From assembly GCA_902565595.1 (NCBI GenBank), contig CACFFD010000011.1:1-40759 (forward strand): DNA of 40,759 nucleotides, written 5' to 3'. This DNA is from Actinomycetota bacterium (GTDB taxonomy: Bacteria; Actinomycetota; Acidimicrobiia; Acidimicrobiales; UBA8592). Under the pieces are notes generated by a model. It ran no database searches, had not been told where the DNA came from, and worked only from the letters and a program-made list of their open reading frames with translations. Made by a program: the position numbers and the translations under genes. The first letter of the stretch is position 1. Each line of letters begins with the position of its first letter. Shown here piece after piece: positions 1-40,759 of the stretch.

Positions 1-92
1 ACGCATTCGGTCCCGGTGTCGGATATGTAGCTCTTCCAGCTGATATCAAAGCCGAAACAGATGCTGCATGGGCAAGCGCTAAAAACAACTAA
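1..92 (+). CDS. pstS: PstS phosphate-binding protein, C-terminal fragment
   Basis: Only the last 29 codons are in the window, read from base 3 to the TAA at 90-92. The visible tail contains GYVALPADIKAETDAAW, which fits the extreme C-terminus of the periplasmic or lipoprotein phosphate-binding component PstS. Identification rests on this ending plus the pstC-pstA-pstB-phoU genes directly downstream on the same strand. The family delivers inorganic phosphate to the PstCA channel. The start, signal peptide and any Pho-box promoter lie outside the window. Confidence 0.8.
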   Translation, partial: AFGPGVGYVALPADIKAETDAAWASAKNN

Positions 93-103
93 GCATAAAG
101 AAT

Positions 104-130
104 ATCGGGGCTGGTATTGCCAGCCCCGAT
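104..130 (+). other. pstS-pstC intercistronic hairpin
   Basis: An 11-bp perfect inverted repeat (104-114 pairing with 120-130, loop TATTG) lies 11 bases after the pstS stop. No T-run follows, so it is unlikely to be a full intrinsic terminator. A weaker stem-loop follows directly (134-139 with 145-150). In other pst operons a structure here protects or processes the pstS mRNA so that the binding protein is made in excess over the permease. That role is inferred here. Confidence 0.7.
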
Positions 131-192
131 GCTAAATCCGTGGGGGATTTAAAATCAAAACAGAAAATTCAAAACAACTAAATCCGTCAGAT

Positions 193-1089
193 TTGTCTGG
201 ATCAGTTAAACGTAACCGAAAAGAAAAAGTTGTACGAGTAGGTCTAACCGTCACAGCTTTTCTCTCACTCCTTGTGAGTATTCTCATCGTCCTTTCGCTC
301 GTCTTTGAAGCTTGGACCTTTATTGAAGGCATTAGCCTCGGTTGGTTATGGGGAGATCAATGGGCACCACCCTTCAATGAATACGACCTCAAAACCCCAA
401 TCGTTGGATCCTTGATCGTAACCGGAATTGCCATGGTCGTAGCTGGACCAATAGGCCTTGCATCCGCCGTGTACTTATCAGAATACGCAAAGCCCAAAAC
501 TCGAAAATGGTTAAAACCCATTTTAGAAGTTCTCGCAGGTATACCATCGGTAGTTCTCGGTTTCTTCGCACTTCGATGGGTCACACCAAATATTGTCCAG
601 CAAATTAATCCGGACGCACCCGGTTTTACTCTTGCAGCAGCAGGTATAGGCGTAGGAATACTCACAATTCCGCTCATAGCATCCGTGTCTGAAGACGCTC
701 TTGCCGCTGTTCCAACTTCACTTCGTGAAGCATCAGCTGGATTAGGTGCGAAGAGAGTTACTACAACCATCAAAATCACCATTCCTGCGGCTATTTCAGG
801 GCTAGTTGCAGCATTTATCATTGGGATATCCCGAGCAATAGGTGAAACCATGGTTGTTTTCTTAGCTGCGGGTGGAGGAGGAAATCAAGCTCAATTTACA
901 GCATCAGTATTTGACTCAGGAACAGTTGTCACGGCTGCCATGGCAGCAACAACAGCCCCGTCAGACAGACTATCCGAAGGGGTAGCGCTCCAAAGTCTCT
1001 ATTTTCTAGGGCTATTTCTCTTTGTTATCACCTTGTTACTAAATCTTGTAGCAGATCGCTTTGTACGTCGAGTTCGGTTGGTTTATTAG
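193..1089 (+). CDS. pstC: Phosphate ABC transporter permease PstC
   Basis: This is the inner-membrane permease that forms the phosphate channel with PstA. About six hydrophobic segments are visible, with an N-terminal basic stretch (KRNRKEKVVR). A binding-protein-dependent permease EAA-type loop lies near residues 175-215 (LREASAGLGAKRVTTTIKIT, then GISRAIGETMVV). The length of 298 aa is normal. The start is uncertain: the frame is open back to base 136 but has no ATG, so a TTG at 193 is used. No clear ribosome binding site precedes it, and a non-standard start further upstream near the GGGGG at 142-146 is possible. It follows pstS and is 8 bases from pstA. Confidence 0.93.
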   Translation: MSGSVKRNRKEKVVRVGLTVTAFLSLLVSILIVLSLVFEAWTFIEGISLGWLWGDQWAPPFNEYDLKTPIVGSLIVTGIAMVVAGPIGLASAVYLSEYAKPKTRKWLKPILEVLAGIPSVVLGFFALRWVTPNIVQQINPDAPGFTLAAAGIGVGILTIPLIASVSEDALAAVPTSLREASAGLGAKRVTTTIKITIPAAISGLVAAFIIGISRAIGETMVVFLAAGGGGNQAQFTASVFDSGTVVTAAMAATTAPSDRLSEGVALQSLYFLGLFLFVITLLLNLVADRFVRRVRLVY

Positions 1090-1097
1090 GAGTCATA

Positions 1098-2072
1098 ATG
1101 AAGTTAACTACCTTAAATAACGGTGCTGAATATGCGAGAAACCGAACAGCTCAGGATTTACATGGAAGTAAATTTGATTATTCAGGGATTATTTTCCGAA
1201 TAAGTCTTCTTATTGGACTTGGGTTAGGAATACTCATTCTTGGAGCGGTGCTATGGGATGTAATTGGTGATGGGACAGGTTATCTGTTTAATCGTGGCTG
1301 GGATTTTATAACCGGAAACGCAAGCAGTCGCGCTAGCTCATATGGAATATTTGAAGGCTTGAGAGGAACCTTCTGGATTGGCGTATTTGTTATAGTCTTC
1401 TCCTTTCCATTAGGAATAGGGGCAGCAATATATCTTGAAGAATATGCCCGTGATACGCGTTTAACGCGCTTTATCGAATTGAATATTCGAAACCTCGCAG
1501 GAGTTCCTTCCGTCGTTTACGGTGTTTTAGGATTAGCAATTTTCGTTAGAGCTCTAGATGGTTTTTACCCAAATTCAATAGAAAAACATTTAGGTTCTAC
1601 TACGGCGGCAGCGGGTTCGACTCTCGCCATTCTCGTATTACCCATAGTGATCATTACAGCAGCTGAAGCGATCCGAGCTGTTCCGCAGTCACTCCGTGAA
1701 GGTGGATTCGGAGTCGGCGCGACCAAATGGGAAGTAATCAGACATCATGTTCTACCTTACGCAGCTCCTGGTATTTTTACCGGAACTTTGCTTTCTCTTG
1801 CAAGGGCCTTAGGAGAAGCAGCACCTCTTATCTTGGTCGGCGGAGTTTTAGGTTCCCTTGGACCCAAAAGCTCCTTATTCGAGATTGAACAATTAGGGGA
1901 ACGGTTCACTGCCATGCCACTAATGATCACCCAGCTCGCAAAGAAACCGGCATTTATCGGGGACTGGAATTCAGCAACAGCTGGGGCGATTTTAGTTCTT
2001 CTTGTAGTAGTAATCTTTGCAAACCTAGTAGCGATACTTCTAAGAAACCATTATGAAAAGAAACGGAGTTAA
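1098..2072 (+). CDS. pstA: Phosphate ABC transporter permease PstA
   Basis: This is the second permease subunit of the Pst phosphate importer. It has a cytoplasmic N-terminus of about 30 residues, then six predicted membrane segments. The EAA loop reads [20 protein letters not shown] at about residues 200-219, followed by [16 protein letters not shown]. The 324-aa length is slightly long because of the N-terminal extension. The ATG is preceded by AGGAG at 1088-1092, which overlaps the pstC stop region. It is co-transcribed with pstC and pstB. Confidence 0.95.
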
Positions 2073-2077
2073 GGGTA

Positions 2078-2941
2078 ATGAACCCAGAAATAACAGATAT
2101 GAAAAGCACAAATAATGAGCTATCACTCCACAACGATCAAAAAGACAAGACTCTAAATAGGATCTTTGAAGTCGATGATCTGAACGTATATTACGATGAC
2201 TTCCGCGCTATCCGAGATATAACCATTAACGTCTTCGCTAATGAGATTACAGCGTTTATTGGCCCTTCCGGTTGTGGGAAAACGACAATGCTCAGGAGTT
2301 TCAATCGAATGAACGATCTTATCCCATCTGCAAAAATTACCGGGAATCTCTCTTATCGGGGCGCTAATCTCTATGACAAAAAAGTTGACCCAGTCGAGGT
2401 TCGAAGAAGAATAGGAATGGTATTTCAAAAACCTAACCCATTTCCAAAATCAATATACGACAACGTAGCTTACGGTCCAAAGATTGCCGGAAACGTTAAA
2501 AAGGGAAAAGAGATGGACAACCTAGTTGAAACTTCTCTTAAGAAAGCAGCTTTATGGGATGAAGTAAAAGACAGACTTAAATCTTCTGCTTTAGGTATGT
2601 CAGGGGGGCAGCAGCAACGACTTTGTATTGCAAGAGCTATAGCGACAAATCCTGACGTTGTCTTAATGGACGAGCCTTGTTCAGCCTTAGATCCTATTGC
2701 CACAGGAAAGATTGAGGAGCTTATGACCCAGCTCAAAGAAGAATACACAATTCTGATTGTGACTCATAATATGCAGCAAGCCGCGAGAGTCTCTGATAAG
2801 ACAGCGTTCTTTTCTGTAGAGGTGGAAGAAGAGAGTGATAGTCGAACGGGAATACTGGTGGAGATAGGACCTACAGAAAAGATCTTTTCAAATCCAGAAG
2901 ACATTCGAACCGAAAATTACATAACAGGACGATTCGGATAA
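2078..2941 (+). CDS. pstB: Phosphate ABC transporter ATPase PstB
   Basis: This is the ATPase that powers PstCA. The Walker A motif GPSGCGKT is at residues 62-69. The Q-loop region has [19 protein letters not shown], highly typical of PstB. The signature reads [17 protein letters not shown] (M in place of the usual L), and Walker B is [13 protein letters not shown]. The length of 287 aa includes about 28 extra N-terminal residues, and an internal ATG at 2099 could also serve. The chosen ATG has GGAG at 2065-2068 and sits 5 bases after the pstA stop. Confidence 0.96.
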
Positions 2942-2955
2942 TAAGAAAGGGAAAG

Positions 2956-3657
2956 ATGCAAGAACAACTCAGAAGTACGTTCGACGAAGAGCTAGAAACC
3001 ATAAAGACAGGAATTCTTGAAATGAGCAAGATTGTTGAAGAAACAATCCCAATCGGAACTCAAGCTTTGTTAGAGGGAGATCTCACTGTTGCTCAAAAGA
3101 TCATTGAAAACGATGACAAACTAGATGCACTATCTATCTCATTAGAAGAAATGTGTTATCACGTGCTGACTTTACAACAACCTTTGGCCGGAGATTTGAG
3201 ATCAGTAATGGGAGCTTTATGGCTAAACAGCGAAATTGAACGCTCAGGAGATCTCATGTGCAATATAGCAAAAGCCACGCGCCGTATTTTCCCAGAAAAA
3301 ATCCCAAATGCAGTTGCAAGTCTACTTACCCAGATGAGTGCGGAAGCACAGCGTCTCATCGCACTATCAGCCGAAGCATACTTAAAAGGTGATGCCGGTC
3401 TTGCCGTTGCGCTAGATGATATAGATGATCGTTTGGACGATCTTAATATTGAAACAGTTGAGGCGATTTTCGAAACCCACAACCAAGAACAGCTCACTCT
3501 CCATGTTGCCGTACAGTTAGCTTTAATTTGCAGGTACTACGAGCGTATCGGCGACCACGCTGTAAATATCGGAGAACGTATTCGCTACATCGTTGACGGA
3601 TGGTCACCTGAAAGAACCGGGGCAGCTCGTCTTACTCAACGAGGAGAGAAGGAATAG
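2956..3657 (+). CDS. phoU: Phosphate signalling regulator PhoU
   Basis: This is a cytoplasmic regulator that links Pst transporter state to the sensor kinase and represses the Pho response when phosphate is plentiful. Two PhoU helical repeats are visible. The metal-binding signatures are SEIERSGDLMCNIAKA in the first half and YERIGDHAVNIGERI in the second. The 233-aa length is normal. A purine-rich AAAGGGAAAG lies just before the ATG. The gene sits between pstB and the kinase gene, as expected for a feedback element. Confidence 0.95.
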   Translation: MQEQLRSTFDEELETIKTGILEMSKIVEETIPIGTQALLEGDLTVAQKIIENDDKLDALSISLEEMCYHVLTLQQPLAGDLRSVMGALWLNSEIERSGDLMCNIAKATRRIFPEKIPNAVASLLTQMSAEAQRLIALSAEAYLKGDAGLAVALDDIDDRLDDLNIETVEAIFETHNQEQLTLHVAVQLALICRYYERIGDHAVNIGERIRYIVDGWSPERTGAARLTQRGEKE

Positions 3658-3671
3658 AGTTATTAGAATGA

Positions 3672-4952
3672 ATGGAAATCATCCAAGGTGAAAAAATTGT
3701 GATCTGGTTTGTTATCGGCGCTGCAGTAATGGCTTGCATATCTTTAGCTGTCTTACGCGTGCAGAGTAAAAAAATAACAACCAGAATCGACGGCATCCGG
3801 AAACTTGCTTTAGGCCCTGAGATCGATAAGTCATCTAATTTAGAAAGTGCTCTGGAGTCTTTAGAAGTGGAATTAAGCCCCGAGGGTTTTGAAAGGCCCG
3901 TGCTAGTGGAACTCGGTTGGTATGGCGCTTCAATTGATGCCCTTCCTTTGGGCATAATATTTGCAGACAAAACTGGAAAGATAGTCCACCGAAATCCCGC
4001 TTCCCTTTCATTTTTTAACGAATACGAAAAAATTATTAATGAAACCCTGACCGAACTCATAGAAGTATCCCTATCAGGAGTCCAACTCATACGCGAATTG
4101 AACCTAGACAAGGCAACTGATAAGAAAGCAAAATTTATTTCCCAACCCATTGAGATCGAAGATCACCTCTTTGGCACCGTGATCGTCATGCAAGATATTT
4201 CCGAAGAAGAACGACTCAACGCCACGCGAAGAGACTTCGTCGCCAATATAAGCCATGAACTCAAAACACCGATTGGAGCAATGGTCTTGCTAGCAGAGAC
4301 CCTTTATGAAGAAGAAGAACCCAATCTTGTGAAGGACCTTTCAAATAGAATCGCCCAAGAGGCGCAAAGGTTAGCCGGCACTATTGATGACCTATCGGCT
4401 TTGAGCCAAATTGAACACGGCTCCCAAGAATCATACGAAGTTATACCAATTTCGTATCCTGTCGAGGCAGCCATATCACGAGCAAATCCAACAGCTGAAA
4501 AACGGTCAGTATCGATTCGGTACACCCGCCCTGAAAGTGAGTACTTCCTCAAAGGAGACAGTATCCAAATCACCTCAGCGGTCTACAACCTCATTGAAAA
4601 CGCAATCAAGTACTCCGAAGAGGGAACCGGAGAAATAACCATAACCACTCTGTCCAGAGAAAATCAGATTGAACTTACCATCCAAGACAACGGCATAGGA
4701 ATACCAGAAGCTAGCCACGAACGAGTTTTCGAACGATTTTATAGAGTAGATCCAAGCCGAAGCCGTTCTAGCGGAGGGACAGGATTAGGGCTCGCAATTG
4801 TCAGACATGTTGTCATCAATCACCAGGGTTCTATTGCACTCGATTCAACCGAGGGGACAGGAAGTACCTTTACCATCCTCCTACCGCAAAAAGATCCACC
4901 TGAAACTAACAACGATTTAGAACAAGCAGACCAACCCCTAGGAGTAAATTAA
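3672..4952 (+). CDS. senX3: SenX3/PhoR-like phosphate sensor histidine kinase
   Basis: This is a membrane-bound kinase of the phosphate-starvation two-component system. One membrane segment is evident (about residues 8-28), followed by a PAS-like sensor region (about 85-180). The HisKA box RRDFVANISHELKTPIGAM has the phospho-accepting His195. The N-box is NLIENAIKYS, and the ATP lid has DNGIGIP and GGTGLGLAIV. The H-box region closely follows mycobacterial SenX3, which supports the symbol. Mycobacterial SenX3 is usually given two N-terminal membrane segments, and only one is clear here. The gene ends 3 bases before the response-regulator ATG, so the two are translationally linked. Confidence 0.9.
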   Translation: MEIIQGEKIVIWFVIGAAVMACISLAVLRVQSKKITTRIDGIRKLALGPEIDKSSNLESALESLEVELSPEGFERPVLVELGWYGASIDALPLGIIFADKTGKIVHRNPASLSFFNEYEKIINETLTELIEVSLSGVQLIRELNLDKATDKKAKFISQPIEIEDHLFGTVIVMQDISEEERLNATRRDFVANISHELKTPIGAMVLLAETLYEEEEPNLVKDLSNRIAQEAQRLAGTIDDLSALSQIEHGSQESYEVIPISYPVEAAISRANPTAEKRSVSIRYTRPESEYFLKGDSIQITSAVYNLIENAIKYSEEGTGEITITTLSRENQIELTIQDNGIGIPEASHERVFERFYRVDPSRSRSSGGTGLGLAIVRHVVINHQGSIALDSTEGTGSTFTILLPQKDPPETNNDLEQADQPLGVN

Positions 4953-4955
4953 GCC

Positions 4956-5663
4956 ATGAGTAAACAAGGAAAAAAAGTACTTGTTGTTGAAGATGAAGAA
5001 TCATTTATCACCGCATTACAAGTTGGCCTAACACGCGAAGGTTTCGAAGTGGTTGTAGTAGATGACGGAGCAAAAGCGCTTGATGAATTCAACAGGTTCG
5101 ATCCTGACATTGTTCTCCTAGACCTCATGCTACCTAACCGGTCTGGAATAGATATCTGTAAAGATATTCGAACGGTCTCAAAAACGCCTGTCATTATGGT
5201 TACCGCAAAAAGCGAAGAAATCGACACAGTCATCGGGTTAGAAATAGGAGCAGACGACTACATACCCAAGCCCTATCGCCTGCATGAACTTATCGCCAGA
5301 ATGCGGGCACAACTCCGACGAGCAAACTGGACTGACGAACCAGCAGAACGCAGTCCACAAGAAGTAGTGCAAATCGGAGAGATCACTATTGACCCAAACC
5401 GCCACGAAGTATTCAAAGGAGATTCTCAAATCAAACTACCTCTAAAAGAATTCGAGCTCCTTCTCCTCCTTATGCGAAACGCAGGACAGGTTCTCACGAG
5501 AGGAATTCTGATTGATCACATATGGGGAATCGAATACTACGGAGACATGAAGACTCTAGACGTTCACATAAGACGAATACGATCAAAAATAGAGGAAGAC
5601 CCAAGTAAACCCAAACAGATTCTAACCATCAGAGGACTGGGATATAAATACGCAGATAGTTGA
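4956..5663 (+). CDS. regX3: RegX3/PhoB-like response regulator
   Basis: This is an OmpR/PhoB-family transcription factor that would activate phosphate-starvation genes once phosphorylated. The receiver domain (1-120) has the acidic pocket VVEDEES, phospho-acceptor Asp56 in LLDLMLP, Thr83 and Lys105 in IPKPY. The winged-helix DNA-binding domain spans about 140-233 (LKEFELLLLLMRNAGQVLTR, then TLDVHIRRIRSKIE and IRGLGYKY). At 235 aa it is full length. AGGAG at 4940-4944 precedes the ATG. It is the last gene of the phosphate operon. Confidence 0.93.
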   Translation: MSKQGKKVLVVEDEESFITALQVGLTREGFEVVVVDDGAKALDEFNRFDPDIVLLDLMLPNRSGIDICKDIRTVSKTPVIMVTAKSEEIDTVIGLEIGADDYIPKPYRLHELIARMRAQLRRANWTDEPAERSPQEVVQIGEITIDPNRHEVFKGDSQIKLPLKEFELLLLLMRNAGQVLTRGILIDHIWGIEYYGDMKTLDVHIRRIRSKIEEDPSKPKQILTIRGLGYKYADS

Positions 5664-5679
5664 TCCCCCTTATTTTTTT
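5639..5679 (+). terminator. Possible weak intrinsic terminator after the phosphate operon
   Basis: GGGAT (5639-5643) can pair with ATCCC (5663-5667) across a 19-nt loop that includes the regX3 stop codon. CCTTATTTTTTT follows. The stem is only 5 bp, so this is a weak candidate supported mainly by the T-run. Confidence 0.3.
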
Positions 5680-5716
5680 AACAGCGCTTCTTTGATTGAG
5701 GTTCTAGAATTAAAAC

Positions 5717-7234
5717 GTGAATGAACAGGGCGACCAATGGGATATCTCATCCACATCTACTTCTGTAGATAGGGAAGAACAAAAGAAACCTGAAAGGCCG
5801 AAACGGAAGATTGTCGTCTCTCCTTTCGTTCGCCTCAGCCGCGTTCATGCCTTCTCTGCCGCTGGAGATGCAATGGTGACCGTTGCACTCGCTGGCTCCC
5901 TCTTCTTCAATATTGACCCAAGTGCTGCTCGATGGAGGGTTGGCCTCTATCTCGCATTAACGATCGCCCCCTTTGCCGTCATAAGTCCTTTGATCGGGCC
6001 AATTATCGATAGGTATGCGGGAGGCCGGAGAATCATGATCTTCGGGATTAATTTTCTTCGAGTAATCGTCGCCGCTCTTATGGTTACCAATTTAGATTCT
6101 CTGTTTCTATTTCCACTTGCCTTCGCGATTCTTATCCTCCAGAAAAGTTACGCCATAGCGAAAGCAGCCGTTGTCCCAACCACGGTTTCCTCAAATGAAG
6201 AGCTCGTCGAGAAGAACTCAAGACTCTCCTTGCTTTCAGGTATCGCAGGATTCGTAGGGGCAGCTCCAGCCGCTCTGCTGCAATGGATTGGAGGGCCAGG
6301 ATGGTCTGTTCTCCTAGCCGCAATTGCATTTTTCTCTGCAGCCGTTGCGTCGCTGCGCCTTCCAAAAATAAAAATCGCATCCGAGCCTGAAGACGAGAAG
6401 GAACGTCAGGAGCTTCGCTCTAAGGGCATTGTTCAAGCGGCTTCCGGCATGGGCGTTCTTAGAGGAATGATTGGGTTCTTTACCTTCCTAGTCGCATTTG
6501 CCTATAGGGGAGGGACAGATGACCTAGACCTCTCCGGAACAGGATCAGCCATCGGCGCAAAACTACATGAAGAGCTTCTAGGAGTTGATTTGGGCGCCGA
6601 TGGGGCATCAGCCATCAAACTAGGAGCTGTAATTGCCTTCGGAGTTCTAGGTGGCCTAACGGGATCAGCAATTTCCCCCCGGCTGCGGGCACGAATAGAT
6701 GAAGAGAGAATTCTTCTTGGGGCGCTTCTCACTACTTTCGTAGCTGCTCTTCTAGGGCTCTGGAGTGGAGGCATCAGTGGTGCGTTACTTGTCGGGTTCG
6801 CAGTAGCAATTTCCGCCAACGCTGGGAAACAGGCATTTGACTCGATAGTTCAACGTGACGCACCCGACGCAAATTATGGGCGATCTTTCGCACGTTTTGA
6901 AACCCGATTCCAACTACTTTGGGTAATAGGAGCCCTTATCCCAGTCATTTTTACTATCCCTGCCCGCCTTGGATTTCTTTTACTTTCTATTGCGGCAGGC
7001 TTTGCCGGATTTTCACTTATCTACGGCCCTGTGAATCGAAAACAAAATCCCAACCTACCTGGTAAGGACAGAAGGCTCTTACTGGAAAGACTCGGAATTG
7101 GAGAAGAAAAACCTGTACCAGAACAGGAAGTAACTTCGCAGCTTCAAGGAGAAGGGCCTGAACCTCGGACATCTCAAGAGTTCTTCCCTTTTCCCGAGCC
7201 GGATGACCCCAATGGTCCGCCACGACTTTTCTAA
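5717..7234 (+). CDS. MFS-type transporter
   Basis: This is a 505-aa polytopic membrane protein with about 10-12 hydrophobic segments. An MFS motif-A-like loop, GPIIDRYAGGRRIMI, lies near residues 93-107. The first ~35 residues are hydrophilic, and the last ~80 form a charged, Pro/Glu-rich cytoplasmic tail. A hydrophilic insert near 275-300 (DDLDLSGTGSAIGAKLHEEL) may be an extramembrane loop. The substrate cannot be told. It begins with GTG 53 bases after regX3, so it may read through from the phosphate operon or use its own promoter. Family assignment is reasonable; specific function is unknown. Confidence 0.75.
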   Translation: MNEQGDQWDISSTSTSVDREEQKKPERPKRKIVVSPFVRLSRVHAFSAAGDAMVTVALAGSLFFNIDPSAARWRVGLYLALTIAPFAVISPLIGPIIDRYAGGRRIMIFGINFLRVIVAALMVTNLDSLFLFPLAFAILILQKSYAIAKAAVVPTTVSSNEELVEKNSRLSLLSGIAGFVGAAPAALLQWIGGPGWSVLLAAIAFFSAAVASLRLPKIKIASEPEDEKERQELRSKGIVQAASGMGVLRGMIGFFTFLVAFAYRGGTDDLDLSGTGSAIGAKLHEELLGVDLGADGASAIKLGAVIAFGVLGGLTGSAISPRLRARIDEERILLGALLTTFVAALLGLWSGGISGALLVGFAVAISANAGKQAFDSIVQRDAPDANYGRSFARFETRFQLLWVIGALIPVIFTIPARLGFLLLSIAAGFAGFSLIYGPVNRKQNPNLPGKDRRLLLERLGIGEEKPVPEQEVTSQLQGEGPEPRTSQEFFPFPEPDDPNGPPRLF

Positions 7235-7249
7235 CCAAAGATGAACTAT

Positions 7250-8413
7250 TTATACGGAATCGTCAGGTAGGTCGATTCTTGCAAGCCACAGTCCGGGAGC
7301 ATCAATCTCATTAGGTGTAGGAAGATTTTGTTCTTTCTCCCATAGTCGTGAAAGTTCAGAATCACTTGCCCGTTCTATTACACCTGAGATAAACGAAGTA
7401 CCTCGTTCATATTGGGCCTGAGTCAATTCAAGTCCAAACATTCGCTCAATAAAGCGGTTCGATGGGTCTGCTTCGACACGACGTCGACGCAGCGCTTCGG
7501 TTAATTGGTCGTATGATCCGATGAGTCCAGTCCCGACCTTATCCATCACATGGTCTACGTATCCCACTATCACGGCAAGGAGGGAGTGAAGCTCAGGAAG
7601 TAGGGATAGTTGAGCTTCACTTTGAATAACACCAAGTACGACTTCTGGGTCGCCCAATGAACGTTGAAGGTCTTCAAAAGCGGATGGAGATTCCATATCA
7701 ATATCTTGAACTAACTCTCCTAAACCAGAGGGGTTACTTTCGAAGTTGCGGACATAGTTCAGTAACAGTTCCTGTAACCTCTTTTGCACATGGTCTACTT
7801 GAAGCACAGCATGATGGCAGAGTTCATGAAGACAAACCCAAAGAAATAGCTCCTGAGTAGGAAGACTCCATTCTTCTCCAAAAGTATCGATATTCCCTGT
7901 AACAATTAAAATTTCCGAACTTTCCCCCCTTGGTAAAGGAAGGTCATACTGGCCCAAAGATCGAGAAGCTAAATGCCCGACCATTGATCCAGCTGTCATA
8001 GCGAGCATAACGGGAGCTAAATGCTGCATCATCTGGCTAAACATTGCCGACATCGGATCGGTGACTTCCGTATCGGTCGGCTGTTTGTTCGTTAACGATT
8101 CAGAGAGCTCTCGAAGTAAGGGCTCATAATCACGCAATGTACTTTCTATCCATTGGGTTCGGGTTGAAGATTTAAGCGAAACACTCTCAATTCCTAAACC
8201 TGTCGCGTCAGAAATATGCAGTTGGGCGATTCGTGATAGTTCCTCAATTTCTATCCGGTGAGATGGATCAACATTAGGTTCTGATTCTCCACCAGTGGCC
8301 AGTTGGATAGCTATTTGCTTTGCAGCACCCCAATGGTCCTGGCCAGCATTACCAAAGAGCTTTTCAAAGTCTCCGAAAAATGGGAAACCCCCAAATGGAT
8401 TAATGTTCTCCAT
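7250..8413 (-). CDS. DUF2342-family zinc-dependent metalloprotease-like protein
   Basis: This is a 387-aa protein of the actinobacterial zincin-like DUF2342 family (related to 'F420 biosynthesis-associated' proteins). The N-terminus NPFGGFPFFGDFEKLFG is the family's hallmark opening. A zinc-binding HExxH motif (HELCH, 196-200) lies in a helix, LWVCLHELCHHAVLQVDHV. The upstream part is Met-rich and hydrophobic (MFSQMMQHLAPVMLAMTAGS). On the minus strand the ATG has GAAGG upstream. In mycobacteria a family member lies beside the PDZ protease and UPF0182 genes, and both occur a few kb away here. Proteolytic activity and substrate are unproven for the family. Confidence 0.85.
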   Translation of the reverse strand: MENINPFGGFPFFGDFEKLFGNAGQDHWGAAKQIAIQLATGGESEPNVDPSHRIEIEELSRIAQLHISDATGLGIESVSLKSSTRTQWIESTLRDYEPLLRELSESLTNKQPTDTEVTDPMSAMFSQMMQHLAPVMLAMTAGSMVGHLASRSLGQYDLPLPRGESSEILIVTGNIDTFGEEWSLPTQELFLWVCLHELCHHAVLQVDHVQKRLQELLLNYVRNFESNPSGLGELVQDIDMESPSAFEDLQRSLGDPEVVLGVIQSEAQLSLLPELHSLLAVIVGYVDHVMDKVGTGLIGSYDQLTEALRRRRVEADPSNRFIERMFGLELTQAQYERGTSFISGVIERASDSELSRLWEKEQNLPTPNEIDAPGLWLARIDLPDDSV

Positions 8414-8755
8414 AATTCAATACCTTCATGGACGAAATTCAATGTCTGGAATCCTATTCTACCAATCAACGCGCGGTAAATTAGGCCCCAAATCTGGTGA
8501 CCTAATTTACGCGCCGTGGGGGGACTTAACTGGATAACTTCGTACTATTCATTTTTCATGAGTGAAGTAAACGAATCATTTTGATGAGGTTACGAACGGT
8601 TTAAATTAACGTAAAAATGTGGTTTCGGGATGAAAAAAGAACATAGAAATACTTTTGTGAAGACTCGTCTCTAGGGAACCTTTGCGCTATGGTTTGAGTT
8701 CACGTCTAAGACCCGCGAGCAAAAGGCCCAGTTTTTAGAAGGAGTCGAGGGAGCC
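8414..8755. other. Divergent intergenic region
   Basis: These 342 bases separate the divergent metalloprotease (-) and epimerase (+) genes. They hold an imperfect hairpin at 8471-8514, described separately. The rest is A+T-rich and should contain promoters for both genes. No convincing -35/-10 pair, small ORF or RNA gene was recognised. The SD AAGGAG at 8739-8744 belongs to the epimerase. Confidence 0.6.
8471..8514. promoter_or_regulatory. Imperfect inverted repeat in divergent promoter region
   Basis: GTAAATTAGG (8476-8485) pairs perfectly with CCTAATTTAC (8501-8510). The stem extends by GCGC/GCGC (8471-8474 with 8511-8514) around one bulged G, and the loop is 15 nt. It lies about 58 bases upstream of the metalloprotease start. 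No T-run follows on either strand, so an operator or 5'-UTR structure is more likely than a terminator. Confidence 0.5.
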
Positions 8756-9799
8756 ATGGAAACCCTTATAGTGACAGGCGCTGCCGGTTCAATCGGAACA
8801 CGAGTATGCAAAACACTTGCAGAAACTGACGGCATAGATGCAATCCTTGGTATAGACACACGACCAGAAATGCCAAACCACCGCCGCATCTACCATCACC
8901 AGACGGACTTACGCCATGAAGATCTAAAGCCGATTTTCGAAGGAGCGACAACACTTGTCCATCTCGCAACATCTTTCGGACCCAGCAGTGATGGAGTAGA
9001 TGCCGGAGGTGACGAAATTGACGCTACCCGACGAGTCCTTGAAGCAGCCGCAGCCACCGGCATCAAACGCATCGTCATTCTGTCATCAGCAATGGTGTAT
9101 GGAGCATGGGCCCACAACCCTATTCCAGTAACTGAAGAAACAGTAGTTGACCCGAATCCAGATTTTTCTTTCGCTTCGGTCAAAGTAGAAATAGAAAACT
9201 TAGCTAAAGAATGGAATCACTCTCATCCAGATTCAGAACTTGTGATTCTCCGTCCGACAACCGCACTAGCGAAAGGGCAAATCAGCTGGGTGGCACGTTC
9301 CCTTCGGGCTTCAGCCGTCATCGACGCAGGAGATAATGACCCCCCTGTCCAATTTTTACATCTCGATGACTTAGCTACGGCAGTGGTTCTTGCAGCTAAA
9401 GGCGGAATGAGCGGAATTTACAATGTCGCTCCTGACGGGTACATCGAAGCAGAAGTATGTAGAGAACTCAGCGGAAGATTTCCCCGTCTGCGAGTTAAAG
9501 AAGAAGTAGCAGATCGATTGGGGCGTTTTAGTTGGCGGCACCGCATAGCGCCAACACCTCCTGGTTTAACTCCGTACACAGTTCACCCATGGATCATCTC
9601 AAATTCCCGCCTTAGAGAAACAGGTTGGGCTCCCGAACACACAAACGCCGAGGCGTATGTGGACGGTACATCCCCCAAACCATGGTCAAACATGAACGCT
9701 AAGCAACGTCAGAGAGCAGCATTAATAGGAGCAATCATCGCTGGAGCTATATTCTCTTACCTTCTATCGCGCCTCATTCGCTCAATCCGGGATGAATAG
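8756..9799 (+). CDS. NAD-dependent epimerase/dehydratase-family protein, membrane-anchored
   Basis: This is an extended short-chain dehydrogenase with a Rossmann fold. The nucleotide-binding glycine motif is TGAAGSIGTRV at residues 7-17, and the typical strand SSAMVYGAW is near 110-118. The catalytic YxxxK is changed: the aligned stretch reads FASVK, with Phe139 replacing Tyr and Lys143 kept. Residues about 319-337 form a hydrophobic segment followed by RLIRSIRDE, suggesting a C-terminal membrane anchor. AAGGAG at 8739-8744 precedes the ATG. The substrate is unknown, and the missing Tyr makes a non-redox or binding role possible. Confidence 0.82.
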   Translation: METLIVTGAAGSIGTRVCKTLAETDGIDAILGIDTRPEMPNHRRIYHHQTDLRHEDLKPIFEGATTLVHLATSFGPSSDGVDAGGDEIDATRRVLEAAAATGIKRIVILSSAMVYGAWAHNPIPVTEETVVDPNPDFSFASVKVEIENLAKEWNHSHPDSELVILRPTTALAKGQISWVARSLRASAVIDAGDNDPPVQFLHLDDLATAVVLAAKGGMSGIYNVAPDGYIEAEVCRELSGRFPRLRVKEEVADRLGRFSWRHRIAPTPPGLTPYTVHPWIISNSRLRETGWAPEHTNAEAYVDGTSPKPWSNMNAKQRQRAALIGAIIAGAIFSYLLSRLIRSIRDE

Positions 9800-9803
9800 A
9801 AAC

Positions 9804-9992
9804 TTATAGAAACTCTGAAGCAATCAGGATCAACCCAACTAGTATCGCTACCCATCCCAGAAACCTGACAATACGCAAATTCCTGTTCAATCGTGTGATC
9901 CGAGCAATTTCTGACGGATGTCTCCAAGGCCGGTCCCGTTCGATAGGGAGCTCAGAAAACTCGTCCCCCATATCCCCCCTGTCAGAATTCAC
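9804..9992 (-). CDS. Small tail-anchored membrane protein with RPWRHPSE motif
   Basis: This is a 62-aa protein with an acidic N-terminus, then DRPWRHPSEIARI, a basic linker, and one C-terminal membrane helix (VRFLGWVAILVGLILIASEF). The RPWRHPSE-type motif recurs in short N-terminal regions of actinobacterial membrane and protease proteins, which supports a real gene. It converges with the epimerase, the two stops being 4 bases apart. The GTG start has no obvious SD. The internal ATG at 9971 has a G-run (AGGGGGG) 2 bases before it, which is unusually close. Function is unknown. Confidence 0.6.
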   Translation of the reverse strand: MNSDRGDMGDEFSELPIERDRPWRHPSEIARITRLNRNLRIVRFLGWVAILVGLILIASEFL

Positions 9993-10080
9993 ATGTATGA
10001 CAATAGCGCGGAAGCATCAGGTGTCGTCCGCGGTTCAGAACTTTAACGAAAGTTGAGTAGTCGCAACACTGACCTCTAGC

Positions 10081-10566
10081 ATGGAAGATGTGAAACCACC
10101 AGAAAACTCAACATCATGGCTCGGGCTGAGCGAACACCCTCTTCCAGAGGGCAAAGCAAGCCGTTGGGTCACGGAACCACACATCGGCGCAGTCGTAACA
10201 TTCAGTGGGGTAGCACGAAACCACTCTGAAGGGCGCGAGAACGTAACCCTCCTCGAATATGAGGCTTATGAAGACCAGGTTATTCCAAGAATGGAACGCA
10301 TCGTTGACGAAGCTAGATCTAGATGGCCGACAATAGGCCGAGTCGCTTTATTGCACAGAATAGGGCCTGTCGACATAGGTGAAGCAGCAGTCATTGTTGC
10401 AGTGGGATCTCCACATCGTGATGATGCTTTTCACGCAGCACGTTTTTGTATTGATACCCTAAAATTTACAGTACCCATTTGGAAACGCGAACAATGGGAA
10501 GACGGCCAGAGTTGGGGATTAGAACCGCAACATTTACGAGAAATCGAAGAGCTAGAACAAAGATGA
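10081..10566 (+). CDS. moaE: Molybdopterin synthase catalytic subunit MoaE
   Basis: MoaE transfers sulfur from thiocarboxylated MoaD to precursor Z to make the molybdopterin dithiolene. The family core is clear: GAVVTFSGVARNHSEGR (36-52), LEYEAYEDQ (58-66), RIGPVDIGEAAVIVAV (93-108), and the active-site lysines Lys128 and Lys135 in DTLKFTVPIWKRE. The length of 161 aa is usual with a slightly extended N-terminus. No MoaD or other moa gene is nearby. No SD is seen before the ATG, so it may be leaderless or start internally. Confidence 0.93.
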   Translation: MEDVKPPENSTSWLGLSEHPLPEGKASRWVTEPHIGAVVTFSGVARNHSEGRENVTLLEYEAYEDQVIPRMERIVDEARSRWPTIGRVALLHRIGPVDIGEAAVIVAVGSPHRDDAFHAARFCIDTLKFTVPIWKREQWEDGQSWGLEPQHLREIEELEQR

Positions 10567-10596
10567 AAACTTTACACATGAGAAAGAAATAACTAC

Positions 10597-10764
10597 ATGA
10601 ATCCACTTCTCTTTCTTGCAGGAGCTCTAGGTATTTTCCTACTCGCCTCCTTCTTTCTCTGGATTTTTCAACGAGAACGAAAAAAAACATTTAACTCCTC
10701 AATAGAAGAATTTCGCGCCCACCTAGATGCAATAGCCCCTAACAGAGACAACGAAGGGAAATAA
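10597..10764 (+). CDS. 55-aa single-pass membrane protein upstream of mreB homologue
   Basis: This short ORF (ATG 10597, TAA 10762-10764) encodes an N-terminal hydrophobic helix (LLFLAGALGIFLLASFFLWI) followed by a basic QRERKKT and a hydrophilic tail. AGAAAG lies before the ATG. It fills the gap between moaE and the mreB homologue exactly, and its stop is only 2 bases from that gene's TTG start, which suggests translational coupling. It is too short for homology by eye. A partner or membrane tether for the MreB-like filament is a possible inference. Confidence 0.55.
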   Translation: MNPLLFLAGALGIFLLASFFLWIFQRERKKTFNSSIEEFRAHLDAIAPNRDNEGK

Positions 10765-10766
10765 CC

Positions 10767-11786
10767 TTGGCACGCGATCTCGCAATCGATCTTGGAACAG
10801 CAAATACACTGGTCTACGCCCGCGGAAGGGGAATAGTCCTCAATGAGCCATCAGTTATCGCCCTCAATGAAAAGACAAACGAAGTCCTCGCAATGGGTGA
10901 TGAAGCTTGGCAGATGATCGGAAGAACACCGGGCCATATCATCGCTGTTCGACCATTACGGCATGGGGCAATAACAGACTTTGATGTCACTCAACGCATG
11001 ATCCGCCTCCTACTGCAACGCGTAGGGGTTAGCCGATTTAACCGCCCGAGAGTCGTGATCTGCGTCCCCTCAGCCATTACGGCTGTAGAACGAAGAGCAG
11101 TAACAGAAGCAGCACGCCGAGCAGGAGCCGTAGACGCCAGACTCATAGAACAACCCCTCGCTGCAGCAATAGGATCCGGCCTACCAATCAACGAACCCAT
11201 CGGGAACCTAATCGTTGATGTCGGAGGAGGGACAAGTGAAACGGCCCTCATTTCCATGGGCGGCGTCGTAGCTCTTGAAGCTGTTCGTGTCGGATCATTT
11301 GATCTTGACGTCGCAATACAAAACTTCATCAAAAAAGAATTCGGGGTAGCCATAGGCGAACGAACTGCCGAAGAAATAAAGCTAACGATAGGATCCGCCA
11401 GTACATACGAAGGGGAACTACGCGCAGAAGTGCGAGGAAGACACATCTCAAGCGGCCTCCCAGAAGTCGTCATTGTTAGCCCATCAGAAATACGTGAAGC
11501 AATCGAAGAACCAGTCTCAACAATGGTTGACTCTGTCACGTCATGCCTATCAAAAGCTCCACCAGAAATGGCTCAAGACATAATCGTGCAAGGCATAAGT
11601 CTGGTAGGAGGAGGTTCTCTTCTGAAAGGCTTTGACAAACGCCTCTCTGAAGAAACAGACGTTCCTGTCCATATTGTCCCGAATGCTCTCGAAGCAGTTG
11701 TTCTAGGCGCCGGCCGTTGCATCGAATCTTTCGAATCCGTGCGAGCAATGTTCATGGAAGATCCAAACGCCCGCCAAAGAAGATAA
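10767..11786 (+). CDS. mreB: MreB/Mbl-like rod-shape actin homologue
   Basis: This is a bacterial actin-fold protein that polymerises beneath the membrane and guides cell-wall synthesis. Its phosphate-1 motif is AIDLGTANTLVYARGRG (residues 6-22). NEPSVIAL and VRPLRHGAITDFD follow, then phosphate-2 VDVGGGTSETALIS, GERTAEEIK, and the adenosine motif SLVGGGSLLKGF. The 339-aa length is standard for MreB. The start is TTG, with AAGGGA about 9 bases upstream inside the preceding small gene. No mreC, mreD or rodA is adjacent, so this may be a stand-alone paralogue. Confidence 0.92.
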   Translation: MARDLAIDLGTANTLVYARGRGIVLNEPSVIALNEKTNEVLAMGDEAWQMIGRTPGHIIAVRPLRHGAITDFDVTQRMIRLLLQRVGVSRFNRPRVVICVPSAITAVERRAVTEAARRAGAVDARLIEQPLAAAIGSGLPINEPIGNLIVDVGGGTSETALISMGGVVALEAVRVGSFDLDVAIQNFIKKEFGVAIGERTAEEIKLTIGSASTYEGELRAEVRGRHISSGLPEVVIVSPSEIREAIEEPVSTMVDSVTSCLSKAPPEMAQDIIVQGISLVGGGSLLKGFDKRLSEETDVPVHIVPNALEAVVLGAGRCIESFESVRAMFMEDPNARQRR

Positions 11787-11811
11787 ATAGGCAATCAATA
11801 CCGATCAGAAC

Positions 11812-12432
11812 CTAACGAGAGATATCCTCTGCGGCTTGCCGAACCTGCCAATCTCGATCTTCCAACGCTTTGACAATCGCAGAATCAACCTCAGGGCCAT
11901 CAAAAGGAGATAAAGCTAAAACAGCTCGACGTCGAACTGTTGCAATATCGTCAACAGCTTTCAAAATACTACCTAACGCCTTCTCATCCCCAAGAGCTCC
12001 CAGAGCAGCAACCGCCGACTCCCGACATAATGCATCCTCATGAGATTCAGTGATACTTTGCAGCGTTTCGAGTATTTCAGCCGAAGCGTCTCCTCTTTCA
12101 CCAACACCCCAACAAGCAACCTCAACAATTGAAGGATCATCGTCACGCAAAAAGTTCATTGCCGGAATTTCAAGATTCGACGAGATTAGATAAGCGAGCG
12201 CATACCGGACGTCAAATGCGGAATCCATTAAAGCAGTCTCTATCGTTTCTTTCTCTAGCTTTCCTTCATTATCCAAAACCTTTAGCACCGTAGCCCGAAC
12301 TTTTGGCGCAGAATGCTTTAGGTGTTCAAGGACCGGGAGGTAGTCTCCATCCAGAGAAGACGCAATAATGTCTTGACGGATACGAGTAATTTCACGAGCT
12401 TCAAAATCGTCGTTAGGGTCTAAGCCGGCCAT
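11812..12432 (-). CDS. HEAT-repeat protein
   Basis: This is a soluble 206-aa alpha-helical repeat protein. Several HEAT/PBS-lyase-like repeats are visible, for example HSAPKVRATVLKVLDNEG, SAFDVRYALAYLI, CRESAVAALGALGDEKAL, TVRRRAVLALSPF and DRDWQVRQAAEDI. The ORF ends right after the last repeat. It starts 3 bases after the stop of the small membrane protein gene at 12436-12663, so the two form an operon. HEAT repeats mediate protein-protein contacts; the partner is unknown. Confidence 0.78.
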   Translation of the reverse strand: MAGLDPNDDFEAREITRIRQDIIASSLDGDYLPVLEHLKHSAPKVRATVLKVLDNEGKLEKETIETALMDSAFDVRYALAYLISSNLEIPAMNFLRDDDPSIVEVACWGVGERGDASAEILETLQSITESHEDALCRESAVAALGALGDEKALGSILKAVDDIATVRRRAVLALSPFDGPEVDSAIVKALEDRDWQVRQAAEDISR

Positions 12433-12435
12433 TTT

Positions 12436-12663
12436 TCAACTAACAAGAACATCCAGCAGGACACGACCACCTATTACGATCAATCCAACAACCGCTGCTA
12501 ACAGAACTCCCATAATTCCGATAACTATCGCAATACCAATAAGACTCCCCACTCGCTGCCACCACCGAATCCGTGCCCCTAGACCAGTAACAGCCCTATG
12601 CTTAGCCAAAGGGTCACGCTGAGCAAATAATCTAGAAATCGGCCTTCTAGGAGTACTAAGCAT
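12436..12663 (-). CDS. Small membrane protein paired with HEAT-repeat gene
   Basis: This is a 75-aa protein with a basic N-terminus (STPRRPISRLF...KHRAV) followed by one long hydrophobic stretch (about residues 38-70), enough for one helix or a helical hairpin. GAGAGG lies 6-7 bases before the ATG, which supports translation. It is 3 bases upstream of the HEAT-repeat gene and may anchor that protein to the membrane (inference). No family was recognised. Confidence 0.62.
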   Translation of the reverse strand: MLSTPRRPISRLFAQRDPLAKHRAVTGLGARIRWWQRVGSLIGIAIVIGIMGVLLAAVVGLIVIGGRVLLDVLVS

Positions 12664-12805
12664 TTATACCTCTCAACAATTAAGAATATTCTACTTGTAT
12701 GGTTATTTGTTTAATGACACACACAAGATTAAATCAGTTCCTGCAAAGGAATCTGGCTTTTCGCGTGGCAAAGTATATTGCGGAAAAGCTTGTACGGAGA
12801 AGTAA

Positions 12806-14053
12806 GTGAATATTGAAGAACCAATAGAGGAACCAAATCCAGATATAGATAGAGAAGCGGCCTCTTCAAAAGTTCCTAAATCTAAAACGAGTTACGCTAT
12901 TTTTCCCCTTGGGATATTTCTTCTGATTATCGCAGCTGGATTAATCATTTACTATGCTCCTGCTTCATGGGTGAGTGATGACAGCTACATACTTTCGCCA
13001 GGAAGCGCAAACAACACGGCGCAAGCAATCATTGTTGATGGAACAGAGATATATCCACCTGAAGGAGAAATCGCATACACCACTGTTTCAATTAAACGCG
13101 AAACCACAATCTGGGAATGGTGGAAGGCTAAAAGAGATAAAACGAAACAGCTAATAAGCCCCTCAGAAATAGATGGTGGTAGGACCGTCAGTGAAACACG
13201 AAAAGTCACCCAATTCCAGATGGATCAATCTCAGAGCACAGCCGCACTCGTAGCATTGGCTTTCCTAGGATACGAAATAGTTCCAGAAGTTGACGGGGCA
13301 TTCGTTATTCGTCTTGTTGAGGATGGTCCAGCTGAAAAATCCCTACAGCTAGGTGACCTCATCGTAGAGGTAAGCGGGGAAAAGGTTCAAAATTCCGAAG
13401 ACCTAGGAGACCTTATCCAAGAGAGACAACCAGGAGATACTGTTGAAATTACTTTCCTACGATCCCCAGACCCTCTAGGAGGCTCAGGAGCAGATGACAA
13501 TGCATCGTCAATAACCGAAACCATCACACTTGCAGAACACCCAGAAAAACAAGGAGTAGGGTTCCTAGGGGTAGTCATTGAGACCCCTGTACGCGCAGAC
13601 GTTCCCTTCGAAATAACCATTGATGTCGGAAATGTTCGCGGCCCCTCTGCAGGTCTAGCGTTCTCTTTATCAATTCTTGATGTCATCACAGAGGGAGAAC
13701 TTACCGGAGGCCTTCGAATAGCAACCACCGGAACTATTGATCGCTATGGGAATATCGGACCAGTAGGAGGAGTTCCACAAAAGACCGAAGCCGCAATTCA
13801 ATCAGGCATAGACCTATTTCTTGTCCCCCCAGACGAATATGTTGTCGCATATGAAATAGCTAAGGAAAGAATGGATATCCGCTGCGTCCAAACCTTCACA
13901 GACGCCATATTAGTTTTAAGTGAATACGGTGGTAATGGAATAGAGATTGCTGAATTAGTAGGCGAATCAAATATACAATTTTCTGAAAGGCCCATCGACG
14001 AAGACGACGGCATCTTCACCTGCGCTGAAGCAGAGCTGGTAAAGAATGGCTGA
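12806..14053 (+). CDS. PDZ domain, Lon-like (S16) secreted/membrane protease
   Basis: This 415-aa protein has an N-terminal membrane anchor (about 31-51), a PDZ domain (about 165-220: IRLVEDGPAEKSLQLGDLIV) and a C-terminal Lon-type serine protease domain. The catalytic Ser281 lies in NVRGPSAGLAFSL and Lys326 in GGVPQKTEAAIQSG, forming the S16 Ser-Lys dyad. It matches the actinobacterial family related to Bacillus YlbL. GTG start with CGGAG at 12795-12799. It lies directly upstream of UPF0182, an arrangement also known from mycobacteria. It lacks the AAA ATPase domain, so it should act ATP-independently outside the membrane. Confidence 0.9.
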   Translation: MNIEEPIEEPNPDIDREAASSKVPKSKTSYAIFPLGIFLLIIAAGLIIYYAPASWVSDDSYILSPGSANNTAQAIIVDGTEIYPPEGEIAYTTVSIKRETTIWEWWKAKRDKTKQLISPSEIDGGRTVSETRKVTQFQMDQSQSTAALVALAFLGYEIVPEVDGAFVIRLVEDGPAEKSLQLGDLIVEVSGEKVQNSEDLGDLIQERQPGDTVEITFLRSPDPLGGSGADDNASSITETITLAEHPEKQGVGFLGVVIETPVRADVPFEITIDVGNVRGPSAGLAFSLSILDVITEGELTGGLRIATTGTIDRYGNIGPVGGVPQKTEAAIQSGIDLFLVPPDEYVVAYEIAKERMDIRCVQTFTDAILVLSEYGGNGIEIAELVGESNIQFSERPIDEDDGIFTCAEAELVKNG

Positions 14054-14143
14054 GCTGGGCCCAAGCACACATCATCACGGTAGGATTATCTCATGGACCA
14101 ACTGCGTTCAAATTTTGAAAAAGTATAGGAATGTAACCAAGGC

Positions 14144-17100
14144 ATGTCTGATATAAGTGGTGTACCTTCTTCTGGGACCCGTAGAAGATTTTCGCGCCGT
14201 GCTCGCATGTTCCTTATCTTTGGCGTCATTGCGTTCATAGTTTTAATTGTTTCTCTTAGAGGAATCGCTGGTTTCTACACAGATTATTTATGGTTTGACT
14301 CCCTTGGATTCAGCTCAGTATGGAAAAGGGTCCTCCTAACGAAAATGGCTCTCGCTGGTATATTTATGGCTTTCACTTTTCTTCTCTTATGGGTGAATTT
14401 ATATACTGCAGAACGAATTGCTCCTCAAAATAGACCTGAAGGTCCTGAGGAAGCTTTAGTAAGTAGATATCATGCAGCTGTTGGTTCTCGAGCAGGACTA
14501 ATACGTATAGCTGTCTCAGCACTATTCGCCCTTTTCCTTGGCATTGGAACAGCAGGTCGCTGGCAAGATTGGATTCTCTTCAGAAATAGGGTTGACTTTG
14601 GGATTAAAGACCCTCAATTCAATATCGATATTGGTTTTTATGTCTTCCAACTTCCATTTATCCAATTCCTAATAAACTGGCTTTTCACTACGTTTATTGT
14701 TGTCCTAGTTCTTACATCAATCGCTCATTATCTCAACGGCGGAATTAGAGTTAATACGGCTGGTAGACGAGTCACAGCTCCAGTAAAAGTTCATATTTCG
14801 GTACTTCTCGCTATCCTCGCATTAATTAAGGCAGCAGATTATTGGTTCCAGAGGTACTCCTTGAACTTCTCTGGTAGAGGAATCGTTGACGGCGCTAGCT
14901 ATACAGATGTCAACGCGAAACTTCCAGCTATCAAACTCCTAATATTGATTTCCCTTGCAGCAGCAATTCTCCTCATCATAAATATATGGAGACGAGGCTG
15001 GGTATTGCCAGTAGTGTCCGTTGGTTTGTGGGCATTCGTAGCAATAGCAATTGGAAGTATTTACCCAGCAATATTTCAACGATTTGTAGTAGAGCCCTCA
15101 GAGTCTTCACGAGAGTCTGAATATATCAATAGAAATATAGAAGCAACTCGGCAAGCGTACGGCATAGAAGTTTCTACAGGAGGAGAAGAAGGAGGTATTG
15201 TAGAACGTACTTTCACTCCAAATGTCGAAGACGGACTTACTATTGATATTTTAGAATTGAACGCAGCGACGCTCCAGAATCTTCGACTTCTCGATCCAGG
15301 GATTGTTCCACCGACATACCAAGCCCTCGAGGTAGAACGTGAGCAATTTCGATTTTCCAATGATTTAGATGTAGACCGATATGAAGTAGACGGGGATATA
15401 CGCACTGTTGTTATTGCTGCCCGAGAACTCAATCTTGATGGAGTTAATTCTGGCTGGGAAAATCAACATGTCTCATTTACACATGGATATGGTATTGCTC
15501 TTGCCCCAGCGAACACGATTACAGCACAAGGAGAACCTGATTTTGTTATCGGTGGACTCCCTACAGAAGTTAATTCAGAACGTATAAACGTCCAATTAGA
15601 TCAGCCACGAATTTACGTTGGAGAAGAATTAGACGGCTATGCGATCGTCAATACAGACCGCTGTGAGATTGACTTTGCACTGACGGGTTCCGAAACGCTC
15701 GAAAACCCAACCGAGATAACCGAAACATCATGCGCTGGTAGTGAGGGATCTGGCGAGAACCTGTTATTCGAATACGATGGAGACGACGGAGTAAAAGCAG
15801 GAGGCTTCTTTCGACGCGTAGCATTTGCGCTGAGATTCGGGGATTTAAATCCTATCTTCTCAGGACTAATAAATAATGATTCCAAATTTCTTTACAATAG
15901 GGATGTCACCGACAGAGCTAAAGAATTAGCTCCCTTTTTAGATTATGACTCTGATTCTTATCCGGTCATTGTTGATGGACGTATCGTGTTCATCCTTGAT
16001 GCATATACAACTTCGGATAGATATCCCTATTCGCAGTCAGCAGATGATAATTCCGTTCCATCAAGTAGCGGATTAACGAACCAATTTAACTATGTTAGAA
16101 ATTCCGTCAAAGTAGTTATCGATGCTTATAACGGTGATGTCACCTTCTATGTAATCGATGAGGAAGATCCAATAATTAATGCGTATATGAAAGCGTTTCC
16201 GGGTCTCTTTACTTTGGCATTTCCTTCGGATGGGACAGAAGGTGGAATGCCTGAAGCTATTGCAGAACATCTCAGGTATCCGGAAGATTTGTTCAAAGTC
16301 CAGACAAATATGTGGGGAAGGTATCATCTTGATGATGCAAATGATTTCTACGAGGCAGCCGGAGCATGGGTCGTCTCTCTTGACCCAGGTGATGATCTAG
16401 ATAACGCACCAACTGCCATTGTTTCGGAAACGGGATTTGTTACTTTCGCATCAGGTAAGAGAATGGACCCCTATTACGTTCAGATGCAGCTACCTGGTGA
16501 AACATCACAGGAATTCGTTCTACTCCGACCCTTTGTGCCGCGTTCGAGCGACGATAGTCGACAGCAACTTGAAGCATTCATGGTCGCCCAGACAGATGAG
16601 CAAGGTAAAAGCCGAATAGTGGCTTACACGGTCCCTGGTCTAAAAGTAGACGGCCCCGTTATTGCTAATAGAAGTATGCTTGCAGATCCAGAAGTTGCTG
16701 AAACAACCACTCTACTTGGCCAACGAGGTTCTGGCGTAAAGCTCGGGAATATGCTACTCGTTCCACTAGATGGTGGAGATAGCGAGGATGCCCTCCTCTA
16801 CCTGAGGCCACTCTACGTAGAAGCCAGCGGAAGCCAGCCAGCAGTCCAGCAAGTCATTGCCGCATATGGAGAAAGCGTACGCATATGCGCAACCGTTGAA
16901 CTTGTACTCGGAGCGCTGCTTCTCCCAGAAAACCAAGTAGGAGATAACTGCGAAAATGTCACTCCAGTATCACTGACAGGAACTCCTTCGCCCCCAACTA
17001 CACAAGAGCAAGTCGAAACTCCAACACAACCTGAACCTCCCGCTGAAGAGATCACCGAAGACACTCCAGAAAGCCAAGAACCTATAGAAACCTCCACCAC

Positions 17101-17254
17101 TGACCGAGTCCAACAGCTTCTCTCCCAAGCCCAAGAAGCTTTCAACGCGGCAAATGAAGCACTAGAAGAAGGAAACCTCGGCGAATATCAAGACCTAATT
17201 AACCAAGGCCAAAATTACGTCGACCAAGCAAACGACCTTCTCGGAGATCAATAA
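14144..17254 (+). CDS. UPF0182 family large membrane protein
   Basis: This 1036-aa protein has about seven N-terminal membrane helices (roughly residues 20-320), then a large extracytoplasmic region and an acidic tail. Family hallmarks are FYTDYLWFDSLGFSSVWKRV near residues 45-64, NIDIGFYVFQLPFIQ, and SSRESEYINRNIEATRQAYG at about 325-344. The C-terminus has a Pro/Glu/Thr-rich linker and a helical segment (QQLLSQAQEAFNAANEALEE) ending at the stop. This matches the general layout of the actinobacterial family. Function is unknown. It follows the PDZ/Lon-like protease by 90 bases and may be its substrate or partner (inference). Confidence 0.9.
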   Translation: MSDISGVPSSGTRRRFSRRARMFLIFGVIAFIVLIVSLRGIAGFYTDYLWFDSLGFSSVWKRVLLTKMALAGIFMAFTFLLLWVNLYTAERIAPQNRPEGPEEALVSRYHAAVGSRAGLIRIAVSALFALFLGIGTAGRWQDWILFRNRVDFGIKDPQFNIDIGFYVFQLPFIQFLINWLFTTFIVVLVLTSIAHYLNGGIRVNTAGRRVTAPVKVHISVLLAILALIKAADYWFQRYSLNFSGRGIVDGASYTDVNAKLPAIKLLILISLAAAILLIINIWRRGWVLPVVSVGLWAFVAIAIGSIYPAIFQRFVVEPSESSRESEYINRNIEATRQAYGIEVSTGGEEGGIVERTFTPNVEDGLTIDILELNAATLQNLRLLDPGIVPPTYQALEVEREQFRFSNDLDVDRYEVDGDIRTVVIAARELNLDGVNSGWENQHVSFTHGYGIALAPANTITAQGEPDFVIGGLPTEVNSERINVQLDQPRIYVGEELDGYAIVNTDRCEIDFALTGSETLENPTEITETSCAGSEGSGENLLFEYDGDDGVKAGGFFRRVAFALRFGDLNPIFSGLINNDSKFLYNRDVTDRAKELAPFLDYDSDSYPVIVDGRIVFILDAYTTSDRYPYSQSADDNSVPSSSGLTNQFNYVRNSVKVVIDAYNGDVTFYVIDEEDPIINAYMKAFPGLFTLAFPSDGTEGGMPEAIAEHLRYPEDLFKVQTNMWGRYHLDDANDFYEAAGAWVVSLDPGDDLDNAPTAIVSETGFVTFASGKRMDPYYVQMQLPGETSQEFVLLRPFVPRSSDDSRQQLEAFMVAQTDEQGKSRIVAYTVPGLKVDGPVIANRSMLADPEVAETTTLLGQRGSGVKLGNMLLVPLDGGDSEDALLYLRPLYVEASGSQPAVQQVIAAYGESVRICATVELVLGALLLPENQVGDNCENVTPVSLTGTPSPPTTQEQVETPTQPEPPAEEITEDTPESQEPIETSTTDRVQQLLSQAQEAFNAANEALEEGNLGEYQDLINQGQNYVDQANDLLGDQ

Positions 17255-17266
17255 GTACGCTGTCGG

Positions 17267-18055
17267 CTACTTCGACTCCTGAGGCCCATCTGAAGGAGGA
17301 CCTGCAAAAGCTTGCGCAATAGAAAACCATTCAACCGCTGCTTCCCCCGAAAAAGTCAACTCGGTGTCATTCATATGCCTTCGTTGCGTTACAACAAGAC
17401 AAAAATCTAAAGCCGAACCAGTAATACTATTTAAATCCTCAGGGGACCCGAACTCCCATTTCTCACCTGACGGACTAGTTAGGGAAACGTAGATAGGTTC
17501 CTCATTAGGAGTCAAGCCACGATTAATGTAGGCCCACTTCCTAGTAATAAATCCCAATTGGGCAATATGTCGAAGTCGGTCGGTAGAGGCTCTTTCAATA
17601 TTCAAAGTATCCAAAATATCCTGTCCATGAGCCCACACTTCCATCAGACGGGCGGTAAGAAAAGACTTTGACCCCATTGAAGGCCCATACCAAATCACAC
17701 GATCATCATTACTGAGAGTCTCAGAAGCCAAAGCTAAATTCTCTCGGCCTTGTCGCCAACTTGAAAGTAATTCTTCAGCACTCATTTTCCTATAAGTAGC
17801 CAAACTGAAGTCCTCAGCTGAATTAGCATCTTGTTTTTCCAGAAGCTCATGAAGAAGACTCGTGAATTTATCAGGATTAGTTATAGCCACAGTGGCGCTT
17901 TCATCAAAGTACGTTAAATGACTAATTTGATCCGCTATAGACCACCTAGGACTCGGAGTTGGGAGACTCCATTGTTCCTCCGATAAATTCGACACAATCG
18001 TATCTAACGCCATCTGCTCCTGCAGAAGATCTTCCCGAACGTGACCTACATCCAT
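17267..18055 (-). CDS. DinB-like TIGR03084-family metal-binding protein
   Basis: This 262-aa protein is of the maleylpyruvate isomerase/mycothiol-dependent DinB-like superfamily, TIGR03084 type. Key stretches are WSIADQISHLTYFDESA (about 38-54, first metal His), YGPSMGSKSFLTARLMEVWA then HGQDI (second metal site), and a C-terminal domain ending FSIAQAFAGPPSDG. The family's fold is a four-helix bundle with a mononuclear metal site, and many members use mycothiol. Its stop converges on UPF0182, and its start faces the carboxylase operon. The exact reaction is unknown. Confidence 0.82.
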   Translation of the reverse strand: MDVGHVREDLLQEQMALDTIVSNLSEEQWSLPTPSPRWSIADQISHLTYFDESATVAITNPDKFTSLLHELLEKQDANSAEDFSLATYRKMSAEELLSSWRQGRENLALASETLSNDDRVIWYGPSMGSKSFLTARLMEVWAHGQDILDTLNIERASTDRLRHIAQLGFITRKWAYINRGLTPNEEPIYVSLTSPSGEKWEFGSPEDLNSITGSALDFCLVVTQRRHMNDTELTFSGEAAVEWFSIAQAFAGPPSDGPQESK

Positions 18056-18220
18056 TCCAAGAGAGTACCACCAAGAGAAGAGACAGAGAACCTTCGAAAG
18101 AAAGTCGAAAATGCTCCCTAATTCTGGTCGAATCTCTTGTTGGAATCGGAGATCTAAAAACTCGATGGTAATCTTTAAATAGGGGATTCCTGATTAGACG
18201 GAGTCTTTGAAAGGAAGCAA

Positions 18221-19825
18221 ATGTCAGAAGCATCTGTAATTCAAAGCCGGATCGATATAGCTTCTGATGATTACAAGCAGAACCTCGCTGAGATGCAAGC
18301 TTTATGGAATGAAGTCGCAGAAGAAATGGCCAAAGTTCCAGGGATCGGAGGGCAACGGTACGTGGATCGACACAGAAGCCGCGGAAAAATGCTTGTCCGT
18401 GAAAGAGTCGAAGCACTTATCGACCCAAATACTGCCCTTCTAGAACTCAGCCCATTAGCAGGATGGGGAACTCAAGACCCTATAGGAGTTGGAACATTTA
18501 ACGGCATCGGCGTTATCGAAGGAGTTGAATGCGGAATAGCAGGATCGGACATGACAGTCCGTGGAGGAGCAGGAAATCCAACTACCTGGAATAAGCAAAA
18601 AAGATTCTTTGAGATAGTTCGCGAAAATAGGCTTCCCTTAATCCTATTAAATGAATCTGCTGGAGCTGATTTACCGCGACAAGCAGACATTTTCGTCTAC
18701 GGAGGAGAACAATTCCGCGATATCACCCAACTATCAAAAATGGGCATCCCCTCTATTTGTGTCGCTTTCGGCCCCAACACAGCAGGAGGTGCATACATCC
18801 CAGGTATGAGCGATTACACAGTCTTCGTGAAAGAACGCGGAACCGCATACCTAGGCGGACCACCGCTCGTCAAAATGGCGATTAACGAAGATGTAGACGA
18901 AGAAACACTAGGCGGAGCAGAAATGCACTCTCGAACAAGTGGACTCTCTGACTATCTCGCCATGGATGAGATGGATGGATTACGTATAGCTCGCCAAATC
19001 GTTCGACACCTTGAATGGGAAAAACTAGGCCCCGGACCAACTGCCCCAGCTGACGACCCACTATACGACCCGGCTGAACTACTCGGATGCGCAATGGCAA
19101 ACGTCCGGATCCCCTTTGATATCAAAGAAATCCACGCACGTATTCTTGATGGAAGCAGATTCGAAGAATTCAAACCCCTCTACGGAGAAAAACTCGTCTG
19201 CGGTTGGGGTTCCATTTGCGGTTTTCCTATCGGAATTCTAGGAAACAACGGCATCCTATTCTCAGAAGAAGCAAGTAAAGGAGCCCAATTCATTCAGCTA
19301 TGCAACAAACTTGACATCCCACTGCTATTCATGCACAACATCACAGGCTTTATGGTCGGCTCAAAAGCAGAACAAGGTGGCATTATCCGAAATGGAGCAA
19401 AACTAGTCAATGCAGTTTCGAACTCAACGGTCCCTCACCTCAATTTAATGGTCGGTGCAAGCTACGGTGCCGGAAATTACGGAATGGCAGGAAAATCATA
19501 TAACCCCCGTTTCGTCTTCACGTGGCCTAATCATCGAATCGCTGTCATGGGACCCGAACCCCTTGCAGGAGTAATGGACATTATCGCCCGTAACGCTGCA
19601 GCAGGCCGCGGTCAAGACGTTGACGAAAAAGCACTCGAAGAACGCCGAACAGCTCTCGAAGCCCAAATTGAATACGAATCTCTTGCACTTTTCTCAACGG
19701 GGAGACTCTGGGACGATGGGATCATCCACCCATCCGATACAAGAACAGTCCTAGGCCTAGCCCTATCAGCAATACACAGCAATGAAATTAAAGGCGCCAC
19801 AGAGTACGGGGTATGGAGACACTAA
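18221..19825 (+). CDS. Acyl-CoA carboxylase beta (carboxyltransferase) subunit, MCC/geranyl-CoA type
   Basis: The 534-aa carboxyltransferase subunit moves CO2 from biotin to an enoyl-CoA such as 3-methylcrotonyl-CoA or geranyl-CoA. Both crotonase-like halves are present: KMLVRERVEALIDP, GGAGNPTTWNKQKRFFEIV, ESAGADLPRQADIF and FGPNTAGGAYIPGMSDYTV in the first, NITGFMVGSKAEQGGIIRNG and NLMVGASYGAGNYGM in the second. NITGFMVG and the C-terminal DTRTVLGLALSAI...YGVWR place it with the MCC/AtuC branch rather than propionyl-CoA carboxylase. The RBS AAAGGA precedes the ATG. It is the first gene of a coupled operon with the alpha subunit, the AtuA homologue and a nitronate monooxygenase. LiuB and AtuC cannot be separated by eye. 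Confidence 0.9.
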   Translation: MSEASVIQSRIDIASDDYKQNLAEMQALWNEVAEEMAKVPGIGGQRYVDRHRSRGKMLVRERVEALIDPNTALLELSPLAGWGTQDPIGVGTFNGIGVIEGVECGIAGSDMTVRGGAGNPTTWNKQKRFFEIVRENRLPLILLNESAGADLPRQADIFVYGGEQFRDITQLSKMGIPSICVAFGPNTAGGAYIPGMSDYTVFVKERGTAYLGGPPLVKMAINEDVDEETLGGAEMHSRTSGLSDYLAMDEMDGLRIARQIVRHLEWEKLGPGPTAPADDPLYDPAELLGCAMANVRIPFDIKEIHARILDGSRFEEFKPLYGEKLVCGWGSICGFPIGILGNNGILFSEEASKGAQFIQLCNKLDIPLLFMHNITGFMVGSKAEQGGIIRNGAKLVNAVSNSTVPHLNLMVGASYGAGNYGMAGKSYNPRFVFTWPNHRIAVMGPEPLAGVMDIIARNAAAGRGQDVDEKALEERRTALEAQIEYESLALFSTGRLWDDGIIHPSDTRTVLGLALSAIHSNEIKGATEYGVWRH

Positions 19826-19827
19826 CA

Positions 19828-21831
19828 ATGAGTGATATCAAACGCCTTCTTATAGCAAACCGCGGTGAAATAGCAGTTCGAATAGCCCAAACAGCTCACC
19901 AGCTAGGCATTGACACCGTTGGTATTTATTCAACCTCCGACCAAAACGCTCTCCACGTTGACACAGTAGATGCAGCAATTTATCTTCCAGGAAACTCATT
20001 AAGTGAGACATATCTCAACAGCAACAAGATCATCGAAATAGCTCAACAAAACGATTGTGATGCCATCCACCCCGGATATGGTTTCTTAGCTGAAAATGCA
20101 CAATTTGCCCAAAGTGTCAATGACGCAGGTCTCATATGGATCGGCCCAACACCCGAACAGATCGCTCTCCTCGGAGACAAAATGCTAGCAAAACAAGCAG
20201 CAATTGATGCAGGAGTACCGACAGTAACTTCAACCGAAGTCCACCCAGGCGAAAAACCACCAAAAGTTAAGATGCCTGTCATCGTCAAAGCAGCAGCTGG
20301 AGGAGGCGGCCGCGGTATGCGCATTGTCGAAAAACAGGTTGACCTTGCAGATGCCATCAACTCAGCATCCAGAGAAGCTGAATCATCATTCGGAGACGGA
20401 AGAGTTTTTATCGAACCATATATAACCCACGGCCGACACATAGAAGTACAAATCATCGGCGATTCACATGGGAACGTACTCCACCTGGGAGAACGCGAAT
20501 GCTCCATCCAGCGCCGAAATCAAAAAATCTTCGAGGAAGCACCATCATGTGGAATCTCACCCGAGGTCCGAAAATTAATTTGCGATGGTGCTGTAGCTCT
20601 CGCCAAACACGTCAAATATGAAAACGCCGGCACAGTCGAATTCCTTGTAAACGATAAAGAAGAAATTAACTTTCTAGAAGTCAATACCCGCCTCCAAGTA
20701 GAACACCCAGTCACCGAATCAATTACCGGACTTGACCTCGTCGAACTTCAAATCCGAGTTGCCTCAGGAGAACAACTACCCCATAGCCAAGAAGACATTA
20801 CTTTTAACGGGCACGCAATAGAAGTCCGTCTCGTCGCTGAAAACCCATCCCAAAACTGGATGCCTTCAATAGGAACCATAGAACGGTTCCACGTCGGCGA
20901 CGGAGTCAGAGTTGACAGCGGCATTCGAGAAGGATCACAAGTAACCACAGAATACGACTCGCTCATCGCAAAAATTATTTCCTATGGATCAGACAGACAA
21001 CAGGCAATACAAAAACTCGCACGAGCACTCCGCTCAACTCAAATAAGCGGAATAGAAACAAACAAATCAATGATCTTGTCAGTACTAGCCGAACACGACT
21101 ACCGACAAGCAAATACACCAATCAGTTACCTCCAAGATCACCCAGAAGTTCTCGACAAACAAGAAGTAAACCCCAAAGATCATAACGCCCTACTTCTCGG
21201 CGCCGTCTTCGCCTTAGAATTCCAAGAACGAAACAATGGCATGGTCACAGGATTCACCCCTTCAGGGTGGAGAAACCTTAGAACACAAGGCCAAAGGCAA
21301 ATCTGGAAAAGCCAATATGGGGAAGATCACATCGAATACACAATAGACACAAACAAAGTCACAGTGTTACTGGGAGCATGGCCACAACCACAAGAAGACG
21401 GAACCCTCTCCGAAGACAACCGGACACAACTTCACATTAGACTCCTTAGCCAATCAACCGACCAGCAAATAATAGAAATAGACAACCGCCGACAGGTAAT
21501 CAAAACCTCAATAAACAGCGACACAGTACATACCCAGAGCAGGTTCGGAACAGCCACATGGTCACGACAACCTAAATTCACTCACCACGAATCAGAACAG
21601 TTCGGAGCAGGCCCAACAAGTCCACTTCCGGGAACAGTCATAGCCGTCAACGTAACCGAAGGCCAGACAGTCCAAGAAGGAGACGTTCTCGTTGTCGTTG
21701 AAGCCATGAAGATGGAGCACAAAATTATTGCAACCGGAGCTGCAACAGTAACGAACGTTCACTTCCAACCAGGTGACAGTGTAGACACCGGCGATCTCCT
21801 CGTCTCACTCGAACAGGGTGAAGGATCGTGA
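19828..21831 (+). CDS. Acyl-CoA carboxylase alpha subunit: biotin carboxylase + BCCP
   Basis: This 667-aa two-function subunit carboxylates its own biotin using ATP and bicarbonate. The biotin carboxylase domain opens with IKRLLIANRGEIAVRI and has the ATP-grasp loop KAAAGGGGRGMRIV, HIEVQIIGDSHGNVLHLGER, and FLEVNTRLQVEHPVTE. A less conserved linker follows, then a C-terminal biotinyl domain with VEAMKMEHKI (biotin Lys at about residue 628). An upstream in-frame ATG at 19813 overlaps the beta gene, but the ATG at 19828 has GGAG 9 bases before it and gives the usual N-terminus. The gap to the beta stop is 2 bases. AtuF and LiuD are the closest named relatives. Confidence 0.92.
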   Translation: MSDIKRLLIANRGEIAVRIAQTAHQLGIDTVGIYSTSDQNALHVDTVDAAIYLPGNSLSETYLNSNKIIEIAQQNDCDAIHPGYGFLAENAQFAQSVNDAGLIWIGPTPEQIALLGDKMLAKQAAIDAGVPTVTSTEVHPGEKPPKVKMPVIVKAAAGGGGRGMRIVEKQVDLADAINSASREAESSFGDGRVFIEPYITHGRHIEVQIIGDSHGNVLHLGERECSIQRRNQKIFEEAPSCGISPEVRKLICDGAVALAKHVKYENAGTVEFLVNDKEEINFLEVNTRLQVEHPVTESITGLDLVELQIRVASGEQLPHSQEDITFNGHAIEVRLVAENPSQNWMPSIGTIERFHVGDGVRVDSGIREGSQVTTEYDSLIAKIISYGSDRQQAIQKLARALRSTQISGIETNKSMILSVLAEHDYRQANTPISYLQDHPEVLDKQEVNPKDHNALLLGAVFALEFQERNNGMVTGFTPSGWRNLRTQGQRQIWKSQYGEDHIEYTIDTNKVTVLLGAWPQPQEDGTLSEDNRTQLHIRLLSQSTDQQIIEIDNRRQVIKTSINSDTVHTQSRFGTATWSRQPKFTHHESEQFGAGPTSPLPGTVIAVNVTEGQTVQEGDVLVVVEAMKMEHKIIATGAATVTNVHFQPGDSVDTGDLLVSLEQGEGS

Positions 21832-23621
21832 CAGCTGGCCCGATCAGAATCGCCAATTGTTCAGGATTCTTCGGAGATAGACCATCCGCAGCAAAAGAAA
21901 TGGTCGAACAAGGCCCAATCGATGTACTCACAGGAGACTGGCTCGCAGAATTAACAATGCTCATCCTCAGTAGGATCCGGAACAAAAACCCCGGAGGTGG
22001 CTATGCACGTACCTTTGTCACCCAAATGGAACAAGTAATGGGAACCTGTTTAGATAAAGGCATCAAAGTGGTCAGTAACGCAGGAGGACTCAATCCACGC
22101 GGCTGCGCTGAAGCCGTACACGATGTAGCAGAAAAACTTGGATTAAATCCTACAATCGCATATGTGGACGGAGACGACATCATGGAAAGAATCCATGAAC
22201 TCCATTCAGCTGAAAAACTACTTCCATTTCTACCAGATACCCCACTAGGAGATTTAGATTCATACCTCACCGCCAACGCATATCTCGGATGCTGGGGAAT
22301 AGTCGAAGCTCTCCACCAGAAGGCAGACATCATCATCACTGGGAGAGTCACCGATGCTGCAGTTGTATGCGGACCCGCCGCATGGCACCATGGCTGGCAA
22401 CGAGATGATTTTGATCAACTAGCTGGAGCTGTAGTTGCCGGCCACATCATCGAATGCGGAGCTCAAGCTACCGGCGGCAATTATTCCTACTTCTCAGAGA
22501 TAGCAGGCCGAAATGAAATCGGCGGAAAAGCAAGATTCGGATTCCCATGGGCAGATATCACAGAAGACGGATCATCAACCATCGGAAAGCATGACGGAAC
22601 CGGAGGTGTCGTCAACACAGAAACAGTAACAAGCCAGATTCTCTATGAAATTGGAGGCCCTGAATACTTCGGCCCTGATGTCACCGCCCGCTTCGACACA
22701 ATCCAAATTGAAAATACGGACCCCAACCGAGTCACTGTCTCCGGCGTAAAAGGACAGGCGCCACCAACAACGCTCAAAGTAGCCATGAACGAACTTGGAG
22801 GATACAGAAACTCCTTTTCTGTCGCTCTCACAGGCCTAGACATTGAAGAAAAAGCCGCCTTCGCCCAAGCTACATTCTGGGACTCCTGCCCCTATAACCC
22901 AGAAGACTTTCAAAGCATCAGCAGCGAAGTCATCCGAACAGACAAAGAAGATACCGATCAGCAAGAAAAAGCAACAGCTATCTGGAAAGTAACAGTCAAA
23001 GATAAAGATGAGCGAAAAGTAGGAAGATCATTCACCGACGCGATGATCCACACAGTTCTTGCGAGCATTCCAGGTATGTATAGTCTCAGCAGCGGGCCAA
23101 CAGCCGCGACACCGTTCGGAATTTATCGACCCGCAACAGTTCCAGCAGAACTCGTACCCCAATACGTCCACATGCTCGACGGGGAAACGACCATGGTAGA
23201 GTCTTCCAACCCGCAGGGGCCTCCACTTGACCTCGAAAATGACAAACCATTCCCAATTCCAGTTGGGCCTTCGAGCAAAACTACTATCGGAACTGTATGC
23301 GGAACACGTTCCGGAGATAAAGGCGGTGACGCAAATCTCGGGGTATACGCTCGAAGTGACAAATCATGGGCCTGGTTAGATAACACTTTAACAACCGAAC
23401 AACTTAAAGAGTTATTACCAGAAACCCAAAATCTAGCTATCGAACGATACCGTTACCCCAAAATACGATCACTAAATTTCTTAATTCGAGGACTCCTACA
23501 AGAAGGCGTTGCTGCGTCCACACGACAAGATCCACAAGCCAAAGCACTCGGAGAGTGGCTACGGAGTCGACAAATAGACATTCCAATTAACGTAATTAAA
23601 GAGACGAAGGATAAAGAGTGA
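21828..23621 (+). CDS. atuA: AtuA family protein (DUF1446 plus C-terminal AtuA-like domain)
   Basis: This 597-aa protein has an N-terminal DUF1446/AtuA domain, recognisable from IRIANCSGFFGDRPSAAKEM, LTGDWLAELTMLIL, KVVSNAGGLNPRGCA and IITGRVTDAAVVCGPAAWH. A C-terminal AtuA-like domain (about 485-590) has VCGTRSGDKGGDANLGVYAR. The family is named from acyclic terpene (citronellol/geraniol) utilisation in Pseudomonas, where atuA sits with geranyl-CoA carboxylase genes. Its reaction is not established. The GTG start overlaps the alpha-subunit stop (GTGA), so translation is coupled. Confidence 0.88.
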   Translation: MTAGPIRIANCSGFFGDRPSAAKEMVEQGPIDVLTGDWLAELTMLILSRIRNKNPGGGYARTFVTQMEQVMGTCLDKGIKVVSNAGGLNPRGCAEAVHDVAEKLGLNPTIAYVDGDDIMERIHELHSAEKLLPFLPDTPLGDLDSYLTANAYLGCWGIVEALHQKADIIITGRVTDAAVVCGPAAWHHGWQRDDFDQLAGAVVAGHIIECGAQATGGNYSYFSEIAGRNEIGGKARFGFPWADITEDGSSTIGKHDGTGGVVNTETVTSQILYEIGGPEYFGPDVTARFDTIQIENTDPNRVTVSGVKGQAPPTTLKVAMNELGGYRNSFSVALTGLDIEEKAAFAQATFWDSCPYNPEDFQSISSEVIRTDKEDTDQQEKATAIWKVTVKDKDERKVGRSFTDAMIHTVLASIPGMYSLSSGPTAATPFGIYRPATVPAELVPQYVHMLDGETTMVESSNPQGPPLDLENDKPFPIPVGPSSKTTIGTVCGTRSGDKGGDANLGVYARSDKSWAWLDNTLTTEQLKELLPETQNLAIERYRYPKIRSLNFLIRGLLQEGVAASTRQDPQAKALGEWLRSRQIDIPINVIKETKDKE

Positions 23622-24757
23622 AAAACGACGTAACTGAGATGTTCGAGATCGATTTACCGATTTTTGCGTTTAGCCACTGTAGGGATGTAGTTGCAGCAGT
23701 CTCTAAAGCGGGAGGATTTGGTGTCCTCGGAGCTGTCGGCCACACTCCAAAAGGCCTAGAAACTGATCTTCAATGGATTGAAAACGAAATCGGTCAAAAA
23801 CCTTACGGTGTTGATCTAATCGTCCCAGCAAAATACGCCGGATCAGATGACGGAGGACTCACCGTTAAAGAAATCGTTGAAATGATTCCCCAGGAGCATA
23901 TCGAATACGTTAATCAAATCCTGAAAAGCTATGATGTCCCTCCTTTAGCAGATAATCCAAAGGGACAATTCGACATACTGAATGAAAAAGCTGCCCCGAT
24001 GTCAGCCTCCACAGCTGCTCCCCAATTAGAAATAGCATTGGCATACAAACCCTCACTTGTCGTCAATGCACTCGGCCCTCCACCACAATTTATGATTGAG
24101 AAAACAAAAGAAACAGGGAAAAAGGTAGGGGCTTTAGCTGGAAAGGCTCAGCACGCAGAACGACACGTAAATGCTGGTGTTGACATTATCATCGCCCAAG
24201 GATACGAAGCCGGAGGCCATACAGGGGAAATCGGTTCCATGGTCCTTATCCCAGAAATAGTAGACGCAGTCGGCGACGTTCCGGTTCTTGGAGCTGGAGG
24301 AATCGGAGGAGGGCGTCAAATGGCAGCCGCCATGGCGCTAGGGGCTCAAGGTGTTTGGTGCGGTTCCATCTGGCTTACCACGGAAGAAGCTGAGACCCAC
24401 CCAGTAGTAAAAGAAAAAATGCTGTCAGCCACATCCTCGGACACAATCAGGTCAAGATCAAGAACAGGTAAACCTGCTCGACAACTTAAATCATCATGGA
24501 CAGACGAATGGGAGAATCCGGAAACACCAATGCCACTTGGAATGCCACTTCAACCTATCTTAATCAACGAGGCAATAGCCCGAATAGATCGAGCCGCCCA
24601 TAGAAAAGGTTCAGGAGCAGAAAAGCTATCAAATTACTTTGTCGGTCAGATCGTAGGAACAATGAACAAGACAAAGCCGACCTCACAAGTCGTCTATGAA
24701 ATGGTAGAAGAATTTATCGAAGCTACAGAAACGATAGCTTTACAACTAGAAGAATAA
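23618..24757 (+). CDS. Nitronate monooxygenase-like flavoprotein
   Basis: This 379-aa FMN-dependent TIM-barrel protein belongs to the 2-nitropropane dioxygenase/NMO family. Motifs seen are KAGGFGVLGAVGHTP near the N-terminus, GVDIIIAQGYEAGGHTGEIG, and the FMN phosphate-binding VPVLGAGGIGGGRQMAAAMA followed by LGAQGVWCGSIWL. An insertion near residues 75-115 is longer than in short NMOs. The GTG start overlaps the AtuA stop (GTGA). Being fourth in the carboxylase operon suggests a redox step or flavin enoyl chemistry on the same CoA or isoprenoid substrate rather than nitronate oxidation (inference). Confidence 0.85.
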   Translation: MKNDVTEMFEIDLPIFAFSHCRDVVAAVSKAGGFGVLGAVGHTPKGLETDLQWIENEIGQKPYGVDLIVPAKYAGSDDGGLTVKEIVEMIPQEHIEYVNQILKSYDVPPLADNPKGQFDILNEKAAPMSASTAAPQLEIALAYKPSLVVNALGPPPQFMIEKTKETGKKVGALAGKAQHAERHVNAGVDIIIAQGYEAGGHTGEIGSMVLIPEIVDAVGDVPVLGAGGIGGGRQMAAAMALGAQGVWCGSIWLTTEEAETHPVVKEKMLSATSSDTIRSRSRTGKPARQLKSSWTDEWENPETPMPLGMPLQPILINEAIARIDRAAHRKGSGAEKLSNYFVGQIVGTMNKTKPTSQVVYEMVEEFIEATETIALQLEE

Positions 24758-24767
24758 CCAGTAAAAA

Positions 24768-24794
24768 TTGTTATAGAATCAAGTCATATAACAA
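24768..24794. promoter_or_regulatory. Inverted repeat upstream of Bax-inhibitor-1-like gene
   Basis: TTGTTATA (24768-24775) and TATAACAA (24787-24794) form a perfect 8-bp inverted repeat with an 11-bp spacer. It lies 16 bases upstream of the ATG at 24811 and 10 bases after the operon's last stop. It is A+T-rich with no T-run, so an operator or promoter overlap is more likely than a terminator. The right arm contains a TATAAC that could act as a -10. Confidence 0.45.
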
Positions 24795-24810
24795 CTGTTG
24801 AAAGGACAAC

Positions 24811-25512
24811 ATGAGCTATTCACCAGCTACATACACTCCCGTAGCCCAGCTTCAAGAATCAGACAGAGTGACATTCATGGTAAAGGTATACCAACACCTT
24901 GGCCTAGCGATAGGCGCATTTATGGCATTCGAATATCTCTTTTTCGCCAGTGGCCTTGCAAAAACCCTTTGGGAAATGCTCGCCGGAAATGGTGGAGCTT
25001 GGCTTCTTTTCCTTGGATTGTTCATGGTAGGAACTTGGATCTCAACCCAAGCCAGTTACGACCTTAACAACGTTGGCCGACAATACGGAGGCCTATTCGC
25101 CATATCAGCTGTCGAAGCACTAATTTTTGCTCCCTTCCTCTATTACGTTTTCAATGTTCGACAAGCCGCCGGAGATGTATGGGTCGCTGCAATCATCACC
25201 GCAATGGGATTTGCTGGCCTCTCTCTTGTTGGTTGGATAACTCGAACTGACCTCTCATTCCTGCGTCCAATCCTCATATGGGGGGGAGTAGCAGCTATGG
25301 TCCTTATTGTCGCTGCTCTCTTATTCGGAATGAACATTGGAACATGGTTTTCTGTAGCGATGGTTGCTCTCATGGGCGCTTCCATTCTCTATAACACCCA
25401 GAAGATTCTTCACTCATACCCCGAACAAGCCTATGTTGGAGCGGCAGTAACCCTATTCGGTTCACTGATGACAATGTTCTGGTACATTCTCCAGATCGTG
25501 ATGGATAGATAA
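24811..25512 (+). CDS. Bax inhibitor-1/YccA family membrane protein
   Basis: This 233-aa protein has seven predicted membrane helices. Family features include the N-terminal VTFMVKVYQHLGLAIGAFMAF, an internal ARG-like SVEALIFAPFLYYVF, and the conserved ending ILYNTQKILHSYPEQAYVGA then FGSLMTMFWYILQIV. Bacterial homologues (YccA, BsYetJ) act in FtsH modulation or as pH-gated calcium leak channels. AAAGGA precedes the ATG. It follows the carboxylase operon by 53 bases with a possible operator between, so it may be a separate unit. Confidence 0.9.
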   Translation: MSYSPATYTPVAQLQESDRVTFMVKVYQHLGLAIGAFMAFEYLFFASGLAKTLWEMLAGNGGAWLLFLGLFMVGTWISTQASYDLNNVGRQYGGLFAISAVEALIFAPFLYYVFNVRQAAGDVWVAAIITAMGFAGLSLVGWITRTDLSFLRPILIWGGVAAMVLIVAALLFGMNIGTWFSVAMVALMGASILYNTQKILHSYPEQAYVGAAVTLFGSLMTMFWYILQIVMDR

Positions 25513-25522
25513 ACAGCTAAAA

Positions 25523-25945
25523 TTACAAATGGTTTCTCCAACCATTAGTAATATGCTCCAACCACCACCTTGGGGCCTGATCTAAAAGATTCCCTAAGTG
25601 GGAATAGTCATGCCAACGGCAAATCAAACCAGAATCGTTGATCTCCATCACTGAAGTAAATGGATGATCAATAGTTTCTCCAGTATGGAATTTCCACTGC
25701 TCAACGTGTTCAGTAACTACAAAACTTCCTTCGCTGATTATGTTCTTAGGGAAATGAAAATAACCTGATAGGGGTTCAATCCCTAACCGAAGGCGCAAGA
25801 TAATCTCCTCAGGACCAGTCGCACCTACCGCGTCCAATCCAACATCTGTGTAGTGGGCATCTTCAGAAAAAAACGTTGCCATCTGTTCCCAATTCCTAGC
25901 AAAATGCTCATCCCAATAACGCACAACCAAATCTTTCGCATTCAT
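25523..25945 (-). CDS. NTF2-like (SnoaL / limonene-epoxide-hydrolase-like) protein
   Basis: This small alpha+beta cone-fold protein has about 140 aa from the ATG at 25945. The N-terminal helix is NAKDLVVRYWDEHFARNWEQ, then FFSEDAHYTD. EHVEQWKFHTGETIDHPFTS and ICRWHDYSHLGNLL form the core sheet. The pattern W-x-F-x(3)-G-E and the W-x-D-Y ending fit SnoaL/limonene-1,2-epoxide hydrolase-like members. The frame also opens at 25972, but GGAGG (25952-25956, read on the minus strand) lies 6 bases before the ATG at 25945, so that start is preferred. It faces the PEP-utilising gene divergently. The substrate is unknown. Confidence 0.8.
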   Translation of the reverse strand: MNAKDLVVRYWDEHFARNWEQMATFFSEDAHYTDVGLDAVGATGPEEIILRLRLGIEPLSGYFHFPKNIISEGSFVVTEHVEQWKFHTGETIDHPFTSVMEINDSGLICRWHDYSHLGNLLDQAPRWWLEHITNGWRNHL

Positions 25946-26027
25946 CATGAACCTCCAGTGTTCATTAAGCATTAGAGCGCATCAACAACAGTTGGCGCAA
26001 ATAAGCTTTCTCGCATATTGTTCAACA

Positions 26028-27797
26028 ATGAAGCTTGGGTCAGCGGTGATGGTTGATTTCGGTTTGGGTGAATACATAACCCAATACCCATCGAAACGTT
26101 ACCCCATTTACACCAGAGGGAACGCCGGAGAAGTATGGCCAGAAGTGGCTTACCCATTAACTATCACCCTTACCAGAGTTGTCGGTGAACAAGCGGCAGC
26201 AAAAGCGGCGATCAAAGCCGGAGTAATTTCCCCTAAAGATATTTTGGAGGGACCCTCATGTTTCGGAGGAGTTTTCGCTGGCTATATGTACTTAAACCTT
26301 TCCTTTGGAAGAATGATCGCCGTACGCACACCAGGAACAACCATAGAAAAAAGTGATGCAACATATTACGGATCAGAACAACATGCACCTGAATACATCC
26401 CCCACAGAGATGACAGAAGCCTTACAGCGAGCTTAAAGCTCATCCGATATGGCTGGAGGATGCTAAACACCACCGAAATATCATCGTTAGCTTCAGATCG
26501 TGATCTGGTCATTGAATGGCAAAAACGACTTCCAGAACTCCTTCAATCAGATAATCAAAAACTGGTAGCTGCTCTTCGAGAAATAATGGAGCCAGCTATG
26601 AACCTATTTACCAATCATCTAGAAATCACAGGCCAAGCTGGAGGAGCAGTCCAGCTACTTTCAACAATTTGTGAAGAGCGCTTTGATGACAGGTCACTTG
26701 CATTAACGCTACTCGGAAGCCTAGGTGATGTAGACAGTGCTGCACCTTCATTCGCTCTATGGGAACTTGGCCGAAAGGTAGCACATGACGCCAAACTTAC
26801 CGACTTATTTAATCAAGGTATTCTAGGCCTCGAAGAGCGCTTACGTAACTCTTATTACGCCAGTGACTTTGTCGAAGAATTTGATACTTTCCTTTCAGAG
26901 TTTGGAAGCAGAGGACCGAACGAGTGGGAAACTGCATGCGACACATGGGGAACCAATCCAGGCTCAGTTCTGATTCTCATAGATAGAATGCGCGAAGCTG
27001 ACCCTACAAAATCACCTCAACTGAGAACAGAACTCCTCGCAAAAAAAAGAGATCGAGCTCTATCACTCGCACGAACTGAATTAAAAGGATTGGGATTGTG
27101 GCTATTCAATAAAACATTCAACGCAGCTACTCTCTTCTCCAAAGCAAGAGAACGATCTAAAACAACAATTATTGATCTGATCCATGTCGCTCGACTGCTA
27201 TCTCGAGAACTTGCACACCGAACAGCTGAGCATAGAGAGAATAGTGAGCTCATCGACTTATGGTTCGTCCTCGAAACTGAATTAGATGATTTCATAGAAA
27301 ATCCATCTTCTTTCGATGAAAAGATCAGCGATAGGAAACATGTTAGAGAAGAGCTCTCAAAACGCACCCCACCATTTATTTTTGAAGGAAATTTGCCAGA
27401 CCCTTTACTGTGGCCTTTACGAAAAGAAGTAAATCCAAAAGAGTTCTCAGCTTTAACGGTCGGAGATACGCTTCAAGGTTTTGGTGGGTGTCCAGGAGTT
27501 ACAGAGGGAATTGCAAGGATTGTCACCGACCCTTCTAACCCAGGTTCTTTAGGAACAGGAGACATTTTGGTTGCTCCTTTGACTGACCCTTCGTGGACAC
27601 CATTATTTGTCCCTGCTGAAGCAGTTGTTGTTGATGTAGGTGGACAAATGAGCCATGCGGTCATTGTTTCGCGTGAATTAGGTATGCCTTGTGTCGTAGC
27701 AGTAACTAATGCTACCCAGTTAATTAGAGATGGTTCCCGTATTCGTGTTGATGGGTCCTCAGGGGAGGTAATAATACTAGATGTTCCAGATAAATAA
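26028..27797 (+). CDS. PEP-utilising enzyme, phospho-His domain protein lacking ATP-binding domain
   Basis: This protein is about 589 aa. The C-terminal ~95 residues are a PEP-utilising 'mobile' swivelling domain with GGQMSHAVIVSRELGMPCVV (phospho-His at codon 27654-27656). Upstream is a helical region with TRGNAGEVWPEVAYPLTITLTR near the start and EFGSRGPNEWETACDTW in the middle. This layout resembles the second half of rifampicin-phosphotransferase/PEP-synthase-like proteins. The N-terminal ATP-grasp part is absent and not seen in adjacent frames. The frame opens at 25947, which would overlap the divergent gene, so ATG 26028 (or 26049) is preferred. Activity would need a separate phosphoryl donor domain. 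Confidence 0.82.
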   Translation: MKLGSAVMVDFGLGEYITQYPSKRYPIYTRGNAGEVWPEVAYPLTITLTRVVGEQAAAKAAIKAGVISPKDILEGPSCFGGVFAGYMYLNLSFGRMIAVRTPGTTIEKSDATYYGSEQHAPEYIPHRDDRSLTASLKLIRYGWRMLNTTEISSLASDRDLVIEWQKRLPELLQSDNQKLVAALREIMEPAMNLFTNHLEITGQAGGAVQLLSTICEERFDDRSLALTLLGSLGDVDSAAPSFALWELGRKVAHDAKLTDLFNQGILGLEERLRNSYYASDFVEEFDTFLSEFGSRGPNEWETACDTWGTNPGSVLILIDRMREADPTKSPQLRTELLAKKRDRALSLARTELKGLGLWLFNKTFNAATLFSKARERSKTTIIDLIHVARLLSRELAHRTAEHRENSELIDLWFVLETELDDFIENPSSFDEKISDRKHVREELSKRTPPFIFEGNLPDPLLWPLRKEVNPKEFSALTVGDTLQGFGGCPGVTEGIARIVTDPSNPGSLGTGDILVAPLTDPSWTPLFVPAEAVVVDVGGQMSHAVIVSRELGMPCVVAVTNATQLIRDGSRIRVDGSSGEVIILDVPDK

Positions 27798-27822
27798 ATT
27801 TCCATCGATACACATTGGAAAG

Positions 27823-27851
27823 TTGCGGCTACGAGTTTCCGTCGGCATAAT
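27823..27851 (+). promoter_or_regulatory. Sigma-70-type promoter of tRNA-fMet
   Basis: TTGCGG (27823-27828) and CATAAT (27846-27851) are separated by exactly 17 bases. They end 11 bases before the mature tRNA 5' end, which is the expected position for a stable-RNA promoter. No ORF lies between. Confidence 0.7.
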
Positions 27852-27862
27852 TAAGTTCCCAG

Positions 27863-27936
<74 letters not shown>

Positions 27937-27943
27937 CACATAG

Positions 27944-27990
27944 AACCCGATCAGGTATTTTAGTCGGGTTGTCTTTATGTTTTCTTTTTT
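27944..27990 (+). terminator. Intrinsic terminator of tRNA-fMet
   Basis: AACCCGA (27944-27950) pairs with TCGGGTT (27964-27970) across a 13-nt loop. A T-rich tract interrupted by a few bases follows (27971-27990, ending in TTTTTT). It sits 7 bases after the tRNA 3' end. Confidence 0.75.
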
Positions 27991-28054
27991 CATCCAAAGC
28001 AGTCCGGAACAACAGTAAAGTTACTATCCCAGATTATGGTAGGCTGATTTAAGT

Positions 28055-28145
<91 letters not shown>

Positions 28146-28173
28146 AAGATTTAATGTTCAATGTGATCTGACT

Positions 28174-29151
28174 ATGAGTGAAAAAATACATTCTTCCGCT
28201 AAGAATTCCTTTGTTATGAGTCTCTTAAAGATAGGGACCTTTGCATTAATAGTGCTTCTTTGGTTCATATATCTTCGCTCTAACCATCCGACATATTGGA
28301 AGAGCATTCATTCTCAAATTATCGCCCCATTTCAGAGGTGGCCAAGAGAACTAACCTCATTTGGGTCATATGGGGCTTATGTCTATTCAATTGGTGCTGT
28401 TTTACTCGTTGACTTTATAGTGCTCAAAAAGAAGAGTGCCTTAGCTAAAATAGCTAGCTTTCGTCCAAGTATTCGCTTAGATCTAATTCTCGGAGCTATA
28501 GCTATTCTGGGTTTCGCTTGGGTTATTCCGGGAATTGTTACAGCTGGATTTTCAGCGATAGTTCCTAGGTATTTTTCAAAATGGAAAATTGACTTAATTG
28601 CCGATATTCCTTCGAGCTTTCTTAAACTACTTGTCTATTTTGTTGTTGTAGATTTTTTGGTTTACTGGCATCATCGTGCCTTGCATAAGTTCCAGCCCTT
28701 ATGGGAGTTTCATGCGTTTCATCACTCAGCAACGTCATTTACCATATTTACTGGTAACAGGGTTCACCCGATGGAATTTATCCTCAAGATACCCATGGTG
28801 GTAGTTCCAATGCTGTTCATTGGTGCTGCTCCAGGCGTACTAGTGAATATTTGGTATATCAGGAGAATTTTCGATATGGCCCAGCATTCCTATGTCCCGT
28901 TTACTTACGGATGGTTAGGGAAATGGATAGTGTTTTCTCCGGTTGGGCACAGGATCCACCATTCGACTCAAGTAGAGCACTTTGATTCGAACTTTGGTGA
29001 TATCTTTCCAATTTGGGACCATATCTTCGGAACATGGTATTCAGGGAATGAGATAAATGAGAAGATTGGAATTCCGGAAAATGAGTTTAACAAAGATGGT
29101 GTAGTGGCTGATTTATATCGACCTTTCAAGAAAACTATCCCTATTTTATGA
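28174..29151 (+). CDS. Sterol desaturase / fatty acid hydroxylase superfamily membrane protein
   Basis: This 325-aa integral membrane di-iron oxygenase has four to six hydrophobic segments. The histidine clusters of the superfamily are present: HHRALH (His166/167 to His171), HAFHHSA (His180, 183, 184), His238, and HRIHHST (His259, 262, 263) with His269 nearby. WDHIFGTWY near the C-terminus is also typical. Members hydroxylate or desaturate lipid or sterol chains with O2. The ATG lies 32 bases after the broken tRNA copy with no clear SD. It is the first gene of the glycan/lipid island and converges on the GT operon. Confidence 0.88.
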   Translation: MSEKIHSSAKNSFVMSLLKIGTFALIVLLWFIYLRSNHPTYWKSIHSQIIAPFQRWPRELTSFGSYGAYVYSIGAVLLVDFIVLKKKSALAKIASFRPSIRLDLILGAIAILGFAWVIPGIVTAGFSAIVPRYFSKWKIDLIADIPSSFLKLLVYFVVVDFLVYWHHRALHKFQPLWEFHAFHHSATSFTIFTGNRVHPMEFILKIPMVVVPMLFIGAAPGVLVNIWYIRRIFDMAQHSYVPFTYGWLGKWIVFSPVGHRIHHSTQVEHFDSNFGDIFPIWDHIFGTWYSGNEINEKIGIPENEFNKDGVVADLYRPFKKTIPIL

Positions 29152-29165
29152 CTTGACCGAAGTCT

Positions 29166-29948
29166 TCATTTCGGAAATCTATTGAGAACAAATCGGATTA
29201 TTAAATCTAGGCTTCTAAATCTTAAAGGGTCCTTAAGAACAAATCCCAAACGAGCTAATGATGCGAGTCGGCCAAAAACTTCTTGGAACACGCTCGACCG
29301 TACCTTTGTATCCTCCATAGTCCCGAATTGAGTTCCGGATGAATCTGAAGGATGTATAGCCACTACTACAGGAATGAACTCACAAATTAGACCATTCGCG
29401 CATGCGTCGGAGATAAATATGTACTCATCTCCGAGATAGTTTTCTGTACCAGCACCAAAGCTTTCATTGAATTTGATGGATTTTTCTCGGAATGGCTTTG
29501 TTCTGATTGCTATTTCGTAAGTTGCAGCTTTAGCAGAGTTGAAACGGCTTAATCGTCTTTTCCTCTTGAAATACCTCTTTCTTAAAAGGGAATTTTCGTT
29601 AATCGCTTGACCAAGAATTAAATCAACATTGCTATTTTCTGTAAAATAATCAACGATTGAAACCATACCTTCTTGGCTCCATTCCATATCGTCATCTCCG
29701 AAAAATAGAATTTCACCGGTAGCAGCAGCGAGGATTTGATTTCTGCTTTTAGCTGCCCCGATCGATTCTAAGTGAATCAATTTTACATCTTCCCTGTGGG
29801 GTATTTCGGTAAATCCTCCTTGGACAGCAATGATAATTTCAATATTATTTCTTCGGGGTGGAAGTTTTATTTCCCCTACGTGATCTACAAGGCTTGAGTA
29901 TCCAATGGTTATAGATGGGTCACTCACTGTAGACTCTTGCTCTGGCAA
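29166..29948 (-). CDS. GT2-like glycosyltransferase (GT-A fold)
   Basis: This 260-aa protein shows the family 2 pattern ESIGAAKSRNQILAAATGEI (61-80) followed by the metal/nucleotide-sugar DxD-type triad in FFGDDDMEW (Asp85-87). GAGTENYLGDEYIF near the middle fits the acceptor-side acidic motif. No membrane helix is evident. The start is TTG, and the 5' end overlaps the preceding membrane-protein gene by 29 bases, so it is the last gene of the minus-strand operon. Donor and acceptor are unknown. Confidence 0.82.
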   Translation of the reverse strand: MPEQESTVSDPSITIGYSSLVDHVGEIKLPPRRNNIEIIIAVQGGFTEIPHREDVKLIHLESIGAAKSRNQILAAATGEILFFGDDDMEWSQEGMVSIVDYFTENSNVDLILGQAINENSLLRKRYFKRKRRLSRFNSAKAATYEIAIRTKPFREKSIKFNESFGAGTENYLGDEYIFISDACANGLICEFIPVVVAIHPSDSSGTQFGTMEDTKVRSSVFQEVFGRLASLARLGFVLKDPLRFRSLDLIIRFVLNRFPK

Positions 29949-30687
29949 ACCGCATTAAACCTGATGAAAACCCTGTATAGATTTGACCGACCATCCGTAT
30001 AGCAATAAAGAGAACGAAAGCCTTGGCTGGATCTACGTAATCTTTTGCGTAGAGAAAAATAAGGATTCCGAAAAGACAGATTAAGCCGGCGGAAGAGGCC
30101 AGAGATCCTATTTCACCCGCAATAATTCGTGTTCTCACCTTTTCTGCATTTGTTACAGGTTCTTTTTTTAATTGTTTATATCGGAAATTGTACTGAGATT
30201 TGAATTGTTGAGATAAGCGGTATGAAAGGACTTGGAAGATTCCAATTCCGATAAGAAGATTGCAAATTCCAAAGATAGGTGAGAAGTAGAAAAGTATCGC
30301 AGATACAACAATCAACCTCCCACACATTGAAAGCAAGGTAGTTAATTCCATTGCTGTTGCCCAACGCCATGAATCAGAGGCTCGGCCTTGACTCTCTTGA
30401 TTGTTGAGAGATTTTTCAAAGACGTTTAGTTTGTGATGTTCTTTTGCAAAATTTGCTAATCGAAGTACAGCAAAGGAAAGAAGGAATATGAAGGAGAGAA
30501 ATATTAAATTTCCTGAGCTTCTAGGTTTATCAGGCAAGATCAAAAGAGAGAAGAAGTGTGCCATCATGAGCTCAGAAATCGAAATAAATATAGCTAAGCC
30601 GATGACTCCGATTACCATTCTGACTTCTTTGCGTGATGGGAACAGGTCGTTAGTTGTTTTAATTAGTTCGGTAACGATAATTTTCAT
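29920..30687 (-). CDS. Polytopic membrane protein resembling ABC-exporter membrane domain
   Basis: This 255-aa protein has about five hydrophobic segments (roughly 24-48, 62-78, 118-134, 138-156, 198-214, plus a weaker one near 225-240). Between them lie long charged loops (SYRLSQQFKSQYNFRYKQLK). The C-terminal SSGLMRFARARVYS recalls the helix that precedes the ATPase in type-I ABC exporters, but no ATP-binding domain follows. It starts within the TGA of the upstream fusion gene (ATGA overlap) and overlaps the downstream GT2 gene. A role in glycan handling is inferred from the operon. The family is uncertain. Confidence 0.65.
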   Translation of the reverse strand: MKIIVTELIKTTNDLFPSRKEVRMVIGVIGLAIFISISELMMAHFFSLLILPDKPRSSGNLIFLSFIFLLSFAVLRLANFAKEHHKLNVFEKSLNNQESQGRASDSWRWATAMELTTLLSMCGRLIVVSAILFYFSPIFGICNLLIGIGIFQVLSYRLSQQFKSQYNFRYKQLKKEPVTNAEKVRTRIIAGEIGSLASSAGLICLFGILIFLYAKDYVDPAKAFVLFIAIRMVGQIYTGFSSGLMRFARARVYSE

Positions 30688-32474
30688 TTAAGTCCCTGCT
30701 TCAAAATAGTATCGATACTTTCAAGAAGGCGGGTTTCTATCGCATCTTTAGTTACTTCACTAATTCGTTCGGTTTGTCGCGTTCTTTCTAGTATCAAAGA
30801 ATTGAGGTCCCTTTGTATTACGGCTGGATGTAATTCTCCAAATCCTACTCCAAGTGAATAATCTGAGTATTTTAGTCCTGACCCAGAGACACTGTTTTCT
30901 AGCCCTTCAAATGTTACTAATGAACAAGGTATTCCATATGATTGGCAAACTATGTAAATGTGCATTGCACTTGTAACAACCTCATCGTATTTCGACAACT
31001 GTAGAAGAAAGTCACGAATTTTTTCTGGGTGGGAAATAAGTAGACTCAATTCATCAAAATTGTCTGGAAGGGCTAGAGGAACACCCCGGTGATTAATATG
31101 ACGAACAAGGGCGACACGACCATTTGTTTTATCTCGTGTAAGAGGTATTACCCTTGAAATAAGAGCCGCTGGATCCCCAAACGATGTTACTTTTGGCCCT
31201 CCACAGTCTTTAAGGAACTTAGCAGTGATAGGTCCTCTGACCGAAAGAAAATTTGCTTGTGATTCTATTCGGTGGTCGTAACCTGATATTCCAGTTCCGC
31301 TGACTATGGAATTAGTCTTAATAAATCTAGCTATGGAGCCTACAGCAATGATGTGTTGGGGGGTTCTTCTAGAAGGGGCTGTAGGAGTCTGAAATAAAAT
31401 TCGGCAGTCTCCGTAATGGGTAAGCAGCAAAGGAGAAAGCCAGTCCCCCAAATTTCCTGGAAACGGTCTAACCCACCAACTCAAATGTAAAGATTTATCT
31501 GATTCGATAGAGGCGTAATACGCAAAGGATCGAGCAACTTCGATAGTTGCTAGTTCATTTTGGTTTGCAATACTATTCGAACACAAGTCGTTAGCTAATT
31601 CGTCAAGGAGACTGGTTTCTCCATTGATTCCCGCCCTTAAAATACGATTTGTAATATCACGACGTTGCATCTGACTTCTTCCATCAGAAAGACCAGATCG
31701 GTTAAATCCCAAGAGATAATTAGTCAATCCAATATTGTCCGAAATCGAAATGAGTCGTCGGGAAACTCTTTTGGGGAAGAAGCGAATAATTTTTTTGCCA
31801 TACTTCAAAAGTAATTTCTTTGTCCATTTCGGCCTTTGTTCACTTAGGTGCTGAGCTGTTTTACTTCTGAATTCCTCAACATTTCCGCTTGATCCAAATA
31901 CAAAGAATGCAGGGTGCACAGAAGGTAACGCTTGTTTTCCTACTACACATGCAGATGGGATTATCTGAAATGTTAGCCCTTCAGCATTCGCTCTCCATCC
32001 TTCTTCAAAAAAGAAATCGTCTGTTGCTTTAATAGTTGAAGCTTTTTCACTAGCTGCAGCATCAGCCATCATTTTTCGTGCTGTCTTTGAAGTTCCAACT
32101 CCCCAGAAACAAGGTTCCCAGAATCGAGCGTGATTTCTGTAACCTATTGCTATCGGTGGACTGAATCCTCTCTGGAAGCCAATGATGTCAGCAGATGAAT
32201 TTGTAACAAAGTCTGGGATTTCCAGAAGCCTGCAGTCTACGTCAATCCAGAAGATCTTCTTCTTTGGATTGGAAAGACACATGTCATTAAGGAATGAAAC
32301 CTTTTTTCTACAGGTATCAACCCAATCCTCATCTGTTCCCTTATTTATCAGTTCAATTCGATGTGCGACTCCAATAGAATCAAGGTTGAATTTGAGTTCA
32401 TTAGCGTGATTTCTGTAATAATCATCGTCGGTGTAAAACGAACAAACAATTATGTCTCGCAAAATGATCTCCAT
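30684..32474 (-). CDS. Glycosyltransferase-polysaccharide pyruvyltransferase fusion
   Basis: This 596-aa protein has two parts. Residues 1-200 look like a GT-A nucleotide-sugar transferase, with KKIFWIDVDCRLLEIPDF carrying Asp78-x-Asp80 and WEPCFWGVGTSKTARKM. Residues 330-550 match polysaccharide pyruvyltransferases (CsaB/WcaK type): FPGNLGDWLSPLLLTHYG (GNxGD at 340-344), VSGTGI, SVRGPITAKFLKDCG, SFGDPAALIS, and TSAMHIYIVCQSYGIPC, where the usual catalytic S-x-R-x-H region reads SAMH. It would transfer a sugar and a PEP-derived ketal pyruvate. It is coupled to the next gene by an ATGA overlap. Confidence 0.78.
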   Translation of the reverse strand: MEIILRDIIVCSFYTDDDYYRNHANELKFNLDSIGVAHRIELINKGTDEDWVDTCRKKVSFLNDMCLSNPKKKIFWIDVDCRLLEIPDFVTNSSADIIGFQRGFSPPIAIGYRNHARFWEPCFWGVGTSKTARKMMADAAASEKASTIKATDDFFFEEGWRANAEGLTFQIIPSACVVGKQALPSVHPAFFVFGSSGNVEEFRSKTAQHLSEQRPKWTKKLLLKYGKKIIRFFPKRVSRRLISISDNIGLTNYLLGFNRSGLSDGRSQMQRRDITNRILRAGINGETSLLDELANDLCSNSIANQNELATIEVARSFAYYASIESDKSLHLSWWVRPFPGNLGDWLSPLLLTHYGDCRILFQTPTAPSRRTPQHIIAVGSIARFIKTNSIVSGTGISGYDHRIESQANFLSVRGPITAKFLKDCGGPKVTSFGDPAALISRVIPLTRDKTNGRVALVRHINHRGVPLALPDNFDELSLLISHPEKIRDFLLQLSKYDEVVTSAMHIYIVCQSYGIPCSLVTFEGLENSVSGSGLKYSDYSLGVGFGELHPAVIQRDLNSLILERTRQTERISEVTKDAIETRLLESIDTILKQGLK

Positions 32475-32591
32475 GTGATATTGGGACTAGTGAGGGCCTA
32501 ATGGAGATCAACTCTAGGACAATTCTTTCATTATGTCCCTGCATCAAGAGCTGTATTTTCTAACCTATTTATTTAAGAAATAGATTGCCAG

Positions 32592-34031
32592 CTATAACCG
32601 ACTTTTTTCAAAGAGTTCAATTTCTCTATGAACAGTCTTTTCAGGGCTACATTGGGCCTCAACGCGCTCTTTTGCTGATAAAGATTTTGTAAGAAATTGC
32701 TCTGAATTTTCTATTAACTCACTTATTCCCATAGCTAGCTGGTTTGAGTTTTCTGGATCAGCTAACTTCCCTTCTGCTTCACTTATAAACTCTGGGATAG
32801 CAGTAACTGCATTTGACACTGGGACAACACCAGATGACATTGCTTCTCCATTTAACATACCTTGGCTATCCCATCGAGTTGGTAGAAGTGCTATACCGCT
32901 CCTCGCAAAGACCTCCCGAAGATCCTTAGCTCCAATAAATCTTCGATGCAATTTCACATTTTCAAATAATCGAAGAGGAGCTGTGTCTTTCTCAAAGTAC
33001 TGGCCATCTCCATATATTTCTATCGAAAGTTCAGAAAACCAAGGTTTTTTTGACAAGCCTAAAATTGCTCGACTCATAAGGTCAGTAGCGTAGTTCCTCT
33101 TTCCAAAGTTCCTGATTGAACAGATATTCATCCTCATATCTTCAGATTTGGGTGAGTAAGGGAACAGGTTTGAATCAATAACGTTATGGATTACTTGGGA
33201 TGCAGTTGCTTTATTTCCAGCAAAATCCTCTGCTACTGAACGCATGAATTCAGAAACGAATATCGTATTGATTTCTGTATTTGTGAATAGTTCTGATAAA
33301 GCCCACTGCCTTTCAACATTGGTAATGTCGAGTTGTTTCCCGATACTGGCGATTTCCTCTTGCGAAAAATCGAAAATTAGCTCTCTCCAATTACGGGCTT
33401 CAAAGCCATGTATCCATACATGTGTAGACAGATCAAGCATCACCTTCTTTGAAGAAGCGTATATTTCTGGTGTAGGAGAATGTATGGCAAGTTGGCCGGC
33501 ATTTACTCTTTTTGCCGTTTGCTCGATTTTTGATAATGGCGCGAAGTAGACAGTTGTTCCATCACTCGCAACAACTTTCTCCTTTAATCTGGCATTTGAA
33601 GGTACAAAAACGGAAACGTTGTAACCAGCTGCTTTATAAAAAGGTATTCTTCGGGCGATTGGTAATCCACCGTAGTCGCCAATATTTATTGGGTAATTAT
33701 GAGAGATAAGAAGAATTGTGTTTTTTTGTTTTCTATTGGCTGATGACGATTTTGAAGTTAGAGGCCTGTTCGTATTTGATAGGAGTTTAGTTAGGCCGTT
33801 TAAATAAAGCTTGATCCGGTTTTTAGTTCTGTTAGATATCTTTGACTTAATTTTGCTCTTGATTCTCTTTGCTAACCAACTAGGGAAAGAACGAAGTTGG
33901 CGGTCAATTCGCAATTGTTTAACTTCTTCTCGTAGCTCAGAGACTTCGTTATTGATTCGGAAGGCAAAATCTTCCAGAAGCTTTAACTCAACCTCAGAAA
34001 AGTTTGGCTGGTGATCGCCATCAGAATCCAT
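32592..34031 (-). CDS. GT4-like glycosyltransferase with N-terminal coiled coil
   Basis: This is a 479-aa GT-B enzyme. Residues 10-50 are a predicted coiled coil (LLEDFAFRINNEVSELREEV), followed by a very basic segment (about 55-95). The GT-B core begins at ILLISHNYPINIGDYGGLPI (about 106-125). The donor-binding part has IYGDGQYFEKD, KLHRRFIGAKDLREVFARSG and LLPTRWDSQGMLNGEAMSSG (the E-x7 region, about 380-400). It starts 2 bases after the stop of the 632-aa gene, so it is in the same operon. 117 noncoding bases separate it from the fusion gene. Confidence 0.83.
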   Translation of the reverse strand: MDSDGDHQPNFSEVELKLLEDFAFRINNEVSELREEVKQLRIDRQLRSFPSWLAKRIKSKIKSKISNRTKNRIKLYLNGLTKLLSNTNRPLTSKSSSANRKQKNTILLISHNYPINIGDYGGLPIARRIPFYKAAGYNVSVFVPSNARLKEKVVASDGTTVYFAPLSKIEQTAKRVNAGQLAIHSPTPEIYASSKKVMLDLSTHVWIHGFEARNWRELIFDFSQEEIASIGKQLDITNVERQWALSELFTNTEINTIFVSEFMRSVAEDFAGNKATASQVIHNVIDSNLFPYSPKSEDMRMNICSIRNFGKRNYATDLMSRAILGLSKKPWFSELSIEIYGDGQYFEKDTAPLRLFENVKLHRRFIGAKDLREVFARSGIALLPTRWDSQGMLNGEAMSSGVVPVSNAVTAIPEFISEAEGKLADPENSNQLAMGISELIENSEQFLTKSLSAKERVEAQCSPEKTVHREIELFEKSRL

Positions 34032-34033
34032 TG

Positions 34034-35932
34034 TTAACCTTCCGAGTTCATTTGCGGTTGCAAGATTAAGTTTAGGAGAGTTGAGGCTTGGGATCTTCTA
34101 CTGAAATTATTTCGATCTTTCCTCTTATTTCTAGTTGGTATGTAAGATGCAAGAAATTTGTTAATTTCACTCGAGTTGTTTTTAACCCAAAAAACACCCT
34201 CTAAGTCCTTGGTAAGGTCGTGAACCGCACCGGATTCTACCTTTCCATCCGTGATAATAATGATGTCTAGGTCGCAGCCAATATAATCAAATACCTTTGT
34301 TGTTCCAGTAGTAGATTCGCCACCAAGCCTTAAAATCCCTGCATCACACTTGAGCATTTCATAGGCTAGAAGAGATTTATCGCTGAGGAAACCTCTTTGC
34401 TCCGTACCTTCGTGCTCTTTGAGGACTTGTGAATTTGTTTGGTCACGACCAAAGTGAACCAAGTTATGGCGATTTGGAGAGAGAGCGTTTAAGAATTCGT
34501 CTATTCCAAGATTACGAAATATCGTGCCACAGTATACGAATCTGATTTTCTCTAATGGGCTAAATTCTTCTGAATTTTCACTATCTCTTGCTTGCAGATT
34601 AGTTGCATCATTTATGACTGTTTCGTTGAAGCCATTGTTTACTATCGCACGGTGAATATTGACGTTGGGAGCTATAACTTCTAGACATTGCTGGTTGACA
34701 GATACAACAACGTCACCGTTGTCAACGTTCTCCTCTTCATGTTGATCTATCCAGGCCCTTTGTTCTTTTGTGAAAATCATTCTCGGATCTCCGCCGTAAG
34801 GATCTCGGAAGTCATAAATTATTTGGGATTCCCAAAGTTCCTTAAAATATGCTCCTAGTTCGAGGTAGCCGAATGGGCCTACGGAGATAACTACCGTGTC
34901 AAAAGATTCATCCCATTTCTTTGTTTCCTCTTTTACATAATCACTCCAGCTCATACCAAGAGAGGGGACTCCTACATTTATAGCTTTAGCTAATTTGTTG
35001 CGTGCCATGGAAGAAACTAGAAAATTCCCCCTATCTTTCACCACTCTATTTCTCGGAAAGGTTTCAGCGTTTGTCGTGGCGCTTAACCATATGACTTCGA
35101 GAGCTACCCCAGCAGCTGCAGCTATCTCTTCGAGAGATTTATGCCAATAGCTAAGTCTCTGCGTAGATACCAGAGTTGTGGGAAGGGAGAAATACGAAAC
35201 TATAAGTACTCGGTGATCTATATCTTCTTGAAGTTTGTTATCTCCAATAGGTTCTATACATTTCTCCTCTATTTCTACTATCTCTTTCAAAAGAACTTCT
35301 AAATCGCTTGATTTCCCTATCTCAGCTGTAACAATGTGTTGTTCTCTCCAATCGTTTAGGGTCTCCTGGTTAGGGACGAAGCATTTTTTTGCTGCATTTT
35401 CGAGTCTTAGGATCGATTGGTTGTAAAGAGCTCTTTCGAAGAAAAGGTAGAAAGGTTGGTTAAGTGCTCCAGTTATTGTTTCTGCAAGCACTGGGTTATC
35501 TTCAGGGTTTCGGTAGATTATTGCTGAAGAAGTATCAGCTATCTCTCCACTTTGCTTTAATAATCGGACTACCGAAGCAGTGATTAGACCTGGATCATTT
35601 ATAGAGTGGTGAGTTTCTTCTTGGAAGATAGAACGTCCAGATAGATATGAGTTATAGAAGATCTCGTATCCGCTATTGTCGGAAAGAATTTCAACCGTAT
35701 CAACCTGATTGACAAGGGATGAAAAAAACTCAGGAGTGGGATCAGTGATTCTTCCCATTGATATAAATGTCAATCTTTCTAATGATGGTCGTTTTTGAGA
35801 AAGTACATTTTTCAAAAATAGTTCAAGAGATTCTGAGGTAATTTCAGAACCTAAGCGCTTCATTATCTGCTGACACACGTTGAGAATTTCTCTAGATCCA
35901 CTTTCTGAATGGGCTAACGGGATATTAAACAT
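34034..35932 (-). CDS. Large GT-B glycosyltransferase with unrecognised N-terminal domain
   Basis: This is a 632-aa protein. The C-terminal ~390 residues look like a GT-B glycosyltransferase: RVLIVSYFSLPTTLVSTQRL (about 245-264), IIYDFRDPYGGDPRMIF, IRFVYCGTIFRNLGIDEFLN, NLVHFGRDQTN, and LGGESTTGTTKVFDYIGCDL. The N-terminal ~230 residues (GRITDPTPEFFSSLVNQVDT region) match nothing recognised and could be a second GT-like or acceptor-binding domain. It is the first gene of the minus-strand glycan operon, and its start faces the divergent plus-strand GT. No strong SD is visible before the ATG. Confidence 0.75.
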   Translation of the reverse strand: MFNIPLAHSESGSREILNVCQQIMKRLGSEITSESLELFLKNVLSQKRPSLERLTFISMGRITDPTPEFFSSLVNQVDTVEILSDNSGYEIFYNSYLSGRSIFQEETHHSINDPGLITASVVRLLKQSGEIADTSSAIIYRNPEDNPVLAETITGALNQPFYLFFERALYNQSILRLENAAKKCFVPNQETLNDWREQHIVTAEIGKSSDLEVLLKEIVEIEEKCIEPIGDNKLQEDIDHRVLIVSYFSLPTTLVSTQRLSYWHKSLEEIAAAAGVALEVIWLSATTNAETFPRNRVVKDRGNFLVSSMARNKLAKAINVGVPSLGMSWSDYVKEETKKWDESFDTVVISVGPFGYLELGAYFKELWESQIIYDFRDPYGGDPRMIFTKEQRAWIDQHEEENVDNGDVVVSVNQQCLEVIAPNVNIHRAIVNNGFNETVINDATNLQARDSENSEEFSPLEKIRFVYCGTIFRNLGIDEFLNALSPNRHNLVHFGRDQTNSQVLKEHEGTEQRGFLSDKSLLAYEMLKCDAGILRLGGESTTGTTKVFDYIGCDLDIIIITDGKVESGAVHDLTKDLEGVFWVKNNSSEINKFLASYIPTRNKRKDRNNFSRRSQASTLLNLILQPQMNSEG

Positions 35933-35979
35933 TGTGTGATGAAGTTACCTATTGAATGCTACTTCTGTTGGAGTTACTA

Positions 35980-35993
35980 ACATAGTTCTATGT
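35980..35993. promoter_or_regulatory. 14-bp palindrome between divergent glycan operons
   Basis: ACATAG-TT-CTATGT is a perfect inverted repeat with 6-bp arms in the 147-base gap between the divergent starts at 35932 (-) and 36080 (+). Its central position suits an operator for both operons. No T-run or long stem is present. Confidence 0.4.
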
Positions 35994-36079
35994 ATTTAAA
36001 AGGTTGGTTATCTTTCGGACTGAAAAAAGTCTCTATAACGACCATAATTATATGTGCTCAATATTGAATATAGGTAAAC

Positions 36080-37105
36080 ATGACGGATTCTAAGGTCTTA
36101 ATTCTTACTACTGCCCATGACTCAGAGGACGGTCGCCTTGTTCGTCATAGAAGTGCTCTGGAGCGAAACAATATCGCTGCAGAAATTTTGTCACTTGAAT
36201 TCAAGAACCGTCTAGCTCGTTTCGTTGTAGGACCAATGAAGGCATATCTTAAAATAAGAGAGATGCAGCCGAACTGCGTTATCCTTCCAGATCCAGAACT
36301 ACAGTTATTCCTACCGTTCATCCTAAGAAATAAAGTTGCGGTAATCTCAGATGTTCATGAAGCTTATGAGCTAGTAGTAGGGGATAGGTCATGGATCCGA
36401 GACTGGTTTCGTCCAATAGTAACTTTCTCTCTTCGAGTGCTAGCACGTAATAGAAACCGCTGGTCGTTCGCTGTTCTTATTGCCGATAAGTCTATCGACA
36501 CAGAGTGTGGTGTTTATGTCAGTAACCGACCGAATCCTTCAGATCTTCAAGTTGCAAGAAATCCAGAGAAACTTCGTAGCTTGGTCTACGTAGGTGACAT
36601 AAGGAAAAGCCGAGGTTTGGAAGAGATGATAGAGCTTGTAAAGATAACTCCAGGGGTTACTCTTGATCTCATTGGTCCTTCTGACAATGAGATGTATCTT
36701 CTCAATATGATCGACGACAAAGGCCTGACAGAGAGAATTCACTGGCATGGGCGGCTCCCATATAGAGAATCTTGGGAAATGGCCTCTACTGCAATAGCTG
36801 GGCTTTGTTTTTTACAACCCACCCCTGCTTTTAAAACTGCTATATCAACAAAGATCTGGGAGTATTGGGCTGTTGGGATTCCTGTTCTTGCCTCAAAGCT
36901 CGACAGTCAATCAAAACTGATTGAAGAATCTGGTGGGGGTTTTGTAGGAGAAGTTAAAGATTTAACTTCGATAGTGCAAATGTTGGCTCAAGATCCCGAT
37001 ACAGCCTACGAAATTGGCCAGAGAGGCCATAATTTTTATCGAAACCATGATGATGGGAGCGAGGAGAGACTTATACGGGCGGTTTCTTTGGGGATAGAGA
37101 GGTGA
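36080..37105 (+). CDS. GT4-like glycosyltransferase
   Basis: This is a 341-aa GT-B enzyme. The N-terminal domain opens with KVLILTTAHDSEDGRLVRH, a pattern seen in short bacterial GT4 enzymes that act on surface glycans. The C-terminal donor domain has SLVYVGDIRKSRGLEEMIEL, IHWHGRLPYRESWEMASTA and TKIWEYWAVGIPVLASKLDS (acidic E-x7 motif at about 258-272). TAGGTAAAC precedes the ATG. It is the first plus-strand gene after the divergent region and lies upstream of the ABC exporter genes. Donor and acceptor are unknown. Confidence 0.83.
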   Translation: MTDSKVLILTTAHDSEDGRLVRHRSALERNNIAAEILSLEFKNRLARFVVGPMKAYLKIREMQPNCVILPDPELQLFLPFILRNKVAVISDVHEAYELVVGDRSWIRDWFRPIVTFSLRVLARNRNRWSFAVLIADKSIDTECGVYVSNRPNPSDLQVARNPEKLRSLVYVGDIRKSRGLEEMIELVKITPGVTLDLIGPSDNEMYLLNMIDDKGLTERIHWHGRLPYRESWEMASTAIAGLCFLQPTPAFKTAISTKIWEYWAVGIPVLASKLDSQSKLIEESGGGFVGEVKDLTSIVQMLAQDPDTAYEIGQRGHNFYRNHDDGSEERLIRAVSLGIER

Positions 37106-37211
37106 GTGTATATCCCTAGTAGTTCCGAAAATCCTAGAAAATAGCAATGAAGTGCAAGACCCCGATCAGGAAATTAGAATGCATGGGTAGCGAAGATTTA
37201 TTGGATAATGA

Positions 37212-38075
37212 TTGAGTACTCAAAGTTCCCCAAAGATAACTAGAAGGGCGACGCGTTCTGGCCTCCCGCAGTTAAGTAACTACTTTAGTGAGGCTTGGCG
37301 GTTTCGAACTTTTGCTTGGCGTTGGTCACTTGCTGACGTTAAAGCAAGAAATTTTGAGACGTTTTTGGGTCGTATCTGGCACATAATTAATCCACTATTG
37401 TTTGGCTTGATCTACTTCATTTTTGTAGGGATTATTGCAGGTGGAGGGGTTGGAAGTATTTCATTTCTTGGCGCCATTGTTGGTAATCTCTATGCCTTTT
37501 TATTTTTTAACATGATTGTCACTATGGCTATCGCTACTGTTCAATCAGGAGCTGGTGGTGTGTTGGGACAGTCATCTATCCCAAGAATTGTGGTTCCGAT
37601 TGCATCAACAATTACATCGATGAATTTGTTCCTTCGGTCTTTAGTTGCATACGCCTTGATGCACATAATTTCACAACGTGGCTTACACATTGAAATGTTA
37701 CTAGCCCCTATTGTGGTGATCTTAATATGCATGTTTGGCTTTGGCTTTGCTCTTATCTGTGCAACTTTAAATGTCTACATCAGGGATGTTTCACGTCTAA
37801 TTCCTCATTTCTTAAGGCTTTGGATGTATTTGTCCCCTGTAATTTGGGAGTACACAAGAATCACTGGTGGTGGCACTTTGAATCAGCTTGCAAGATTTAA
37901 CCCTTGGTATTCTGCAATGACCGCCTGGACTATCTCCTTAGGAGGAACTCTTGACCCAGATGGCCCAAAAATTTGGGAACAAATTGGAATTTTTTCTATA
38001 TGGTCCGTAGCCATATTTTTTGTAGGCATCTTTTTGTTTATTTCAAAGGAGGATGAATTTGCAATTAGAAACTGA
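37212..38075 (+). CDS. ABC-2 type polysaccharide exporter permease (Wzm/TagG-like)
   Basis: This is a 287-aa membrane subunit of an O-antigen or teichoic-acid type ABC exporter. The cytoplasmic N-terminus has RWSLADVKARNFETFLGRIW, the amphipathic segment typical of this family, followed by six hydrophobic helices and MYLSPVIWEY, a conserved Wzm/TagG stretch. An in-frame stop lies directly upstream, so the TTG at 37212 is the first possible common start. The last 17 bases or so overlap the ATPase gene. It would export an undecaprenyl-linked glycan made by the neighbouring transferases. Confidence 0.88.
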   Translation: MSTQSSPKITRRATRSGLPQLSNYFSEAWRFRTFAWRWSLADVKARNFETFLGRIWHIINPLLFGLIYFIFVGIIAGGGVGSISFLGAIVGNLYAFLFFNMIVTMAIATVQSGAGGVLGQSSIPRIVVPIASTITSMNLFLRSLVAYALMHIISQRGLHIEMLLAPIVVILICMFGFGFALICATLNVYIRDVSRLIPHFLRLWMYLSPVIWEYTRITGGGTLNQLARFNPWYSAMTAWTISLGGTLDPDGPKIWEQIGIFSIWSVAIFFVGIFLFISKEDEFAIRN

Positions 38076-38823
38076 TGCAATTCGTGTTGAAAATCTTTCA
38101 GTGAATTATTCAATTGTTGCCGAATCTCCCTTAGATCAAAAGCGGAAATTTTATAACAAGTCGACACGGAAGACTGAGATTAAAGCTCTAGATGATATCT
38201 CATTTAGTATTCCTTCAGGACAGATTGTTGGCTTAATTGGCGGGAATGGTGCTGGGAAATCTACGTTACTCAAAACGATGATTGGAGTTTTGAAGCCATC
38301 TAAGGGGCGAATTGATTTGTGGGGTAGACCTCATCTTCTTTCTCCAGGTATGGGATTTAACCGTTTGCTTTCAGGCCGTGAGAATGTTGTCTTAGGTGGT
38401 CTTGCAGCTGGAATGACCTTAAGTGAGATTAAAGAGAAACAAGATTCGATCATAGAGTTCGCTGATATAGGAGGGTTTATCGATCTTCCTATGACAACGT
38501 ATTCTTCTGGGATGTTTGGTCGACTTTCATTTGCCGTAGCAACGTATAATCGTCCTGAGATACTTCTAATTGATGAAGCATTGTCAGCTGGTGATGCGGC
38601 GTTTAAGGAGAGAGCTGTTCAACGACTAAAGGACTTATGTGATTCTGCTATTTCTATAGTTGTTGTTTCTCATTCTTCAACGCTTATTGCGGAAATGGCG
38701 ACTGAGGCGATTTGGCTTCATCGAGGAAAAATTAAGTTACAAGGAGAAGTTCAGTCTGTCACAGATGAGTATCTTAAATTCCAAGCTGAAGGTAATGAGA
38801 CAGCCCAGTTGGATCAAAGGTGA
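38059..38823 (+). CDS. ABC polysaccharide exporter ATPase (Wzt/TagH-like)
   Basis: This is the ATPase that pairs with the upstream permease. Walker A is GGNGAGKST, the family-specific YSSGMFGRLSFAVAT takes the place of the LSGGQ signature, and Walker B is ILLIDEALSAGD. An ATG at 38053 is directly joined to the perfect SD AAAGGAGG (38045-38052) and so is too close. The TTG at 38059 has a 6-base gap and is the more likely start. At about 254 aa it lacks the C-terminal carbohydrate-binding domain of long Wzt proteins, which suggests export not gated by a non-reducing-end cap. Confidence 0.9.
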   Translation: MQLETDAIRVENLSVNYSIVAESPLDQKRKFYNKSTRKTEIKALDDISFSIPSGQIVGLIGGNGAGKSTLLKTMIGVLKPSKGRIDLWGRPHLLSPGMGFNRLLSGRENVVLGGLAAGMTLSEIKEKQDSIIEFADIGGFIDLPMTTYSSGMFGRLSFAVATYNRPEILLIDEALSAGDAAFKERAVQRLKDLCDSAISIVVVSHSSTLIAEMATEAIWLHRGKIKLQGEVQSVTDEYLKFQAEGNETAQLDQR

Positions 38824-38866
38824 TGACTTTTAATCCTTTTCTAAACAAGAAATTTTGTACTCTCAA

Positions 38867-40048
38867 ATGAAACTCCAAGTTGTTTCACCTTGGTATCCAG
38901 ATCGATACACGCCTTACGCAGGAGAGTTTGTTCACAGTCAAGTGAAATCTTTCCTAGACAAGGACGTCGATGTCCGTGTTGAAGTTCCTAAAGTCTTTTC
39001 TTTACCGGATCACTATGTATCTCAAATTTATTTTGATGCACTTATTTCAACTGCACGAAAAAATCCTGATTCCGTATTTTTTTCAAATAATGAAGCAACT
39101 TTTATTCCTTGTCTATTACCAACGAAAACCAACCCTATTAAAACTGTTGAAGCATTTAAGATAGGAATAAAAATGAAGCGTGATTTCTTGCCTTCTGAGT
39201 TTGATTTAGTGCATGCTCATCTTGCGCTACCCACAGGGCTTGCTGCCTCCCGCTTGTCGGATAAACCACTGATTATTACTGAACATCAATCAGGGTTAGA
39301 GAAGCTTCTTTCTTCCCCTAAATTAAAAGAAGCTTATTTGGAAGCGATTGAGAGCGCTGATGCGTTTATCTGTGTTTCAGATTTCCTGAAGGAGAATTTA
39401 GTTGATGTTTATGGTTCACGAATATCACAGATGATCGAAATAGTTCCTAACTTGGTTGATTTCAATTCGTTTAATTTTGTTCATAGAGAAAAATTTGAGT
39501 CATTGTCTTGGTTGTATGTTGGAAGTTTTTTTCGACATAAAGGAGTAATGAAACTTCTAAAGACCTTTGCTGCTTACAAAAAATATGTAGCCCCATCGGC
39601 AACATTAACTTTAATTGGGACTGGGCCACTCCTCCCGTGGGTTGAAAGATTTTGTAAGCGAAAAGGGATTAGACAGAGTGTTTTTCTTCCTGGCGCTCAG
39701 CCTCATGGGATGCTTAGGAATTATTTCGCTAAAGCTGATTTGCTGGTGCATTTAAGTGAACAGGAAACGTTTGGAATTGTATCTCTTGAAGCGATAGCTA
39801 GCGGAGTTCCTGTTGTTTCCTTTCACAACGGCGGATCAGACTTTACTTGGAAAAATATCTCCGAGCTATGCGGGCGTCTTATAGATAGAAATTCAAATGA
39901 GCAGGATATTATCGAAACAATAATTGATCTCTCAGATCATTCTGAGGATCTTGACCTTTTTAAAGCGAGATCAAAGCTGGAGGAAAGATTCTCTTCTGAT
40001 GTGGTTAGTAATCAACTATTTTCCATTTATAAAAAGGTTCTGGCATGA
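38867..40048 (+). CDS. GT4 family glycosyltransferase
   Basis: This is a GT-B enzyme of about 393 aa. The N-terminus MKLQVVSPWYPDRYTPYAGE is typical of GT4 enzymes. SWLYVGSFFRHKGVMKLLKT, LTLIGTGPLLPWVERFCKRK, FLPGAQPHGMLRNYFAKADL and EQETFGIVSLEAIASGVPVV (about 298-317) mark the donor domain with the E-x7-E motif. The frame opens at a TTG (38855), but the ATG at 38867 gives the standard family start. It follows the exporter ATPase by 43 bases and is coupled to the next ORF by an ATGA overlap. Confidence 0.87.
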   Translation: MKLQVVSPWYPDRYTPYAGEFVHSQVKSFLDKDVDVRVEVPKVFSLPDHYVSQIYFDALISTARKNPDSVFFSNNEATFIPCLLPTKTNPIKTVEAFKIGIKMKRDFLPSEFDLVHAHLALPTGLAASRLSDKPLIITEHQSGLEKLLSSPKLKEAYLEAIESADAFICVSDFLKENLVDVYGSRISQMIEIVPNLVDFNSFNFVHREKFESLSWLYVGSFFRHKGVMKLLKTFAAYKKYVAPSATLTLIGTGPLLPWVERFCKRKGIRQSVFLPGAQPHGMLRNYFAKADLLVHLSEQETFGIVSLEAIASGVPVVSFHNGGSDFTWKNISELCGRLIDRNSNEQDIIETIIDLSDHSEDLDLFKARSKLEERFSSDVVSNQLFSIYKKVLA

Positions 40049-40557
40049 GCAGGGTAGCTGTTGTTTCGTATCGGATTCGAGCAAGAGATTGCAATGACTA
40101 TTTGCAATCTAGTAGCTATAAAGGGTCAACCATTATTTTATGTCCGTATAGAAATATCTTCTCTAAGGTAGATCTAGAGAGCGAGCACATGGTTTCTCCA
40201 TACCGCAATCGGTTATCCTTTTTTCGATCGAGAAGTCATGTTGCTGAAGCACTGAAGAATCAATTGAAATATTTACTTAGGTTGGGGTCATTTGGGATAG
40301 GACTTGAAAAATTTTTAAAGTTTCTAATTCTGCGGGTAAGTAGTCTTTTTTATAGGAATGCACAAAAGGAAACTTCTGATAGAGAGCTAGAAAATCATCA
40401 AAAGAATCAGCCAAAGCACAATGAACATTTGTTTAGTTTTCTAGATACTATCCATCAGGAAGATCCGATAGAAGAAATAATAGTTTTTGATATTTGTGAT
40501 CTTCCAACTGTTCTAGAATTTTCAGACCCACAAGGTATCAGAACATTGATCCGGTAA
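40045..40557 (+). CDS. Hypothetical protein in glycan cluster
   Basis: This is a 170-aa protein that was not recognised. It starts with SRVAVVSYRIRARDCNDYLQ (strand-like opening), is rich in Arg, Ser and aromatic residues, and has no clear membrane helix. The C-terminal region is EEIIVFDICDLPTVLEF. Its ATG overlaps the preceding GT4 stop (ATGA), which is good evidence that it is translated. It could be the front part of a sugar-modifying enzyme or a small GT-B-like domain. It ends cleanly in TAA, and the next frame encodes a different protein, so no frameshift is obvious. Confidence 0.55.
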   Translation: MSRVAVVSYRIRARDCNDYLQSSSYKGSTIILCPYRNIFSKVDLESEHMVSPYRNRLSFFRSRSHVAEALKNQLKYLLRLGSFGIGLEKFLKFLILRVSSLFYRNAQKETSDRELENHQKNQPKHNEHLFSFLDTIHQEDPIEEIIVFDICDLPTVLEFSDPQGIRTLIR

Positions 40558-40608
40558 ATGATCCTCTCCTATATAAGAAGTAACCGGTGAGCTACTAGAC
40601 TTGTCTTC

Positions 40609-40759
40609 GTGCAGACACGTATTTCAGACACGGCGGATGTTGGGGAAAGAGTTTCAATCGGAGCTAGGACTTCTATTTGGCATTTAGCTCAAGTAAGAGA
40701 GGACGCTGTGATTGGAAATGATTGCAATATAGGTCGAGGGGTTTACATTGGTCCCTCTG
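40609..40759 (+). CDS. Left-handed beta-helix sugar N-acyltransferase, 5' part (WbpD/WlbB-like)
   Basis: Fifty codons are visible before the window ends. From the GTG at 40609 the protein reads VQTRISDTADVGERVSIGAR, then TSIWHLAQVREDAVIGNDCN and IGRGVYIGPS. This hexapeptide-repeat pattern with SIWHLAQVRE is characteristic of WbpD/WlbB-type UDP-2-acetamido-3-amino-glucuronate N-acetyltransferases. The frame has a stop at 40588-40590, so the start lies between there and 40609, and GTG is the only usual start codon. It supports a diacetamido-uronic acid in the exported glycan (inference). Confidence 0.65.
   Translation, partial: MQTRISDTADVGERVSIGARTSIWHLAQVREDAVIGNDCNIGRGVYIGPS

Follow-up and report, generated by a model that had tools for sequence, protein, structure and literature searches.

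A conserved fusion of a GT-A-like domain with an ExoV-type pyruvyltransferase domain, a likely two-step enzyme of surface-glycan assembly

On the reverse strand of a 40,759-nucleotide stretch of DNA from an Actinomycetota bacterium (the window, hereafter), one gene encodes a GT-A-like domain and an ExoV-type ketal-pyruvyltransferase domain, joined by a helical linker. Sequence comparison and a structural model make it likely that the product works in the cytoplasm on surface-glycan assembly and carries out two steps, sugar addition by the GT-A domain and pyruvyl transfer by the ExoV-type domain. The gene and its parts are the following:

30684..32474, reverse strand: fusion gene of 596 aa, or 592 aa if translation begins at the more probable TTG, with GT-A-like domain, helical linker and ExoV-type ketal-pyruvyltransferase domain
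31839..32456, reverse strand: N-terminal GT-A-like domain, residues 7-212, assigned from conservation, Foldseek and the PF03407 match of a standalone relative (L092)
31506..31838, reverse strand: helical linker, residues 213-323, poorly conserved and helical in the model
30795..31505, reverse strand: C-terminal PS_pyruv_trans domain, residues 324-560, assigned from PF04230, structural matches and the ExoV alignment

The reading frame runs through 596 codons with no internal stop. The closest relatives start at the position of query residue 5; here the window reads TTG, preceded by a GGAG that ends 6 bases upstream, and for this reason the true start is probably at 32462 (592 aa). An original prediction from the DNA letters had placed both domains in one chain and pointed to DVD, GNLGD and SAMH motifs; all three are present as described (W76-I-D78-V-D80, P339-GNLGD-344 and S502-AMH-505). 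Relatives were located at 53 loci in a scan of genome contigs, and in 47 of these, as in the window, both halves lie in a single open frame, with identities of 40-68%. Hosts of the full-length fusion include freshwater actinobacterial MAGs, Actinobacteria bacterium IMCC26077, Paracoccus species and Marinobacter daepoensis. A chance join of unrelated genes, or an assembly error of the kind that an incomplete source assembly (77 contigs, 63% complete) might produce, is scarcely conceivable: the same architecture in these 47 other loci, among them Paracoccus and Marinobacter isolate genomes and the complete genome of IMCC26077, refutes it from independent genomes.

Family, fold and motifs all bear on the C-terminal half. 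PF04230 (PS_pyruv_trans) is matched over residues 363-517 (E 1.9e-8; 35.0 bits against a curated cut-off of 25.3), and by all 37 members scanned; an NCBIfam scan of the fusion protein returned no match, and sequence searches against solved structures, with the whole protein or either domain, gave no meaningful match. An AlphaFold model built on an alignment of 37 relatives reached a pLDDT of 82.7 and a pTM of 0.61 (single-sequence prediction gave a pLDDT of 34), and its C-terminal domain has the two-Rossmann, GT-B-like fold of WbbZ and Pvg1p. In a Foldseek search of the PDB, 6x1l ranked first (E 5.6e-4, probability 1.00) as the only PDB match with E <0.001, and 5ax7 (Pvg1p) ranked fourth; because the search was run on the whole fusion model, domain TM-scores are modest, at 0.40-0.48 of the target. 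The structure 6x1l is that of WbbZ from Klebsiella O1, for which PEP-dependent pyruvyl transfer has been proven in vitro (PMC10629545). Some weaker matches were UDP-sugar epimerases, which the authors of the WbbZ study also met (PMC10629545). WbbZ and the fission yeast Pvg1p keep NxGD, RxxxS/T and the His in common with our domain; they differ in being single-domain proteins and in showing no likeness to it in sequence profile searches, and R337 of Pvg1p is Ala in the fusion.

The motifs found along this domain are N341xGD344, R413xxxT417, G433DP435, H459xxH462, S502AMH505 and K535xxDY539. Among known ketal-pyruvyltransferases, NxGD, RxxxS/T and His are the common motifs (PMC10629545), and here N341/G343/D344, R413 with T or S at 417, and H505 show no variation among the sequences covering these positions. 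K535 of KxxDY is likewise invariant, its counterpart in ExoV being KWNDW. In Pvg1p, D106, R217 and R337 have been modelled at the active site, the last of them as binding the PEP phosphate, and D106A is almost without activity (PMC4872226). By motif, R337 is equivalent to position 503, which is A503 in the window protein; K535, R458 and H459 are candidates to fill its role. It might be supposed, then, that the C-terminal domain keeps its GT-B-like fold as a second glycosyltransferase and transfers a nucleotide sugar rather than pyruvate, since the GT-B fold is common to pyruvyltransferases (PMC4872226), WbmX was at first taken for a GT-B enzyme (PMC10629545), and the arginine for the PEP phosphate in Pvg1p is absent. 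Such a double glycosyltransferase is nevertheless quite improbable, because the best structural match is WbbZ and not a GT-B glycosyltransferase, every motif common to proven pyruvyltransferases is invariant, and ExoV has the same motif set, also without the arginine. With WbbZ and Pvg1p as its best structural matches, the C-terminal half did not turn out to belong to another GT-B or unrelated family, and Pfam, structure and conservation agree with the proposed combination of GT-A and polysaccharide pyruvyltransferase.

Where our analysis departs from the original prediction is in the label CsaB/WcaK-like, and in the suggestion that the pyruvyl domain is divergent for want of the Arg in S-x-R-x-H. 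The Arg is indeed absent, position 503 being A in 48 of 53 sequences, S in 5 and R in none. The succinoglycan ketal-pyruvyltransferase ExoV of Sinorhizobium meliloti (pSymB 1175762-1176719, 99.9% identical to a gene annotated exoV), however, reads ESMHGAI and is also without it. When profiles were aligned with hhalign, the C-terminal domain matched ExoV with a probability of 95% (E 2.1e-8, 206 columns, motifs in register), whereas only a short stretch aligned with E. coli WcaK, at a probability of 0.7%; in an HMM comparison, E-values were 1.5e-10 for ExoV and 0.015 for WcaK. ExoV shares W..GNxGD, VRGPxTA, DP, the H of VPH/VRH, xxMH and KxxD[YW] with the domain, and differs in having no GT-A domain and an identity of only about 19%. 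The CsaB/WcaK type belongs to the same Pfam family, PF04230, and WcaK, through which alone the type was compared here, keeps T-R-L-H. The arginine that marks the CsaB/WcaK subtype is thus lacking from our domain, and the marks of an ExoV-like subtype (full-domain alignment, [AS]MH and KxxD[YW]) are all present. Because ExoV lacks the arginine as well, its absence is normal in the subtype and does not speak for a loss of function, which rules out a dead or divergent domain on that ground. Judged by its sequence, the C-terminal domain is of the ExoV type and carries no sign of decay.

For the N-terminal half, the GT-A reading comes from fold and conservation. Structural matches in the PDB (Foldseek) are dominated by GT-A enzymes, namely PBCV-1 A064R and GT6 enzymes, and the domain has both a GT-A-like fold and an invariant DxD, a likeness that extends to the PF03407 nucleotide-diphospho-sugar transferases as well as to A064R. 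D78, D80, R102, R117, T151-D152-D153 and E157 do not vary in any of the 58 sequences, a pattern that an active, metal-dependent GT-A enzyme should show. No Pfam family rose above its cut-off for the N-terminal domain of the window protein; PF03407 was the best weak link (E 0.12), found in 2 of the 37 members scanned. A clear match to PF03407 (E 3e-9) was given by L092, a standalone distant relative of the domain from a genome of the class to which Marinobacter belongs.

Both domains are conserved, with mean identities to the window protein of 57% for residues 7-212 and 52% for residues 324-560, against 26% for the linker; in Polaromonas, a TPR match falls at the place that corresponds to the linker. 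From one pair of sequences to the next, identity in one domain follows identity in the other (r 0.96 with paralogues, a value reached by none of 2000 permutations; r 0.89 without paralogues), and this correlation is consistent with joint inheritance, as expected if the GT-A-like and pyruvyltransferase domains pass on as a unit while the linker drifts. Among more than 1,100 genomes searched, the 27 strong matches to the N-terminal domain all lie in open frames of 580-707 aa, except one at a contig end, and standalone matches were only weak (E 1e-9 to 1e-13). Five Paracoccus loci carry a second full-length paralogue of 26-28% identity. The fusion gene is an accessory trait, carried by only 3 of 18 genomes of its own genus (several of the 18 incomplete), and it probably moves horizontally. 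Split-gene orthologues, which the original prediction had proposed to look for, were found in arrangement only: at one distant locus (L089) an N-like gene, itself a weak match, adjoins a separate, convergent ExoV-like gene, and the locus is too distant for orthology.

Such distributions also bear on whether the two active sites work together. They may act on different residues, or one domain may serve for binding or as a scaffold, so that fusion fixes only stoichiometry or location within a synthesis complex. A long, variable, helical linker would tolerate independent domains, and the C-terminal domain also occurs alone (L049, 278 aa; L057, 268 aa) and with a TPR-GT2 partner in Sphingobium. 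We regard this arrangement as unlikely, however, since the almost invariable pairing of precisely these two domains speaks for a substrate common to both, and the version with a dead domain is opposed by catalytic motifs that are invariant in both.

The neighbourhood of the gene consists of glycan-assembly and export genes, in support of the two-step reading. Three features of the window are relevant here:

29920..30687, reverse strand: 255-aa membrane protein, downstream of the fusion gene and overlapping it by 4 bases, at least five transmembrane segments predicted from hydropathy
29166..29948, reverse strand: GT2 glycosyltransferase, 260 aa (PF00535, E 1.3e-7), the third cassette gene, which overlaps the one for the membrane protein
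37212..38823, forward strand: ABC-2 permease and Wzt/TagH-like ATPase, a nearby polysaccharide exporter on the strand opposite the fusion gene

Of the 33 related loci inspected, 21 have the membrane-protein gene and 17 the GT2 gene; in most cases the gene order is that of the window and the GT2 gene overlaps the membrane-protein gene. In actinobacteria the fusion gene is usually accompanied by both. Marinobacter is among the 21, with the membrane-protein gene preceding the fusion gene, and the pairing is therefore not confined to one phylum. The 255-aa protein is a probable partner of the fusion. Pfam and PDB searches with it gave no match, and the suspicion that it is the membrane half of an ABC exporter thus found no support. 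Its family has invariant W107, E114, Q161, Q165, R187 and E192 and an MRxxRA motif. The Wzm/Wzt-like pair 4.7 kb from the fusion gene in the window is a possible export route. In Paracoccus, the fusion gene is followed by KpsE-, KpsT- and KpsM-like capsule-export genes, after which comes the second paralogue; in Paracoccus nototheniae (L035:4953-11658), for example, kpsE-kpsT-kpsM-like genes are flanked by two paralogous GT-pyruvyltransferase fusions. In some freshwater actinobacterial loci (L016:6756-10699 and similar ones), the fusion and membrane-protein genes are separated by genes for two CDP-alcohol phosphatidyltransferases and for a MobA-like nucleotidyltransferase, an arrangement that suggests a polymer containing polyol or inositol phosphate.

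Two further proteins of the window may be mentioned. One (25947-27797, forward strand; 616 aa) carries a PEP-utilising mobile domain at its C-terminus, the only Pfam domain in it; as a supplier of PEP it was set aside, being encoded on the other strand and recurring only in the nearest relative. The other (34034-35932, reverse strand; 632 aa) adjoins a GT4 gene and reads in parts like a GT4 enzyme, and Pfam and NCBIfam scans of it gave no match.

In the two-step reading, the DxD of the N-terminal GT-A domain would bind a metal-bound nucleotide sugar, and the domain would extend a lipid-linked or growing glycan by one sugar residue. The ExoV-type domain would then transfer the pyruvate of PEP across two sugar hydroxyls as a ketal, most likely on the sugar just added, so that the end of the glycan would become acidic. 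The helical linker would hold the two active sites together, the 255-aa membrane protein would supply a membrane context and the GT2 enzyme a further sugar. We infer both activities, the order of the steps, the sugars, the donor and acceptor, and the action of both domains on the same residue; a residue shared by both sites would be a natural reason for fusion. Against this reading stand A503 at the position of Pvg1p R337 and the weak link of the GT-A domain to PF03407. By way of comparison, the substrate of ExoV is the octasaccharide of succinoglycan, which belongs to a Wzx-type pathway (PMC6801904). From the kps-like neighbourhood in Paracoccus, the Wzm/Wzt-like pair in the window and the analogy with WbbZ, which shortens O1 chains in vitro (PMC10629545), it is tempting to speculate that the fusion is a capping module for ABC-exported glycans, whose terminal sugar and pyruvate ketal would stop growth and mark the chain for export, and we put this forward as a doubtful but conceivable extension.

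Both domain types are already known, as is the joining of an ExoV-like domain to another type of glycosyltransferase: a 991-aa TPR-GT2-pyruvyltransferase fusion on plasmid pKN1 of Sphingobium yanoikuyae (L061:3826-6801), annotated only as glycosyltransferase family 2, resembles the window protein in this respect and differs in that its glycosyltransferase is of family 2. Giant-virus proteins annotated as pyruvyltransferases also gave long structural matches to the fusion model, in comparisons of models at low identity only. No published account of this GT-pyruvyltransferase fusion or cassette was found in the literature searched, a body that excludes most subscription journals. In public annotation the fusion proteins are named only 'polysaccharide pyruvyl transferase family protein', and the glycosyltransferase half is missed.

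The conserved fusion points to the glycosyltransferase that would make the pyruvyltransferase's acceptor, and such partners are as a rule difficult to predict. Moreover, as far as the sequences indicate, the absent arginine of S-x-R-x-H marks a subgroup of the ExoV type and not enzymes that have lost activity, a distinction that matters for the annotation of pyruvylated glycans in abundant freshwater actinobacteria.
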